The notes beneath the pieces are model-generated. The model was not told the DNA's origin, made no database searches, and saw only the letters and a list, made by a program, of their open reading frames with translations. Position numbers and translations under genes: made by a program. Positions 1-64,000 of a DNA stretch of 64,000 bases are shown piece by piece (the first letter of the stretch is position 1; every line of letters starts with the position of its first letter). Source of the stretch: Paracoccaceae bacterium (GTDB lineage Bacteria > Pseudomonadota > Alphaproteobacteria > Rhodobacterales > Rhodobacteraceae); NCBI GenBank assembly GCA_020446815.1, contig JAGRDY010000026.1, positions 310,001-374,000 on the forward strand, written 5' to 3'.

Positions 1-987
1 GGAAAGCCCGATCGGATAGCCGGTGCGGTTGTCCTTGGTGATGCCATGCTTCTTCAGAACCCCAAAGAAGGCAATCGCGACATCCTCGCACAAATTGCCG
101 GCGCGCGCCGCCTCCAGCCCGGCCTCCATGCCTTCCAGCACCGCCTTTTCGGCGTCGAGGAAAGTCTGCGTGGGCTTGCCAAGATAGACGGTGCGCGACA
201 GCGGGCAGTGATAGCGGTGACAGGCCCCGGCGATTTCAAAGAAGGTGCCTTCACCCGATTTCATCGGCCTGTCATCCCAGGTCAGATGCGGGGCGGCGGC
301 ATCGGCCCCCGACGGCAACAGCGGCACGATCGCCGGGTAATCGCCACCCGCGCCGATCGCCGCGTCATAGCGAAGCCCCGCGTCATAGATCTCGGCCACA
401 AGATCGCATTTGCGCATCCCCGGTTCGACCCGTTCGAAAATCCGCCGATGCATTTTGGCCACCAGCTTTCCGGCCACCCGCATGTAATCAAGCTCGCGCG
501 CCGATTTGACCGCGCGCTGCCAGTTCACCAGCGCGGTGGCATCGGCAAAGCCGGCGTTGGGCAGGTGGTTTTGCAAGGCGGCAAAAGCGGCGGCGGAAAA
601 ATAGTAATTGTCCATCTCCACCCCGATCCGCGCCCGCGACCAGCCGCGCTCGGCGATGCATTGCGACAGGAAATCCATCGGGTGGCGTTCGGTCGATTGC
701 ACATAATGATCGGCGTAACCGATGATATCGTCATGGCCCATGAACACCGTGCGTTTCGCGCCATTGGCGTCCTGGCCGCGGCCGAACCACACCGGATCGC
801 CCGCCATCCCCACAAGCACACATTGATGCACATAAAAAGACCAGCCGTCATAACCGGTCAGCCAAGCCATGTTCGACGGATCGCTGACGATCAGAAGATC
901 AATCCCCCTTGCCTCCATCGCCTGCCGGGTCCTGGCGATGCGGGCGCCATATTCGGCCTTGGTGAAATGCAGTGTCGGGCTGACCAC
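1..987 (-). CDS. doeA: Ectoine hydrolase DoeA (M24 family), partial
   Basis: The visible 329 residues belong to the creatinase/aminopeptidase P (M24) family and match ectoine hydrolase, which opens the ectoine ring to N-acetyl-diaminobutyrate in ectoine catabolism. Diagnostic stretches are LTGYDGWSFYVHQCVL near residue 45 and FGRGQDANGAKRTVFM near residue 70, which I recognise from DoeA/EutD proteins. The N-terminal creatinase-like domain and the start of the pita-bread catalytic domain are present; the frame runs off the left edge, so about 70 residues and probably some metal ligands are missing. I chose the GTG at 987 because an AGAGGG Shine-Dalgarno stretch lies about 9 nt upstream and no in-frame ATG fits. 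The usual doe/eut neighbours would lie to the left, outside the window. Confidence 0.8.
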   Translation of the reverse strand, partial: MVSPTLHFTKAEYGARIARTRQAMEARGIDLLIVSDPSNMAWLTGYDGWSFYVHQCVLVGMAGDPVWFGRGQDANGAKRTVFMGHDDIIGYADHYVQSTERHPMDFLSQCIAERGWSRARIGVEMDNYYFSAAAFAALQNHLPNAGFADATALVNWQRAVKSARELDYMRVAGKLVAKMHRRIFERVEPGMRKCDLVAEIYDAGLRYDAAIGAGGDYPAIVPLLPSGADAAAPHLTWDDRPMKSGEGTFFEIAGACHRYHCPLSRTVYLGKPTQTFLDAEKAVLEGMEAGLEAARAGNLCEDVAIAFFGVLKKHGITKDNRTGYPIGLS

Positions 988-1327
988 TCTGCTACATCCC
1001 TCTGGTTCAACTGTGAAAAACCGGTGCCATTCCGGCCCGGCCGGCGCGCAGACACACCGCATCGCGCGATTCTTCCGCCCGGCTACCATCGGCCTTTCAC
1101 GGCCAACAGGCAATGCGAAATCGCGCGCCCCGGTCCTTGCCACGGCAGGGCGCGCGGGAAAGGCGCTTCGGGCGGCGGCCGCCACGCGGCCCGGGCCAGG
1201 CAAATCCGTGGCTTTGCGGATGTGACGGATGCGCGCGCAGGCCCGCACCGGGCGATTGCCGGGTGCCAACCGGGATTTCCGGCGCTAAGTTGATGGCATC
1301 GGAAACCGGCAAGGGCAGATAGGGTAC
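988..1327. other. Intergenic gap between doeA and cls
   Basis: These 340 bases separate two divergent genes and should hold the promoters of both. I see no conserved small gene: the open frames here have no recognisable product and no good ribosome binding site. No clear operator palindrome or terminator was found. Confidence 0.5.
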
Positions 1328-2707
1328 ATGAGCTGGCTACTGGTTCATCTCGAGACGGTCATCCTCACGCTTCTGGCGCTTGTCGCGGCGGTGGTGATCT
1401 TGCAGCAGCGCCGCACCCCCCAGTCGGCTGTGGCGTGGCTTTTGTTCATCGTGGTGGTGCCCTATGTCGGCATCCCGCTGTTTCTGGCGCTCGGCTTTCG
1501 CAAACGGGCGCACCATTTCAAACCGGTCACATTCGCAGCAACCGGCCCTGACACGCCGGTGGCCAGCGCGCCGCACCTGACGGCCATCTTTCAGCACTAC
1601 GATATTCCCCGGGCGAGCATCGGCAACGGCTTTCGGCTCCTGCCGACCGGCGAATCGGCCTATCGCGAACTGATCGACCTTTGCCGTTCGGCCACCACCG
1701 ATCTCGACGCCCTGTTCTATATCGTCGCAAACGACCGGATCGGCCGCGCCTTCGTCGACGAACTGACGCAATGCGCCCAACAAGGCGTTCGGGTCCGGCT
1801 GCTGATGGACGGGCTCGGCAACCTGTTTCCGCCACGCGCCGCTCTGGCCGCGCTGCGCGAGGCGGGCGGCCAGGTGGCGTATTTTTCGCCGCTGTTCCAG
1901 ATGCCCCACAGGCTTCACCTCAATCTGCGCAATCATCGCAAGATGGTGATCGCCGACAACGCGCGGGTGTTTGCCGGCGGCATGAATGTCGGCGCCGAAT
2001 ACATGGGGCCGGGCCAGGCCGCCGGGCGGTGGGTGGATCTGGCCTATCTTCTGGAAGGCCCCGCGGTCGCCCCATTTTGCGATATCTTCCGCTCTGACTG
2101 GGCGACCGCCGGCGGCAGGCCAGCCCCGAGCCACCGCCCCGCCCCGCGGCCCGGCGGCGCCCCCGAGGCCCGGACCGCCGCGGTGCAACTCGTGCCTTCT
2201 GGCCCCGATGTAAGGGGCGATCCGCTCCATGACGCGCTGGTCAATGCCATCCACTCGGCATCGCAGCGGGCATGGATCGTAACACCCTACTTCCTGCCGA
2301 CCGAGTTTCTGGGCAATGCCCTGGCCGTCGCGGCAAGACGCGGCGTTGACGTGCGCATCCTGATTCCCCAAAAATCGAACCAGCATCTGGCCGATTTCGC
2401 CCGCGGCGCCTATCTGCGCGAAATGGCCGATGCGGGCGCGACGATCCAGCTCTTCCGGAAGGGCATGATCCATGCCAAGGTCGGGATCATCGACGATGTC
2501 GCCTATGTCGGATCAGCCAATTTCGATATCCGCAGCATGATGCTCAACTTCGAGACGGCGCTGTTTGCCTATGATCCGGACTCGCTCGCCCGGATGGTCG
2601 ACTGGTACCGCGCACAGGAACGCCACTGCCGGACGGGCGTGCCACGGGCCGGCCATCTGCGGCGCATCACCGAAGGCGTCTTCCGCCTGGGGGCGCCGGT
2701 GCTGTGA
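1328..2707 (+). CDS. cls: Cardiolipin synthase (phospholipase D superfamily)
   Basis: This 459-residue protein joins two phosphatidylglycerol molecules into cardiolipin at the inner membrane. Two N-terminal membrane segments (about residues 5-26 and 36-56) precede two phospholipase D domains. Both HKD motifs are intact: H-x-K-x4-D from His203 (HRKMVIAD) and from His382 (HAKVGIID), each followed by the G-S/G-x-N element (AGGMNV and VGSANFD). Length and order match bacterial ClsA-type enzymes. The ATG follows an AGGG stretch. The stop overlaps the GTG start of the next gene, so the two are probably translationally coupled. Confidence 0.9.
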   Translation: MSWLLVHLETVILTLLALVAAVVILQQRRTPQSAVAWLLFIVVVPYVGIPLFLALGFRKRAHHFKPVTFAATGPDTPVASAPHLTAIFQHYDIPRASIGNGFRLLPTGESAYRELIDLCRSATTDLDALFYIVANDRIGRAFVDELTQCAQQGVRVRLLMDGLGNLFPPRAALAALREAGGQVAYFSPLFQMPHRLHLNLRNHRKMVIADNARVFAGGMNVGAEYMGPGQAAGRWVDLAYLLEGPAVAPFCDIFRSDWATAGGRPAPSHRPAPRPGGAPEARTAAVQLVPSGPDVRGDPLHDALVNAIHSASQRAWIVTPYFLPTEFLGNALAVAARRGVDVRILIPQKSNQHLADFARGAYLREMADAGATIQLFRKGMIHAKVGIIDDVAYVGSANFDIRSMMLNFETALFAYDPDSLARMVDWYRAQERHCRTGVPRAGHLRRITEGVFRLGAPVL

Positions 2708-3459
2708 CCGTTCCCCATTCCGCCACCCTGCGCATTGCCAGCTACAATATCCGCAAGGCCGTCGGCACAGACCGGCGCCGCGATCCGGCGCGCGTCCTCG
2801 GCGTGATCGCCGATCTGAATGCCGATATCGTGGTGCTTCAGGAAGCCGACCGGCGGCTTGGCGCGCGCCCGTCGGCGCTGCCGATCCCCGAGATCGAGCC
2901 GCAAACCGGCCTCGTGCCGATCCCCGTGGCCACCAACAAGGCCAGCCTCGGCTGGCACGGCAATTCGATCCTCGTGCGCCCGGCGCTCACCGTCACCGAT
3001 CTCAGCCGGTTCGATCTGCCGGGGGTGGAGCCGCGCGGCGCGGTGATCGCCGATCTGGTCGCCGGACAGACGCCCCTGCGCGTCATCGCCGTCCATCTCG
3101 GCCTTCTGCGCGCCTCGCGGCGGTTGCAGCTGTCCTCGCTGATCGCAAGGCTTTCGGCGCTCGACGACACGCCGGCCCTGCTGGCAGGCGATCTGAATGA
3201 ATGGTCCTTGCGGGTCGGGCTGGGCCGGATGTCGCATCATTTCACCATCTTCGCGCCGGGCAAATCCTATCACGCGACGCTGCCCGTCGCCGCCCTCGAC
3301 CGCATCGCCCTTGACCGCAATCTGGTGGCCCGTGGCGCGGGCGTCCACGACACCGCCGCGGCCCGGCGCGCCTCCGATCATCTGCCGATCTGGATGGATA
3401 TCGCCATCAGGACCGAAACCGCGCCCGTTGCCGCCACCGACCCGGCTCAGCCGTCCTGA
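2704..3459 (+). CDS. Endonuclease/exonuclease/phosphatase family protein
   Basis: A 251-residue member of the metal-dependent DNase I-like superfamily. The expected landmarks are present: IASYNIRK at the N-terminus, a metal-binding Glu in VVLQEAD, LLAGDLNEW with the Asp-x-Asn pair, and the terminal SDHLPIW Asp-His pair. The substrate could be nucleic acid or a phosphodiester lipid; coupling to cls (GTG start inside the cls stop codon) hints at a membrane-lipid-linked phosphodiesterase, but that is inference. No signal peptide is seen. It ends with a convergent neighbour 43 bases away. Confidence 0.75.
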   Translation: MTVPHSATLRIASYNIRKAVGTDRRRDPARVLGVIADLNADIVVLQEADRRLGARPSALPIPEIEPQTGLVPIPVATNKASLGWHGNSILVRPALTVTDLSRFDLPGVEPRGAVIADLVAGQTPLRVIAVHLGLLRASRRLQLSSLIARLSALDDTPALLAGDLNEWSLRVGLGRMSHHFTIFAPGKSYHATLPVAALDRIALDRNLVARGAGVHDTAAARRASDHLPIWMDIAIRTETAPVAATDPAQPS

Positions 3460-3502
3460 AGCAAGTTATCGGAAAAACAATATTCTTTCATATATTTGCA
3501 TG

Positions 3503-4003
3503 CTATACTTCATGCACCCAGTCAAGGATCGCATCGGGCCGCGGCGCAAGCGCCTTGGCAAGTCCGCCGGAAAACCTGTCGAACGCCTCGTGGTTGGCCG
3601 GCCCCACACCCACCAGAACCGGGATATCGCGTTCCAGCGCCGCGCCGATCGCGCCGCAGAAGCCCCGCCCGGCCGCCTCCTCCGGCCCGAACTTGTTGAT
3701 GATGAACAGCCCGGCCCCCTGCAAGGCGCCATTCTCGACACAGGCCACCGCCTCGGCGATGGCCGCCGGATCAAGCCGGCAGGCCCCCGACCCCTTGCCC
3801 AGATCCTGGGTGATCTTGATCACCGGCCCGTCGGGCAGAACCCGGACCTTCATGTCGCAGCCATTGTCGAAGCCGCTCGCATAGCCGGTATCCTTGACGA
3901 TGCCGGCAAGGGGCAGGCCCTCGGCCTGCAACCGGCTTGCGACATCGGCCAGCACCTGGTCGATGCCGCCGCGCTCCGCCGAGGTGACACTTGCGATTCT
4001 CAT
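3503..4003 (-). CDS. DUF2478 domain-containing protein
   Basis: A 166-residue soluble protein of the DUF2478 type. It has a P-loop-NTPase-like layout without a convincing Walker A motif: a first strand MRIASVTS, an acidic and glycine-rich middle, then GLFIINKFGPEEAAGRG and a late IPVLVGVG strand. Related proteins often sit beside molybdate transport or molybdoenzyme genes, so a role in metal-cofactor metabolism is possible but not shown here. It lies downstream of thyX on the same strand after a 138-base gap that contains an FNR-like box (4079-4092), which argues for its own, possibly oxygen-responsive, promoter. Confidence 0.65.
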   Translation of the reverse strand: MRIASVTSAERGGIDQVLADVASRLQAEGLPLAGIVKDTGYASGFDNGCDMKVRVLPDGPVIKITQDLGKGSGACRLDPAAIAEAVACVENGALQGAGLFIINKFGPEEAAGRGFCGAIGAALERDIPVLVGVGPANHEAFDRFSGGLAKALAPRPDAILDWVHEV

Positions 4004-4078
4004 CGGAAAATCTCCTTACCGCCCGCCCGACCCCGCGGCCGGATACCGGATGCTTTGATCACTTTGCCCGGCTTGCCC

Positions 4079-4092
4079 TTGATCTGGATCAG
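4079..4092. promoter_or_regulatory. Candidate FNR/FnrL box upstream of DUF2478 gene
   Basis: The sequence TTGATCTGGATCAG differs by one base from the symmetrical FNR consensus TTGAT-N4-ATCAA. It lies 76-89 bases upstream of the DUF2478 start codon, on the 5' side of that gene. A very similar site is found before the cytochrome c gene at 15017-15030. Functional use is inferred. Confidence 0.45.
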
Positions 4093-4141
4093 ATCGGCGG
4101 CGAAAAGCCCGCCGCAGGGCCGCGCACCGGCGCGGGGCAGC

Positions 4142-5047
4142 TCAGCCCAGAACGTCCTCGAACTCCCGCCATTCGCCCTTCGACATGCCAGAACTCTCCT
4201 GGCTCACGGTTTCGCCCCTCAGGCGGCGGCGCAGCACCTCGATCGCCCGGGCCGACAATGTCGCCCCGCCCAGCCGGTAATCCTCGAACGCGCCGTAAGC
4301 CAGCGGCACCCAGTCGCGGGTGATCTCGCAGATCTTTTCGGCATAGGCGCGGATTTCGTACTGGGCATGAACATCGGCCCGCAAGCGCAGGAAATGAAAC
4401 AGATTATGCAGATCCACCTTCCAGTACCACTGGGTATAGACATTGGCCGGCAGGTTCATTCGCGCCAATTCGCGCGCCAGCCCCTTCTGCCCTTCCTGGC
4501 TCAGCATTTCCTCATAATGGTCATAGCAGCGCATCGTGTCTTCGCGCAGCACATCGAGCACCCGCTGCGCCTCGTCCCCTTCCAGAAGCGCGCCGCGGCC
4601 CTGGTTGTTGACCACCGACTGCGCGGCCAAATGTTCCGGCGCGGGGATATAGAACTCCCGGTCGAGAATCGAATAGCGCGCCGAATATTCGTTCACATTG
4701 GCGGTGCGGTGCCGGATCCACTGGCGCGCCACGAAGACCGGCAGCTTGACATGAAACTTCACCTCGCACATCTCGAAAGGCGTCGAATGCCAGTGCCGCA
4801 TCAGATAGCGGATCAGCCCGGCGTCATTGGTCACATGCCGGGTACCCTTGCCATAGCTGACCCGTGCCGCCTGGGTGATCGCCCCGTCATCGCCCATATA
4901 GTCGATGACCCGTACCAGCCCGTGATCAAGCACCTCATGCGCGCGGTAAAGATGGCTTTCCATCCCTTCCGACACGGCGCGCAGCGTGGGGCGCGGATGG
5001 GCGCGGGCCTCGGCGATCTCGGTCTGTTGCTCGGGGGTCAGGGTCAT
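4142..5047 (-). CDS. thyX: FAD-dependent thymidylate synthase ThyX
   Basis: ThyX methylates dUMP to dTMP with methylenetetrahydrofolate, reduced FAD and NADPH. The signature RHR-x7-S is present as [11 protein letters not shown], followed by ARYS, and the enzyme otherwise matches the long alphaproteobacterial form. I place the start at the ATG at 5047 (301 residues), because AGAGGA lies about 8 nt upstream of it; an in-frame ATG nine codons earlier lacks such a site. The gene stands alone, divergent from the glyoxalase-like gene at 5216. Confidence 0.93.
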
Positions 5048-5139
5048 GGCGTCATCCTCTGGCGGTCGAATCATGTTCGACTATATCTATGTCGGCGCGA
5101 CGGGGCACCCACGATATAGGGTATCACAAGGATTTTCAC

Positions 5140-5179
5140 CCTGCGGGCCAAGGCGATGCTTGGCCTGATCCGCCGCAGG
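5140..5179. other. Nested inverted repeat in leader of VOC gene
   Basis: Inner arms GGCCAAG (5146-5152) and CTTGGCC (5159-5165) enclose a 6-base loop. Outer arms CCTGCGG (5140-5146) and CCGCAGG (5173-5179) add a second stem, sharing base 5146 with the inner one. The structure would lie in the 5' leader of the plus-strand VOC gene. It has no U-run, so it is not an ordinary terminator for a plus-strand transcript. Confidence 0.35.
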
Positions 5180-5215
5180 CCCTAATCTGTCGGGGAAACA
5201 AGCCGAGGATTAGCC

Positions 5216-5644
5216 ATGACGATACGTTATCTGCACACGATGGTCCGGGTGCGCGACCTGGAGAAATCCATGGCGTTCTTCCGCCTGCTCGGGCTCGAAC
5301 AGACCCGCCGCTGGGACAATGAGACAGGGCGGTTCACGCTGGTCTTCATGGCCCCGCCCGACCAGCCCGAATGCCCGGTCGAACTGACCCACAACTGGGA
5401 CGGCGACGAAGGGCTGCCTTCCGACAGCCGCCATTTCGGCCATCTGGCTTATGAAGTCGACGACATCTATGCCACCTGCGCGCATTTGCAGGCCCATGGC
5501 GTGACCATCAACCGCCCGCCGCGCGACGGCCACATGGCCTTTGTCCGCTCGCCCGACAATATTTCGGTCGAATTGCTGCAAAAGGGCAAGTCACTGGCGC
5601 CGGCGGAACCCTGGGCGAGCATGGCCAACAGCGGGCACTGGTGA
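5216..5644 (+). CDS. VOC-superfamily protein, glyoxalase I-like
   Basis: A 142-residue vicinal-oxygen-chelate protein with the glyoxalase I layout: RYLHTMVRVRDLEKSMAFF at the start (first metal His), LVFMAPPDQPECPVELTHNW (Glu side of the first half), HFGHLAYEVDDI (second-half His) and ISVELLQKG with the final Glu. This pattern agrees with lactoylglutathione lyase, which turns the methylglyoxal-glutathione adduct into S-lactoylglutathione. Length fits the single-domain bacterial enzyme (about 130-145). Other VOC activities cannot be ruled out. The stop overlaps the start of the next gene (TGATG), suggesting coupling. Confidence 0.8.
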   Translation: MTIRYLHTMVRVRDLEKSMAFFRLLGLEQTRRWDNETGRFTLVFMAPPDQPECPVELTHNWDGDEGLPSDSRHFGHLAYEVDDIYATCAHLQAHGVTINRPPRDGHMAFVRSPDNISVELLQKGKSLAPAEPWASMANSGHW

Positions 5645-6354
5645 TGCACCCGGCCGCACCGCTGATCCTGGCGGGCCTGCTTTGGGCCGCGCCGGCTGCG
5701 GCGGCCTGCCGTCTGGCGCTGTTGCTGGCGCTCGATGTTTCGGCTTCGGTCGACGCAACCGAAGACGGCCTGCAACGGCGCGGGCTGGCGCGCGCCCTGC
5801 TCGCCCCCGAGGTCGAATCCGCCCTGCTGTCGCAGGCCGGCGCGCCGGTGGCGCTTGGCGTCTACGAATGGAGCGGGCGCTACAATCAGGATATGCTGGT
5901 GAACTGGACCGAGCTCCGAACCCGCGACGACATCGCCCGGGCCGCCCTGGCGCTCAGCCGTTCCCGGCGTGGGCGCGACGATCTGCCCACCGCCCTCGGC
6001 TATGCCCTGGGCCATGCGGCAAGCCTGTTTCGCAACGGTCCGAAATGCCGGGCGCGCACGCTCGACGTTTCGGGTGACGGGCCCAACAACGACGGCTTTC
6101 CTCCCGATCTGGCCTACCGGTACTTCCCGCTCGACGGGGTCACCGTCAACGCGCTGGCCATCGGCGGCGCCGACGAGGGGCTCGCCGATTATTACCAGCA
6201 GGCCCTGATTCGCGGGTCCGGCGCCTTTGTCGAACGGGCCGCGAATTTCGAGGCCTTCGAATCCGCCATGCGGCGCAAGCTGCTGCGCGAGGTGCAGATC
6301 ATCATCGGAATGAATGAGCTGCACGCGGCCGGACCAGCCCGCGCCAGCTACTGA
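5644..6354 (+). CDS. DUF1194 protein, von Willebrand A-like, exported
   Basis: A 236-residue secreted protein. A signal peptide is clear (hydrophobic core LILAGLLWAAPAAAA ending near residue 21), followed at once by a von Willebrand A-type first strand with an intact MIDAS motif D31-x-S33-x-S35 (DVSASVD). Further vWA-like strands appear as RARTLDVSGDGPNN and VTVNALAIGG. DUF1194 proteins are common in Rhodobacterales and have no settled function; protein-protein or metal-dependent binding in the periplasm is the reasonable guess. The ATG overlaps the stop of the VOC gene; a GTG one codon earlier is possible. Confidence 0.75.
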   Translation: MHPAAPLILAGLLWAAPAAAACRLALLLALDVSASVDATEDGLQRRGLARALLAPEVESALLSQAGAPVALGVYEWSGRYNQDMLVNWTELRTRDDIARAALALSRSRRGRDDLPTALGYALGHAASLFRNGPKCRARTLDVSGDGPNNDGFPPDLAYRYFPLDGVTVNALAIGGADEGLADYYQQALIRGSGAFVERAANFEAFESAMRRKLLREVQIIIGMNELHAAGPARASY

Positions 6355-6496
6355 CCGGCCGCCGGGGCCCGTCAACCAATCGGACGGCCGCCGCCATCGG
6401 CATTACGCGCGCGCCGGCACCCGCATCAGACAATCGTCCCGCAAATGCCGGGAATTGCCGGTGCAACACGAACCCGAACCGCTTCAACAGACATCT

Positions 6497-6994
6497 TCAA
6501 TAGATATAGCGTATCTGATCGCCCCAGTAGCGCTCCAGCCGCCGCAGCATCGCGTTGACGTCTTCGACCGTCTCCAGCCCGACCAGGCCGCGCGCCAGCA
6601 TCCCGTCGGCATGGCGCTGAAAGAGATCGGCGACCGCGGCGCGCACGTCGCGCCCCTTTTCGGTCAGCCGCACCCTTACCGAGCGCCGGTCGGCCTCGCT
6701 GCGCTCATGGTGCATATAGCCTGCCTCGACCAGTTTCTTGAGGTTATAGCTGACGTTCGATCCATGATAATAACCGCGCGATTTCAGTTCGCCCGCCGTC
6801 ACCTCATGTTCGCCTATGTTGAACAGCAACAATGCCTGAACCGAATTGATCTCCAGCACGCCCAGGCGTTCGAAATCGTCCTTGATCACATCCAGAAGCA
6901 GCCGGTGCAGCCGTTCCACCAGCCCCAGCGTTTCCAGATAGCAGCCCAGAAACCCCCGCCTGTCACCGTCGTGAACCGAATGCTGCATCGTCAT
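6497..6994 (-). CDS. MarR-family winged-helix regulator, LdtR-like
   Basis: A 165-residue MarR-type regulator. The winged helix spans roughly residues 40-110, with LEINSVQALLLFNIG, a recognition region around GYYHGSNVSYNLKKLVEAGYM and the wing with the conserved D-R-R-S-V-R-V-R-L-T. The ending RYWGDQIRYIY is typical of a group conserved across Rhizobiales and Rhodobacterales that includes LdtR, which controls an L,D-transpeptidase and stress genes; the target here is unknown. The start at 6994 follows GGCGGAG by about 6 nt; an ATG two codons later is an alternative, and the longer upstream frame is unlikely to be translated. Confidence 0.75.
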   Translation of the reverse strand: MTMQHSVHDGDRRGFLGCYLETLGLVERLHRLLLDVIKDDFERLGVLEINSVQALLLFNIGEHEVTAGELKSRGYYHGSNVSYNLKKLVEAGYMHHERSEADRRSVRVRLTEKGRDVRAAVADLFQRHADGMLARGLVGLETVEDVNAMLRRLERYWGDQIRYIY

Positions 6995-7120
6995 CGCCAT
7001 CTCCGCCTTGTCTTGCCGCTCTGGCGCAAGATTGGGCGCAAATGCCGAAATTAGGGTTAAGGCCGCCCGGCCTTTGCGCGACTTTCCCCTCCAGCCGCCC
7101 CTGCCGGCGACCGGCAAGGC

Positions 7121-7392
7121 TCACCCGCCGGGCCGCCGGGCAGAACGGGCAAAGGCGCGGATCTGGCCGATCAGCGCCGCATAACGCGCCGGCACCTCGG
7201 CGGCACCGGTGATCCAGGCGAATATCTCCGGGTCGTTCTCCGACAAAAGCAGATCATACCTGTGGCGCGCCGCGTCCTCCATCGCCCCCAGATGCGCTTC
7301 GGCGAATGGGCCAAGCACGAGATCCATTTCCTTCATGCCCCGGCGCCAGCTGCGCAGGGTCATGCGTTTGATCTCGGCCGAGGGCGCGGCGC

Positions 7393-7396
<4 letters not shown>
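7121..7396 (-). CDS. sdhE: Succinate dehydrogenase assembly factor SdhE
   Basis: A 91-residue small helical protein that promotes covalent attachment of FAD to SdhA. The family signature RRGMKEMD is at residues 18-25, with the usual downstream Y-x-x-L-L-x-x-x-D-P-E-I-F-x-W element (LLLSENDPEIFAWITG). Length is normal for the family. The ATG overlaps the stop of the upstream xre gene by 4 bases, so both are probably one transcript. Confidence 0.85.
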
Positions 7397-9122
<1,726 letters not shown>

Positions 9123-9143
9123 GGCAACACCGAAGGGGGCTCC

Positions 9144-9596
9144 ATGGCCGGTGACCTGCCGGAATTCTACTTCCGTATCCGCGAAAACGGCGCCGCCGTC
9201 TTCCGTGTCGACGCCGAAAACCGCCAGCGGCGGCTCGAACTCGACCAGATCGCCCTCGCCAACATCCGCAACGGCGAAATTCGCCCGCATGGCGGCCATG
9301 TCCTGACCGATGCCGAAACCGCGGCGATCACCGACTGGATGGCGGCGCGCCGGCGGCTTCTGGCGGCGCGCGACATCGACGACATCCACCGCGCCGTCGA
9401 TTACCTCAACCTGACCACTCAATGGGTCCAGTCCAAGGCAACCGACGAACAGCTCGAGGACGTCACCGACGCGCTCTTGCTGGCGATGCACGATCTGCGC
9501 AGCCTGCTGGTGCGCAAGAAATCCGATCGGCTCGGCAAGGATGCCGGCAAGGATTCGGGCAAGGATTCGGGCAAGGATTCCGGCAAGGACGGCTGA
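9144..9596 (+). CDS. Conserved hypothetical protein with Gly-Lys-Asp repeat tail
   Basis: A 150-residue soluble protein without a known domain. Residues 1-130 look well ordered (FYFRIRENGAAVFRVD at the start, then DDIHRAVDYLNLTTQWVQ, mostly helical). The last 20 residues are a low-complexity tail of GKD-S units encoded by five 12-base repeats (9534-9593). It follows the aminotransferase by 21 bases with GGGGGCTCC before the ATG, so it may share that transcript. I recognise relatives only as uncharacterised Rhodobacterales proteins. Confidence 0.6.
   Translation: MAGDLPEFYFRIRENGAAVFRVDAENRQRRLELDQIALANIRNGEIRPHGGHVLTDAETAAITDWMAARRRLLAARDIDDIHRAVDYLNLTTQWVQSKATDEQLEDVTDALLLAMHDLRSLLVRKKSDRLGKDAGKDSGKDSGKDSGKDG
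9534..9593 (+). repeat. 12-bp tandem repeat, five copies
   Basis: Five units based on GGCAAGGATTCG encode Gly-Lys-Asp-(Ser/Ala/Gly) at the end of the hypothetical protein; units 2 and 3 are identical and the others differ by one to three bases. The in-frame period (12 bases) would allow length change by slippage without loss of frame. Confidence 0.9.
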
Positions 9597-9660
9597 ATCG
9601 GCGGCCAAGCCAGCCCCCGCCCGCCCCCGCCCGCACGCCAGACGCCGCGGGCGCGCGACA

Positions 9661-11028
9661 TCACGCGGCAGCCACCGCCCGCGCGCCCCAGCCGCGCCAG
9701 AACCGCCCCAGCAGCAGCGCCGCGGCCACCGCCAGCCCCACCGTCAGCCCCAGCCACAACCCCGCCCCGCCCAGTTCCAGCGGGAAGGCCAGCACATAGC
9801 TCACCGGAATGCCAATCAGCCAGTAGCTGAAGGTGGCGATCCACATCGGCACGCGCGTATCCTGCACGCCGCGCAGCATTCCCAGCGCCATCACCTGCGC
9901 CGCATCGAACAGTTGAAACAGCGCCGCCATGCCCAAAAGCAGCGTGCCAAAGGCCACGATGGCGGCGGTGCTTTCCTGCGTCCGGTCAAGGAACAGCCCG
10001 ATGATCGGGGCGGGCACCAGCAAGAACACCGCCACCGCCACCGCCACGAAACCCATCGACAGGCCCATGCCGATGATCGACGCCGCCCGCAGCGCCGCCG
10101 CGTCACCGGTGCCATGCGCGCGCCCCACCCGCACCGTCACCGCATTCGACAACCCCAGATGCACCATGAAGGCCACCGCGGTGATCTCCATGGCGATCCC
10201 GTGGGCCGCCAGCTCCACCGTTCCCACCCAGCCCATCATCAGCGCGGCGGCCACGAAAAGCCCGCTTTCCGCAAGCCCGGTCAGCCCGATCGGCCAGCCC
10301 AGCCGGAACACCTGGCCAAAGGCCTCCCAATCGGGCCGCCAGAACCGCTGGAACAGATGAAACCGCCGCAATCCCGGCACCCATGCCGCATAGACGATCA
10401 GAACCGCCACGCTCAGCACCTGCGTCGCCGTCGTCGCGACCGCCGCGCCCCGCACACCCATTTCCGGCGCCCCCCAATGGCCAAAGATCAATGTCCAGTT
10501 GACCAGCCCGTTCAGCAGCGCCCCCGCCAGCGTCGCCCAAAGAACGACCGGGGCGCGTTCCAGCGCCGAAAGATAGCTTTTCAGCGACATCACCAGAAGC
10601 GCCGGCACCATCCCGAATCCGGCGATGCGCAGATAGCCCTGCGCCAGCTCGGCCAGATGCGGCTTCTGGCCCAGCATCACCAGAATCGGCCCCGACAGCC
10701 AGAAGACCGGCACCACCGCCGCGCCGAAAAGAATCGACAGCCACATCGCCATGCGGGTATCGCGGCGCACCTGCACCTCGTCGCCCCGCCCCAGCGCGGC
10801 GGCCACCATCCCCATCACGCCGATGGCGAACCCCGACCCCAGAATGAACAGCACAAAGAAGGTCGAGGCGCCCAGCACCACCGCGGCCAGATCGTCAACC
10901 CCGTACCAGCCCAGCATCACGGTATCGGTGACATGCAGGATCATCTGCGCCAGATGGCTGCCGATCAGCGGCAGCGCCAGGCCCAGAAGGCTGCGCGCAC
11001 CGGCGACATATGCGTTTCGTGCCTGCAT
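9661..11028 (-). CDS. MATE-family multidrug efflux transporter
   Basis: A 455-residue integral membrane protein with about 12 transmembrane helices, arranged as two homologous halves of the MATE fold. It resembles the NorM/DinF bacterial branch, which exports cationic or other toxic compounds in exchange for Na+ or H+. The first helix region reads LGLALPLIGSHLAQMILHVTDTVMLGWYG, the usual start of this family. I prefer the ATG at 11028 (AAGG about 8 nt upstream) over a TTG ten codons earlier. Substrate is unknown. Confidence 0.85.
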   Translation of the reverse strand: MQARNAYVAGARSLLGLALPLIGSHLAQMILHVTDTVMLGWYGVDDLAAVVLGASTFFVLFILGSGFAIGVMGMVAAALGRGDEVQVRRDTRMAMWLSILFGAAVVPVFWLSGPILVMLGQKPHLAELAQGYLRIAGFGMVPALLVMSLKSYLSALERAPVVLWATLAGALLNGLVNWTLIFGHWGAPEMGVRGAAVATTATQVLSVAVLIVYAAWVPGLRRFHLFQRFWRPDWEAFGQVFRLGWPIGLTGLAESGLFVAAALMMGWVGTVELAAHGIAMEITAVAFMVHLGLSNAVTVRVGRAHGTGDAAALRAASIIGMGLSMGFVAVAVAVFLLVPAPIIGLFLDRTQESTAAIVAFGTLLLGMAALFQLFDAAQVMALGMLRGVQDTRVPMWIATFSYWLIGIPVSYVLAFPLELGGAGLWLGLTVGLAVAAALLLGRFWRGWGARAVAAA

Positions 11029-11091
11029 CCGCGAAGCCTTACAGCCGCGCCCCGGCAAGGTCCAGATGCCGCGCCCGCCAACCTGAGCGCA

Positions 11092-11157
11092 CCGCCGTCC
11101 CCGAACCGCCGCCGTCTCCGAACCGCCGCCGTCCCCGAACCGCCCCCGAACCGCCCG
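11092..11157. repeat. Degenerate CCG-rich tandem repeat, about 14-17 bp units
   Basis: Four to five consecutive units of the form ACCGCCGCCGTCCCCGA vary in length between 11 and 17 bases. The array is extragenic and GC-rich. No function is evident. Confidence 0.7.
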
Positions 11158-11249
11158 CGGCTCTCACCTTTGCAAAAATACTCCCGCCGGAGGCAACCGC
11201 CAGCCGAAGCGCCCCGATCCCCCACCAAAACAGCCACCGAAATACCCGT

Positions 11250-11305
11250 CCAGCATCATCGGTCCAGCATCATCGGTCCAGCACCACCGGCCCAGCACCA
11301 CCGGC
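11250..11305. repeat. 14-bp tandem repeat, four copies
   Basis: Two identical copies of CCAGCATCATCGGT (11250-11277) are followed by two identical copies of CCAGCACCACCGGC (11278-11305). The paired change between halves suggests duplication of each variant after divergence. Extragenic. Confidence 0.85.
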
Positions 11306-11718
11306 CCGGCCCGCCGGGCACGCGCGCAGCTTACACAAATGTAATCTCCGTGTCAGACCCCCGTAGATCGGCGCCGTCAAACACCCTGTCAAAAGCCGCG
11401 CCGCAGGGCCGGAGCGCAATCACCGCTCCAGCCCCGCCGGCGCGGCTCGGCCCGGTCCGTCACGGCCGGCGCCCGCAACACCGTCGTTGCCTGCCGCCAC
11501 TCATGAAGGGGGCAACCAGATGGCCGCGCCCGCCCCGATCCGGCGGGTGCGGTCATCCTGAGTGACGCCGCCGCGCCCCGCGTTCCGGCGCCGGCGCGGG
11601 ATTGCCTGGCCCGCGCCCGCCGCCCCGCTTCCCCCACCCCGCTTGCCCCACCCCGCTTGCCCCGCCCCGCCGCACATGGTCTAATCCGGCCCAATCAAAC
11701 CAGCCGAGCAGCAACGCC

Positions 11719-13704
<1,986 letters not shown>

Positions 13705-13927
13705 ACCGGGTTGGCGTGTGAAACAGCGGCCGCGGATCTTTTGACCGGCAGGCGACTGCGCCCGGAAGCGCCCGCCGGGCAAAGCGTCCCCGCGCGCAAA
13801 CAAGGGCGCAGCCCGCGGCGCGATCGCCCGCGCGCGGGCCGGCCGTGACAGGGGCGGAGCTGACGGTCGCGGGCGGGTTTCACGATCCGGTGATCAAACC
13901 GGAACCGGTCAGCCGGAACGGCCGTAG

Positions 13928-13973
13928 GGTGGGTTTCCAACCCACCACCCCGAGGGTGGGTTTCCAACCCACC
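13928..13973. repeat. Two identical hairpins GGTGGGTT/AACCCACC
   Basis: GGTGGGTTTCCAACCCACC occurs at 13928-13946 and again at 13955-13973, a period of 27 bases. Each copy has 8-base perfect arms and a 3-base loop. Such elements are widespread between Rhodobacterales genes; here they lie downstream of parE and might help end transcription or stabilise the 3' end, though no U-run follows. Confidence 0.85.
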
Positions 13974-14101
13974 ATCCCCGCCAACCATCTGACCCGACAC
14001 AAGGCCAGCACCCGACCGCGGGTGGGTGCTGCTGGCACCCGCCCGTCCGGGCGGTCGGGCGCCGCCCGGCGCAAATCCCTGACGCGCCCTTACCCCTGCG
14101 T

Positions 14102-14171
14102 GACGCCCTGTCGGGACGCCCTGTCGGGACGGATGCGGGACGGATGCGGGACGCTTGCGCGACGGATGCGG
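14102..14171. repeat. Tandem repeats of 13 and 11 bp
   Basis: GACGCCCTGTCGG is present twice (14102-14127), followed by four 11-base units of which three are GACGGATGCGG (14128-14138, 14139-14149, 14161-14171) and one is the variant GACGCTTGCGC. All share the GAC start, so they may derive from one unit. Extragenic. Confidence 0.85.
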
Positions 14172-14359
14172 GATACGGTTTCCCGGCCTTGAAAGACTCG
14201 CGGCAGAGGCATAGATTCCACTGCGCAGGCACGGCCTCTGCGCCCCTGCTGCCCACCGGGAACATCGCCCTGACGTCTTGCGTCAGGCTCCCCTGCCCCG
14301 TCCCGAGCAACGATCCGTCCGGCAACCGCCGGGTGGTAGCCATGTGAAAGGGAATGATC

Positions 14360-14491
14360 ATGACCAAGGACAAGAATCGCGGCAACAAGGAAGCCAAGAA
14401 GCCCAAGAAGGAAAAGCCGAAGGTGCTCGCCACCGCCCATGCCGGGGCCGGCAAACCCGCCGCCACGATTGCCGGAAAATCCGTCAAATAG
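14360..14491 (+). CDS. Small Lys-rich conserved protein (43 aa)
   Basis: A 43-residue, strongly basic protein starting MTKDKNRGNKEAKKPKKEK and ending in TIAGKSVK. I recognise very similar short proteins, annotated only as hypothetical, across alphaproteobacteria; the order K-rich head, then VLATAH-type linker, then KPAATIAGK tail is their pattern. It has a GGGA ribosome binding site about 8 nt before the ATG. The composition suggests a disordered, nucleic-acid-binding peptide, which is inference. A strong GC hairpin follows the stop. Confidence 0.65.
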   Translation: MTKDKNRGNKEAKKPKKEKPKVLATAHAGAGKPAATIAGKSVK

Positions 14492-14505
14492 ACCCCCGCC
14501 CGGTT

Positions 14506-14525
14506 GGCCCGGCCCCGGCCGGGCC
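14506..14525. terminator. GC-rich hairpin between convergent genes
   Basis: GGCCCGGCC (14506-14514) pairs with GGCCGGGCC (14517-14525). The hairpin stands 15 bases after the small Lys-rich gene and 35 bases from the end of the convergent cytochrome gene. It lacks a clear U-run on either strand, so intrinsic termination is only possible. Confidence 0.45.
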
Positions 14526-14559
14526 GGGTCAGCCGGCGCGCGCCCCGATCCGGGCGCCG

Positions 14560-14958
14560 CTACTTCTGCAGCCTTTCCAGATACCTGGCCAGAACCACCA
14601 GGTTGACAGGCGTCGGCGTCATCACGCCATCGCCGGTATCGACCATCACCAGGGGGCCGCTCTGCAAGGCGACGCCAAGCTCGGGCATGACCGAGGAACG
14701 ATCCCCCCGGCGGGTATAGCCGTCGATCACCGACATCACATGGGCGGTCGGAAACACCCCGCCATGGCGCGCCGAAATCTGCGTCAGATCGGCAGGCGCC
14801 CTGGCCAGCCCGCCGGCGGCGGGCCCGTCGCCCTTGCCGCCGCTGCCATGGCACCCGGCGCAGTATTGCCCGTAAAGCGCACGGCCCGAAACCTGGGCTT
14901 CGGGGGTGCAGCCCACGGCCAGCATTATCGCCGCAAGGGCCGGCAGGCCTTTGAACAT
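14560..14958 (-). CDS. Lipoprotein c-type cytochrome, class I
   Basis: A 132-residue monohaem cytochrome c. The signal peptide ends in a lipobox (LAVGC, Cys17), so it should be lipid-anchored facing the periplasm. The haem site is Cys33-A-G-Cys36-His37; an axial Met is likely in the SSVMPELG segment. It would carry electrons between periplasmic partners, which are not identifiable here. The ATG at 14958 follows GAGGAGA by about 7 nt. An FNR-like box lies 59-72 bases upstream, suggesting higher expression at low oxygen. Confidence 0.8.
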   Translation of the reverse strand: MFKGLPALAAIMLAVGCTPEAQVSGRALYGQYCAGCHGSGGKGDGPAAGGLARAPADLTQISARHGGVFPTAHVMSVIDGYTRRGDRSSVMPELGVALQSGPLVMVDTGDGVMTPTPVNLVVLARYLERLQK

Positions 14959-15016
14959 CGCAAGTCTCCTCACCCTGATTGCACGCCCACAATCGCCCAA
15001 TCGCAGCGATTCGGCC

Positions 15017-15030
15017 TTGATCTGGGTCAG
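15017..15030. promoter_or_regulatory. Candidate FNR/FnrL box upstream of cytochrome c gene
   Basis: TTGATCTGGGTCAG matches the two half-sites of FNR-type regulators (TTGAT-N4-rTCAA) at 8 of 10 positions. It lies 59-72 bases before the cytochrome start and overlaps the last codons of the upstream dehydrogenase gene. The near-identical box at 4079-4092 supports it being a real motif. Confidence 0.5.
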
Positions 15031-16007
15031 CTAGCGGCCAGGCGGCAGGTCAATTGCCAGAGCGCCTCGGGCACTTCCGCGCTGTCTGCCCCGCGCTTGC
15101 CCGCGCCGGGCAGGCGCGCCCCTTCATCCTCGGCGACTGCGCCGGCCAGACGCGCGAACCGGGCGGCGAAATCGGGCGACATCGCAGGATCGATCAGCAC
15201 ATAGAACTGGCCCAGATCATGCGGCGCCCCTTCGGGTGCCTTCAAGGGCTCCACATCGAGCGAATTGCGCCCGCCCGTCATGCCCGCGGCCAGCAATTCG
15301 GCCATCAGCCCGAAGCCCCAGCCCTTGTGTCCGCCCGCCGACACCAGCGCCCCGGCCAGCGCGGCTTCGGCATCGGTGGTGGGGTTGCCATCCTTGTCGA
15401 CCGCCCAGCCCGGCGGGATCGCGCAGCCTTCCGCCCTGGCCATGGTGATCTTGCCCAGAGCGACGGCCGAGGTGGAAAAATCGAATTGCATCGCCACTTC
15501 GCCCGGCGTTCCCGGCACCGAAAAGGCAATCGGGTTGGTGCCGATCAGACGCCGTTTGCCGCCGGGGGCCGCGACAATCGGCGTGGCATTGGTGAAACCG
15601 ATCCCGATCAGCCCCGCCCGCGCGATCTGTTCGGTGAAATAGCCCAGCGAGGTGCAGGTATGGGCGTGCCCGACCGCCAATGACGCCGTACCGCAGTCGC
15701 GTGCCGCGGCAAGTGCCGCGGGCAAGGCGCGGGCAAAGGCCGCCTGGGCAAAGCCGAACCGGGCATCGACAAGCACCGCAGCGGGGCGCGGGCGGGTGAC
15801 GACGGGCTCGACCGCGCCCTTCACCCGGCCGCTGGCCAGTTGCAGGCAATAGCTTTCCAGATAGTAAAGACCGCAGATCACATTGCCCGTCGCCTCGGCG
15901 CGGGCTATGGCGCGGGCCACTTCGGCGGCAATCCACGCCTCGGCTCCGTGGCGCATCAAGGCGGTGCGCGATGTCGCTTCAATCTCGGCAATGGTGATCC
16001 GTGGCAT
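15027..16007 (-). CDS. Ldh-family (malate/L-lactate dehydrogenase type 2) oxidoreductase
   Basis: A 326-residue NAD(P)-dependent oxidoreductase of the malate/L-lactate dehydrogenase superfamily that also contains ureidoglycolate dehydrogenase and delta1-piperideine-2-carboxylate reductase. Family landmarks are VGHAHTCTSLGYF, GIGFTNATPIVAAPGG, GTNPIAFSVPG, and GHKGWGFGLMAELLA. Substrate cannot be assigned. The start at 16007 gives MPRITIAEIEATS with AAAGG upstream; the frame is open further but overlaps lolD. It lies 37 bases downstream of lolD on the same strand. Confidence 0.8.
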   Translation of the reverse strand: MPRITIAEIEATSRTALMRHGAEAWIAAEVARAIARAEATGNVICGLYYLESYCLQLASGRVKGAVEPVVTRPRPAAVLVDARFGFAQAAFARALPAALAAARDCGTASLAVGHAHTCTSLGYFTEQIARAGLIGIGFTNATPIVAAPGGKRRLIGTNPIAFSVPGTPGEVAMQFDFSTSAVALGKITMARAEGCAIPPGWAVDKDGNPTTDAEAALAGALVSAGGHKGWGFGLMAELLAAGMTGGRNSLDVEPLKAPEGAPHDLGQFYVLIDPAMSPDFAARFARLAGAVAEDEGARLPGAGKRGADSAEVPEALWQLTCRLAAS

Positions 16008-16044
16008 CGCGGGCCTTTCGCTGGGTCTGGGTCCGGGTCTGGCG

Positions 16045-16722
16045 CTATGCCAGATGACCGGTATCGAGGTGCAGCACCCGGTCCATACGGGCGGCAAGTT
16101 CCAGATTATGGGTGGCGACAAGGGCTGACAAGCCGGTTGACCTGACCAGCGACAACAGCGTCTCGAACACCTGATTGGCGGTGGCGGGGTCGAGGTTGCC
16201 GGTCGGTTCATCGGCCAGCAGCAGGCTTGGCCCGTTGGCCAGCGCCCGGCAAAAGGCCACCCTTTGCTGTTCGCCGCCCGAAAGTTCGGCCGGGCGGTGC
16301 CCGGCACGGGCGCCCACCCCGACCTGCGCCAGAAGCGCGCGCGCGCGCGCTTCAGCGCTTGCCCGCGCCACGCCATTGGCCAGTTGCGGCAGCACGATGT
16401 TCTCGGCGGCGGTGAATTCGGGCAAAAGGTGATGAAACTGATAGACGAAGCCCAGTTCGCCGCGCCGCACCTCGGTGCGCGCCCGTTCCGACAGGCCGGC
16501 CATCTGCCGCCCGCCGATCGCCACAGACCCGGAATCGGGCGTATCGAGCAGACCGGCGATATGAAGCAGCGTCGACTTGCCTGCCCCCGACGGGGCGACC
16601 AGAGCCACGGTCTCGCCCCTTGCCACCGTCAGATCAAGCCCGTGAAGCACTGAAATTTCGCCCGGTGTGCCGCGCAGATAGGCCTTTTCGATGCCTTTGA
16701 GTTCCAGCACCGGATCATTCAT
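16045..16722 (-). CDS. lolD: Lipoprotein-releasing ABC transporter ATPase LolD
   Basis: A 225-residue ATPase of the LolCDE complex that detaches lipoproteins from the inner membrane for transfer to LolA. Walker [10 protein letters not shown] is at residues 43-51, the signature is LSGGEQQR, and Walker B with the D-loop reads [12 protein letters not shown]. The Q-loop sequence [14 protein letters not shown] is typical of the LolD/MacB group. Its start overlaps the end of the permease gene by 8 bases, so both are translated together. Confidence 0.9.
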
Positions 16723-18001
16723 AGCGCAGCGCCTCGACAGGGTTCATCCGCGCCGCGCGCCGGGCGGGAAAGATCGTGACGATGAAGGACAAGAACAGCG
16801 ACAACCCGACCGCGCGCCCGACATCCCAAGCCCGCAATTCGGCGGGAAGACGGTAAATGCCGCGAATCGACGGATCCCAAGCGCCGCCGCCCGACAGGTA
16901 ATTGACCAGCGACATGATGCTGTCGATGTTCCACGCGATCAGGCAGCCCAGGATCACCCCGGCGATGGTGCCCAGAATTCCGGTAAAGGCCCCGCACAGG
17001 AAGAACACCCGCAGGATCGAGCCTTCGGTCAGCCCGATGGTGCGCAGGATGCCGATGTCGCTGCCCTTGTTCTTGACCAGCATCACCAGCCCCGAGGTGA
17101 TGTTCATCGCCGCGATCAGCACCAGCACCGAAAGGATCACGAACATCACGTCATCCTCGATGGCCAGCGCCGACAGAAACGCGCCCGAGGCGTCGCGCCA
17201 GGTCCACAGAAGCGTGCCGGGACCACCGGCCTGCAACAGGGCATCGGCATAACGGTCAACCGCCTCGGGGTCGGCGACAAAGACCTCGATCTCGTCGGCG
17301 CCGCCTTCGCGGTTGAAATAGCTCTGCGCCTCGGCGAAGGGCATGTAGATGCGGGTGCGGTCTATGTCGTACCGCCCGGCGGTAAAGATATAGACGACCT
17401 CATAGGCATTGACGCGGGGGCTGGTGCCGAAGGCGGTCTTGACCCCGTTGGGCGAGATGAGCTTGACCCTGTCGCCGATGCGCACCCCAAGGTCGCGGGC
17501 AATACCCGATCCGATGGCGATACCCGCGTCGAAACGGTCGATATCGCCCAGGGCCTGATCCGATCCGGCCACCCGTGGAATGGATTTCAGATCGGCAAGC
17601 GTGATCCCGTAGACCTCGGCCACGTTCGACCGTTCGCCCAGCGTCACCATGGCCTGCCCGCGAATGATCGGCGCGGCGCGGGTGACACCGGCAATGGCGC
17701 GAATACGTTCGGCCAGGGCGGCATAATCGGTGATCGCCCGCGTCGCCACGCCCTGATCGTTCACATAGGTCGCGCGCGACACCGAAACATGGGCATTGGT
17801 GCCCAGGATGGTATCGACAAACTCGGTACGAAACCCGGCCCGCACCGCCAGGGTCGCAATCAGCGCCATGACACCCAGCGCGATGCCCACCAGCGAAATC
17901 CAGGTCATCACGCTGACACCGCCCTCGGCCCGCCGGGCGCGCAGATAGCGCCAGGCGATGAGAAACTCGAAACCGGAAAAAGGGGCGGTGCGTGTGGCCA
18001 T
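16715..18001 (-). CDS. lolC: Lipoprotein-releasing ABC permease LolC/LolE
   Basis: A 428-residue inner-membrane protein with one N-terminal membrane helix (about residues 30-52), a large periplasmic domain, and three C-terminal helices (about 285-425), the MacB/LolE layout. The start [20 protein letters not shown] is characteristic. Alphaproteobacteria usually carry one permease that combines LolC and LolE roles and acts as a homodimer; only one is present here. It leads a lolC-lolD operon, with divergent transcription of the gene at 18259. Confidence 0.87.
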
Positions 18002-18258
18002 CGGGGCTCCGGTCAGGGATCGGAAGTGGCGCGCAAAGTGGCGGTACGGGGCCCAAAGGTCAAGCGCGAGAAAGACCGCCCGGAGCAGCCCCGGCGCATG
18101 AGGTCACGGTACGGGCCACAGTGCGGACCCCCACCCGGCCCAGGGATGCGTCGGCAAGCGCCGGGCCGGTGATGCGCGGAAATTCTTGTTGACCCGGCCG
18201 CCATGTCAACGTTTCGTGCCGCCTAGCGAACTTTGCCTCAGCTTGCCGGAGCCCGGCC

Positions 18259-19917
18259 GTGAAAATTCTGATCCTCGGAGGATATGGCACCTTTGGCGGC
18301 CGGTTGGTGCATCTGCTCAGCGACCTGCTGGGCGTCGACATACTGGTGGCCGGCCGCGATGCCGTCGCGGCACGGGAGTTTTGCCAACGCTGGACCGGTA
18401 TCGCCAGCGTCAGGCCTCTTTTGCTGGACCGCGCCAATATCGCCGCCGCGCTGGCGGGTGAAAGGCCGGACATCATCGTCGATGCCTCGGGGCCGTTTCA
18501 GGCCTATCGCGGCGACCCCTACCACGTCGTGCGCGCCGCCATCGCGGCCGGGGTGAATTACCTCGACTTCGCCGACGGCGCGGATTTTGTGGATGGTATC
18601 GGGCAGTTTGATGATGCCGCCAGGGAACGTGGCGTGTTCGTCCTTTCCGGGGTCAGCAGCTTTCCGGTGCTGACGTCGGCGGTCTTGCGCGACCTTCCCA
18701 AAACCATGACGATCCGCCGGGTGAGCGCCGGTATCGCGCCCTCGCCCCACGCGGGGGTCGGCATGAATGTGTTGCGCGCGGTGCTGAGCTATGCCGGCAG
18801 CCCGGTGCGGCTGCGCCGCAACGGCAAGGATGCGGCCGGCATCGGGCTGGGCGAAAGCCGGCGCTATACGATCGCGCCGCCGGGCGAGCTGCCGCTTGCC
18901 AATACCCGGTTTTCGCTGGTGGATGTGCCCGACCTGCGGCTGATTCCGGGGGCGATGCCCGACATCGCCGATATCTGGATCGGCGCGGGGCCCGTGTCGG
19001 AAAGCCTGCACCGGCTGCTCAACCTTCTGGCCAGATTACGGTACTGGCTGCGCCTGCCCTCGCTCGTCCCGCTGGCCGCGCTCTGTCACCGCGCCTTGAA
19101 TGCACGGCGCACGGGGCCCCATCGCGGCGGGATGTTCGTTGCGGCCGAGGGCGAACGCGACGGCAAGACGCTGTGCCAGTCCTGGCATCTGGTGGCCGAA
19201 GGCGATGACGGCCCGCTGATCCCGGCGATGGCCATCGAAGCGATCATTCGCAAGGCGAAGATGGAAAACCGCCCCGTGGCAGGCGCCCGCCCGGCTGTCA
19301 AAGACCTCGGCCTTGCCGATTACCAGGTTCTGTTTCGCCGTCGCAGTATCACCCATGGCTGGCGCGAAGACAGTGCGGCGCGCGCGCTTTACCCGAAAAT
19401 GCTCGCCGATCGCTTCGTCCACCTTCCCGCGCAGATCCAGAAACTGCACAACCCCGGCGCCAGGAGGGTCTGGCGCGGCCGGGCCGATGTGACACGCGCG
19501 CCGGGCCGGCTGGCCCGCGTCATTGCCGCGCTGTTCGGCCTTCCCCGTGCGGGCCGGGACGTGCCCGTCGAGGTGACGCTGGCAACCGATGCCGAGGGCC
19601 GCGAAACCTGGACCCGGGATTTTGCCGGCCTCCGGATGCGGTCACGCCAACAGGCCGGGCGCGGCCGCGACGCGCATCTGATCGTTGAACGCTTTGGCCC
19701 GGTCGCCGTGTCACTGGCCGTGGTGATCCGTGGTGACGGCCTGGCATTCATCCCGCGCCGTTGCAGGCTGTTCGGCATTCCGCTGCCGCAACGGTTCGTG
19801 CCGACCGGCGAATGCCATGAATACGCCGAAGGCGGCCGATTTCATTTTCATGTCGAAATCGATCTTGCCTGGGTCGGGCGCGTCGTTGCTTACCATGGCT
19901 GGCTTGAACCGGCCTGA
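18259..19917 (+). CDS. Saccharopine-dehydrogenase-like NAD(P) protein fused to DUF4166
   Basis: A 552-residue two-part protein. Residues 1-350 form a Rossmann-type saccharopine reductase-like half: dinucleotide motif ILGGYGTFGGRL at the N-terminus, and ASGPFQAYRG and GVNYLDFADG further in. The C-terminal half (about 385-550) is a DUF4166 domain ending HFHVEIDLAWVGRVVAYHGWL. The reaction is unknown; proteins of this build may act on lipids or polyketide-like substrates, but that is guesswork. It is a single gene, convergent with proS. Confidence 0.7.
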   Translation: MKILILGGYGTFGGRLVHLLSDLLGVDILVAGRDAVAAREFCQRWTGIASVRPLLLDRANIAAALAGERPDIIVDASGPFQAYRGDPYHVVRAAIAAGVNYLDFADGADFVDGIGQFDDAARERGVFVLSGVSSFPVLTSAVLRDLPKTMTIRRVSAGIAPSPHAGVGMNVLRAVLSYAGSPVRLRRNGKDAAGIGLGESRRYTIAPPGELPLANTRFSLVDVPDLRLIPGAMPDIADIWIGAGPVSESLHRLLNLLARLRYWLRLPSLVPLAALCHRALNARRTGPHRGGMFVAAEGERDGKTLCQSWHLVAEGDDGPLIPAMAIEAIIRKAKMENRPVAGARPAVKDLGLADYQVLFRRRSITHGWREDSAARALYPKMLADRFVHLPAQIQKLHNPGARRVWRGRADVTRAPGRLARVIAALFGLPRAGRDVPVEVTLATDAEGRETWTRDFAGLRMRSRQQAGRGRDAHLIVERFGPVAVSLAVVIRGDGLAFIPRRCRLFGIPLPQRFVPTGECHEYAEGGRFHFHVEIDLAWVGRVVAYHGWLEPA

Positions 19918-19966
19918 CCCGGCGCGTCAAAGCCGGAAACGCCCGGAAACGCCAGAGGACGCAGGT

Positions 19967-21304
19967 TCAGATGTCTTTGTAAATCGCCGCGATCCGTTCG
20001 ATCGCGTCCGGCGCGGGCATTTCCTCGGTCAGACCGGTCCGGCGGCAGGTAAGTTCGACCTTGCCAGAGGCCAGCCCGCGCGGCCCGGCGGTGATCCGCC
20101 AGGGCAGGCCGATCAGGTCCATCGTAGCGAATTTCGCCCCCGCCCGTTCGTCGCGGTCATCATAAAGCGGATCAAGGCCCCTGGCCTTCAACGCAGTGTA
20201 GACCTCCATGCAGGCGGCGTCGGTGCCCGCATCGCCCTGTTTGAGATTGACGATGCCGCAATGAAAGGGCGTAACCCCTTCGGGCCAGATGATTCCCTTG
20301 TCGTCATGCGATGCCTCGATGATGGCGCCGAGCAGGCGCGACACCCCAATGCCGTGCGATCCCATATGCACCGGCACCCTGCCGCCGTCGGCGGTGACGA
20401 CCGTGGCCCCCATCGGCTCGGAATATTTGGTGCCGAAGTAAAAGATCTGCCCCACTTCGATGCCGCGCGCCATGCGCTGGCGGGCCGCGGGGATGGCGGC
20501 GAAGGCAGCCGGGTCGTGGGTTTCGTCGGTGCGCGCATAAAGGGCGGTGAATTCCTCCATCACCGCCTGGCACTGTGCATGGTCGTCATAGTCGATCGCG
20601 CGCGCCCCCAGCCTGATATCGGTGACCGCGCTGTCATAATACACCTCTGATTCGCCGGTATCGGCCAGCACCAGGAATTCATGCGTGTTGTCGCCGCCGA
20701 TCGGGCCGCTGTCGGCGCGCATGGGGAGCGCCTGAAGGCCCATGCGCTCATAGGTGCGCAGATAGCTGACCAGATGCCGGTTATAGGCATGCAGCGCATC
20801 CGCCTTGGTCAGATCGAAGTTGTAGCCGTCCTTCATCAGGAATTCGCGGCCGCGCATCACCCCGAAACGCGGGCGGATTTCGTCGCGGAACTTCCACTGG
20901 ACATGATAGAGCGTCAGCGGCAGATCCTTGTAGCTGGATATATGGGCGCGAAAAATGTCGGTGATCATCTCCTCATTGGTCGGCCCGTAGAGCATGTCGC
21001 GCTTGTGACGGTCGGTGATGCGCAGCATTTCTTCGCCGTAATCGTCATAGCGCCCGCTTTCGCGCCACAGGTCGGCCGGTTGCAGCGTCGGCATCAGCAT
21101 CGGGATGTGACCCGCGCGCTGCTGTTCTTCGTGGACGATCTGTTCGATGCGGCGCAAGACCTTGAACCCCAGCGGCAGCCAGGAATAGATCCCCGCCGCC
21201 TGTTGTCTGATCATGCCCGCCCGCAGCATGTAGCGATGGCTGACAATCTGCGCCTCGGCGGGGTTTTCTTTCAGGACGGGCAGGAAATAACGGGAAAGAC
21301 GCAT
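19967..21304 (-). CDS. proS: Prolyl-tRNA synthetase (short alphaproteobacterial form)
   Basis: A 445-residue class II synthetase that charges tRNA-Pro. Motif 1 and 2 regions are visible ([43 protein letters not shown]) and motif 3 appears in [13 protein letters not shown]. The anticodon-binding domain covers the last 100 residues. E. coli ProRS is about 570 residues because it has an editing insertion between motifs 2 and 3; that insertion is absent here, as is normal for alphaproteobacteria, so editing must come from a separate deacylase. Confidence 0.95.
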
Positions 21305-21565
21305 GTGACGGCTCTGCTTTGGTGACTGTGTGGCTGGTGATCCGATTATGCCAAACGCGCCGTTCAGGCAAGTGAACCCGCAAGCGGTGCGTGCCGGGCG
21401 GCACGATGTCTCCGTTTCGATCGAAAGACACGGCCAAGGGCGGCAATGCGCGCCTCATATCTGCCCGTATCCATCGCTGCGCTGGGCGCCTGGCCAGGAT
21501 CGCACCCCCGGCTTGCACCATGAAGGCGCTTGGGCCATGAATGTGGCAAACCAGACGGAGGCGTC

Positions 21566-22633
21566 ATGTCATTGCCGGTCGGCAAGCAGGCAAGATACTG
21601 GGGGATCGCTGCGGCGGTATTCCTGGGGCTGCTTTGGGGGCTCGGCAATGTGATTTTGCCGTTCGTGGTGGGCGGGGCCGTGGCCTATTTCATGGACCCG
21701 GTGGCCGACCGGCTGGAGCGCATGGGCCTGAGCCGCGCGGCGGCAACCGCGACGATTTCCATCGTGGCCCTGCTGATCTTCGCGATCCTCGCGCTGCTTA
21801 TCGTGCCGATGCTGCTGCGCCAGCTGATCCAGCTGGTCAATGTCGCGCCGACGATGTTCAACGATCTGCATCAGTTCCTGACCGGAAAATTTCCGCGCCT
21901 CATGGATAGCAACGGCGTCGTGCACGACACGCTGAATGCCCTCGGCCAAACCATTCAGTCCCGCGGCGTCGAACTGGCCCGCGGGTTGCTCAGTTCCGCG
22001 CTTTCGGTGATCAATGCGGTGGTCTTCATCATCGTCGTGCCGGTCGTCGCCTTCTATCTGCTGCTCGACTGGGACAAGATGGTGGCGCGCATCGACGACC
22101 TGCTGCCACGCGATCACCAGATGGTGGTGCGCCAGCTTGCCCGCGAAATCGACACGGTGCTGGCGGCTTTCGTGCGCGGGCAGGTTTCGGTCTGCCTGAT
22201 CCTGGGTACGTTCTATGCGGTATCGCTGATGCTGGCGGGGCTCGATTTCGGGCTGATCATCGGGGCCATCGCCGGGCTCGTCACCTTTATCCCCTATGTC
22301 GGCGCGCTCATCGGCGGAACTCTGGCGATCGGGCTTGCGCTGTTTCAGTTCTGGGGTGAATGGCTGTCGATCGGCATCGTGGCGGGCATCTTCGTGATCG
22401 GCCAGTTTCTGGAAGGCAACGTCATCACGCCGAAGCTGGTGGGAAAATCCGTGGGGCTTCATCCCGTCTGGCTGCTTTTCGCCCTCTCGGCCTTTGGCAC
22501 GCTGTTCGGTTTCGTGGGGATGCTGGTCGCCGTGCCGGTTGCCGCCGCGCTGGGCGTTCTGGCGCGGTTTTCGGTGGCGCGATATACCGGCAGCCGTCTT
22601 TACCAAGGTCTGTCGGGCAAGGAAGACGACTGA
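21566..22633 (+). CDS. AI-2E family membrane permease
   Basis: A 355-residue inner-membrane protein with about eight hydrophobic segments in the PerM/TqsA-type (AI-2E transporter) pattern, including the central amphipathic region (ARIDDLLPRDHQMVVRQLAREIDTVLAAFVRGQ) and the late motif FLEGNVITPKLVGKSVGLHPVW. The family exports various small molecules or ions; autoinducer-2 export is proved only for some members. The ATG at 21566 is 3' of a GACGGAGGCGTC ribosome binding site. It precedes hdaA by one base, a conserved pairing in this order. Confidence 0.85.
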   Translation: MSLPVGKQARYWGIAAAVFLGLLWGLGNVILPFVVGGAVAYFMDPVADRLERMGLSRAAATATISIVALLIFAILALLIVPMLLRQLIQLVNVAPTMFNDLHQFLTGKFPRLMDSNGVVHDTLNALGQTIQSRGVELARGLLSSALSVINAVVFIIVVPVVAFYLLLDWDKMVARIDDLLPRDHQMVVRQLAREIDTVLAAFVRGQVSVCLILGTFYAVSLMLAGLDFGLIIGAIAGLVTFIPYVGALIGGTLAIGLALFQFWGEWLSIGIVAGIFVIGQFLEGNVITPKLVGKSVGLHPVWLLFALSAFGTLFGFVGMLVAVPVAAALGVLARFSVARYTGSRLYQGLSGKEDD

Positions 22634-22634
22634 C

Positions 22635-23312
22635 ATGCCCTTGCAACTGACTTTTGATCTGCCTGTCCGGACGGCGCTGGGGCGCGACGATTTCTATGTC
22701 TCTCCGGCCAACGGGCTGGCGGTCGCGGCGCTTGACACGCCGGAAAACTGGCCTGATCGCAGGATGCTACTGGTGGGTCCGGAAGGCTCGGGCAAAAGCC
22801 ACCTCGCGCAGATCTGGGCGGCCACGCAACATGGCACGGTGAGGGCGGCGGCCACGCTTTGCGATCCGCCGCCACCACCCGGATCCGCCGTTGCCATCGA
22901 GGACTGCGACCGTATCGCGGGCGACCGTCGTGCCGAAACCGCCCTGTTTCATATGCACAACATGATTCTGGCCGAAGGCGGGAAGCTTTTGTTGACGGCG
23001 CGCACACCGCCACAGCATTGGGAGCTGACACTGCCCGATCTGGCCAGCCGGATGCAGTCCGCCACCACGGCAAGGCTGCTGTCCCCCGATGACGCGCTGC
23101 TCGGGGCGGTTCTGGTCAAGCTGTTCGCCGATCGCCAGATCGCCCCGTCCGCTGCGCTGATCCCGTGGCTGGTGAGCCGCATGGACCGGTCGTTTGCCGC
23201 CGCCCGCGACCTTGTCCGCACGCTTGATGCGCAGGCACTGGCCCAGGGCCGCCCGGTCAACCGCGCTCTGGCCGCCGAGGTTCTGGACAGCCGGCAGGCG
23301 GGCGCGCAATGA
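22635..23312 (+). CDS. hdaA: DnaA-homologous replication regulator HdaA
   Basis: A 225-residue AAA+ protein that, with the sliding clamp, stimulates ATP hydrolysis on DnaA to prevent re-initiation. It starts with the clamp-binding motif QLTFDLP (residues 4-10), then has Walker [10 protein letters not shown] near residue 48 and an AAA+ lid. The DnaA domain IV DNA-binding helix-turn-helix is absent, which separates HdaA from DnaA. It begins one base after the permease stop and is followed 61 bases later by ppk1. Confidence 0.87.
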
Positions 23313-23373
23313 TGGCCCCTATCCGGGGCACGGTTTCCGGAAGTTCGTTGCCAATCCGACTTCAAGGCCAGCC

Positions 23374-25539
23374 ATGACAAAAGCCGATTTTCTGAAAACG
23401 CCGTTTTCCGCCCCGGTGACATTGCCCGAAACCGAGATTGGCGGCGCGCGCCGGTTCTTCAACCGTGAATTAAGCTGGCTGGCGTTCAACTGGCGGGTTC
23501 TCGACGAGGCGCGCAATCCCCGCGTTCCGCTGCTTGAACGCCTGCGGTTCCTGTCCATTTCGGCAACCAATCTCGATGAATTCTATACGGTGCGCGTCGC
23601 GGGCCTGCGCGAACTTGTCCGGGCCGGCAAGACCATGCCCGGCGACGACGGCCGCAGCCCTGCCGAGCAACTCGACCTGGTCAATGAAGACGCGCGCCGC
23701 CTGATGCAGGCCCAGCAGACATGCTGGAACAAGCTCAAGCGCGAAATGGAGACCGCAGGAATCACACTTCTTACGCGCGCCAAGCTGACCAAGCGCGACG
23801 CGGCCTTCGCGCAGGACTATTTCCTGGGCAAGGTGTTTCCGGTTCTGTCACCCCTGGCGATCGACCCCGCGCACCCCTTCCCCTTCATCCCCAACACCGG
23901 TTTTTGTCTGGCCCTGCAACTGGAGCGCGCCACCGGCGGGCGGCCGTTACAGGCACTTTTGCCGATTCCCCAACAGATCGCCCGGTTTGTCACCCTGCCG
24001 GGGGAATCGCGCTTCCTGCCTCTCGAGGAATTGCTCCTGCTTCACCTCGGTTCGCTGTTTCCCGGCTACCGCGACACCGGCCATTGCGCCTTTCGGGTGC
24101 TGCGCGACAGCGATCTGGAGGTGGAGGACGAGGCCGAGGATCTGGTGCGCGAGTTCGAGACCGCGCTCAAGCGGCGGCGGCGCGGTCAGGTGATCCGCAT
24201 GAAGATCACCGCGGGCGCCCCGCAGGCGCTGCGCAGTCTTATCATGGAGGAACTGGGGGTGGTTCCCGATGAGGTGATCGAATTCAAGGGGATGGTCGGC
24301 ATGGCCGATTTGAAGGAACTCGTGCTCGACAGCCGCCGCGACCTGCAATGGCCCGCCTTCACGCCGCGCGTCCCCGAAAGGGTGCAGGACCATGAAGGCG
24401 ACATGTTCGCGGCGATTCGCAAGAAGGATATGCTTTTGCATCATCCCTACGAGACCTTTGACATGGTGATCCGCTTTCTTACCCAGGCCGCCGCCGACCC
24501 GGACGTTCTGGCCATCAAGCAGACGCTTTACCGTACCTCGCGCGACAGCCCCATCGTCTCGGCGCTCTGCGAGGCCGCCGAAGCGGGAAAATCCGTCACC
24601 GCGCTGGTGGAACTGAAGGCCCGGTTCGACGAGGCCGCCAACATTCGACAGTCACGCCGTCTGGAACGGGCCGGGGCGCATGTGGTCTACGGCTTCATCA
24701 ACTACAAGACTCACGCGAAAATCTCGACCGTGGTGCGGCGCGAAGGGGGCAACCTTGTCACCTACACCCATTACGGCACCGGCAATTACCACCCGATCAC
24801 CGCGCGCATCTACACCGACCTCAGTTTCTTTACCTGTGACCCTGCTCTGGGGCGCGATGCGACCAAGATGTTCAACTATCTCTCGGGCTATGTTCAGCCG
24901 GAAAACCTGGAAAACATCGCCTTTTCACCCATCACGCTCAAGCCACGCCTGCTGGCGCTGATTGCCGCCGAGGCGGTTCATGCGGGCGCGGGAAAGCCCG
25001 CGGAAATCTGGGCGAAACTGAATTCCGTTGTCGATCCCGATGTGATCGACGCGCTTTACGCTGCTTCCAATGCGGGGGTGAAGATCAATCTGGTGGTTCG
25101 CGGCATTTGCGGGCTGCGCCCCGGCATCGCCGGGCTGAGCGAGAACATCCGCGTCAAATCCATCGTGGGACGGTTTTTGGAACACAGCCGTATCGTCTGC
25201 TTTGCAAACGGCCATGGGCTGACTTCCAAGAAGGCCAAGGTCTTCATATCCTCCGCCGACTGGATGGGCAGGAACTTCCTGCGCCGGGTTGAAACGCTGG
25301 TCGAAATCCGCAACGATACGGTAAAGGCCCAGATCGTCAGCCAGATCATGGCCGCCAATCTGGCGGATGAAGCGCAAAGCTGGGTGTTGCAGTCCGACGG
25401 AAGCTATCTGCGCGACCTGCCCGAAGGACGCGACGATCTGTTCAACTGCCACCGGTTCTTCATGGAAAATCCTTCGTTGTCGGGGCGCGGCTCGGCGGGG
25501 GCGAAAGATGTGCCAAAGCTTGCCCACTCGATGGATTGA
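23374..25539 (+). CDS. ppk1: Polyphosphate kinase 1
   Basis: A 721-residue enzyme that reversibly makes polyphosphate from ATP. The N-terminal segment [19 protein letters not shown] and [16 protein letters not shown] are hallmarks. The autophosphorylated histidine is His447 in NYKTHAKIS; the second phospholipase-D-like His region is in the C-terminal domain ([22 protein letters not shown]). Length is normal (about 690-740). The ATG at 23374 is in the correct family register; longer frames overlap hdaA. ppx follows 56 bases later. Confidence 0.95.
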
Positions 25540-25595
25540 AGGGTAGACATTTGCCCAGCGAGTCGCGCGGGCCAGCACATCTGGGGGACCAGGCC

Positions 25596-27143
25596 ATGGA
25601 CAAGACCACCGAGGCAGCCGCCGAGGAATGGGGCCCGTTCGGCCGCCCGCTGTTCGACGACCCGGGCGCGCGCGCGCTCAGCCGCGTGGGGGTTGTCGAT
25701 GTCGGATCGAACTCGGTCCGGATGGTGGTTTTCGACGGCGCCGCCCGTAGCCCCGCCTATTTTTACAACGAAAAGGTGCTGGCCGGCCTTGGCCAGGGGC
25801 TGGTGCAATCCGGTCGGTTGAACCCACAGGGCAAGGTCCGCGCCCTGGCCGCTCTCGAACGGTTTGCGGCGCTCGCCCGGGGCATGGAGCTGCCACCGCT
25901 CAGCTGTGTCGCCACCGCCGCCGTCCGCGATGCCGAAGACGGCCCGGAATTTCGCGCCGAAGCCGAGGCCAGGACCGGGCTGAAGCTCTGGGTCATCGAC
26001 GGGCTTCAAGAGGCGCGGCTGTCGGCGCAGGGGGTGCTTCTGGGCTGGCCCGAGGCAGAGGGCCTGGTCTGCGACATTGGCGGCAACTCGATGGAACTGG
26101 CCGAAGTTTCGGGCGGTCAGGTGGGGCGGCGCGCTTCCTCACCGCTTGGCCCGTTCCGGCTCCAGCAGGTGAAGGATGGCCCCAAGGGGCTGACAACCTA
26201 TATCCGCCGGGTGATGAAGCATCTGGCCAGTGAGATTGGCACCGAACATGGCCGCATCTATCTGGTCGGCGGGTCGTGGCGAGCAATCGCACGGCTGGAC
26301 ATGGAACGGCGCAAATATCCGATGACGGTCCTGCACGAATACCGGATGGTGCCGGATGAACTGCTCAGGACCATCGACTGGATCGGCAAAAGCGATCTGA
26401 CGACACTGCGCGCCAGAACAGGGACATCGGCGGCGCGGATGGAGCTCGTGCCACTGGCCAGCCGTGTGCTGCGCCAGTTGATCCGCACCTTCAAGCCCGT
26501 GGAAATCGACGTTTCGTCCTACGGCATCCGCGAAGGGCTGCTTTACGAACAGATGCCGAAAAAACTGCGCAGCCGCGACCCGCTGATCGAAGCCGCCCGG
26601 TTCGCTGAAAAATCCGCCGCGCGCATGCCGGGTTTTGGCAAGAAGCTGCATGATTTCCTGCGCCCGCTGTTTGCCGACGCCACGCCCGAACGCAAGCGCC
26701 TGATCCGGGCCGCCTGTCTGTTGCACGATACGACCTGGCGGGCGCATCCCGATTACCGGGCCGAGGCCTGTTTTGACAATGTCACCCGCGCCAATCTGGG
26801 CGGCCTGAGCCACGGCGAACGGGTTTTCCTGGGCCTCGCCCTGCTTCACCGCTACAAGAATTCGCGCGCCGGATCGCGACTGGAACCGGTATTCGCACTG
26901 CTGACCGACCGTCAGATTCAGGATGCCGAAATTCTCGGCAAGGCGATGCGCTTCGGGGCGATGTTTTCGATCAAATCCCCGCAGGAGGCCGGTACCCTGG
27001 CCTGGTCGGAGGACAAAAAGGAACTGGAGCTGTTGCTTTACCCCTCGGCCATCCCGCTTTTCGGCGAGGTGGCCCAGGCCCGGTTCAAGTCGCTGGCCGA
27101 TGCGATGGAGGCCACCGCAACGGTCACACTCGTCAAGGCCTGA
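25596..27143 (+). CDS. ppx: Exopolyphosphatase / Ppx-GppA family
   Basis: A 515-residue member of the Ppx/GppA family, which degrades polyphosphate and sometimes pppGpp. The ASKHA phosphate-binding loops are VVDVGSNSVRM (Asp35) and VCDIGGNSMELAE; a C-terminal HD-like helical domain starts near residue 330 (LLHDTTW). I chose the ATG at 25596 after GGGGGA; a TTG at 25536 overlapping the ppk1 stop is the alternative. Pairing with ppk1 lets synthesis and breakdown of polyphosphate be co-regulated. Confidence 0.9.
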   Translation: MDKTTEAAAEEWGPFGRPLFDDPGARALSRVGVVDVGSNSVRMVVFDGAARSPAYFYNEKVLAGLGQGLVQSGRLNPQGKVRALAALERFAALARGMELPPLSCVATAAVRDAEDGPEFRAEAEARTGLKLWVIDGLQEARLSAQGVLLGWPEAEGLVCDIGGNSMELAEVSGGQVGRRASSPLGPFRLQQVKDGPKGLTTYIRRVMKHLASEIGTEHGRIYLVGGSWRAIARLDMERRKYPMTVLHEYRMVPDELLRTIDWIGKSDLTTLRARTGTSAARMELVPLASRVLRQLIRTFKPVEIDVSSYGIREGLLYEQMPKKLRSRDPLIEAARFAEKSAARMPGFGKKLHDFLRPLFADATPERKRLIRAACLLHDTTWRAHPDYRAEACFDNVTRANLGGLSHGERVFLGLALLHRYKNSRAGSRLEPVFALLTDRQIQDAEILGKAMRFGAMFSIKSPQEAGTLAWSEDKKELELLLYPSAIPLFGEVAQARFKSLADAMEATATVTLVKA

Positions 27144-27169
27144 CGCGGCCTTCGAGACGACGCCAGGGC

Positions 27170-27520
27170 TCAGATCTCGATCTGTCCGCCTGGCGCCGGT
27201 TCGGCCAGTTCCTGCGGCGTCTTGCGGCGGATGATGATATCGCCGTTGGGCAGCTTGACCGGCGGATGATAGTTGCGGATATCGCCGATCTGCCCGGCCA
27301 GATCACGCAAGGCAGGCCCCATGTCCGCCAGGGCATCGCCGAAATCCGACTTCAGATCCTTCAGCGCCGGTTCCATTTCGTCCAGCATCGAACGCATGAT
27401 GATCTTCGCGCCCTCTTCGAGCAGGCTGAAGCCTTCGTCGACCGACCCGTCCGTGCCTTGGGCATGGGCCGGGGCAAGGCAGAGAAGGGTGGCAAATACA
27501 CTTGTCGCGATGGTTTTCAT
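27170..27520 (-). CDS. Exported hypothetical protein (116 aa)
   Basis: A 116-residue protein with a signal peptide (TSVFATLLCLAPAHAQ; cleavage near residue 20-21). The mature part is an amphipathic helix-rich segment (EEGAKIIMRSMLDEMEPALKDLK) and a short tail with LPNGDIIIRRK. I recognise close relatives as uncharacterised periplasmic proteins in Rhodobacterales that are sometimes misnamed as ATPases; there is no P-loop here. It lies convergent to ppx. Confidence 0.6.
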   Translation of the reverse strand: MKTIATSVFATLLCLAPAHAQGTDGSVDEGFSLLEEGAKIIMRSMLDEMEPALKDLKSDFGDALADMGPALRDLAGQIGDIRNYHPPVKLPNGDIIIRRKTPQELAEPAPGGQIEI

Positions 27521-27563
27521 GCCGGGAGTCTACGCCATTTCGCAGCCAATTGATAGGGCGCCG

Positions 27564-28595
27564 TCACAGCGGCAGATCAATGCTTACCGGAAAATGGTCC
27601 GATGCGGTCAAGAGAGCATCCCGAAGTTCCGGCACCCGGTAACAGCCGACATCGTCGAACGGGTGCCAGATCCGCCATGCCGGGTTCCTGGCCCGCAGAT
27701 CGGGCGATACCATGATGTAATCCAGAAGGGCGGAGAAATACCTGTCGTGTTCGGGCCGGTAGAAGCGGGCGCTGACCGGCGCGGCGGAAAGTTTTTTGGC
27801 GATGGCCATGCGCGCGTGCGGATCGAACAGGCGCGTTTGGCGCGGTTCGTCCCAGCCCAGCACGATCTCGACGCCGGAACGGCCAAAGAGCTTTTCGTAT
27901 TCGTCCAGCCCCGGACCATCGTTGAAATCACCCATTACCAGCAGGCTGTCGCCCGCCGCCAGGTGCTTCAGCACCCTTTCGCGTAGCCAGATCGACTGGG
28001 CCATCTGCTTGCGCCGGTTTTCAATCGCCTGACGCTTGATCTGCTCTGTGCCGGTTGCACCATGCGGCGCCTTGGATTTGATGTGCACCCCGATCATGCG
28101 GAAATCGGCACCATCGGCGCTGCGCGCGGCGATCTCCAGCGGGGGCTTTGAAAAAGTCACCTGATCCTTGCGGGCGTCGATATCCAGATCAATCCGGTAG
28201 CTGCCATCAAACCGGGGCGGCCCGGCGCCGTTTTCCGCCGACCCCGGCGGCCCTTTGGGATCGTGCCGGACACTCAGCGCATCGGGATCGTAAAGCAGGG
28301 CGATTTCCTGCTGGGTTTCGTTGTCAAAACCAATCAGCGCCCTGCGCGTGCGCAACGCATAGCGTGCGGCGAAACTTTCCAGCATCGGCACGGTCTTGTG
28401 GCGGCGGTTGTTGTCGGGCGCCTCGATGACCATCACCGCATCGGCATCAAGCGCCGTAAAGACGATACCAAGCGCGGTCAGCTGATCGGCCCGTGTCACG
28501 TTGTAGCGCGCCGACCAGCCGCCGTCTTCCAGAAGCCTGCCCTGGCGGTCGAACAGGCTGTTGAACCATTCGACATTATAGGTGGCAATGCGCAT
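27564..28595 (-). CDS. Endonuclease/exonuclease/phosphatase family protein
   Basis: A 343-residue member of the DNase I-like superfamily. Landmarks: MRIATYNVEWFNSLF at the start, VIEAPDN (in the place of the usual QE metal site), MIGVHIKSKAPHG, LLVMGDFNDGP with the catalytic Asp-x-Asn, and TASDHFPVSIDL with the Asp-His pair. The metal-binding region is therefore mostly complete. No signal peptide. The ATG at 28595 follows AGGGG; it is 17 bases downstream of the djlA-like gene. Substrate unknown. Confidence 0.75.
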   Translation of the reverse strand: MRIATYNVEWFNSLFDRQGRLLEDGGWSARYNVTRADQLTALGIVFTALDADAVMVIEAPDNNRRHKTVPMLESFAARYALRTRRALIGFDNETQQEIALLYDPDALSVRHDPKGPPGSAENGAGPPRFDGSYRIDLDIDARKDQVTFSKPPLEIAARSADGADFRMIGVHIKSKAPHGATGTEQIKRQAIENRRKQMAQSIWLRERVLKHLAAGDSLLVMGDFNDGPGLDEYEKLFGRSGVEIVLGWDEPRQTRLFDPHARMAIAKKLSAAPVSARFYRPEHDRYFSALLDYIMVSPDLRARNPAWRIWHPFDDVGCYRVPELRDALLTASDHFPVSIDLPL

Positions 28596-28612
28596 TCCCC
28601 TGCCCTTTTCGT

Positions 28613-29296
28613 TCAGGCTGCGCGCCTGGTGCTGATTTCCTCCCATGCCCGGTTGATGGCGATCAGCCGCTTTTCGGCCATCCGCACCGCTTCGGGCGGA
28701 ACGCCCCGCGCGGCAAGCTGATCGGGGTGGGTTTCCAGAACCGCCTTGCGCCAGACGTCGCGTATTTCGGCCAGCGGCGCGTCGCGGCAAACCTTCAAGA
28801 CCTGATAGGGATCGGGGTCCGCATCCGGGACGAACTGTGTCAGAAGCGATCGGTAACAGGCCTCGGACACACCGAAAAGATCGGCAACCGTGCGCAGGAA
28901 TTCCTCTTCATGCGGGTGAAAATCGCCATCGGCCACGGCGATGTGAAACAAGCCTTCCAGCACATCGACCAATGTCGGGGCACCGGCCCCGAACATGCCG
29001 GCGATCTTGGCGGCGTAAAATTCGAACCCCGCCACATCCTGTCGCGCCAGGTTGAAAACACGCGCGGCATTTTTCTCATCCTCCGGCGCGATGGTGAAAA
29101 CCTCGCGAAAGGCGGCAACTTCGATGCGCGTGACCTGCCCGTCCGCCTTGGCCATCTTGGCCCCCAGCGCGATGATCGCAATGGTAAAGCCCACGCTCCG
29201 CTCCGGCGGGGTACGCAGGCGATCGAATACCGCCGACAGCGCTTCGCCAGAGGCAAGCGCGGCCAGGGCTTCGGAAATGCGGGTCCAGATCGACAT
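28613..29296 (-). CDS. TerB/J-domain protein, DjlA-like
   Basis: A 227-residue protein combining a TerB-like helical domain (about residues 30-150, with the acidic pair AKADGQVTRIEVAAF and VADGDFHPHEEEFL) and a C-terminal DnaJ domain (about 165-227) that carries the HPD tripeptide (ETHPDQLAARG). Co-chaperones of this type stimulate DnaK. E. coli DjlA also has an N-terminal membrane anchor, absent here, so the protein should be cytosolic. Confidence 0.8.
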   Translation of the reverse strand: MSIWTRISEALAALASGEALSAVFDRLRTPPERSVGFTIAIIALGAKMAKADGQVTRIEVAAFREVFTIAPEDEKNAARVFNLARQDVAGFEFYAAKIAGMFGAGAPTLVDVLEGLFHIAVADGDFHPHEEEFLRTVADLFGVSEACYRSLLTQFVPDADPDPYQVLKVCRDAPLAEIRDVWRKAVLETHPDQLAARGVPPEAVRMAEKRLIAINRAWEEISTRRAA

Positions 29297-29667
29297 TCGG
29301 CTAACCTACAGCGTTTCAGAGGCGTTTTGGAATCAGATACTTGCACGCATGACAAAGGTTTGAAACGCCTAAATGCCCCTATGGCGTTCCGGCTTTGCGT
29401 TGAAGCATCAGGAAATGCTTTTCGCGTTCGGCCGAAGCGAGAGGCAGTGACCGAGCGATTCATGGTCAAGTGAAACCGAAATTGGCGGCAGCATTGCCCG
29501 TCACGACATCTGTCGCCGGGGCCGGATCGCGCCGCTGAAGGGTGGCATGTCGCGAGCCGGGCGGAAGGGCTTTCCGGGGCCATGCGCGCGCCCGCAGCGC
29601 TTGCCATCCCGTGGGGGCATCGACGCAGGGATAGCCGGAAATGTCACCTGCCGCGCGGGGCGGGTGA
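29297..29667. other. Intergenic gap with dispersed repeats
   Basis: The gap contains an inverted pair AGGCGTTT/AAACGCCT spanning about 29319-29370 and a 52-base repeat element (29384-29435) whose inverted partner is at 32552-32604. The rest, 29436-29667, shows no gene. The gene at 28613 reads away on the left and the VOC gene at 29668 reads toward this gap. Confidence 0.6.
29384..29435 (-). repeat. Dispersed extragenic repeat, copy 1
   Basis: Read on the minus strand this copy contains CGCGAAAAGCATTTCC followed by TGATGCTTCAAC. It aligns over about 52 bases to 32552-32604 on the plus strand at roughly three quarters identity. Both copies are between genes. Confidence 0.7.
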
Positions 29668-30294
29668 TCATTCAAGCAGCCTGGTCCCATGTGGTGTCAG
29701 GATAGTGGCACGCAATGCCTTTGGCCCGGTCACGAACATAACCCGGTCATCGCGCAAAGGCAGCGCCGCACGCAGTGCCGTGGCATCGGGATGCGCCACT
29801 TCCAGCCGTTTGAGACGGCATCCGCTTTCGGGCAGCCGCTGACAGGGATGCAGTTCGCCCTGCCATTCGATCAACGCCGGATAGACGCCGTCGAAAGGAA
29901 GCCGCCCCGTCGCAGGCACCCCCATGCGCCAGCGAAACGCGCCGCGTTGCAGCGCAACAGCCCGCCCCGCCCCTTCCGGCGCCTGTGCCAGCGCACGCTC
30001 AAGGTCATCGCAGCGCAGGATCCAGTTGGTCAGCCGCGTGGGGCCTTTGAACCTGTCGAGATCGAACCACCGCGGATGCGCAACCGCAGGAGCGTCCGGA
30101 TCGACCGCGATGAGTTCGAGATATTCGCCGGGGCCAAGCCCCAGGAGCCGGTTGTGGGTGCTCATGAAAGCGTGATGCCCTACCGGCCCCAGCCCGACGC
30201 CCAGCAACGCCTCGACGGCCTGCCGACCCTCTTCCAGCGTTTGCGCGGAAATCGCCAGATGGTCGAGTGCCAGTTTTGCCGCTTGCTGCGTCAT
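29668..30294 (-). CDS. Glyoxalase-like (VOC) domain protein
   Basis: A 208-residue VOC-fold protein of the glyoxalase-like PF13468 type: LALDHLAISAQTLEEG at the start with the metal-site His, HNRLLGLGPGEYLELIAVDP in the middle with the Glu. It overlaps neither neighbour; it lies 46 bases downstream of methylmalonyl-CoA mutase on the same strand. Methylmalonyl-CoA epimerase is also a VOC protein, but this sequence does not look like it, so I leave the function open. The ATG at 30294 has GCGAGAG upstream. Confidence 0.65.
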   Translation of the reverse strand: MTQQAAKLALDHLAISAQTLEEGRQAVEALLGVGLGPVGHHAFMSTHNRLLGLGPGEYLELIAVDPDAPAVAHPRWFDLDRFKGPTRLTNWILRCDDLERALAQAPEGAGRAVALQRGAFRWRMGVPATGRLPFDGVYPALIEWQGELHPCQRLPESGCRLKRLEVAHPDATALRAALPLRDDRVMFVTGPKALRATILTPHGTRLLE

Positions 30295-30340
30295 GCTCTC
30301 GCCGATCCCCGCGCCGATTTGGAGCCAGTGCGCATCCGGG

Positions 30341-32470
30341 TCATTTCCGGGCCGCACGGATCAGCGCCAGGATATCCCTGGCCGCCGCCGGGATGTTGGT
30401 GCCCGGCCCGAAGATCGCCTTCACCCCGTTCTTGTAGAGAAAATCGTAATCCTGCTGCGGGATGACGCCGCCGCAGATGACCAGAATGTCACCCGCCCCG
30501 GCGGCATTCAGCGCCTCGACCAGCTTTGGCGCCAGCGTCTTGTGCCCTGCCGCCTGGCTCGAAATGCCGATCACATGCACATCGTTGTCGATGGCGTCCC
30601 GCGCGGCCTCCTCCGGGGTCTGGAACAGCGGGCCCACATCGACATCAAAGCCGATATCGGCAAAGGCCGTGGCAATCACCTTGGCGCCCCGGTCATGCCC
30701 GTCCTGCCCCATCTTGACCACCAGCATCCGCGGGCGGCGGCCCTCTTGCTCGGCGAAGGCCTCCACATCCTTCTGGATCGCGGCAAAGCCTGCATCGCCC
30801 TCATAAGCCGCGCCGTAGACCCCGGCCAGGGTCTTTATCTCGGCCCGATGACGGCCGAACACCTTTTCCATCGCCATTGAAATCTCTCCTACGCTCGCGC
30901 GGGCCCGCGCCGCCGTCACCGCGGCCTCAAGCAGATTGCCGCCTTTTTCGGCCCGCCGGGTGAGTTCGGCCAAAGCCGCCTCGCAGGCCGTGCGATCGCG
31001 CGTTGCACGAATTCGTTCGAGACGCGCGACCTGCGCCTCGCGCACCTTGACGTTGTCCACATCGAGAATGTCGATCGGATCCTGCTTGTCGAGGCGGTAC
31101 TTGTTGACGCCGACAACCACCTCTTCGCCCCGATCAATCATCGCCTGCCGCCGCGCGGCGCTTTCCTCGATCCTGAGCTTGGGCATGCCGGAGGCCACCG
31201 CCTTGGTCATGCCGCCCATTTGCTCGACTTCCTCGATCAGCGCCCAGGCCTTTTCGGCCAGTTCCGCCGTCAGGCTTTCGACGTAATAAGAGCCCGCGAG
31301 CGGGTCGACGACATGGGTTATTCCGGTTTCCTCCTGCAATATCAATTGGGTATTTCTTGCAATGCGCGCAGAGAATTCGGTCGGCAGTGCCATCGCCTCA
31401 TCCAGCGCATTGGTGTGCAGCGACTGCGTACCGCCAAGAGCTGCCGACATTGCCTCATATGCAGTACGGATCACATTGTTGTAGGGGTCTTGTTCCTGCA
31501 AGCTTACCCCCGAGGTCTGGCAATGGGTGCGCAGCATCAGGCTGCCCGCCTTTTTGGCCCCGAAGCCGGTCATGATCCGGTGCCAGAGCAGGCGCGCCGC
31601 CCGCAATTTCGCAGCTTCCATGAAAAAATTCATGCCGATCGCGAAAAAGAACGACAGCCGTCCGGCAAAGGCATCCACATCCATGCCGCGTGCGATCGCG
31701 GTGCGGACATATTCGCGCCCGTCGGCCAGCGTATAGGCGAGTTCCTGCACCAGGTTCGCCCCCGCCTCCTGCATATGATAGCCCGAGATCGAGATCGAGT
31801 TGAACCTGGGCATTTCGGCGCTGGTATATTCGATGATGTCGGCGACGATCCGCATCGAGGCCTCGGGCGGGTAGACATAGGTGTTACGGACCATGAACTC
31901 TTTCAAGATGTCATTCTGAATGGTGCCCGACAGATCGGCGCGCGCCACGCCCTGTTCTTCGCCCGCGACGATGAAACTGGCCAGAACCGGAATGACCGCG
32001 CCGTTCATCGTCATGGAAACACTGATCCGTTCAAGCGGAATGCCATCGAAGAGAATTTTCATGTCCTCGACGGAATCTATCGCCACCCCGGCCTTGCCGA
32101 CATCACCGACGACGCGGGGATGATCGCTGTCATAGCCCCGGTGCGTGGCCAGATCGAAGGCGACCGAAACGCCCTGCTGGCCGGCGGCCAGGTTCTTGCG
32201 GTAAAAGGCGTTCGATTCCTCGGCCGTCGAAAAGCCTGCGTATTGACGGATGGTCCAGGGGCGGCCGGCATACATGGTGGCCCGCACCCCACGGGTAAAG
32301 GGGGCAAGCCCCGGCGGCGTATCCAAATGGCCCAGCGCCGCAGTGTCATCGGCCGTATAGAGCGGTTTGACACGGATGCCTTCCAGCGTGTTCCATGCCA
32401 GATCGTCCTCGCTCCGGCCCTTGGTTTCCTTTTGCACCAATGCAGCCCACGCTGCCTTTTTTTCCGTCAT
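30341..32470 (-). CDS. mcm: Methylmalonyl-CoA mutase
   Basis: A 709-residue single-subunit, adenosylcobalamin-dependent mutase that interconverts (R)-methylmalonyl-CoA and succinyl-CoA. The catalytic TIM barrel covers residues 1-560 with [22 protein letters not shown]; the C-terminal B12 domain carries the base-off motif D-x-H-x-x-G (DGHDRGAK, His near 592). Alternative mutases for ethylmalonyl-CoA or isobutyryl-CoA are related, but position in a pcc locus supports methylmalonyl-CoA. I chose ATG 32470 (AAGGAAG upstream) over a TTG two codons earlier. It is the final step of propionyl-CoA assimilation. Confidence 0.9.
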
Positions 32471-32551
32471 GACCAACTTCCTTTTCAGCCTCGCTCAGTG
32501 CCACTGTTGCGTTTCGGATTGACCTTGAACCCTTTGTTCGCCACCTCTTGC

Positions 32552-32604
32552 TCCGGTCGAATGCGAAAAGCGATCCCCGATGCTTCAACATGAAGTCGCA
32601 ACGC
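32552..32604 (+). repeat. Dispersed extragenic repeat, copy 2
   Basis: This plus-strand copy contains TGCGAAAAGCGATCC followed by CGATGCTTCAACATGAAG. It is inverted relative to copy 1 at 29384-29435. It sits between the divergent mcm and DUF4174 genes. Confidence 0.7.
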
Positions 32605-32675
32605 TTTGTTCACTGAACATTCATTCCTTTGTTTTTCCGCCCATTGCGGCCTATATCGGAAGAACAGGAGAGAAA

Positions 32676-33119
32676 ATGACCCGCGCCCTGATCCTTGCCC
32701 TTGCCTGCCTCATGCCGATCGCATCCGCCGCCCAGACAAGCCCCGGCACAACGGCCATCGCCTTTGCCCCCGTGACCCAGGCCGAAGTCAGACTGGAGGA
32801 TTTTCTGTGGCTCAAACGGCCTGTCGTGGTTTTTGCCCAAACCCCCGCCGACCCGGCCTTCATCGAACAGATGCGCCTGCTCGAAGCATTCTGGAGCGAG
32901 CTTGAGGACCGCGATGTGGTCGTCATCACCGATACCGATCCCGGCGCCAATTCCGCCATCCGCGAAAAACTGCGCCCGCGCGGCTTCATGCTGGTGCTGA
33001 TCGGCAAGGACGGGCAGATCGTGTTGCGCAAACCGACCCCCTGGGATGTGCGCGAACTCAGCCGCACCATCGACAAGCTGCCCTTGCGGCGCGAAGAGAT
33101 CCGCAACCGGCGCAATTGA
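32676..33119 (+). CDS. DUF4174 domain protein, exported
   Basis: A 147-residue protein with a signal peptide (LILALACLMPIASAA, cleavage near residue 19) and one DUF4174 domain. The core has LEDFLWLKRPVVVFAQTPADP and GFMLVLIGKDGQIVLRKPTPW, which resemble a thioredoxin-like fold without the CxxC. Role unknown. It is the only plus-strand gene within the pccA-mcm interval and is convergent with the membrane protein at 33133. AGGAGAG stands before the ATG. Confidence 0.7.
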   Translation: MTRALILALACLMPIASAAQTSPGTTAIAFAPVTQAEVRLEDFLWLKRPVVVFAQTPADPAFIEQMRLLEAFWSELEDRDVVVITDTDPGANSAIREKLRPRGFMLVLIGKDGQIVLRKPTPWDVRELSRTIDKLPLRREEIRNRRN

Positions 33120-33132
33120 GCCGGCGCGCCCC

Positions 33133-34689
33133 TCATGAACCGGCCCCATCGATGCTCAGATGCGCATCCGGCGGCAAGGTGGGCGCAAAGGCCCGCATCG
33201 CTTCGCGCAATTCCGGTGCGGCCTCGGCGGTGGTGGCATAGAAACTCACTTCCCATCCCCCCAGCACGCCCCAGTTTCCGTCCATTGTCAGCCCCCCCAG
33301 CCGCACCCAGTCCGGCCCGATGGCCGGCAAAAACCAACTGTCGTAAATCAGCGCGGCACGCACATCATGCTCTTTCACCAGCGCATCCGCCCAGCCCTGC
33401 GGGGGCGGTTCGGGCGCAAAGAAGATGTGACGCACCTCCTGCGAACCGAGCCCCCAGAGGTCGAGCACGAAACGATCGTTGTTCCACGATACCCAACCCA
33501 GGTCATTGACCGCCACGGGGGCCTTGAAAAAGTCATGCACGAACCGCGCCATCTGAGCCTGCTGCAAATGGATGGCGCGCGGGTTCCACAGGTAATTGAC
33601 AAACAGCGCGGGCCAATACCCGACCGCAGCGGCGATCAGGGCGAGGCCGGCAAACCTGCGAACCAGTCTGCGCCCCAATGGCTGCGCCGCACCAATGGCA
33701 GGCGCGCAAAGCATCAACCCGGCCATCTGCGCCACGAGGATGTAATGTTCGTATCGATGCATCCAGCCGATCCGCGCGAACAAGAGATGCGCCAGGCCCG
33801 CGGCCGACAGAACCGCGAGCATCACACCCGCGGGCGCCCGCCGCAGCCGGCCCGACAGGACCGGCAACAGGCCAAAGGTCAGTGTCAGGGCCGCCAGCAA
33901 CAGCCCCGGCAGGGTTTGCAGATTGTTCCAGAACGTCGCCACCGCCTTGGCCACCGGGCCCAGGCCATGGCCGACCAACTCCATCTTGGCCAGCACCGAG
34001 CCGGGCAGCGGGTCGAGCCCGAGCGCGGTAAGAAACAGCGCAAATCCCGCGACCGGCGCGACAATCGCCACCCCGATCGGCAGCGCTGCCCTGCCGCGCC
34101 CCCGCATCCACATCACCGCAACGACCAGCAGCGACAGGGCCAGGCCTTCCAGACGGATCAGCGGCGACACGATCAGCGCGGCCGCGAACCACACGCCAAT
34201 GGTGCCCTGCGTCAGGAACCGCCACAGGCCCAGCACGATCAACAGGCTGACAAGGGCATGGGTGCTGTTTTCCATGCCGGTAAACGCCACGCCGGGCATG
34301 TTCAGCGCCAGTGGCCCGAACACCGCCAGCGCCACCCCGACAAAGCCCGAGAATCCGCCGAGCATGACAGACCGGCCCCACGCCCAGCCACACCCCAATA
34401 GCGCCAGGAAGTTCAGCATCAGCGGCAGCATCCGCTGAACCCCGGTTCCCGGCCAGGGCACCAGCAGCAGCGGCCAGAGTATCGACGACGACGCCGATGC
34501 CGGCACCCCCGGATTGACGCCATAGGTACCCCGGCCGATGCCCTCGGCCATGGCCAGGTGAATATAGACATCGTCCAGCGGGTATTCGAAAACCCCCGCA
34601 TGCGCATAGGCGATCGCCTGCAATACCGCAAAGCCCAGGCCTGCGGACATCAGTGCAAACCAAGCCAGTCTGTTGGACTGACCGGTCAT
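33133..34689 (-). CDS. Polytopic membrane protein, GT-C glycosyltransferase-like
   Basis: A 518-residue protein with about 10-11 membrane helices in the first 380 residues and a soluble C-terminal part. After the first helix it has EYPLDDVYIHLAMAEG, an acidic pair placed as in GT-C glycosyltransferases that use lipid-linked sugars. The donor and acceptor are unknown. The start is one base beyond the pccA stop, so it is almost certainly in the pccA transcript. Why a sugar-transfer type protein follows pccA is unexplained; I recognise similar proteins only as hypothetical membrane proteins. Confidence 0.6.
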   Translation of the reverse strand: MTGQSNRLAWFALMSAGLGFAVLQAIAYAHAGVFEYPLDDVYIHLAMAEGIGRGTYGVNPGVPASASSSILWPLLLVPWPGTGVQRMLPLMLNFLALLGCGWAWGRSVMLGGFSGFVGVALAVFGPLALNMPGVAFTGMENSTHALVSLLIVLGLWRFLTQGTIGVWFAAALIVSPLIRLEGLALSLLVVAVMWMRGRGRAALPIGVAIVAPVAGFALFLTALGLDPLPGSVLAKMELVGHGLGPVAKAVATFWNNLQTLPGLLLAALTLTFGLLPVLSGRLRRAPAGVMLAVLSAAGLAHLLFARIGWMHRYEHYILVAQMAGLMLCAPAIGAAQPLGRRLVRRFAGLALIAAAVGYWPALFVNYLWNPRAIHLQQAQMARFVHDFFKAPVAVNDLGWVSWNNDRFVLDLWGLGSQEVRHIFFAPEPPPQGWADALVKEHDVRAALIYDSWFLPAIGPDWVRLGGLTMDGNWGVLGGWEVSFYATTAEAAPELREAMRAFAPTLPPDAHLSIDGAGS

Positions 34690-34690
34690 G

Positions 34691-36691
34691 TCATTCGAAT
34701 TCCATGATCACGTCGTCGACCCTCAGGCTTGCCCCGGCCTGCGTGTTGATCTTCTTGACGACGCCCCTTTTTTCGGCGCGCAGGGTGTTTTCCATCTTCA
34801 TCGCCTCGACCGTGGCCAGTGCCTGACCTTCCTGCACCTCCTGCCCTTCTTCGACACTGATCTTCACGATCAGCCCCGGCATCGGGCAAAGCAGGTATCT
34901 GGATGTATCGGGAGCCAGCTTTTCCGGCATCAGCTTGGCAAGCTCTGCCTGACGCGGGGTGCGCACATGCACTCTGAGGTCGGCGCCACGGGTGCGAATG
35001 CCAAAGCCGGAAGGTATCTTGGACACTTTCAGCACCACGACATCACCGTCCACATCAAGCCGCGCCAGGGGCCGGCCCGGCGCCCAGTCAGAGGCGACCC
35101 GATACGCCTTGCCATCCGCGAATGTGACGGTTGCACCGTCGCGGTCGGCGGCGATGGTCAGCGCAAACTCGGTACCTTGAAGTGTCACCACCCAATCCTC
35201 GCCGACATGGCGTTCATGGTTGTCCATGCGCCCGGTGATACGGGTACGGCGTATTTCGGCCACCCTGTTCATCGCCGCACAGCATGCGGCGACCTTGCGC
35301 AAGAGCGGATCGTCCAGCACCGTGCCCCGGAAGCCGTCAGGGTATTCTTCGTCAATGAACGCCGTGGTGATGTCGCCCGAGACGAAGCGCGGATGGTCCA
35401 TGACCGCCGAACAGAAAGGCAGGTTGTGTCCGATACCTTCCACCTCGAAAGCGTCGAGAGCGGCGCGCATTTCCCCGATGGCCTCGGCGCGCGTTGGCGC
35501 CCAGGTGCAAAGCTTGGCAATCATCGGATCGTAATACATGCTGATCTCGCCGCCCTCATAGACGCCGGTATCATTGCGCACGACCGCATGGGCCATGGCG
35601 GCCTCGGCCGGCGGCCGATAACGGGTGAGCCGCCCGGTCGAGGGCAGAAAGCCGCGATAAGGGTCTTCGGCATAAAGCCGCGATTCCATGGCCCAGCCGT
35701 TGATCTTCAGATCGGATTGCGTGAAGGGCAGCTTTTCGCCATTGGCGACTCGGATCATCTGCTCGACCAGATCGACCCCGGTGATCAGTTCCGTGACCGG
35801 ATGTTCAACCTGCAAACGTGTATTCATTTCAAGGAAGTAAAAGTTCTTCTTTGCATCAACGATGAACTCCACGGTGCCGGCGGAAGTATAGCCGACCGCC
35901 CTGGCCAGCGCCACGGCCTGTTGGCCCATGGCCTTGCGGGTCTTGCCGTCCAGAAACGATGACGGGGCTTCCTCGATCACCTTCTGGTTGCGCCGCTGAA
36001 TCGAACATTCACGCTCATGCAGATAGACGCAATGGCCATGTTTGTCGGCCAGCACCTGAATTTCGATATGCCGCGGCTGGGTGACGAACTTTTCGATGAA
36101 AATCCGGTCATCGCCGAAACTGCTGGCGGCCTCGTTCCTGGAGGATTGAAAGCCTTCGCGAGCCTCGTCATCATTCCAGGCGATGCGCATCCCCTTGCCG
36201 CCGCCGCCCGCGCTCGCCTTGATCATCACCGGGTAGCCGATTTCACACGAAATCCTCACCGCTTCATCGGCATCCGAAATCAGCCCCATGTAGCCCGGCA
36301 CCGTGGAAACCTTCGCTTCCTTGGCCAGTTTCTTCGAGGTGATCTTGTCGCCCATCGCCTCGATCGCGGCGCTGGGCGGGCCGATGAACACAACGCCTTC
36401 CTTTTCCAGCGCCTCGGCGAATTTCATATTCTCGGACAAGAACCCATAACCCGGATGCACCGCCTCGGCGCCGGTCTGGCGGATCGCCTCCATGATCCTG
36501 TCGATCACGATATAGGACTGGTTGGCCGGCGGCGGACCGATATGGACCGCCTCATCGGCCATTTTCACATGCAGGGCATGGCGGTCGGCATCGGAAAAGA
36601 CCGCAACCGTCTTGATGCCCATCTTCCGGGCCGACTTGATGACGCGACAAGCGATCTCGCCGCGGTTGGCGATCAGTATCTTTTTGAACAT
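34691..36691 (-). CDS. pccA: Propionyl-CoA carboxylase alpha subunit
   Basis: A 666-residue biotin carboxylase/biotin carrier subunit that, with PccB, makes (S)-methylmalonyl-CoA. Order: biotin carboxylase domain (residues 1-450, start FKKILIANRGEIACRVIKSA; ATP-grasp glycine-rich loop KASAGGGGKGMR), a BT-type linker, and a C-terminal biotinyl domain with EAMKMEN, in which Lys632 is the biotin site. Length matches PccA rather than stand-alone AccC (about 450). A terminator-like hairpin just upstream (36737-36768) separates it from the small lipoprotein gene. Confidence 0.95.
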   Translation of the reverse strand: MFKKILIANRGEIACRVIKSARKMGIKTVAVFSDADRHALHVKMADEAVHIGPPPANQSYIVIDRIMEAIRQTGAEAVHPGYGFLSENMKFAEALEKEGVVFIGPPSAAIEAMGDKITSKKLAKEAKVSTVPGYMGLISDADEAVRISCEIGYPVMIKASAGGGGKGMRIAWNDDEAREGFQSSRNEAASSFGDDRIFIEKFVTQPRHIEIQVLADKHGHCVYLHERECSIQRRNQKVIEEAPSSFLDGKTRKAMGQQAVALARAVGYTSAGTVEFIVDAKKNFYFLEMNTRLQVEHPVTELITGVDLVEQMIRVANGEKLPFTQSDLKINGWAMESRLYAEDPYRGFLPSTGRLTRYRPPAEAAMAHAVVRNDTGVYEGGEISMYYDPMIAKLCTWAPTRAEAIGEMRAALDAFEVEGIGHNLPFCSAVMDHPRFVSGDITTAFIDEEYPDGFRGTVLDDPLLRKVAACCAAMNRVAEIRRTRITGRMDNHERHVGEDWVVTLQGTEFALTIAADRDGATVTFADGKAYRVASDWAPGRPLARLDVDGDVVVLKVSKIPSGFGIRTRGADLRVHVRTPRQAELAKLMPEKLAPDTSRYLLCPMPGLIVKISVEEGQEVQEGQALATVEAMKMENTLRAEKRGVVKKINTQAGASLRVDDVIMEFE

Positions 36692-36736
36692 GGCCAGCCC
36701 TTCGTGGTGCCGGGGTCGATCCCCGGCGGAGACAAC

Positions 36737-36768
36737 AAAAAACCACCGGTGCCGGTGGCGCCGGTGGT
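36737..36768 (-). terminator. Intrinsic terminator before pccA
   Basis: On the minus strand ACCACCGG (36768-36761) pairs with CCGGTGGT (36749-36742), and six T residues follow at 36742-36737. This is a textbook stem plus U-run for transcripts coming from the small lipoprotein gene at 36815, so pccA may partly depend on readthrough or its own promoter. Confidence 0.65.
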
Positions 36769-36814
36769 CTGAAAAATCGATCCGTAAGGCTGCGATTCAG
36801 CCTTGATCAGCAGG

Positions 36815-37015
36815 TTATCGGCAGAGATTGACGTCGTCGCAGAAAACGCCGGCCGCCCCCCCGATGAGAGCACCGGTAACCGCGTTGCCACCCGTGACGT
36901 CGGCAATGACCGCGCCGCCCGCAGCACCCGCCAACCCGCGTTCGGCATCGTTTTCGAGACACCCTGACAGTGCCGCAATGATCGCCAACCCAAGGATGTA
37001 TTTCGTGAACCGCAT
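36815..37015 (-). CDS. Small glycine-zipper lipoprotein
   Basis: A 66-residue lipoprotein: signal peptide with lipobox LSGC (Cys19), then a glycine-zipper helix (ERGLAGAAGGAVIADVTGG, ALIGGAAGVFCDDVNLCR) with two further Cys near the end. Glycine zippers of this kind associate with membranes or the outer envelope. It lies between pccB and pccA, a location where Rhodobacterales carry such small genes. Function unknown. Confidence 0.65.
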   Translation of the reverse strand: MRFTKYILGLAIIAALSGCLENDAERGLAGAAGGAVIADVTGGNAVTGALIGGAAGVFCDDVNLCR

Positions 37016-37346
37016 ATTCTTCTGCCTCCAGCAAGATTTCTTATGGGGGTGAATTCTACGCCTTTATGCGCCGAGAGGAAGCGAATTCGACGTGATTCCG
37101 ACACATCGGCAGTCGCTTGCCGACCCGAGCCGGACAAGCACGACCTGACCCGAAAAGGGTCAGGCCGCTTAGAAAGGGAAGGGTAACGGTATTGACAATC
37201 AGGGGCAGTATACTTGCTGTTGGGGTCTGCCCCGCAATCAGCAATACCCGACGCGCCCCCAAACGCAAAGTCCATGTTTCCATGTTGGAAACATTCGGCA
37301 ATTTCATGCCAAACAGCCCAAACGCTGGGCGGGAACATGCCGATCG
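37016..37346. other. Intergenic gap with hairpins in the pcc locus
   Basis: The gap holds three inverted repeats: CCTGACCC/GGGTCAGG (37144-37164, GAAAA loop), GGGGCAG/CTGCCCC (37202-37233, long loop) and ATGTTTCC/GGAAACAT (37274-37294, 5-base loop). The last is a good candidate for an operator or a hairpin near the 3' end of the 115-aa gene. No coding gene is supported. Confidence 0.55.
37144..37164. terminator. Hairpin CCTGACCC/GGGTCAGG
   Basis: Perfect 8-base arms with a GAAAA loop. There is no long U-run on either strand. It could end or pause transcription between the 115-aa gene and the glycine-zipper lipoprotein gene. Confidence 0.4.
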
Positions 37347-37694
37347 TCATTTTTCGAACACCTCCGGGAATGACGCCCGCGCCCTGGCTACATCAATGCG
37401 AAGCAGGGCCTCATAGCTTTCAGGATCGAAATCATCTGTGGCGGGGACCACTTCGCGGCCAAGAAGCCACGACAGCCGCCCGCCGTCGAGATTGCCACGT
37501 TCAAATGGCTCTGAGCCGAAATGTTCCCAAAGACAGGACATGAAAACCAGATCCGCGCGCCGATCCAGCGGCGCGCGATCGCGGTATCGTTCGCGCGCAA
37601 CAAGCCTGGTGGCGCCCCTGGCATTGCCGCGCCGAATCACGAACTGGAAATCGGTACCCGGAAGTCGCCCCGGAAAACCGCGATGTTTCAGCAT
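37347..37694 (-). CDS. Conserved hypothetical protein (115 aa)
   Basis: A 115-residue soluble protein of unknown fold, starting MLKHRGFPGRLPGTDFQFVIRR and ending in RIDVARARASFPEVFEK. It contains a conserved-looking middle LVFMSCLWEHFGSEP. No signal peptide or membrane helix. It lies in the row of small genes between pccB and pccA and I recognise homologues only in that setting. It could be a small accessory factor of the pathway, which is inference. Confidence 0.55.
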   Translation of the reverse strand: MLKHRGFPGRLPGTDFQFVIRRGNARGATRLVARERYRDRAPLDRRADLVFMSCLWEHFGSEPFERGNLDGGRLSWLLGREVVPATDDFDPESYEALLRIDVARARASFPEVFEK

Positions 37695-37769
37695 GATACG
37701 CCCTCCGGAACAGCCCGGCAGGCGATTGCGGCGGGTCCGCGGCCCGTGGCCCGGCCCCGCCGTGAAAGC

Positions 37770-37898
37770 TCACTGATACTTGCCGGTGAAGACCGGTTCT
37801 GTCGTGACCGGTTCTTCCATGTAGACGACTTCTTCCTCGGCCGCACAAGCTGCGGCAAAAGCAACAAGGACGCACGCGAAAAGCGCTTTGGGTGACAT
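37770..37898 (-). CDS. Very small lipoprotein (42 aa)
   Basis: A 42-residue protein. Signal peptide SPKALFACVLVAFAAAC with a lipobox-like Cys18, then a short acidic segment (AAEEEVVYMEEPVTTEP) ending FTGKYQ. A good GGAG ribosome binding site lies before the ATG at 37898. Very similar miniature lipoproteins with the same E-E-V-V-Y and P-V-x-T-G-K-Y elements occur in the pcc loci of related bacteria as I recall them. Function unknown. Confidence 0.6.
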   Translation of the reverse strand: MSPKALFACVLVAFAAACAAEEEVVYMEEPVTTEPVFTGKYQ

Positions 37899-38109
37899 GG
37901 TCTGCTCCTGCTCAATGGGGCGTGGCCGCAGTTTGCCGCGATCTCACGCATCGGTTTTTTGTTTCGGGCCGCTTTGTCGCCGCCTCGCCGCATCTTATCG
38001 CAGCCGATGCGATCCGCCCATTGCGCCGCCGTCAAGATCGGCCGTTGTGGCGGGGCCGCATCAGTCGATTCAATTGCGGGCCACACACCCGCAAGATGTT
38101 GTGGATACA

Positions 38110-38601
38110 TCAGAAAGGCTCCCAGATGCAGGTGCCATCGGCAATGCTGAATGCTTCGAAATATTGGGTCGCCTCGGTGTCGGCCTCGCCGAAGAGAACG
38201 GGGCGATCGGAAAGGGAGATGATGACCTGCTGAATCGCAGGCCCCGATTGCGGCACACGGGGAAGCGCGTAATGAAGGCACAGATGGGCCATGTCGGCTT
38301 GCGCCTGTTCGGCTGAAATGGTCCCACCCTCGCGCGTGATGGCCGGCGCAAGAAACCGGAACCGCAACGTCAGCCCCTCTGGCCCCGTCGCGCCCTGGAT
38401 GGTGTCGATCAGCGTCACGACCTGACCCGACGGAACCGCAAGATCCGACGGCATCGCCAGATCCGACGGAACCGCCAGATCCGACGGCATCGCCAGATCC
38501 GGCGGTGGCTCGGGCGCGGGTTCATGTAGGCCGCCGGCCAGCTTGACGAATAACGTCGCTGCCGCCGCCACCGCGAGCACTATGGCTGCCATACCCTTCA
38601 T
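38110..38601 (-). CDS. DUF6497 family exported protein with PSDLA repeats
   Basis: A 163-residue protein with an N-terminal hydrophobic segment (AAIVLAVAAAATLFVKLAGG) that is a signal or anchor. Residues 38-62 are four hexapeptide repeats PSDLA[M/V], then a conserved globular part (LTLRFRFLAPAI; QVIISLSDRPVLFGE; FSIADGTCIWEPF). The family is DUF6497, known from Rhodobacterales. It is 67 bases downstream of pccB in the same direction, so it may be co-transcribed. Confidence 0.65.
   Translation of the reverse strand: MKGMAAIVLAVAAAATLFVKLAGGLHEPAPEPPPDLAMPSDLAVPSDLAMPSDLAVPSGQVVTLIDTIQGATGPEGLTLRFRFLAPAITREGGTISAEQAQADMAHLCLHYALPRVPQSGPAIQQVIISLSDRPVLFGEADTEATQYFEAFSIADGTCIWEPF
38428..38499 (-). 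repeat. 18-bp tandem repeat, four copies
   Basis: Four units of the type GATCTGGCGATGCCGTCG (minus strand) encode Pro-Ser-Asp-Leu-Ala-Met/Val. Alternating units encode Met and Val, so a 36-base super-unit is duplicated. Confidence 0.85.
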
Positions 38602-38668
38602 GCCGGCCGCACGGCCCAGGGGTTCATCTCAAGATTGATCGTCACGATCCCGGTCTCGCCGCTCAAGC

Positions 38669-40201
38669 TTACAGGGGAATGTTGTCATGTTTCTTCCAGG
38701 GGTTTGACAGGCGTTTGCCGCGCAGCGACGCAAACGCGCGCGCCACGCGCTTGCGCGTCGAATGCGGCATGATCACCTCATCGATGAAGCCCTTTTCGGC
38801 CGCCACGAACGGGTTGGCGAAACGATCCTCGTAATCCTTTGTCCGCAGGGCGATCTTGTCATTGTCGCCAAGCTCCGAGCGGTAGAGGATTTCCGTCGCC
38901 CCTTTCGCCCCCATCACGGCGATTTCCGCCGTTGGCCAGGCATAATTGAAATCACCGCGCAAATGTTTCGACGCCATAACATCATAGGCGCCGCCATAGG
39001 CCTTGCGGGTAATCACCGTCACCTTCGGCACCGTCGCCTCGCCATAGGCGAACAAGAGCTTGGCGCCATGCTTGATCACTCCGCCGTATTCCTGGCTGGT
39101 TCCGGGCAGAAATCCCGGTACGTCGACAAATGTGAGGATCGGAATTTCAAAGGCGTCACAAAACCGCACGAACCGCGCGGCCTTGCGGCTGCTGTCGATA
39201 TCAAGACACCCCGCCAGGACCAGCGGCTGATTGGCCACCACCCCCACGGTCTGGCCTTCCAGGCGCACGAAACCGGTGACGATATTGCCCGCGAAATCCT
39301 TCTGAAGCTCATAAAAATCGCCCTCATCGGCGATCTTCCGGATCAGTTCCTTCATGTCATAGGGCTGGTTGGGGTTGTCGGGGATCAGCGTGTCGAGGCT
39401 GCCCTCGATGCGCGCCACATCATCGAAAAATGGCCGTGTCGGCGCGCGGTCCCGGTTGTTCAGCGGCAGAAAATCGAACAGCCTGCGGGTTTCAAACAGC
39501 GCCTCTACATCGTTTTCAAAGGCCCCGTCGGCAACGCTCGATTTCTTGGTATGGGTCGATGCCCCGCCCAGTTCTTCGGCCGTTACCATTTCGTTCGTCA
39601 CGGTCTTGACCACATCGGGGCCGGTGACGAACATGTAGGATGTGTCCTTGACCATGAAAATGAAATCGGTCATCGCCGGCGAATAAACCGCCCCCCCCGC
39701 GCAGGGCCCCATGATCAGCGATATCTGCGGCACCACGCCCGAGGCCATGATGTTGCGTTGAAACACTTCGGCATATCCGGCAAGGCTTGCCACACCTTCC
39801 TGAATGCGCGCGCCACCCGAATCGTTGATCCCGATGATCGGGGCACCGTTTCGCACCGCCATATCCATGACCTTGCAGATCTTTTGCGCATGGGTTTCGG
39901 AAAGCGATCCGCCAAAAACCGTGAAGTCCTGCGAAAAGACATAGACCATGCGGCCGTTGATCGTACCCCAGCCGGTGACGACACCATCACCGGCCGGGCG
40001 GTCCTTTTCCATACCGAAATCGGTACAGCGGTGGGCGACGAATGTATCGAATTCCTCGAATGATCCCTCGTCGAGCAGCAATTCGACCCGTTCGCGTGCC
40101 GTCAGCTTGCCGCGCGCGTGTTGCGCATCGACCCGCCGCTGGCCACCGCCCTGTCGCGCTGTCTGGCGCCGGGCTTCCAGTTCCTCCAGAATATCCTTCA
40201 T
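38669..40201 (-). CDS. pccB: Propionyl-CoA carboxylase beta subunit
   Basis: A 510-residue carboxyltransferase that moves the carboxyl group from biotin on PccA to propionyl-CoA. The N-terminal and C-terminal crotonase-like halves show [37 protein letters not shown], and [19 protein letters not shown], all family marks. Length is normal (about 510). The ATG at 40201 is preceded by GAGGGGA; the frame is open further upstream but is not supported. Two TTTGCAAA-type elements, candidate PccR sites, stand in the promoter region. Confidence 0.95.
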
Positions 40202-40302
40202 TCGGCTTCCCCTCCCCTCGGTCACACAACCGCTATCGCGGCGGCCTGATTGTGCCGGTCTGGCCGCAAGGTAACGCCACAGGCATGCGTTTCCCAGTAG
40301 AA

Positions 40303-40359
40303 TTGCGCATATTTGCAAAGAGTTTCGCTTCGCTGAATTCGCATTTGCAAATATGCAAA
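40303..40359. promoter_or_regulatory. Candidate PccR operator upstream of pccB
   Basis: Two related elements occur: TTGCGCATATTTGCAAA at 40303-40319 and TTTGCAAATATGCAAA at 40344-40359, the latter a perfect TTTGCA-N4-TGCAAA inverted repeat. PccR of Rhodobacter sphaeroides is reported to bind TTTGCAAA-type repeats in front of pccB and pccR. The region lies 102-158 bases upstream of the pccB start and 77-133 bases before the bcr-like start, so it could control either. Confidence 0.65.
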
Positions 40360-40435
40360 CCCTCCCGAAATTCTCCCACCCTTCCTGCGCCCCCGCAGAT
40401 GGACAAGGCTTTGTCTGTCGCGTTAAGGAGCAACC

Positions 40436-41656
40436 ATGACAACGCTTCCGCGTGGCCGCTATCTGGATCGTGCCACACCCCCGCATATTTCGACCCTGAT
40501 CGTGCTGACCGGCCTCGGCGCGATGTCGATGAATGTTTTCCTGCCATCATTGCCCGGCATGGCCGCTTATTTCAGCGCAGATTACGCGTTGATGCAGCTT
40601 TCGATATCGCTTTACCTGGCGGTCAATGCGGTGTTGCAGCTGTTCATCGGCCCCGTCTCCGACCGCTATGGCCGCCGGCCGGTGCTGCTGGCCAGCCTTG
40701 CCCTTTTCTGCCTGGCCACCACGGGCTGCATCCTGGCTCCGAGCGCGGGCATCTTTCTGGCCTTTCGCATGGCGCAGGGGGTGATCGTGGCCGGCCTGGT
40801 TCTTGGCCGTGCGGTGGTGCGCGACATGGTACCACAAGAACAGGCCGCTTCGATGATCGGCTATGTCACGATGGGCATGGCGGTGGTCCCGATGATCAGC
40901 CCGGCCGTCGGCGGGCTTCTGGATCAGGCCTTTGGCTGGCACTCGACCTTCATCCTTCTGCTGGTGGCAGGGCTGGTGGTGCTGTGGCTAACCTGGTCCG
41001 ATCTCGGTGAAACCGCGCAGAACCGGGCGACGAGCCTGCGCGATCAGTTCCGTCAATACCCCGAACTTTTCGCCTCGCACCGGTTTTGGGGTTATTGCTT
41101 GTCAGCCACATTCGCCTCGGGCGCGTTCTTTGCCTTCATCGGCGGGGCGCCCTTTGTCGGGGTGCAGGTCTATGGGCTCGATTCGGTGCAGGTCGGGCTC
41201 TGCGTCGGCGCACCCGCACTTGGCTATTTTTCCGGCAATTTTCTGTCGGGGCGTTACTCGATCCGCATGGGGGTCAACTGGATGATCACGGCGGGGGCGG
41301 CCATATCGACCCTGGGCATGGTCTTCCCTTTTATCCTGAACCTGATCGGCGCGCATGGGCCAACGCTTTTCTTCGGCGCGGTCACGCTGGTGGGGCTGGG
41401 AAACGGATTGCTGATGCCCAGCGCCAATGCCGGAATGCTGTCGGTACGCCCGCATCTGGCCGGATCGGCATCGGGTATCGGCGGGGCGATCATGATCTTT
41501 GGCGGCGCGCTTTTGTCGGCGCTTGCCGGCTGGATGCTGGGGCCGGGGTCCACCGCGATGCCGCTGATCGTGATCATGCTGGTGTCGTCGGCACTGGCAC
41601 TGGCGGCGATCTTTTATACAATCCGGCGCGAACGGCAGATTTCGGGCGGGTTCTAG
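40436..41656 (+). CDS. MFS multidrug effflux transporter, Bcr/CflA type
   Basis: A 406-residue, 12-helix major facilitator of drug:H+ antiporter family 12. The usual motif A is [13 protein letters not shown] (between helices 2 and 3), and [15 protein letters not shown] in helix 1 is the Bcr/CflA signature. Substrate unknown. AAGGAG precedes the ATG. It lies between pccB and pccR and is 110 bases upstream of pccR in the same direction, so it may share control with the pcc locus or may only be a neighbour. Confidence 0.85.
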
Positions 41657-41718
41657 GCCTGTGCCCCACCTGAAAGGGATTATTCGCAACGCCAATTCCC
41701 GCGGGCCTTGCCCCAGGA

Positions 41719-41748
41719 TTTGCAAACTGCAAGACTGGCATTGCAAAT
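41719..41748. promoter_or_regulatory. Candidate PccR operator upstream of pccR
   Basis: TTTGCAAA at 41719-41726 is followed at once by CTGCAA, giving a TTGCA-N3-TGCAA inverted repeat, and ATTGCAAAT occurs at 41740-41748. The region is 19-48 bases before the pccR start, a position that fits autoregulation. Confidence 0.6.
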
Positions 41749-41766
41749 AATCGAAAGAGCAATCCG

Positions 41767-43161
41767 GTGGCGATCCAGAAACTCTATGCCGGTGCCAAGT
41801 TGCGCGAATTGCGCGGGCGCCTTGGCCTGACGCAAAAGGTCTTCGCCGCCAAGCTCGGGGTGTCGCTGCCCTATCTGAACCAGATGGAAAACAACAATCG
41901 TCCGGTATCCTCTGGGGTGATGCTGGGCCTCGTTCAGGAATTCGGCTTTGATGTGACCGAGCTTCGCTCGCGCGATACGGAACGTTTGGTGTCGGACATG
42001 CGCGAGGCATTGGCCGATCCGGTCTTTGCGGGCACCACGCCTCCCCTGCCTGACCTGCGCCTGACCGCCTCGAATGCCACGGCGCTGGCCCGCGCCTTTC
42101 TGGAGCTGCACAGCGCCTACCGCCAGACCCATGAACGGCTCGCCTCGCTCGACGAGGCATTGGGCCGCGACGGTGGCCCGATAGCTGCATCTCCCTGGGA
42201 AGAGGTGCGCGATTTCTTTCACTATTGCGACAATTATATTGATGCGGTCGATCGCGCCGCCGAACGGTTTTCCACGTCTGATGTCAATCGGTTATCTCCG
42301 TCGGAGCGGGCCCGGAACCTGCTGCGGGACATGGGGGTAACATTGTCTTTCGAAGACAATTCCCCGATTCGCGCCCTGTCTGGCAAATCACTGGTCCTGG
42401 GCAATGGATCCAGCGGCCCGACACAGCGGTTCCAGCTGCTTCACCAGGTGGCGCTGCTGACACAGAACGATCTGCTCGAGGCCACGCTCGATTTCGCCCG
42501 CTTTCAATCCGGCACCGCCCGCGCCATCGCCAAGATCGGCCTGGCGAATTATTTCGCCGGGGCCGCGCTGATGCCCTACCGCGCCTTTCTGGAAGCCGCC
42601 GGAGAGACCCGTCACGATCTGGAGCGCCTGGCAGATCGGTTCGGCGCCTCGATCGAACAGGTTGCCCATCGGCTTTCAACCCTGCAAAGGCCGGGGCTGA
42701 AAGGCATTCCGTTTTTCTTCGTGCGCGTCGATCAGGCGGGCACCATCACCAAACGGCATTCTGCAACGCGATTGCAATTCGCCCGTTTCGGCGGGGCCTG
42801 CCCGTTGTGGAACGTTCATTCGGCTTTCGAGACACCGGGGCGGTTCCTGCGCCAACTGGCCGAAACGCCCGATGGCGTGCGCTATCTCTGCCTGGCGCGG
42901 GATGTGTCGAAGCCGGGCGGATCATTCAACGCGCCGGTCAGGCGCTTTGCCATCGGGCTCGGCTGCGAGATCAGCCATGCCAGGGACCTGGTCTACGCCG
43001 ACGATCTTGATCTCGGCACTGCGGGCGCGTTCGAACCCATCGGCATTTCCTGCCGCATCTGCGAACGCAGGAATTGTCATCAGCGCTCAGTCCCGCCACT
43101 GGAAAGGCCCCTGCGGATCGACCCGGACCGGCGCGGCCTGCTGCCTTATGAAATCGAATGA
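41767..43161 (+). CDS. pccR: Short-chain fatty acyl regulator PccR (ScfR family)
   Basis: A 464-residue regulator with an N-terminal Xre HTH (about residues 7-62: KLRELRGRLGLTQKVFAAKLGVSLPYLNQMENNNRP), a central helical region that is IrrE-like in family members, and a C-terminal DUF2083 domain with a three-Cys cluster Cys429-x2-Cys432-x4-Cys437. ScfR proteins sense acyl-CoA intermediates; PccR controls pcc genes in Rhodobacter. The start is a GTG at 41767. Next to pccB and with TTTGCAAA motifs at both promoters, the assignment is strong. Confidence 0.85.
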   Translation: MAIQKLYAGAKLRELRGRLGLTQKVFAAKLGVSLPYLNQMENNNRPVSSGVMLGLVQEFGFDVTELRSRDTERLVSDMREALADPVFAGTTPPLPDLRLTASNATALARAFLELHSAYRQTHERLASLDEALGRDGGPIAASPWEEVRDFFHYCDNYIDAVDRAAERFSTSDVNRLSPSERARNLLRDMGVTLSFEDNSPIRALSGKSLVLGNGSSGPTQRFQLLHQVALLTQNDLLEATLDFARFQSGTARAIAKIGLANYFAGAALMPYRAFLEAAGETRHDLERLADRFGASIEQVAHRLSTLQRPGLKGIPFFFVRVDQAGTITKRHSATRLQFARFGGACPLWNVHSAFETPGRFLRQLAETPDGVRYLCLARDVSKPGGSFNAPVRRFAIGLGCEISHARDLVYADDLDLGTAGAFEPIGISCRICERRNCHQRSVPPLERPLRIDPDRRGLLPYEIE

Positions 43162-43407
43162 AAGCACTGCTGGCGCGCCAGGGTGGAAAGCCGTCGCGTC
43201 CACGACTGCATATGGGAAAACCGGTTGTTCAATGCGGCGCAGGCCTTGCGGATTCCGGATTCCGCCATCCGTGCCACGGGTTTCACGGCTGTGGAGCAAA
43301 CCCGCGCCAGGGCGCGAAAAGGCGGCAAAGCGGCGGCGGCGTGCTTGCACTTGGGCCCTGATACGACCAAGTTGCCCTTCAATCCAATCGCCTCCAGAAG
43401 CCACCAC

Positions 43408-44541
43408 ATGATCCTTCTCGAAAACGGCCCCCAGGGCAAAGCGGTCATTTTTGATGCCCCGAAGTCCGTGATCCGGGCCGACAGCATCAATGATGTGGCC
43501 GGCGCTTTGGGCGCAATCGACGCGGCATTGGCGGCGGGCCGCTGGGTCGCCGGGCTGGCGAGCTATGAGCTTGGCTATGCGTTCGAGCCACGGCTCGCCC
43601 CCTTGATGCCGCCGGGCCGGAACCTGCCGCTGCTGGCCTTCGGTGTCTATGACACTCCGCGCCGCGCCGAGGCAGTCCTTGCCCGCGCGGCGTCCGAAGC
43701 CGCCACCGCTCGCCTGACCGCGCCTGTCGCCGGATGGGGCGCGCCCGCCCATGCCCGCGCCATGGCCAGGGTGCTTGCCCATATTGCCGCTGGCGACATC
43801 TATCAGGCCAACCTGACCTTGCGGATGCGGGCCGAGCGCGGCGGAACGGCGCTCGGGCTCTATGGGGCCCTGCGCGCCCGCCAACCGGTCGGCCACGGCG
43901 CTTTCGTCGACCTTCCCGATCTGCCGACGATCGTGTCGCGGTCGCCGGAGCTGTTTTTCGCCACCACCGCCGACGCGCGGATCGAAACCCGCCCGATGAA
44001 GGGCACCGCGCCGCGCGCCAGCAATCCCGCGCACGATGCGGCGTTGCGCCTGGAACTGCAAAACAGCCTCAAGAACCGCGCCGAAAATCTTATGATCGTT
44101 GATCTTTTACGCAACGACATGTCACGGGTGTGCGCCGTGGGATCAGTGCGTGTCCCAGACCTTTTCGCCATCGAATCCTATGCCACCGTGCATCAGATGG
44201 TCTCCCGCGTCACCGGCCGGTTGATCGGCGGTATCCGCGCCACGGACATCTTCCGCGCGCTGTTTCCCTGCGGCTCGATCACCGGTGCGCCGAAGATCCG
44301 CGCGATGGAAATCATCCGCGACCTCGAAGACACGCCGCGCGGCATCTATTGCGGCAGCATCGGCTGGATGGGTCCGGACGGGGCCGGTGCGTTCAACGTC
44401 GCGATCCGAACCTTGACGCTGCTGCCCGGCAATCGGGTCGAATTTGGCGTGGGCGGTGGTGTGGTGGCCGATTCCACCGCCGCCGGCGAATATGAGGAAG
44501 CACTATGGAAGGCCCGCTTTGCCCAGACGGCACCCGCCTGA
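43408..44541 (+). CDS. pabB: Aminodeoxychorismate synthase component I
   Basis: A 377-residue chorismate-utilising enzyme that makes 4-amino-4-deoxychorismate for p-aminobenzoate and folate. The catalytic core shows LAHIAAGDIYQANLTLRM, SRSPELFF, IETRPMKGTAPR, LLRNDMSRVC and FPCGSITGAPKIRAMEII, all family marks. I chose the ATG at 43408 (AGAAG about 9 nt before), which gives a normal short PabB. Its end overlaps the aminotransferase gene by 37 bases, so both are translated from one message. The separate glutamine amidotransferase is not in the window. Confidence 0.9.
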   Translation: MILLENGPQGKAVIFDAPKSVIRADSINDVAGALGAIDAALAAGRWVAGLASYELGYAFEPRLAPLMPPGRNLPLLAFGVYDTPRRAEAVLARAASEAATARLTAPVAGWGAPAHARAMARVLAHIAAGDIYQANLTLRMRAERGGTALGLYGALRARQPVGHGAFVDLPDLPTIVSRSPELFFATTADARIETRPMKGTAPRASNPAHDAALRLELQNSLKNRAENLMIVDLLRNDMSRVCAVGSVRVPDLFAIESYATVHQMVSRVTGRLIGGIRATDIFRALFPCGSITGAPKIRAMEIIRDLEDTPRGIYCGSIGWMGPDGAGAFNVAIRTLTLLPGNRVEFGVGGGVVADSTAAGEYEEALWKARFAQTAPA

Positions 44542-45131
44542 TCGAAACCCTGAAATGGAACGGCGGGCAACTCGTGCGGGCCGCCAGGCACCTCGCGAGG
44601 CTGCGCGCCAGCGCGTCGGCGCTCGGCTTTGCCATTGACGCTCCCGCTCTTCGCAGGGCATTGGCCGGGATCGACGGCGCAGACCCCCAGCGCGTGCGCC
44701 TGACGCTCGGCAAGACCGGCGACATCGAGATCTCGGCAACCCCGCTCGCCCCCAGCGCCGCCGCGTGGCGCCTCACCCTGGCTGGTGATCGTCTGTCCTC
44801 CGACGATCCGCTCCTGCGCCACAAGACGACGCACCGCCCGCTTTACGACAGGGCCCGCGCAACCCTTCCCGAGGGCATCGACGAAATGATCTTTGCCAAT
44901 GAACACGGCGAAATCTGCGAGGGCACAATCACTTCGGTCTTTTTCGATCTGGGCCGCGGGCTGGCCACGCCACCCCTGCGCTGCGGTTGCCTGCCCGGCA
45001 TTTTGCGGGCGGAAATGCTCGACCGCGGTATCTGTCATGAGGCGGTTCTGAACATCCGCGAACTGCCCGGCGCCCGCCTTTGGGTCGGCAATTCGCTGCG
45101 CGGGCTCATCCCTTCGCACCTTGCGCCCTGA
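44505..45131 (+). CDS. pabC: Class IV aminotransferase, aminodeoxychorismate lyase-like
   Basis: A 208-residue fold-type IV PLP enzyme. The PLP lysine is in LLRHKTTHRPLYDRA, and NEHGEICEGTITSVFF is the conserved Glu/Gly-Thr segment; the gene lies directly after pabB with a 37-base overlap. It probably acts as 4-amino-4-deoxychorismate lyase, giving p-aminobenzoate and pyruvate, although short class IV members can also be branched-chain or D-amino acid aminotransferases. Length is shorter than E. coli PabC (about 270), as in other Rhodobacterales copies. Confidence 0.75.
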   Translation: MEGPLCPDGTRLIETLKWNGGQLVRAARHLARLRASASALGFAIDAPALRRALAGIDGADPQRVRLTLGKTGDIEISATPLAPSAAAWRLTLAGDRLSSDDPLLRHKTTHRPLYDRARATLPEGIDEMIFANEHGEICEGTITSVFFDLGRGLATPPLRCGCLPGILRAEMLDRGICHEAVLNIRELPGARLWVGNSLRGLIPSHLAP

Positions 45132-45167
45132 TCCGGCGCTTCTCCTGTTGGCAAATACCTTGGGGGT

Positions 45168-45186
45168 CCGGGGGTAAAACCCCCGG
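45168..45186. terminator. Hairpin between convergent pabC and betA
   Basis: CCGGGGG (45168-45174) pairs with CCCCCGG (45180-45186) across a TAAAA loop. It sits 37 bases after pabC and 55 bases from the end of betA, so it could stop both. The preceding GCAAATACCTTGGGGG element is common between Rhodobacterales genes. Confidence 0.5.
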
Positions 45187-45240
45187 CGCATGACACCCTT
45201 GCGATGGCTTTTCGCGAAAACCCCGAGCCGCCCAGACGCC

Positions 45241-46890
45241 TCAGCGTTGCGTCTCGCGCCAACGCGGACTGACCCACGGCTCCAGGTTGGAGGGGGCGAG
45301 CATCCCCCGGCCCAGAATGTGATCGGCGGCCTTTTCGCCCACCATGATCGACGGGCCGTTGAGATTGCCGTTGGTGATCCGCGGAAAGACCGAACTGTCG
45401 GCCAGCCGCAAGCCATCGACCCCGATCACCCGGCACTCGGGGTCAACCACGGCCATTGTGTCATCGCGCCGGCCCATCCGCGCCGTCCCGCAGGGATGAT
45501 AGGCGCTTTCGGCATGCTCGCGGATGAAGGCGTCGATCTCGCCGTCGCTCTGGATTGACGCGCCAGGCTGAATCTCGTGTTTCACATAGGGTTTGAACGC
45601 CTCCTGCCCGAACACTTCGCGAGTCAGCCGGATGCAGTTGCGAAAATCCGACCAGTCATCGGGATGCGACATGTAGTTGAAACGGATCGCCGGGTCTGCC
45701 TTGGGGTCCGCCGACCGCAATGTCACCGCCCCGCGCGATTTCGACCGCATCGGCCCGACATGGGCCTGAAATCCGTGCCCTTCGGCGGCCGCTCTGCCAT
45801 CGTAACGCACGGCGATAGGCAGAAAATGATACTGGATATCCGGGTATTCCACCCCCTTGGCCGAACGGATGAATGCACAGCTTTCAAACTGGTTCGACGC
45901 CCCGAGCCCGCCTTTCGTCAATAGCCACTGCGCCCCGACCCAGCCCTTGCCCCAGAAATTCCAGTATTTGAACAGGGTTATCGGCAGGAGCGAGGCGAAC
46001 TGCATGTAGATTTCCAGATGGTCCTGCAAATTCGCGCCGACTCCGGGCCGGTCGGCGACCACCGCGATCGCGTGTTCGGCCAGATGCGCCGCCGAACCGA
46101 TTCCCGACAACATCAGAAGCTTGGGCGAATTGATGGCCGAGGCCGCGAGAATCACCTCGCTGCGCGCGGAAATCACTTCGATCCCGCCGCCGCGCTCCAC
46201 CTCGACCCCTGTGGCGCGCCCCTCTTCGATCACCACACGCCGCGCCAGCGCGCGCACCAGCGTGCAGTTCTTTCGCTTCAACGCAGGGCGCAGATAGGCA
46301 TTGGCCGCAGACCAGCGCCGCCCGCGCCAGATCGTCGCCTCCATCGGGCCGAAACCTTCCTGCTTGCGGCCATTGTAATCGGCCGTCACCTCATACCCGG
46401 CCTGCCTTCCGGCCTCGACGAAGGCATGAAACAGCGGGTTGCGCCGCGGACCGCGTGAAATGTGCAAGGGCCCGCTTGACCCCCGGAAATCGCCGGCCTC
46501 GCCGCCGTGCCAGGTTTCCATGCGCCGGTAATAGGGCAGCACATCGGCATAGGCCCAGCCATCCGCCCCCGAATCGGCCCAATGGTCGAAATCCCTTGCA
46601 TGCCCGCGTACAAAGACCATGCCGTTGATCGAGGAAGACCCCCCGATCACCTTGCCGCGCGGCGTGGCCAGCCTGCGCCCGCCCAGATTCGGTTCGGGCT
46701 CCGACCTCAGGCCCCAGTCGTAAAGTGGCATGTTCATCGGAAAGGACAACGCCCCGGGCATCTGGATGAAGGGCCCCGCATCGGTGCCGCCGAATTCGAT
46801 GACGATGACGCTTCTGCCCGCCTCCGACAGCCGGTAGGCCATGGCGCATCCTGCCGATCCGGCCCCGACGATCACATAGTCCGCCTGCAT
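45241..46890 (-). CDS. betA: Choline dehydrogenase (GMC family)
   Basis: A 549-residue FAD enzyme that oxidises choline to betaine aldehyde and can go on to glycine betaine. N-terminal dinucleotide motif [21 protein letters not shown] signature [19 protein letters not shown]-type segment (GGSSSINGM); catalytic region [11 protein letters not shown]-terminal [27 protein letters not shown] with the active-site Asn. Length matches BetA (about 550). It is 83 bases downstream of betI on the same strand. The usual betaine aldehyde dehydrogenase gene betB is not next to it. Confidence 0.92.
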
Positions 46891-46973
46891 TTCAGGTTCC
46901 TTCCGGTTTCAGCATGTCGCGACAGACCCGTGCAGGGCACCGATCGGCCGGCCATGCAGATGGTGTTTCCGCT

Positions 46974-47567
46974 TCATCGGCGCATCTCCGCGCCAGGGAC
47001 GAGTTCGCGTTCCAGATAGGCCATCGCGACAGCCGCCGCGGCAGCGCCATCCGGGCTGCCGCCCTTCAGCGCCTCGCGAATATAGACACCGTCGATCATC
47101 GCCCCCAGACCCTGCGCCACCTGCTCGGCCCGTTCGCCGATCAACGGGCGCAGCGCGTGCAGAAGGTTCGACCGCAACCTGCCCTGATAGATGCCCAGGA
47201 GCCGCCCCGCGGCTGGCACCGTCTGGGCCAGCACATAGAAATTCAGCCAGGCGCCGATCACTTCGCGGCGGAAACTGCTGGGGCCGAAGCTGGCGCGCAC
47301 GATCGCCGTCAACCGCCCGCGCGGCCCGTCGGCCGCAGCCAGCGCGCCGCGGATCTCGGCCCCGTAGATCGACAGGATATGACGCATGGCGGCCAGGAAA
47401 ATCTGTTCCTTCGATCCGAAATAGTGATGTGCCAGCGCCGAGGACATCCCCGCCCGTTTGGCAATCTGACTGACCGTCACATCAAGCGAACCGGCCCGCC
47501 CGATTTCGGCGATCGTCGCCTTGACCAGCGCGGCGCGGCGAATCGGCTCCATCCCGATTTTCGGCAT
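46974..47567 (-). CDS. betI: Choline-responsive repressor BetI
   Basis: A 197-residue TetR-family repressor. The N-terminal HTH is RRAALVKATIAEIGRAG and AKRAGMSSALAHHYFGSKEQIFLAAMRHIL; the later part with YVLAQTVPAAGRLLGIYQGRLRSNL and the MIDGVYIREAL ligand side are typical of BetI. It represses bet genes when choline is absent. The ATG at 47567 follows GGGAGGAG; longer frames are unsupported. A palindromic operator candidate is 47-60 bases upstream. Confidence 0.87.
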   Translation of the reverse strand: MPKIGMEPIRRAALVKATIAEIGRAGSLDVTVSQIAKRAGMSSALAHHYFGSKEQIFLAAMRHILSIYGAEIRGALAAADGPRGRLTAIVRASFGPSSFRREVIGAWLNFYVLAQTVPAAGRLLGIYQGRLRSNLLHALRPLIGERAEQVAQGLGAMIDGVYIREALKGGSPDGAAAAAVAMAYLERELVPGAEMRR

Positions 47568-47613
47568 CTCTCCTCCCGTCGTCTTTGATACATTTTTCGC
47601 TATATGATTTTTT

Positions 47614-47627
47614 ATTGACGCGTCAAT
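47614..47627. promoter_or_regulatory. Candidate BetI operator
   Basis: ATTGACGCGTCAAT is a perfect 14-base palindrome, extended by A/T-rich flanks (TTTT before and AATAAAAA after). It lies 47-60 bases upstream of betI. Known BetI operators are TTGAACGTTCAA-like palindromes, which this resembles. Binding is inferred. Confidence 0.6.
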
Positions 47628-47735
47628 CAATAAAAACCAACCTGCCCCGACAAAGCTTCTTCGTGTCCTGAAGTGGTTCCAGAAAATCTGGGTAGCGAAC
47701 CAGGGTGTATGCCCAACCTTTTGGAGAGATACGAG

Positions 47736-48152
47736 ATGGCGAAACACCTGAAGTTAACGGACCGGTTCAATGCCAGGGCCGCATTTGAGGCGCTGCGCAG
47801 AGGAGCGAATGCGTCACCCCGCTGCGATCGACACACAAGATCCCAGTCTGTCGACATCCCAGTCTGTCGACCTGCCGAGGACGGTCTGAAGCCCTCGCTC
47901 AACCTGACTCACGCTGCGAAGTTCGATGGTATCGTGCCAAGACCCCTGCGGTCATCCAACGCCCCCGCAGCACCGGATGAACGGCAACAAAATCTATTCC
48001 CTTCGATGATATGGAGAGATGGATGTTGCGAAACACGGTTGCACAATCGAAAACACCCCCGTTCCGCCCTTGACGGCAGGCCGCCAGCCGTGGGCTATTG
48101 GCTGAAAAATGAAACGACCAGCCCCGATCGGCAGGTTCAGAACGTAGCTTAA
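47736..48152 (+). pseudogene. Possible IS3-type OrfA relic
   Basis: An open frame of 138 residues begins MAKHLKLTDRFNARAAFEALRRG behind GGAGAG. That start is reminiscent of the helix-turn-helix start of IS3-family OrfA transposases (a basic head, then F-x-x-x-A-x-E-A-L-R-G). After about 25 residues the similarity disappears and the composition no longer looks like a folded protein, so it would be a decayed fragment. No paired terminal inverted repeats were found. It may instead be a chance frame. Confidence 0.25.
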
Positions 48153-48188
48153 CTTACGTCAGAACCTGTCCAATCCATGAGGAGCAGC

Positions 48189-48797
48189 TCAGCCGTCAGG
48201 GCCGAGGCGTGCGGTCAAGAATGCGGTGCAGGCCGCCCGTGCGTCACTGCCGCTGAGACCGCCGGGGTCGAGGCTGCGCTCCAGCCAGAGCCCGTCGACA
48301 AGCGCTATCAGGGTAACCGCAAGCGCCTCGGCATCCACATGACGGCTCCGCGACCGCGCGGCGATATCAATCACGCGGGCCACGCTGGCGCGGTAGCGCG
48401 CGTAATACTCCCGATGCACCTTGATGAGTTCGGCATTGCCGCCAATCTCTCCCCAAAGCGCGAGCCAGGCCCGCAGCGCGCCAGGCTCGAACAGATCCTC
48501 GGACAAGACCGCATCCACCATTGAGTCAAGGTCGGTTGTGGCCTCTGTGGCAAGAACGCTGTCGAGCAATTGATTGTACATCTTGCGGTAGACCGCGACC
48601 AGCAGGCCGTCCTTCGAGCCGAAGTGATGCGTGATCAGCCCGCGTGACACATTGGCCTCCTCGGTGATCCGGTCGATCGTGAAGGCGAGCAGGCCACCAT
48701 GCTTGAGACAGGCCAACCCGGCAGCGATAAGCATTTCCCGTCGATCATCGGGTTTCAGGCGGCGGTACCGCGGGCCGCGTGCGGGGATCGAAGCCAT
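48189..48797 (-). CDS. TetR-family regulator, BetI-like
   Basis: A 202-residue TetR-type regulator. The HTH region is TIDRITEEANVSRGLITHHFGSKDGLLVAVYRKMY, close to BetI, and the later part carries a BetI-type C-terminal domain (AWLALWGEIGGNAELIKVHREYYARYRASV). It is downstream of the ABC transporter operon on the same strand after a 186-base gap, so it may be transcribed with it or separately. It is the most likely local regulator of the transporter and demethylation genes, by position. Confidence 0.8.
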   Translation of the reverse strand: MASIPARGPRYRRLKPDDRREMLIAAGLACLKHGGLLAFTIDRITEEANVSRGLITHHFGSKDGLLVAVYRKMYNQLLDSVLATEATTDLDSMVDAVLSEDLFEPGALRAWLALWGEIGGNAELIKVHREYYARYRASVARVIDIAARSRSRHVDAEALAVTLIALVDGLWLERSLDPGGLSGSDARAACTAFLTARLGPDG

Positions 48798-48983
48798 GTG
48801 CTTTTATACCTCGAAACTTCGCTTTGTCGAACGTGGGTCGGGCAAGGCGGCCGCCGGTTACCGCGGCGGCCGCTCTGAGCTGTGGCGTCTCCGCAACACG
48901 CTGAAACGCCAAGACCCTGCCACATCCATGGTGCTCCCGGGCTTTTGGCGGCCCTTCATGGAGCAGGCATTTCCCGAAACGAC

Positions 48984-50534
48984 CTAGAGCTTTGTGAAGC
49001 GCGTCGGGTCGGGATGTCCGTCGGCCAAGATCACCGGCTTCAGGTCGGCCTTGTGCAGGGCGATGTAAGGGGTGAAGCAGATGAAGACAAAATCGCCCGA
49101 TTCCTCCATCAGGTCTTCCATCCGGTTGAACATCTCCTTGCGCTTGGCGTCGTCCGTTTCCAGTTGCACCTTGTGGTAGAGATCGGCGTACTCGGCGCTG
49201 TCGAAGAAACTCCAGTTATATACGCCGATCTGGTCAGGCAGGAACCACACCAGGTTTTCGGTGGGTTCGATGCCCCCGGCGAATGACATCAGCACCAGTT
49301 CGATAGATTTGTAGCCGTCTCCGGCTGTCTTGTCGCCGACCGACCAGTAGGCCGCTTCGTCGGTGGACTGGATGTTGATGGTGATTCCGGCTTCGGCGAG
49401 GCTGGCCTGAATGATCTGTGCCACCGTCTGTGAAGTGGAATCGTTCAACGCGATCAGCGTCAGGGTCAGGTTCTCCGCACCGGCTTCCTTCAGCAGTTCC
49501 CGCGCCTTTGCCACGTCGCGCTTGTCGATTATGTTCCTTGCCCGCGCGAAAGGCGATGTCGGCTGGATCACCCCGGCCGAACGCCCGACCGCACCGTCAT
49601 AGGCGCCTTCCAGCACCGCATCACTGTCATAGGCATACTGGATAGCCTGGCGCACACGCAGGTCTTTCAGCGGCTCGGCGTTCTGGTTGACTGTCAGCCA
49701 GGTATACGTCGTTGACGGCGCTTCGATGAGCGCGGCCCCCGCGGGCAGCGCATTCTTGATGCTGCGCAGGCCGCTCACCCCGATCCGGGTGAAGTCGAAG
49801 CTGTCGGCCTCGTAGGCCAGAAGCGCGGCCTGGTCGTCGGGCACGATGAAGAACTCGATGGTCTGGAATGCGACAGGCTCGCCCTTCCAGTCGGGGTTGG
49901 CCTTCAACGTCACCTTCTGGTTCTGCTCCCAGCTGTCGAAGAGATACGGCCCGCATTCGGCCGGGGCTTTGTTGGTGAAGCTGCCTCCGGCCGCCTCGAC
50001 CGCCTTCTGGCAGACCAGATGGCCCGCGTAATACGGCAAGGCGGTGATCATGAAGGGCGCATAGGCCTCTTTCAGGTGCAGGACGCCATTGCGGTCGTCG
50101 ATGATCTCGACATGGTCGAGCTGATCGAACTGATAGGCCCAGGCGCTGTCGGACCCGGCGATGCGTTCGAAGCTGTACTTGACGTCCGCCGTCGTGACCG
50201 GGCCAAAGCCGTTGGTCCATGTCAGGTTGTCACGCAGCGTGAAGGCGATCGTGGTGGGCGAGGCCCAGCCGATCTTCTCGGCGGCATAGTTGCTGAGCAG
50301 GTTGCCGTCGCGCATGTCGCCCACGCGAACCAGCGTGACGGTGGTGCAGCGCGGGATGATGTCGTCCAGTTCGCCTATCTCGCCAAAGGGGTCGATCACC
50401 TGGTAATCGCCCGCCATGCGGATTCGCAACGTGTCGCCCATTGCGGCCCATGCCATCTTGGGCCCGAGCGCGAGGGTTGCCACCGCGGCGCCCCCGGCTT
50501 TGAGCAGGCCGCGTCTGTCGGTTCTCCAGATCAT
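48984..50534 (-). CDS. ABC transporter substrate-binding protein, family 5
   Basis: A 516-residue peptide/nickel-type binding protein (SBP_bac_5). A twin-arginine-like signal, TDRRGLLKAGGAAVATLALG, precedes the mature domain, suggesting Tat export. Family marks include WTNGFGPVTTADVKYSFER and KDLRVRQAIQYAYDSDAV. It would capture the substrate for the adjacent permeases. GGAGAG precedes the ATG. Its start overlaps the ATPase gene by 4 bases, so it is the fifth transporter gene in the operon. Substrate unknown; the setting suggests a methylated amine conjugate or small peptide. Confidence 0.85.
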   Translation of the reverse strand: MIWRTDRRGLLKAGGAAVATLALGPKMAWAAMGDTLRIRMAGDYQVIDPFGEIGELDDIIPRCTTVTLVRVGDMRDGNLLSNYAAEKIGWASPTTIAFTLRDNLTWTNGFGPVTTADVKYSFERIAGSDSAWAYQFDQLDHVEIIDDRNGVLHLKEAYAPFMITALPYYAGHLVCQKAVEAAGGSFTNKAPAECGPYLFDSWEQNQKVTLKANPDWKGEPVAFQTIEFFIVPDDQAALLAYEADSFDFTRIGVSGLRSIKNALPAGAALIEAPSTTYTWLTVNQNAEPLKDLRVRQAIQYAYDSDAVLEGAYDGAVGRSAGVIQPTSPFARARNIIDKRDVAKARELLKEAGAENLTLTLIALNDSTSQTVAQIIQASLAEAGITINIQSTDEAAYWSVGDKTAGDGYKSIELVLMSFAGGIEPTENLVWFLPDQIGVYNWSFFDSAEYADLYHKVQLETDDAKRKEMFNRMEDLMEESGDFVFICFTPYIALHKADLKPVILADGHPDPTRFTKL

Positions 50535-51535
50535 GTCGTCTCTCCTTCTGTTGGTTGGTTGGGTTCATCTTCGGCGAAATGGCAGCGCACCTGCCAGCCC
50601 GGCGCGATGGCGCGCAGCGCCGGGGCCTCGGCGCGGCAGCGGTCGGTTGCGCGCGGGCAACGGGTGTGAAACTCGCAGCCCCGCGGGCGGTGCAGCAGGC
50701 TTGGAATGTCACCCTTGACCGCGAGATCAGTGCGCCGGCGGCGCGGATCGGGGTGGGGCTCGGCGGCGATCAGGCTGGCAGTGTAGGGGTGCCGGGGGCG
50801 GGCGAAGACCTGCGCGGTCGGGCCTGATTCCACCATTCGGCCCAAGTACATGATGGCGATCCGGTCAGTGACGTGGCGGACCATCGCAAGGTTGTGGCTG
50901 ATGATCATGAAGCTGAGGTGCAGCCGGTCGCGAAGCCCGCTCATCAGGTTGAGCACCTCGCCCTGCACCGACACGTCCAGCCCCGCCGTCGGTTCGTCAG
51001 CCAGGACCAGACGGGGCGTCAGCGCCAGCGCGCGCGCCACACAGACCCGCCGCGCCTGACCGCCCGACAACTCGTGCGGGAAACGCTCGGCGATGGTGGC
51101 GGGCAGGCCCACGGTTTCAAGCAACGAGCGTGCCCTTTCGCGGCGGATGCCAATCGGTTCGCGATGAATGATGAAAGGTTCGGTCACCAGCGCGCCTATC
51201 CGCATCCGCGGACTGAGCGAAGCGACCGGATCCTGGAACATCAGTGCGGTCTGGCGGCGCAGAGCCGCGTAACTGTCGCGGCTGCCCAGGGGGTGCCCCT
51301 CGAAACGCATGACGCCCCCGGAGACGGGCAGCAGCCCCAGCATGGCGCGTGCCAGTGTGGTCTTGCCAGAACCGCTTTCGCCGACCAGCCCGAGACTTTC
51401 GCCCGCGGCGATCGACAGGGTGATGTCCGAAAGGATATTCAGCCGACGCGGGGCCTTGCCGATCAACTGCGGCCACAGCGTGCCTTCCTGCGGCAGGTCC
51501 ACCTGCAGCCCCTCCATCTCGAAGACCGCGGTCAT
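50531..51535 (-). CDS. Peptide-type ABC transporter ATPase (DppF-like)
   Basis: A 334-residue ATPase. Walker A GESGSGKT, signature LSGGQARR, and Walker B LVLADEPTAGLDVS are complete; the C-terminal Cys-rich oligopeptide/dipeptide extension (CEFHTRCPRATDRCRAEAP) is typical of peptide transporters. It pairs with the other ATPase as a heterodimer. The ATG at 51535 overlaps the end of the upstream ATPase by 4 bases. Confidence 0.87.
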   Translation of the reverse strand: MTAVFEMEGLQVDLPQEGTLWPQLIGKAPRRLNILSDITLSIAAGESLGLVGESGSGKTTLARAMLGLLPVSGGVMRFEGHPLGSRDSYAALRRQTALMFQDPVASLSPRMRIGALVTEPFIIHREPIGIRRERARSLLETVGLPATIAERFPHELSGGQARRVCVARALALTPRLVLADEPTAGLDVSVQGEVLNLMSGLRDRLHLSFMIISHNLAMVRHVTDRIAIMYLGRMVESGPTAQVFARPRHPYTASLIAAEPHPDPRRRRTDLAVKGDIPSLLHRPRGCEFHTRCPRATDRCRAEAPALRAIAPGWQVRCHFAEDEPNQPTEGETT

Positions 51536-52497
51536 GACACCACCTTGTGACAAAGCGCCGTCTGCTGGGCCGAGACGCGCACGCGCGGAGGAGGCTTGCT
51601 GTGGCAGGTGCCGTCGGCCAACGGACAGCGCGGCGCGAATCCGCAGCCCGGCGGCGGCGCGGTAAGGTCGGGTGGGCGGCCGGGAATGGTCGGCAGCACG
51701 CCCTGCCCGGCACCGAGCGCACCGGGGTCGCAGGCAATCAGCGCCTGGGTGTAGGGGTGGCGCGGCGCGTGATAGAGGTCGTCGACCGGCGCTTCTTCCA
51801 CCACCTGGCCCGCATACATCACATAGACGCGGTCGCACAGTTCGCCGATCACGCCGAGATGGTGGGTGACGATCACGATGGCGCCGTTGATTTCGGTCCG
51901 CAGCGAGCGCAACATGTGGATGATCTGCGCCTCCATGGTGACATCCAGCGCGGTCGTAGGCTCGTCGGCGACAAGCAGCGCGGGATTTGCCATCAGCGCC
52001 GCCGCGACGGCGACGCGCTGGCGCATGCCGCCTGACAATTCGTGCGGATAGCGGCGCAGGCAGATCTCGGCGTCGGCGATGCCGACCTTGCGCAACATGT
52101 CGGCGGCTCGGGCGCGCCTGGCCGCACGCGACAGGCCGGAATGCTGCTGAAAGTCGACGATCTGGTCCCCCATGGTCAGCACCGGGCTGAAGGCGGTCAT
52201 CGGATCCTGGGAGATCATCGCGATATCATGTCCGCGCAGCTTGCGGCGCTCCGCCTCGGGCAGGGACAGTATGTCGCGGCCGTTCAATCGCACCTCGCCC
52301 GTGCCGACAGTGGCATTCGTCTCGAGAAGGGCGATCAGGGCTGCGGCGAGGGTGGACTTGCCGCAGCCGCTTTCGCCCACGATGCCGATCACCTCCCCCG
52401 CTTCGGCCATCAGGCTGACGCCGCGAAGCGCGTTCACGTCACCGCCCTCGGCCCGGTAGGTCACCGACAGTTCCGCAACCTCCAAAAGCGCGCTCAT
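51532..52497 (-). CDS. Peptide-type ABC transporter ATPase (DppD-like)
   Basis: A 321-residue ATPase. Walker A is GESGCGKST, the signature LSGGMRQR, and Walker B LLVADEPTTALDVT; the C-terminus has a Cys-containing extension (GCGFAPRCPLADGTC) like the partner. The start MSALLEVAELSVTYRAEGG at 52497 is the family's normal one. It overlaps the permease gene by 4 bases and the second ATPase by 4 bases, so the operon is tightly coupled. Confidence 0.87.
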   Translation of the reverse strand: MSALLEVAELSVTYRAEGGDVNALRGVSLMAEAGEVIGIVGESGCGKSTLAAALIALLETNATVGTGEVRLNGRDILSLPEAERRKLRGHDIAMISQDPMTAFSPVLTMGDQIVDFQQHSGLSRAARRARAADMLRKVGIADAEICLRRYPHELSGGMRQRVAVAAALMANPALLVADEPTTALDVTMEAQIIHMLRSLRTEINGAIVIVTHHLGVIGELCDRVYVMYAGQVVEEAPVDDLYHAPRHPYTQALIACDPGALGAGQGVLPTIPGRPPDLTAPPPGCGFAPRCPLADGTCHSKPPPRVRVSAQQTALCHKVVS

Positions 52498-53381
52498 CGT
52501 GCAACCCGCAGCTTGAGCTTCGGGTCGAGCGCGTCGCGCAATCCTTCGCCAAGAAAAGTGAACCCGAGCGTGCAAAGGATCAGAGGGATGCCGCCCGCGA
52601 TCACCATGTATGGGGCCGACCGCAGCGAGGTGTAACCGTCATAAAGGATATTGCCCCAGGATGGCGTGGGCGGTCCGACGCCAAGGTTGAGGTAGCTCAG
52701 CCCGGCCTCGAGCATGATGACCACCGGAATGTCCATGCTGAGCAGGATCACCAGCGGACCCACCACGTTGGGCAGCAGGTGGTAAAGGATGATCCGCGCC
52801 GAAGACGCGCCGATGGTGCGTTCGGCCTGGATGTAGTCGGCCCCCTTGAGCGCCAGCGTCTGGGCCCGAATCAGCCGGCCATAGCCCGGCACCGAAACCA
52901 GCACGATGACGATGATCAGGGTTGTGATTCCCGGTCCCAGCACGGTGATCACGGCCAGCGCGAACATGATCATTGGCAGCGAGGAAAAGCTGTCGAAGAA
53001 CAACACCAGCACTGCGTCGAGCCATCGCGGCCCGAAACCCGCGACAAGGCCCAGAAGCAAGCCCAGGGCGCCCGCGATGCCGGTGGCCGTCATCGAGATG
53101 CCCAGAGCCACGCGGGCGCCCCAGATCAGCCGGGACAGCATGTCGCGGCCCAGTTGATCGGTTCCCGCCCAATGGGCAAGGCTGGGCGGCTGGAACTTGT
53201 GGCGAACGTCGATCTGGATCGGGTCATAGGGAGCCAGCAGCGGGGCGAAGATAGCCAGCAGGATGAAGCCGACGACGAGAACAGCGCCGGTCATGCCCAT
53301 CGGATCGCGCATTAGCTGGGCCAGCGCGCCTCGGCCGCGCGGGGGCAGGTTCTCGACCGTCTGCTCAACCGCGCAGGACAT
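52494..53381 (-). CDS. Peptide-type ABC transporter permease (DppC-like)
   Basis: A 295-residue inner-membrane permease with about six helices. The first helix (GMTGAVLVVGFILLAIFAPLLAPYDP) and the GTDQLGRDMLSRLIWGARVALGI segment are the hallmark of the DppC/OppC group; the EAA coupling loop is near SSARIILYHLLPNVVGPL. It overlaps the other permease by 17 bases. Confidence 0.87.
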   Translation of the reverse strand: MSCAVEQTVENLPPRGRGALAQLMRDPMGMTGAVLVVGFILLAIFAPLLAPYDPIQIDVRHKFQPPSLAHWAGTDQLGRDMLSRLIWGARVALGISMTATGIAGALGLLLGLVAGFGPRWLDAVLVLFFDSFSSLPMIMFALAVITVLGPGITTLIIVIVLVSVPGYGRLIRAQTLALKGADYIQAERTIGASSARIILYHLLPNVVGPLVILLSMDIPVVIMLEAGLSYLNLGVGPPTPSWGNILYDGYTSLRSAPYMVIAGGIPLILCTLGFTFLGEGLRDALDPKLKLRVAR

Positions 53382-54315
53382 CGCGAACCCTCGGATCCAG
53401 CCGCGCGATCAGCAGGTCCGCGGCAGTGACAACGAAAAGGTAGAAGGCGGTCATGAACAGGACAGTGCCCATCACGACCGGATAGTTGCGCTTTTCCACC
53501 GCCCCGGTGATCAGCGTGCCGATGCCTGGACGGGAAAATACCGTTTCCACGAAGACGGCGCTTGACAGGATCGAGCCCGCGCCGATGGCGATAATGGCGA
53601 TGGTCGGCACGATGGCGATGCGCAAGGCGTATTTCAGCACCACCACGGTTTCCGGCAGGCCGAAGGCGCGCGCGGTGCGAATATGGTTGGCGCCCATCAC
53701 TTCGAGCATCGAGGCTCGTACGAGCCGCGCGATATAGCCGACCCAGCTGACGCCGATGGCGAAGGAAGGCAGGATCAGCGCCCGCGCCTGGCTGCCCCAG
53801 TCGCCGCTTTGCCCTGCTCCGATGGCCGGCAGCCAGCCCAGCCATACCGCGAAGATCAGCAGCGAATAGAGCGCGATCACGAAGGAAGGGACCGCGATCA
53901 TGCTGACCGACAGCACCCCCAGCAGCCGGTCGATGAAGGTGCCGCGCCAGATTACCGCAAGGCAGCCCAGCCCGATCCCCAGAACTACCGCCCAGCACAG
54001 CGAAACGGCGCCGAGCAGCAGGGTTTTCGGAAACACCTCCAGGATCACGTCAAGCACCGGGCGTTTCGACCAGACGTCGATGCCCAGATCGCCGGTGGCC
54101 GCGGCGCGAAAGAAGTGCCAGATTTGGTTCGGCAGCGATTGATCCAGCCCCATCCGCTGGATCAGCAGCGCCTTGAGCTCCGGTGTCGCCCGCGGCCCCA
54201 GCGCGATCGAGGCGGGATCGCCCGGGATCACATAGACCATCGCGAACATGCCCAGCATCACCACCACCAGGATCAGCAGCGCCAGCGCGACCCGCTTGAT
54301 GGAATAGCCTAGCAT
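53365..54315 (-). CDS. Peptide-type ABC transporter permease (DppB-like)
   Basis: A 316-residue permease of the DppB/OppB group: N-terminal helix RVALALLILVVVMLGMFAMVYVIPGDP, the IQRMGLDQSLPNQIWHFF-type insertion, and the RASMLEVMGANHIRTARAFG coupling loop. It is the first transporter gene after the hydrolase, with a 9-base gap, so hydrolase and transporter are very likely one transcript. Confidence 0.87.
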   Translation of the reverse strand: MLGYSIKRVALALLILVVVMLGMFAMVYVIPGDPASIALGPRATPELKALLIQRMGLDQSLPNQIWHFFRAAATGDLGIDVWSKRPVLDVILEVFPKTLLLGAVSLCWAVVLGIGLGCLAVIWRGTFIDRLLGVLSVSMIAVPSFVIALYSLLIFAVWLGWLPAIGAGQSGDWGSQARALILPSFAIGVSWVGYIARLVRASMLEVMGANHIRTARAFGLPETVVVLKYALRIAIVPTIAIIAIGAGSILSSAVFVETVFSRPGIGTLITGAVEKRNYPVVMGTVLFMTAFYLFVVTAADLLIARLDPRVRDVLRG

Positions 54316-54324
54316 CCGGTGGCC

Positions 54325-56340
54325 TCAGACCATGTCACGCGGAATCCTTTCGTGCCAGGACCGCGCGAAGACCTGCTTGCCGTCCTCGTGCAGCACAAGA
54401 TCCATATCGATGGTGAAATGCGTGGCATCGCAGGACATCGACCCCGAGGACCGATGTGTGATCGTGGCGTCGGGGCGGCGGATCTCGACCTTGTTTTCGG
54501 TGACCACCCTGGCGCTGAGCGGGTCGCCGTCGGTAATCTCGTAGCGCGCCATCCCGGTCGAGGCATGGGTCTGGGAAATGTCGGGCATCTCCTTGACGTA
54601 GGTCCAGCGCGGAAAATCCACTGTCATCTTGCCGGTCAGCAGGTCGTGCATCACGCGGCGCGGGTGCAATGTGGGGGCGGGGTGACTGGTCGATGGGGTG
54701 TTGTGGGCTACCTCGGGCGGATCGAATTCGCGTAGCGTGACATCTTCGGCCCGTGGAGGGCGCACGGGCAGCACGAGTCGTGAGGCGCCGAGAGCGACGG
54801 AAAGCGTGGCCAGCTCGGGCGAAGGCCAGGCGATTGGCCAATATGTGGTCGATAGTGACACCGAGATGCGATGACCGGCCGGAAATCGGTGGGCAATATC
54901 GTCCATCTCCACCGTGGCGGTATAGGCCTTGCCGGGCTCCAGTGCGGTAGCGTGTTCGTGGCTGTCGCGGTGAGTCAGGTTCAGCAGGCCGATACCCACA
55001 CGGCTGGAGCGCCCGTCAGCCATCACGTCGTTAAGCCGAGCCGCAACGAGCGCCTGCGGCTTATCGGAGGAGAAGGTCAATTCGACCAGCGGCGCGCCGA
55101 GAATCTCGACCGCCTCGGGCAGCGGCTCCGAGACGAAGACGAGGCTGCCGCCGTCATCCGCGCGCTGGTCGCCCGGCCATTCGGCATCTCCGCCATAGCG
55201 GCCAATCTCGCCCGCGCCCGCGCCCACCCAGAGCGGCGAGCAGATCGAGATCCGGCCCTTGCCCGGAGCGCCTCCGAGTGCGCCATGGGGGTTCAGCGGC
55301 ATCCGCCGCATCTCGATCCGGGGGCTTGGCCAGCAGTCCTCGCCTACCCAGCGACCGGGGCGTTCGAGGTAGCAGGTCTGGGGTGGTACGCTGTCCTGCA
55401 TCCAGACGCGGTACATCGGTTCGTCCATGATGCCGGTCGCGCGCCCCTTCATCCAGTGATCGCACCAGCGCAGCACCTCTTGCAGCCAGCCGATTTCTGG
55501 CTTGACCGCCGCGTCGCACGGGTAGGAATGCGCCCAGGGTCCAATCAGCCCCAGCCGTGGCCCCGACAGCCCGGCCAGCAGACGCGGCACGCTTTCGGAG
55601 TAATTATCGGCCCAGCCCGAGACTGCGTAGACCGGAATGGTGATCCTCGAGAAATCCTCGCAGACCGAGCCCTGTTTCCAGTAGTCGTCGCGGCGTTGGT
55701 GGCGCATCCAGTGGATGATCCAGGGATATTGGTGATTCATCCGCGCCTGCCACATCTCGCGCCAACGCTCGCCCACGATGGCGGGGTCGGGGGGCAGGTC
55801 GTTATGGGCCATCATTGTCGCGGCCCAGTCGAAGTTATCCTTCGAAAGGCAGCCGCCGACCCAGTGGATATCGGTTGCATAACGGTCGTCGGCGGAACCC
55901 ACGGTGATGACGGTGCTAAGTGCTGCCGGCCGGCGCGCGGCGATTTGCAGGCCGTTGAAGCCACCCCAGCTGATGCCGATCATCGAAACCTGCCCGTCGC
56001 ACCATTCCTGCGCGGCGATCCAGGCGATGGCCTCGACCCCGTCAAGCTGCTCCTGCACGGTATATTCGTCGTCGATCAGCCCGTCGCTGTCACCGCTTCC
56101 CCGGATGTCCAGCCGCAAACAGACATAGCCATGCCCGGCCAGATACATGTGCATTCCCTGGTCGCGTGTACGCGTGCCGTCGCGCTTACGATAAGGAATG
56201 TACTCCAGAATCGCCGGAAAACGCCCCGGTGCATCGGGCTTCCATACCTTGGCTGCCAGGCGGGTGCCGTCGTCAAGCGGAATGAAGATGTTCTCGACGA
56301 CCTTCACCTTGTGGGGGAGCGCCGTCCGGGTGGTGGGCAT
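54325..56340 (-). CDS. CocE/NonD-type alpha/beta hydrolase
   Basis: A 671-residue hydrolase of the CocE/NonD (X-Pro dipeptidyl-peptidase S15) class. The N-terminal alpha/beta-hydrolase half has the nucleophile elbow G-I-S124-W-G-G; the C-terminal half is the beta-rich jelly-roll of this class. Members act as esterases or amidases on esters, N-acyl amino acids or X-Pro peptides. The ATG at 56340 starts MPTTRTALPHKVKVVENIF. It heads the hydrolase-transporter operon; by context it may release a methylated amine from a conjugate after uptake, which is inference. Confidence 0.75.
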   Translation of the reverse strand: MPTTRTALPHKVKVVENIFIPLDDGTRLAAKVWKPDAPGRFPAILEYIPYRKRDGTRTRDQGMHMYLAGHGYVCLRLDIRGSGDSDGLIDDEYTVQEQLDGVEAIAWIAAQEWCDGQVSMIGISWGGFNGLQIAARRPAALSTVITVGSADDRYATDIHWVGGCLSKDNFDWAATMMAHNDLPPDPAIVGERWREMWQARMNHQYPWIIHWMRHQRRDDYWKQGSVCEDFSRITIPVYAVSGWADNYSESVPRLLAGLSGPRLGLIGPWAHSYPCDAAVKPEIGWLQEVLRWCDHWMKGRATGIMDEPMYRVWMQDSVPPQTCYLERPGRWVGEDCWPSPRIEMRRMPLNPHGALGGAPGKGRISICSPLWVGAGAGEIGRYGGDAEWPGDQRADDGGSLVFVSEPLPEAVEILGAPLVELTFSSDKPQALVAARLNDVMADGRSSRVGIGLLNLTHRDSHEHATALEPGKAYTATVEMDDIAHRFPAGHRISVSLSTTYWPIAWPSPELATLSVALGASRLVLPVRPPRAEDVTLREFDPPEVAHNTPSTSHPAPTLHPRRVMHDLLTGKMTVDFPRWTYVKEMPDISQTHASTGMARYEITDGDPLSARVVTENKVEIRRPDATITHRSSGSMSCDATHFTIDMDLVLHEDGKQVFARSWHERIPRDMV

Positions 56341-56501
56341 GGCTTGAACTCCTGCTTGCTGAACGATCATACAACTAAAGATTTTCACTTCGCAACAAGT
56401 AATCGCCAGCAGGCGAGACGAGCACATGCCTGCATGCCTGACCATGCTTGACCGGGCGCTTCCCCTTACTTACAATACGATTGTTCAATAAGGACCTGGC
56501 C
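56341..56501. promoter_or_regulatory. Divergent promoter region with paired TGAAC elements
   Basis: Two related elements in inverted orientation face each other: CTGAACGATCATACAA at 56359-56374 (plus strand) and, read on the minus strand, TTGAACAATCGTATTG at 56488-56473. The second contains the short palindrome ACAAT-ACG-ATTGT (56472-56484). They stand near the two divergent start regions and are plausible operators for the nearby TetR-family regulator. Confidence 0.45.
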
Positions 56502-58589
56502 ATGCCCCGCAATCGCCGTTACGACGTTTTGTTCGAACCAGTTCGGATTGGACCGAAAGTGGCGAAGAACCGCTTTTACCAGGTGCCGCATGCCAGCGGC
56601 ATGACAAACGCCGCGCCGCATGCCCGCGCGGCCTTTCGCGGCATGAAGGCCGAGGGCGGCTGGGGCGTGGTCTGCACCGGGGCCTGTTCGGTCGCCCCAT
56701 CCTCGGACGATTCGCCATTCCCATTTGCCACAATGTGGGATGAGACCGATGTACGCAGCCACGCGCTGATGACCGAGGCCGTGCATGCCCACGGCGCGCT
56801 GGCGGGGGTCGAGCTGTGGCATGGCGGCGCCGCGGCCGTGAACCGGACCAGCCGGGTGGCGCCGCTCTCGCCTTCGGGGGTGCCGTGGATGGCCACACAT
56901 GTGGGCTTCATGTCGGCGCAGCGGCCAAAGGTGATGGATGCGCATGACATCCGCGACCTGATCCGCTGGCACGCCGACGCGGCCGTGATGGCCGAACGCG
57001 CGGGCTTTGACATTCTTTATGTATATGCCGGCATGGGCTATCTGCCCTACCAGTTCCTGCTGAGCGACTACAACAAGCGCACAGATGCATATGGCGGATC
57101 GGTCGCCAACCGGGTGCGGCTGGTGGCCGAGCTGATCGACGCTGTCCGCGAGGCGACACATGGCCGCTGTGCCGTGGCGCTGCGCATTTCGATGCAGGAG
57201 TTGCGTGCCCGCCACTCGGAGGTGGCCGAAAGCGAGGGGCACGAGGTGGTGGGGCTGCTCAGGGACGCGCCCGACCTCTTCGACGTCAAGATGGACTATT
57301 CCGCCTATGATTGCTCGCCTTCTCGGTTCACCGCCGAGGGCACCCACGAACCGGTGATCTCCTTCATGAAGCAAGTGACCGACCGGCCGGTGGTGGGCGT
57401 CGGCCGTTTCACCTCGCCCGACACGATGGCGGGGATGGTGCGGCGCGGGGTTCTGGACCTGATCGGCGGCGCGCGCCCCTCTATCGCCGATCCGTTTTTA
57501 CCAGCCAAAATCGACGAGGGCCGCGAGGAGGATATTCGCGAATGCATCGGCTGCAACATCTGCATTTCCAGCTGGCATGACGGCGTCTGGGTGCGCTGTA
57601 CGCAAAACCCCACGGCGGGCGAGGAATGGCGGCGTCGCTGGCATCCCGAAGTTGTTGCGCGCGATGGCAAGGGTCAGACCCTTGTGGTCGGCGGCGGACC
57701 GGCGGGGCTGGAGGCGGCGCTGACGCTGGCTCGGCGCGGTCATGACGTGGTCCTGGCCGAAGCCGCGTCCGAATTCGGCGGAAGGCTTCTTTACGAAACG
57801 GCTTTGCCGGGGCTCAGGCAATGGGGCCGGGTGGCCGATTACCGGCTGGGTCAGTTGCGCAAGCTGCCCAACGTCTCGCTTTACACCGAAAGCCGCTTGG
57901 ACGCGGACGCGGTGCGCGATTTTGGCGCGGCCGAGGTCGTCATCGCCACAGGGGCGCGCTGGATGGCCAGCCTGTGCGGCGCAAACGAGCTGCCCACCAG
58001 CCCGCTGGACGCGCCACGCGTCTACACGCCCGACGATCTGGCCGCGGGGGTAGTGCCCGAGGGGCCCGTCGCGGTGTTCGATTTCGACAATTACTACCTT
58101 GGCTCGGCGGTGGCCGAAGCACTGGCCGGGGCGCTGGGCGGGGTGCTGGGCGGGGGCGGGGCGCAAATCACTTACATCACTACCGCCGGCACCGCCGGCG
58201 CCTGGGCCTTCATGACCAACGAACAGCCGGGAATCAATGCCGCGCTTGCCGCGCGGGGGGTTGCCGTGCGCACACTGGAAATCGTCACCGGGTTCGACGG
58301 CGAGATGCTGAGCCTGGCACAGATCTTCAGCGGGGCACCCGCCCGGATCGCGGCGCGCAGCCTTGTCATCGTCGGCCAAAGGGCGGGTGGCAGCGCCCTT
58401 TACGACGCGCTTGCAGAGACGGTGCATGATTTCGGCGTGCATCTGACCGGTGATGCGCTGGCTCCTGGCGCCATCGCCCATGCGGTCTACCAGGCCCATC
58501 GCACCGCGCGCGAGGTGGGCAAGGACAAGGAGTTGCCGCGCCGCGATGCACCCTTCGCGATGCGCGACATCGCCCGGGCCGCGGAATGA
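56502..58589 (+). CDS. Trimethylamine dehydrogenase-like flavoprotein
   Basis: A 695-residue protein with the complete trimethylamine dehydrogenase layout: FMN TIM barrel (residues 1-345; YDVLFEPVRIGPK, NRFYQVPH, KAEGGWG), a [4Fe-4S] site Cys348-x2-Cys351-x2-Cys354-x11-Cys366, and C-terminal dinucleotide-binding domains (VVGGGPAGLEAALTLARRG from about 395). The Cys that binds FMN covalently in trimethylamine dehydrogenase, after NRFYQVPH, is Ala31 here. Relatives demethylate di- or trimethylated amines such as dimethylglycine or N-methylproline. The end overlaps the MttB gene by 4 bases. Confidence 0.8.
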   Translation: MPRNRRYDVLFEPVRIGPKVAKNRFYQVPHASGMTNAAPHARAAFRGMKAEGGWGVVCTGACSVAPSSDDSPFPFATMWDETDVRSHALMTEAVHAHGALAGVELWHGGAAAVNRTSRVAPLSPSGVPWMATHVGFMSAQRPKVMDAHDIRDLIRWHADAAVMAERAGFDILYVYAGMGYLPYQFLLSDYNKRTDAYGGSVANRVRLVAELIDAVREATHGRCAVALRISMQELRARHSEVAESEGHEVVGLLRDAPDLFDVKMDYSAYDCSPSRFTAEGTHEPVISFMKQVTDRPVVGVGRFTSPDTMAGMVRRGVLDLIGGARPSIADPFLPAKIDEGREEDIRECIGCNICISSWHDGVWVRCTQNPTAGEEWRRRWHPEVVARDGKGQTLVVGGGPAGLEAALTLARRGHDVVLAEAASEFGGRLLYETALPGLRQWGRVADYRLGQLRKLPNVSLYTESRLDADAVRDFGAAEVVIATGARWMASLCGANELPTSPLDAPRVYTPDDLAAGVVPEGPVAVFDFDNYYLGSAVAEALAGALGGVLGGGGAQITYITTAGTAGAWAFMTNEQPGINAALAARGVAVRTLEIVTGFDGEMLSLAQIFSGAPARIAARSLVIVGQRAGGSALYDALAETVHDFGVHLTGDALAPGAIAHAVYQAHRTAREVGKDKELPRRDAPFAMRDIARAAE

Positions 58590-60103
58590 GCCGCCGCCCC
58601 GGCCGTCGTCCCGCCCGTGTTGCCGGTGAGCTGGCGCAGCCCGCCTTCCGGCAGGTCAGCCGCCCCTACGCGCCCGTCGAGGTTCTGAGTGCCGACCATG
58701 TCGCGGCGATTCATGAGGCCGCGCTGAGTGTTCTGGCCGAGATCGGGATGCGGGTGCTGCACGCCCCCGCGCGCGAGCTGTTGCGCGGCGCAGGTGCCAC
58801 GGTCCTGGAAGACATGGTGCGCCTTGACCCGGCGCTGGTGATGGAGCGGCTCAAGACCGTGCCGCCCTCCTTCACGCTGGAGGCGCGCAATCGGACGCAT
58901 GACCTGAAGCTTGGCGGGCGCGACCTGATCTTCGCCTCGGTGGGCGGCCCGGCCTATGTGATGGATGCCGACAAAGGCAAGCGCGACGGCACATTCGCCG
59001 AGATGTGCGATTACCTGAAAGTGGTCCAGCAACTGAACGTCCTGCATCAGGAGGGCGGCGGCCCGTTCGAGCCGATGGACCTGCCTGCCAATACCCGCCA
59101 CCTCGACATGTACCGCGCGCAGATCACGCTGCTGGACAAGAACTGGCAGACCCAAAGCCTGGGCCATGCCCGTACGATGGACGGGATCGAGATGGCGGCG
59201 ATCAGCCTGGGCACCACGCCCGAAGGGCTCTGCAACCGGCCGGTGCTTCTGGGTATCATCAACACCAATTCGCCGCTGCAGCTGGATGTGCCGATGGCTG
59301 AGGGGCTGATCGCGCTGGCGGGCCACGGGCAGGTTCTGGCGATCACGCCGTTCACGCTCGCCGGTGCCATGGCGCCGGTCACGCTCGCCGGAGCGCTGGT
59401 CCAGCAACATGCCGAAGCGCTGGCAGGTATCGTGCTGACCCAGATCGTGCGACCCGGCGTGCCGGTATTGTATGGCGGCTTCACGTCGAACGTCGACATG
59501 CGCACCGGCGCGCCGGCCTTCGGCACGCCGGAATACGCCAAGGCCGCACAGGCGAGCGGGCAGCTCGCGCGCCACATCGGTGTGCCGTTCCGGTCGTCCA
59601 ACGTGACAGCGGCCAACGCGGTGGACGCGCAGGCTGCCTATGAAAGCCAGATGTCGCTTTGGGGCGCGATGATGGGCGGCGCACATTTGCTCAATCACGC
59701 GGCCGGCTGGATGCATGGCGGGCTGACCGCCAGTTTCGAAAAGCTGATCCTCGACGCAGAGATGCTGGCGATGATGGCCGCCTATTTCGATCCGATCGCC
59801 GTGGAGCCCGCCGACCTCGCGATAGACGCGATCCGCGAGGTCGGGCCAGGCGGACATTTCTTTGGCACAGCCCATACAATGTGCCGGTACGAGACGGCAT
59901 TCCATATCCCGCTCCTGGCGAACAGGGACAACTACGGGCAGTGGCTGGAGTCTGGCGCGGTCACGGCCGAAGCCCGCGCGAATGCCATCTGGAAACAACT
60001 GCGGGCAGACTATGAGCAGCCCCCGCTGGACCCGTCCATCGCCGAGGCGCTCGATGCCTATGTCGCCCGCCGCAAACAAGAGGGCGGTGCCCCGATGAAC
60101 TGA
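58586..60103 (+). CDS. MttB-family (COG5598) methyltransferase, non-pyrrolysine
   Basis: A 505-residue member of the trimethylamine methyltransferase family PF06253. Family segments include YDADK-type KVGGP ending (FASVGGPAYVMDADKGKRDGT), LDMYRAQITLLDKNW and RPGVPVLYGGFTSNVDMRTGAPAFGTPE. The frame runs its full length with no in-frame UAG, so it lacks pyrrolysine and belongs with the homologues that demethylate glycine betaine, proline betaine or carnitine. Such enzymes normally need a corrinoid protein partner; none is seen within the window. It overlaps the flavoprotein gene by 4 bases, so the two are coupled. Confidence 0.78.
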   Translation: MSRRPGRRPARVAGELAQPAFRQVSRPYAPVEVLSADHVAAIHEAALSVLAEIGMRVLHAPARELLRGAGATVLEDMVRLDPALVMERLKTVPPSFTLEARNRTHDLKLGGRDLIFASVGGPAYVMDADKGKRDGTFAEMCDYLKVVQQLNVLHQEGGGPFEPMDLPANTRHLDMYRAQITLLDKNWQTQSLGHARTMDGIEMAAISLGTTPEGLCNRPVLLGIINTNSPLQLDVPMAEGLIALAGHGQVLAITPFTLAGAMAPVTLAGALVQQHAEALAGIVLTQIVRPGVPVLYGGFTSNVDMRTGAPAFGTPEYAKAAQASGQLARHIGVPFRSSNVTAANAVDAQAAYESQMSLWGAMMGGAHLLNHAAGWMHGGLTASFEKLILDAEMLAMMAAYFDPIAVEPADLAIDAIREVGPGGHFFGTAHTMCRYETAFHIPLLANRDNYGQWLESGAVTAEARANAIWKQLRADYEQPPLDPSIAEALDAYVARRKQEGGAPMN

Positions 60104-60526
60104 GACGGGCGCATTCGGAGCGGCGGACCGGATTGGCGGGGACGATGGGCTCTCGAAGATTGATGCGGCTCAGGACAGGCGGGGATTTCGTTCCTGTGGG
60201 GAAGGTCGGGGATCGGGCCTCGGGGTCTTGATCCGCTGGTCTTGTTCGAATGCCTGATGATCGGGCAATGGCATGGGCTGGCTGGAATGTGTCGGGAGCG
60301 CGCGCTCGCGGCGCGGCGGGGGCGGATGCACATGCGTGCGCCGCGCGGCCGGGAGGCGCTGAGGAAGATCGGCTGGCCGCCCTGGTGCCGCGCCCGCGAA
60401 ACCGGCGCCGGGCGCGACCGCGCGATCCTGCCGCTACTTGACGGCGCCGGCTGGCGCACCGGACCGCTGCGCGACGACCCCGGCGCAACCACCACGTCGA
60501 AACGCCCGGTGCGCAGGATGCTGGTA
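60104..60526. other. Intergenic gap between MttB-like gene and two-component operon
   Basis: The 423 bases lie between convergent genes. Open frames crossing it have Arg/Pro-rich, low-complexity products and no ribosome binding sites. No hairpin with a U-run, repeat array or known motif was found. Confidence 0.5.
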
Positions 60527-61933
60527 TCAGGCGCTCTGATGCGCGCCGCCGTGTTGGTCTGGCGAACCGGCCACCGCCTGCGCAAAGGCCATGCAGACCT
60601 TCAGCCCCGGCGCATTGTCGTGCAGCGTCAGCTTCGCACCGTGCAACTTGCAGATCGCCGCGACAAGGCTGAGCCCGAGCCCGTTGCCTTCCGATGTCCG
60701 GCTTTGTTCCAGCCTGTAGAGCCTGCGCAGCACATTCTCATGTTCCTGCGGTGGTATTCCGGGCCCGTTGTCGGCAACGCTGAGAAGTATCCGAGGGCCA
60801 TCGCGCGACAGACCCACCCTTATCGCGGAACCGGCCGGCGTGTGGCGCAGCCCGTTTTCGATCAGGTTGGCAAGCATCTGTGTCAGAAGATGACGGTCCC
60901 CGTCGACCAGAAACGGGGTGCCCCCCGATACCGTGAATTCGAGATGATAGCCCTTGTCGTCGGCATCGGCTTCGAGAAAATCAACGACATCCGCCGCGAC
61001 TTCGCGCAGATCGGTGGGTTTGAAGCGGTCGCGCACGGCGCCGCCTTCGATCTGCGCCAGTTGCAAGAGGGCCTGAAAGGTATTCGCGATGCGGTCCGTT
61101 TCGGCCAGCGCCTGGGCCAGAAGGTCATCCTGGCCCTTGCTGAGCGTTGTCTTGCGCGCGATGTCGTCAAGGATGACGGCGACACGCTGAATCGGTGTCT
61201 TGAGATCATGCGCGATATCCGCGGAAACCTGGCGCATCGCCGCGATCAACGCTTCCTGCGAGGCGGCCATGGTGTTCACGGCTGTGCTGATCGCCGTCAG
61301 ATCGTCGCGGTCATTTGTGGCGACAGGAACCCGTGAGGAAAGCTGCCCATCGGTCAGTTCGCCCAGCGTTTTCTGGATCGCGCCAATCCTGCGCCGTGCA
61401 TCGCGGGCCGCGAAAACCCCCGCTGCGGATGACAGCAGGATGGTGGGCAACAGGCCGATCAGGACCACCGACAGGATGATCTGGCCCATTTCGATCACCT
61501 GCTTGCGAGTCTTGGCGACGAGCAATTCGCCATGCCCTACCCGTTCGCCCCGGGCCAGATAGCTGTCGGCAACATCTTCCTGATCTTCGCCGATCGCCGT
61601 TGCGTCGATAACGGATGTACCTTTGATGCTGGGCAGAGCCTTCACATTGGCGATCACAGGGCCGCGATCGGGGCGGTAGTAAAGGATCGTCAGTTCAGCA
61701 TCGGTGATCTTCACATCCGCTTTCAGGCGGTCGATCAGTTCGGCCTGATCCTTGATGGCGTCATAGGTTTCGATGGTCTGTTTAAGTTCATCTTTCAGAA
61801 CCTCATCGTAGTTTTCGCGCAGCACAAGATATGCGGTGGCAAAGCTCGCAGCGGAGGAAAAGACGAATATTCCCAAAAACACCATGGTCAGGCGCAGCGG
61901 CGTGGAACGGATGACCCCGATGCGCCGTTTCAT
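60527..61933 (-). CDS. Sensor histidine kinase (OmpR/EnvZ class)
   Basis: A 468-residue membrane kinase. Helix 1 at about residues 14-36, periplasmic sensor domain 37-150, helix 2 at about 151-176, a HAMP linker, then HisKA with the phosphorylated His242 (ADIAHDLKTPI), and a HATPase with the N box NLIENGLRHTP, DNGPGIP and GNGLGLSL. The signal is unknown. Its start overlaps the end of the response regulator gene by 4 bases, so the pair is co-translated. Confidence 0.9.
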   Translation of the reverse strand: MKRRIGVIRSTPLRLTMVFLGIFVFSSAASFATAYLVLRENYDEVLKDELKQTIETYDAIKDQAELIDRLKADVKITDAELTILYYRPDRGPVIANVKALPSIKGTSVIDATAIGEDQEDVADSYLARGERVGHGELLVAKTRKQVIEMGQIILSVVLIGLLPTILLSSAAGVFAARDARRRIGAIQKTLGELTDGQLSSRVPVATNDRDDLTAISTAVNTMAASQEALIAAMRQVSADIAHDLKTPIQRVAVILDDIARKTTLSKGQDDLLAQALAETDRIANTFQALLQLAQIEGGAVRDRFKPTDLREVAADVVDFLEADADDKGYHLEFTVSGGTPFLVDGDRHLLTQMLANLIENGLRHTPAGSAIRVGLSRDGPRILLSVADNGPGIPPQEHENVLRRLYRLEQSRTSEGNGLGLSLVAAICKLHGAKLTLHDNAPGLKVCMAFAQAVAGSPDQHGGAHQSA

Positions 61934-62604
61934 TCGCCATTGATCCGATAGCCCGATCCACGCACCGTTTCGATGATCTCGGTCGCGAAGGGCTTGTCCA
62001 CCTTGCGGCGCAGGCGGCTGATATGGGTATCGACCACGTTGGTCATCGGGTCGAAATGAATGTCCCAGACCGCCTCCATCAACATGGTCCGGGTCTGGAT
62101 CCGGCCCTTGCGCCGCAGGAGATGCTCCAGAAGCGAAAACTCGCGCGGCAGAAGGTCGATCGTCTGGCCGGCGCGCACCACCTTGCGGGTCAGCAGGTTC
62201 ATTTCCAGATCGGCGGCGCGCAGCACGGTCGGTTCGTCCTGCAATTGCGGGCGGCGGGCCAGGGCCTCGATCCGGGCGCTGAGCTCGCCAAAGGCGAAAG
62301 GCTTGACGAGGTAATCGTCGCCACCCGATTTCAGGCCTTCGATCCGGTCATCGACGCCGCCCAGCGAGGTCAGAAACAGCACCGGCGTGCGGTTCTTTGC
62401 TCCGCGCAAGGTCCTGACCAGGTTGATTCCGTCAAGGCCTGGCAACATGCGGTCCACGACCAGTATGTCGTAATGGCCGACGCTGGCCTGCACCAGCCCC
62501 TCGGCGCCATCGGCGATCAGGTCGACGGCATGCCCCTCTTCGCGCAGGCCTTCCGCGATGTAGGTGCCCGTCCGCCTGTCGTCCTCGATCACCAGTATTT
62601 TCAT
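61930..62604 (-). CDS. OmpR-family response regulator
   Basis: A 224-residue regulator: receiver domain (residues 1-115) with phospho-acceptor Asp51 (VVDRMLPGLDG), acidic pair EDD at 7-9, and Lys in LVKPF; C-terminal winged helix (about 130-224) ending in THISRLRRKVDK and VRGSGYRI. Partner of the kinase at 60527. The ATG at 62604 is preceded by ACAGGCG; an earlier in-frame start is not supported. The PepSY gene is 66 bases upstream. Confidence 0.92.
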   Translation of the reverse strand: MKILVIEDDRRTGTYIAEGLREEGHAVDLIADGAEGLVQASVGHYDILVVDRMLPGLDGINLVRTLRGAKNRTPVLFLTSLGGVDDRIEGLKSGGDDYLVKPFAFGELSARIEALARRPQLQDEPTVLRAADLEMNLLTRKVVRAGQTIDLLPREFSLLEHLLRRKGRIQTRTMLMEAVWDIHFDPMTNVVDTHISRLRRKVDKPFATEIIETVRGSGYRINGE

Positions 62605-62670
62605 CGCCTGTCCGCCGCAGTTTCGGCGGGGCAAAGCGCCCCGCCGGTCTCTTCTGTCAGACGAAAATGA

Positions 62671-63015
62671 TCAGCCTTCGTCATTCTCGTCATGTTCTTC
62701 GTCGGCGGGTGCCGCCTTGACCGAATTGTCGGCCGGATTGACCAGATGGTCGCTCACCGTACCGTCCGGCATCACGATTTCGACTTCATACACGCCGGGA
62801 GCGGCGCCGTCTTCCTCGAAAGTAGCGCTCATGGCCTTGCCTCCGGTGCTTTTCTCCGCGGCGCCGACCGCGGCCGACAGCGAACCGGGCGCGGCCAGAA
62901 AGGCCTTCGCTTCGGCCGGGCTGGTACCGGCGGCGGCCATCGAGGCAGCACCGCCGAGCATGCCGAGGCAAATCAGGGTGCTCGACCCGAGGTTCACGAT
63001 AGTCTTGCGATTCAT
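62671..63015 (-). CDS. PepSY-like exported protein
   Basis: A 114-residue protein. Signal peptide TLICLGMLGGAASMAAAG; the mature part has a PepSY-like beta pattern (SPAEAKAFL, then GVYEVEIVMPDGTVSDHLVNPADN) and an acidic, His-containing tail (EEHDENDEG). GGAG precedes the ATG. It heads a PepSY-regulator-kinase operon; PepSY proteins next to two-component genes are often part of the sensed or controlled envelope response, which is inference here. Confidence 0.7.
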   Translation of the reverse strand: MNRKTIVNLGSSTLICLGMLGGAASMAAAGTSPAEAKAFLAAPGSLSAAVGAAEKSTGGKAMSATFEEDGAAPGVYEVEIVMPDGTVSDHLVNPADNSVKAAPADEEHDENDEG

Positions 63016-63362
63016 GTCATTCTCCTTGGTTTGCGGGCGCGCGTCCTGCCGCCCTCGAAAACCAAGCTAGGCGGCCCGTAATATGGCGAGATGTCAGGTC
63101 GATTACAGATTTTCCATGTTCGTCGAACAGCCCGCAGGCCCGCCGCAAGAGCCAGCCCGGCAGGGTGCCGAACATTGCCCCGCCGGCCAACCCGCCGGTG
63201 GGCACTGGCGGGTGCTACGCGGTTTCGTACCCGGCAAGCGATGCCGGCGCGGCCCCGCCGGGGGCGGGATTCTATTCTGGCCTCACTCGGCCTCCCGCGA
63301 TATATCCTCTTCTTGCAGCAGGTGTTTTTGGCCCGCGACAACCGCATCGAAAAAGAGGCATC
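63016..63362. other. Divergent promoter region between two regulatory operons
   Basis: The 347 bases separate the PepSY gene and the plus-strand response regulator and must contain both promoters. No repeated operator pair was evident by eye. Small open frames here have no recognisable product. Confidence 0.5.
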
Positions 63363-64000
63363 GTGAAGATTCTCCTGGCAGAAGACGACGAACAGGTCGC
63401 CGACTTCATTGTCAATGGCCTCTCGGAGGCAGGGCACAGCGTCGATCGCGTGGCGGACGGGCGCGACGCGCTCAGCTATTGTCTTTACAATACCTGCGAT
63501 CTGGCGATTTTCGACCGCATGATGCCGGGCATGGACGGGCTGTCGGTGGTCAAGGCGCTTCGGGCGGCCAACAATGAACTGCCGGTGATCTTCCTGACCG
63601 CGCTCGGGGATGTGGACGACCGGGTTGCCGGGCTTGGCGCGGGTGCCGATGACTATCTGACCAAACCGTTTCACGTCTCCGAACTGCTGGCCAGGGTAGC
63701 GGCGCTGACCCGCCGCCGCAACGGCGTGGCGGATTCCACGTCGCTCGAGGTTGACGACTTGCGTCTCGATCTGCTGGGCCGTGTCGCCAGACGCCAGGGC
63801 AAGATCATCGAGCTGCAATCGAAGGAATTCGCCCTGCTGGAAATCCTGATGCGCAACGCGGGCCGTGTGGTCACGCGCACGATGCTGCTCGAACAGGTGT
63901 GGGATTTCAATTTCGAGCCGAACTCGACCGTTGTCGAAACCCATATCAGCCGGTTGCGTGCAAAAATCGACAAACCGTTCGACACCCAGTTGATCCACAC
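63363..64000 (+). CDS. OmpR-family response regulator, partial
   Basis: The visible 212 codons encode an OmpR-type regulator starting at a GTG (63363), cut by the right edge about 10-15 residues before its end. Phospho-acceptor Asp51 is in IFDRMMPGMDG; the acidic pair EDD is at residues 7-9; the winged-helix domain has SKEFALLEILMRNAGRVVTR and ETHISRLRAKIDK. It is similar in layout to the regulator at 61930, so the two may be old paralogues. A cognate kinase gene is likely just to the right. Confidence 0.9.
   Translation, partial: MKILLAEDDEQVADFIVNGLSEAGHSVDRVADGRDALSYCLYNTCDLAIFDRMMPGMDGLSVVKALRAANNELPVIFLTALGDVDDRVAGLGAGADDYLTKPFHVSELLARVAALTRRRNGVADSTSLEVDDLRLDLLGRVARRQGKIIELQSKEFALLEILMRNAGRVVTRTMLLEQVWDFNFEPNSTVVETHISRLRAKIDKPFDTQLIH

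Follow-up and report, generated by a model that had tools for sequence, protein, structure and literature searches.

A nine-gene locus at positions 48189-60103 of the window (the whole 64,000-nucleotide stretch analyzed here) combines an ABC importer, a CocE/NonD hydrolase, a trimethylamine dehydrogenase (TMADH)-like flavoprotein, an MttB-family methyltransferase, and a TetR regulator. The importer, the hydrolase, the flavoprotein, and MttB form one functional unit, a conclusion supported because co-occurrence, synteny, and a shared operator all connect them. In the reading that we favor, to which we give a probability of roughly one-half, TetR controls the locus as one catabolic regulon, and the compound broken down is a quaternary ammonium acid of the betaine type, taken up in masked form as an ester or amide.

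Layout of the Locus

Profile searches place each of the nine genes in its family, and the order and orientation given in the initial annotation are borne out. The peptide-type ABC importer and the CocE/NonD hydrolase make up one − strand operon, all of whose genes were found by family profiles; the TMADH-like flavoprotein and MttB diverge from it on the + strand; and the TetR regulator lies at the far end. The − strand unit runs downward from ∼56340 (CocE/NonD, OppB-type and OppC-type permeases, two ATPases, substrate-binding protein [SBP], TetR), and the + strand unit starts at ∼56502 with the flavoprotein, which overlaps the following MttB gene by ATGA. The features are:

48189-48797, − strand: TetR-family repressor with a BetI-type C-terminal domain (Pfam TetR_N and TetR_C_6); last gene of the CocE-importer operon
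48984-50534, − strand: family-5 SBP with a Tat-like signal (SBP_bac_5, 222 bits)
50531-51535, − strand: oligopeptide-type ABC ATPase, OppF/DppF type (ABC_tran and oligo_HPY); the open reading frame opens at 51838, likely start 51535
51532-52497, − strand: oligopeptide-type ABC ATPase, OppD type (ABC_tran and oligo_HPY); the open reading frame opens at 52575, likely start 52497
52494-53381, − strand: ABC permease, OppC type (BPD_transp_1 and OppC_N)
53365-54315, − strand: ABC permease, OppB type (BPD_transp_1 and BPD_transp_1_N)
54325-56340, − strand: CocE/NonD α/β hydrolase with an extra C-terminal β region (TIGR00976, 226.7 bits); likely start 56340
56355-56378, unstranded: predicted operator 1, CocE side; overlaps a TATGAT −10-like hexamer (promoter-like site 56395-56366)
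56469-56492, unstranded: predicted operator 2, flavoprotein side; overlaps a TACAAT −10-like hexamer (promoter-like site 56448-56476)
56502-58589, + strand: TMADH/histamine-dehydrogenase-like iron-sulfur flavoprotein, active-site type A (Oxidored_FMN, 231.4 bits); likely start 56502
58586-60103, + strand: non-pyrrolysine MttB-superfamily methyltransferase (PF06253, 628.7 bits)

The starts of CocE, the flavoprotein, and the OppD-type and OppF-type ATPases were inferred from sequence. With these likely starts, the divergent gap between CocE and the flavoprotein is ∼160 bp; its single-strand fold is ordinary (z −0.85). Several genes in the locus overlap by ATGA. The genome, of 3.47 Mb, encodes 12 MttB homologs, 11 of them besides the MttB of the window.

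The Gene Set Is Co-conserved

The initial annotation had proposed a search for the same neighborhood in other genomes, in which a lack of co-conservation would speak against a joint role. The neighborhood proved to be co-conserved in both of the samples that we assembled. The first comprises the best 80 MttB relatives in named genomes among the matches listed; it is not a random sample and includes some short contigs. Scanned with the window proteins, these 80 loci have the flavoprotein at 48, CocE at 30, the SBP at 24, and TetR at 27. The flavoprotein, CocE, both permeases, and the SBP occur together at 22 of the 80, and these 22 loci span Rhodobacteraceae, Mesorhizobium, and Rhizobium, with varying gene order and orientation. 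Nearly every CocE locus among the 80 best relatives listed also has the flavoprotein (29/30, the exception being L034). The converse holds less strictly, 19 of the 48 flavoprotein loci having no CocE in the examined stretch, which in some cases is short. One locus without CocE in its stretch, L035, nevertheless has a CocE gene further along. Ten proteins flanking the CocE-less relatives shared no common theme hinting at a substrate; these flanks include a β-keto acid cleavage enzyme, GNAT, histone-deacetylase-like, and trypsin-like proteins, and malate synthase, among others.

The second sample, 100 genomes from 99 genera of the family to which the window belongs, is less biased than the 80-locus set, with which it overlaps in part (G018 = L014, G085 = L029). 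At the ortholog thresholds used (MttB, E ≤ 1e-180; CocE, E ≤ 1e-220; flavoprotein, identity ≥73%), MttB, the type A flavoprotein (defined below), and CocE occur in the identical 7 of the 100 genomes. MttB and CocE are absent from the remaining 93 at these thresholds, and 21 of those have flavoprotein homologs that are at most 51% identical. For one pair of genes, the chance of identical 7-of-100 sets is 6e-11 assuming independent genomes, and related genomes are not fully independent. Chance clustering is ruled out by this identical distribution together with the synteny among the best 80 MttB relatives listed.

The link among the enzymes is independent of adjacency, because in one of the seven genomes (G034) a distance of 131 kb separates CocE from the flavoprotein-MttB pair; the neighbors of CocE and TetR there are an AstE/AspA-like deacylase and a family-5 importer other than that of the window. 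In another (G028), MttB and CocE are on separate short contigs. The SBP ortholog is present in five of the seven three-enzyme genomes and absent from two, and in G068 TetR, CocE, the flavoprotein, and MttB are grouped in a 17-kb stretch from which all of the window's importer genes are missing. The complete nine-gene unit occurs on a plasmid of Fuscovulum ytuae, and CocE and MttB lie ∼6 kb apart on one from Mesorhizobium; these copies fit spread by transfer.

A Conserved Palindrome Marks Both Promoter-like Sites

A 24-bp palindrome (consensus CTTGTTGAACGATCGTTCAACAAG) lies upstream of the flavoprotein and of separately transcribed CocE. This conserved palindrome is a newly found element, and the gene set looks like one small regulon. 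Each copy in the window overlaps the −10-like hexamer of one of the divergent promoter-like sites. With a first matrix, trained on the CocE-side and flavoprotein-side sites of such loci, operators 1 and 2 score 32.6 and 28.3, and the best non-operator match in the window scores 9.4. A second matrix was built from 23 sites at loci not labeled Rhodobacterales, picked by the first matrix and so not fully independent of it; it scores the two operators 29.5 and 22.7, ranking them first and second in the 64 kb, with the next match at 5.9.

Two operator-like sites (score >13) are present at 18 of the 19 loci where CocE opens its own unit, L015 having one, and none of the six loci where CocE lies downstream of MttB in the same orientation has a site immediately upstream of CocE. 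Of the five remaining CocE loci, four are unjudgeable, with the flavoprotein at the edge of the stretch (L049, L051, L053, and L058), and L080 is without sites. We also searched 15 whole genomes carrying the genes with the operator pattern, allowing up to three mismatches, and with a control pattern. The operator pattern matched in 12 of the 15 and the control in none. In the window's 3.47-Mb genome, the only two matches are those at 56355-56378 and 56469-56492, and three Mesorhizobium genomes (G100-G102) likewise have just two matching places, one preceding CocE and one preceding the flavoprotein. The three genomes missed by the strict pattern (G093, G068, and G085) do have weaker sites, located by the matrix in the region separating CocE from the flavoprotein (L125-L127).

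Two genomes have one extra match each, in G103 before a Rieske oxygenase gene and in G104 before a porin-like gene, for which there was no family match at the thresholds used. For the Rieske oxygenase of Mesorhizobium soli, carnitine monooxygenase is the best match among solved structures, followed by 4qup and 3vca, and the best NCBIfam model is GbcA, below cut-off. A second, weaker palindrome lies 7 kb from the Rieske-linked one in Mesorhizobium soli. A related repressor could account for both palindromes, which leaves the Rieske gene as no more than a lead.

The presence of the operator is associated with that of the regulator. An operator precedes the flavoprotein at all 26 loci with TetR in the examined stretch and at 10 of the 17 without it (Fisher p = 6e-4), four of these ten being stretches under 14 kb. 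The best NCBIfam model for the TetR protein is BetI (TIGR03384), at 104.8 bits against a cut-off of 201.3, which leaves it outside BetI proper. As the last gene of the CocE-importer operon, TetR is probably autoregulated, and it would bind both palindromes.

MttB Keeps the Predicted Carboxylate Contacts of MtgB

The MttB protein matches PF06253 with 628.7 bits over residues 4-501. Its frame is open with no internal stop, and therefore contains no amber-type pyrrolysine codon, in agreement with its initial assignment as a non-pyrrolysine member of the MttB superfamily. The nearest solved relatives are 4yyc, named a putative trimethylamine methyltransferase by its depositors, and the glycine betaine methyltransferase MtgB (9yce/2qne). 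Docking, as reported in the part of PMC6855144 available to us, predicts that MtgB contacts glycine betaine through Y94, N199, R309, H345, and F353. In this numbering, which we fitted to the solved MtgB chain, the window MttB keeps N199, R309, and H345 and has glycine at Y94 and F353, and so departs from the full MtgB contact set.

Among the best 80 relatives listed, the N199/R309/H345 triplet is kept at all 30 CocE loci and at 48 of the 50 loci without CocE in the examined stretch. Glycine at F353 is found at all 80, as well as in 4yyc, and glycine at Y94 at 30/30 CocE loci and 33/50 of the others. Three of the ten paralogs read from the window's own genome keep tyrosine at Y94 along with N/R/H, as does 4yyc. 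The carboxylate grip of MttB thus seems to be kept in a roomier pocket, a trait of the wider clade and not of the CocE loci alone. The methyltransferase step first proposed for this locus stands in kind, with these contacts kept and accessory corrinoid machinery encoded in the genome.

Candidate Corrinoid Partners Are Encoded Elsewhere

No corrinoid protein was found beside MttB at the locus; the window's one B12-binding match falls in a frame of mutase size at a distance of 28 kb. The genome has four B12-binding matches, in open frames of 242, 293, 685, and 717 aa, and none of the four is of MetH size. An MtgC-like corrinoid protein is encoded on C32 (best NCBIfam model MtgC, 192.6 bits, below the cut-off of 370), an MtgD-like tetrahydrofolate methyltransferase on C21 (NF005719, 401.5 against a cut-off of 259), and a single RACo-type reactivase on C29 (RACo_C_ter, 287.7 against 27). 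A pterin-binding match on C17, also considered as the methyltransferase partner, is dihydropteroate synthase, and the C21 protein was taken instead. By gene presence, the genome therefore has the aerobic split corrinoid gene set (MtgC, MtgD, RACo/RamA, and no MetH). Judged by their family matches, the MtgC-like, MtgD-like, and RACo-type proteins are candidate partners of MttB in trans.

Two Active-Site Types of the Flavoprotein

The flavoprotein has an OYE-type domain, a FAD/NAD-type domain, and four cluster cysteines, which place it in the TMADH-like iron-sulfur superfamily. Its phmmer matches among solved chains are 6l6j (best), 6de6, 3k30, and 1djn. Aligned with TMADH, it keeps Y169, D267, and W355 plus the four cluster cysteines, and has A, A, M, and Y in place of C30, Y60, H172, and W264. 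We take C30 of TMADH to be the site of covalent FMN attachment, Y60, W264, and W355 to form its aromatic bowl, and Y169, H172, and D267 its triad. A true trimethylamine dehydrogenase is ruled out by the replacement of all four residues. The loss of H172, Y60, and W264 of TMADH makes the chemistry of this protein uncertain and counts against the N-demethylation proposed for it below.

The 43 flavoprotein relatives fall into two types. Nineteen are type A (A60, M172, and W355, like the window protein), and 24 are type B, with Y60, H172, and mostly N264 and N355, and are 46-50% identical to the window protein. Both types occupy an equivalent place in an equivalent operon, and in a quick tree closely related MttBs, for example those of Mesorhizobium, adjoin either type. 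These relationships suggest that the flavoprotein was swapped on more than one occasion, with MttB remaining in place. The same tree, along with the listed MttB matches, suggests that the kin of the window are Rhodobacterales; it was made by a quick method from 90 rows, has open forks and one row (L006) in the wrong frame, and was used only for type switching and for the window's kin.

The Hydrolase and Importer Form a More General Module

CocE/NonD scores 226.7 bits against TIGR00976 (cut-off 66.3), and the catalytic Ser/Asp/His are present. All 23 aligned sequences have Y50, S124, D245, and H271 (counted from the likely start), which align with the oxyanion Tyr and the catalytic Ser, Asp, and His in the active site of cocaine esterase. 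The predicted structure (pLDDT 86.8) is nearest in fold to cocaine esterase, followed by an archaeal aminopeptidase and an α-amino acid ester hydrolase. The SBP model (pLDDT 86.5) matches 5u4o first and AapF second by fold, and by sequence its nearest solved chain is AapF (7kz8). The Tat-like motif of the SBP reads TDRRGLLK in the window and TDRRxFLK in the consensus. Fold searches with the SBP and CocE models recovered these families and no ligand.

A paralogous importer and two CocE genes lie elsewhere in the window's genome, in a 19.5-kb stretch with no MttB, and plasmid stretches of Paracoccus aminophilus and Mesorhizobium amorphae have CocE near ABC genes with no MttB listed, in PLSDB gene tables that are incomplete. 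Because the importer-CocE module also exists without MttB beside it, this half of the locus is more general, and the substrate of CocE may be something other than an amine conjugate. The joint role in uptake, hydrolysis, and demethylation put forward in the initial annotation accordingly stands as to one functional unit, on co-occurrence, synteny, and the operator, and is weakened as to the importer-CocE half. The same observations would fit a reading in which the importer and CocE carry out general peptide or ester scavenging, MttB and the flavoprotein perform ordinary betaine demethylation, and a regulator is shared since the same plant or algal material triggers both halves, with no single molecule that both would process. 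We consider this improbable, given that the distribution of the three enzymes is identical, including one genome in which they are unlinked, and that G068 keeps TetR, CocE, the flavoprotein, and MttB without the window's importer genes in its stretch.

A Proposed Pathway for Masked Quaternary Amines

For the single catabolic regulon that we favor, we infer a substrate class, an order of steps, the individual reactions, and TetR binding as follows. The family-5 SBP, the Opp-type permeases, and the ATPases would, by their families, import the conjugate, and CocE/NonD, with its catalytic residues intact, would cleave it to expose a free carboxylate. MttB would transfer one N-methyl group to a corrinoid protein, a candidate for which is encoded at another site in the genome; the MtgD-like enzyme would pass this methyl to tetrahydrofolate, and the RACo-type reactivase would keep the corrinoid reduced. 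The flavoprotein may then oxidize another of the N-methyl groups left on the resulting tertiary amine, giving formaldehyde and a secondary amine. Until the inducer arrives, the TetR repressor would sit on the operators over both −10-like hexamers. Hydrolysis is placed before demethylation because, in the available text of PMC12155760, the other known MttB-superfamily substrates bear a carboxylic acid group and choline is phosphorylated first. No carbon-skeleton enzyme was identified in the nine-gene unit.

The same regulon could operate in another order: MttB and the flavoprotein would demethylate the conjugate while it is still whole (an N-methyl alkaloid ester would be one example), and CocE would then cleave the product. 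Glycine at MtgB positions Y94 and F353 gives space for a large substrate, and the nearest solved fold of CocE is that of cocaine esterase, which cleaves the ester of an N-methyl alkaloid. However, MttB retains the predicted N/R/H carboxylate contacts of MtgB, favoring a free acid, and 19 of the 48 flavoprotein loci among the best 80 MttB relatives listed are without CocE in the examined stretch, so that we regard this order as unlikely. Catabolism of plain glycine betaine, a choline ester, or a carnitine ester, with glycine betaine or carnitine as the acid and MttB as another MtgB, is very unlikely: TetR is nearest to BetI among NCBIfam models, though far under the cut-off, and the MtgB-like N/R/H residues are kept, but MtgB Y94 is glycine here whereas three of the ten own paralogs read and 4yyc retain tyrosine with N/R/H, and the genome holds 11 other MttB homologs.

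Returning to hydrolysis followed by demethylation, we tentatively suggest an undescribed aerobic pathway in which an imported betaine ester or amide would be unmasked by CocE so that MttB can grip the carboxylate. A TMADH-like enzyme with two interchangeable active-site chemistries (A60/M172/W355 and Y60/H172/N355) would then act, all within one small TetR regulon found in Rhodobacterales and Hyphomicrobiales and partly on plasmids. The locus looks like a small, clean regulon, with a transporter, a hydrolase, and demethylases that probably all act on a single compound or compound class, and its operator gives a direct experimental handle on the identity of the inducer. One aerobic genome may hold many MttB-family genes (12 here), against only six members of the superfamily with an identified substrate by the count given in PMC12155760, as far as its text was available. 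If the model is true, it would show how masked quaternary amines feed MttB enzymes in soil and water.

Comparison with Known Systems

No description of this gene combination was found in the titles and abstract openings of the open-access literature searched. The window CocE resembles cocaine esterase in fold and in its aligned Ser/Asp/His and Tyr, and differs in its low identity (∼22%), its extra C-terminal β region, and its place in an ABC-importer operon. The flavoprotein shares with TMADH and histamine dehydrogenase the overall family, the four cluster cysteines, and Y169, D267, and W355 (TMADH numbering), but departs from TMADH in the A, A, M, and Y that replace C30, Y60, H172, and W264.

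Proline iminopeptidase is a peptidase of the α/β-hydrolase class. In the Pip/Aap system it stands beside the AapF system, which is reported to import an ethanolamine-derived amide (PMC10134790). There, as here, a family-5 importer is next to a hydrolase, and AapF is the top solved sequence match of the window SBP. In contrast, Pip/Aap has a LuxR-type regulator and a PIP-type hydrolase, and the available part of its description names no methyltransferase (PMC10134790); the likeness is a parallel, not proof.

Choline demethylation by MthB/C/A/K of Eubacterium limosum likewise joins an MttB-family enzyme to one that prepares the quaternary amine by adding an acidic group (PMC12155760, in the text available). 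The preparatory enzyme there is a kinase-like protein, whereas here, if the model is right, it would be a hydrolase that frees a carboxylate. Eubacterium limosum is a gut acetogen, and the same portion of that account describes neither a family-5 importer nor a TMADH-like flavoprotein (PMC12155760).

In Ruegeria pomeroyi, the MttB-family MtgB is reported to work with a shared corrinoid arrangement (Mausz 2025, PMC12478193). As far as the accessible text describes it, the MtgBCD(E) system for glycine betaine demethylation is, like the one proposed here, that of an aerobic alphaproteobacterium: its MttB-family enzyme relies on corrinoid and pterin partners whose genes lie elsewhere, and on a reactivase of the RamA type. 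Uptake in Ruegeria is assigned to a predicted BCCT transporter, and the main text names neither CocE nor a hydrolase (PMC12478193), whereas the window locus comes with an importer, a hydrolase, and a TetR operator of its own. Every protein family at the locus is known, and their combination would appear to be a variant of MttB-type quaternary amine catabolism.

Two discrete active-site types of the flavoprotein

The residue table and a quick tree indicate that two discrete types of the trimethylamine dehydrogenase (TMADH)-like flavoprotein exchange at one operon position, next to closely related MttB proteins. When residues were compared in TMADH numbering across the window copy and its orthologs in stretches L009-L082, drawn from the best 80 MttB relatives, 19 of 43 relatives were type A, like the window copy, with A60/M172/W355, and the other 24 carried Y60/H172, with N355 in most. 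Mesorhizobium soli, set against other Mesorhizobium, exemplifies such a swap beside kindred MttBs.

Related modules and neighboring genes

Three further features lie in the genome of the window:

Contig C17:98000-117500 (L120 1-19501): paralogous family-5 ABC importer followed by two tandem CocE hydrolases
Window 45241-46890: GMC-family oxidoreductase, past the TetR gene
Window 30383-30730: B12-binding domain, part of a 717-aa frame

The OppB-type permease of the L120 importer is 60% identical to its window counterpart, and the tandem hydrolases are 42-44% identical to the window CocE; neither MttB nor the flavoprotein was found within L120 1-19501. The GMC-family oxidoreductase is absent among the matches listed for the best 80 MttB relatives. 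The B12 enzyme encoded by the 717-aa frame in the window is probably methylmalonyl-CoA-mutase-like.

Elsewhere, variant CocE clusters in L124 (2287-11461), L034, L036, and L037 also contain an AstE/AspA-like deacylase, together with a family-5 importer that differs from the one in the window. All nine genes of the unit are present on a 169 kb Fuscovulum ytuae plasmid (NZ_CP124537.1; L154), fairly near a ParB-like gene. A Parasedimentitalea marina plasmid (L155) carries a 63% identical MttB, adjoined by sarcosine oxidase subunits, an Xaa-Pro peptidase family protein, and an FAD oxidoreductase.

Operator-like sites at other genes

A third copy of the putative operator precedes the gene for a 435-aa porin-like protein (L149 16346-17697, genome G104), for which the family search gave no match at the thresholds used. 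The Mesorhizobium soli genome has a similar palindrome ahead of a Rieske oxygenase gene (L150 9283-10531), and a weaker second site 7 kb away. Among solved chains, the nearest to this oxygenase is carnitine monooxygenase.
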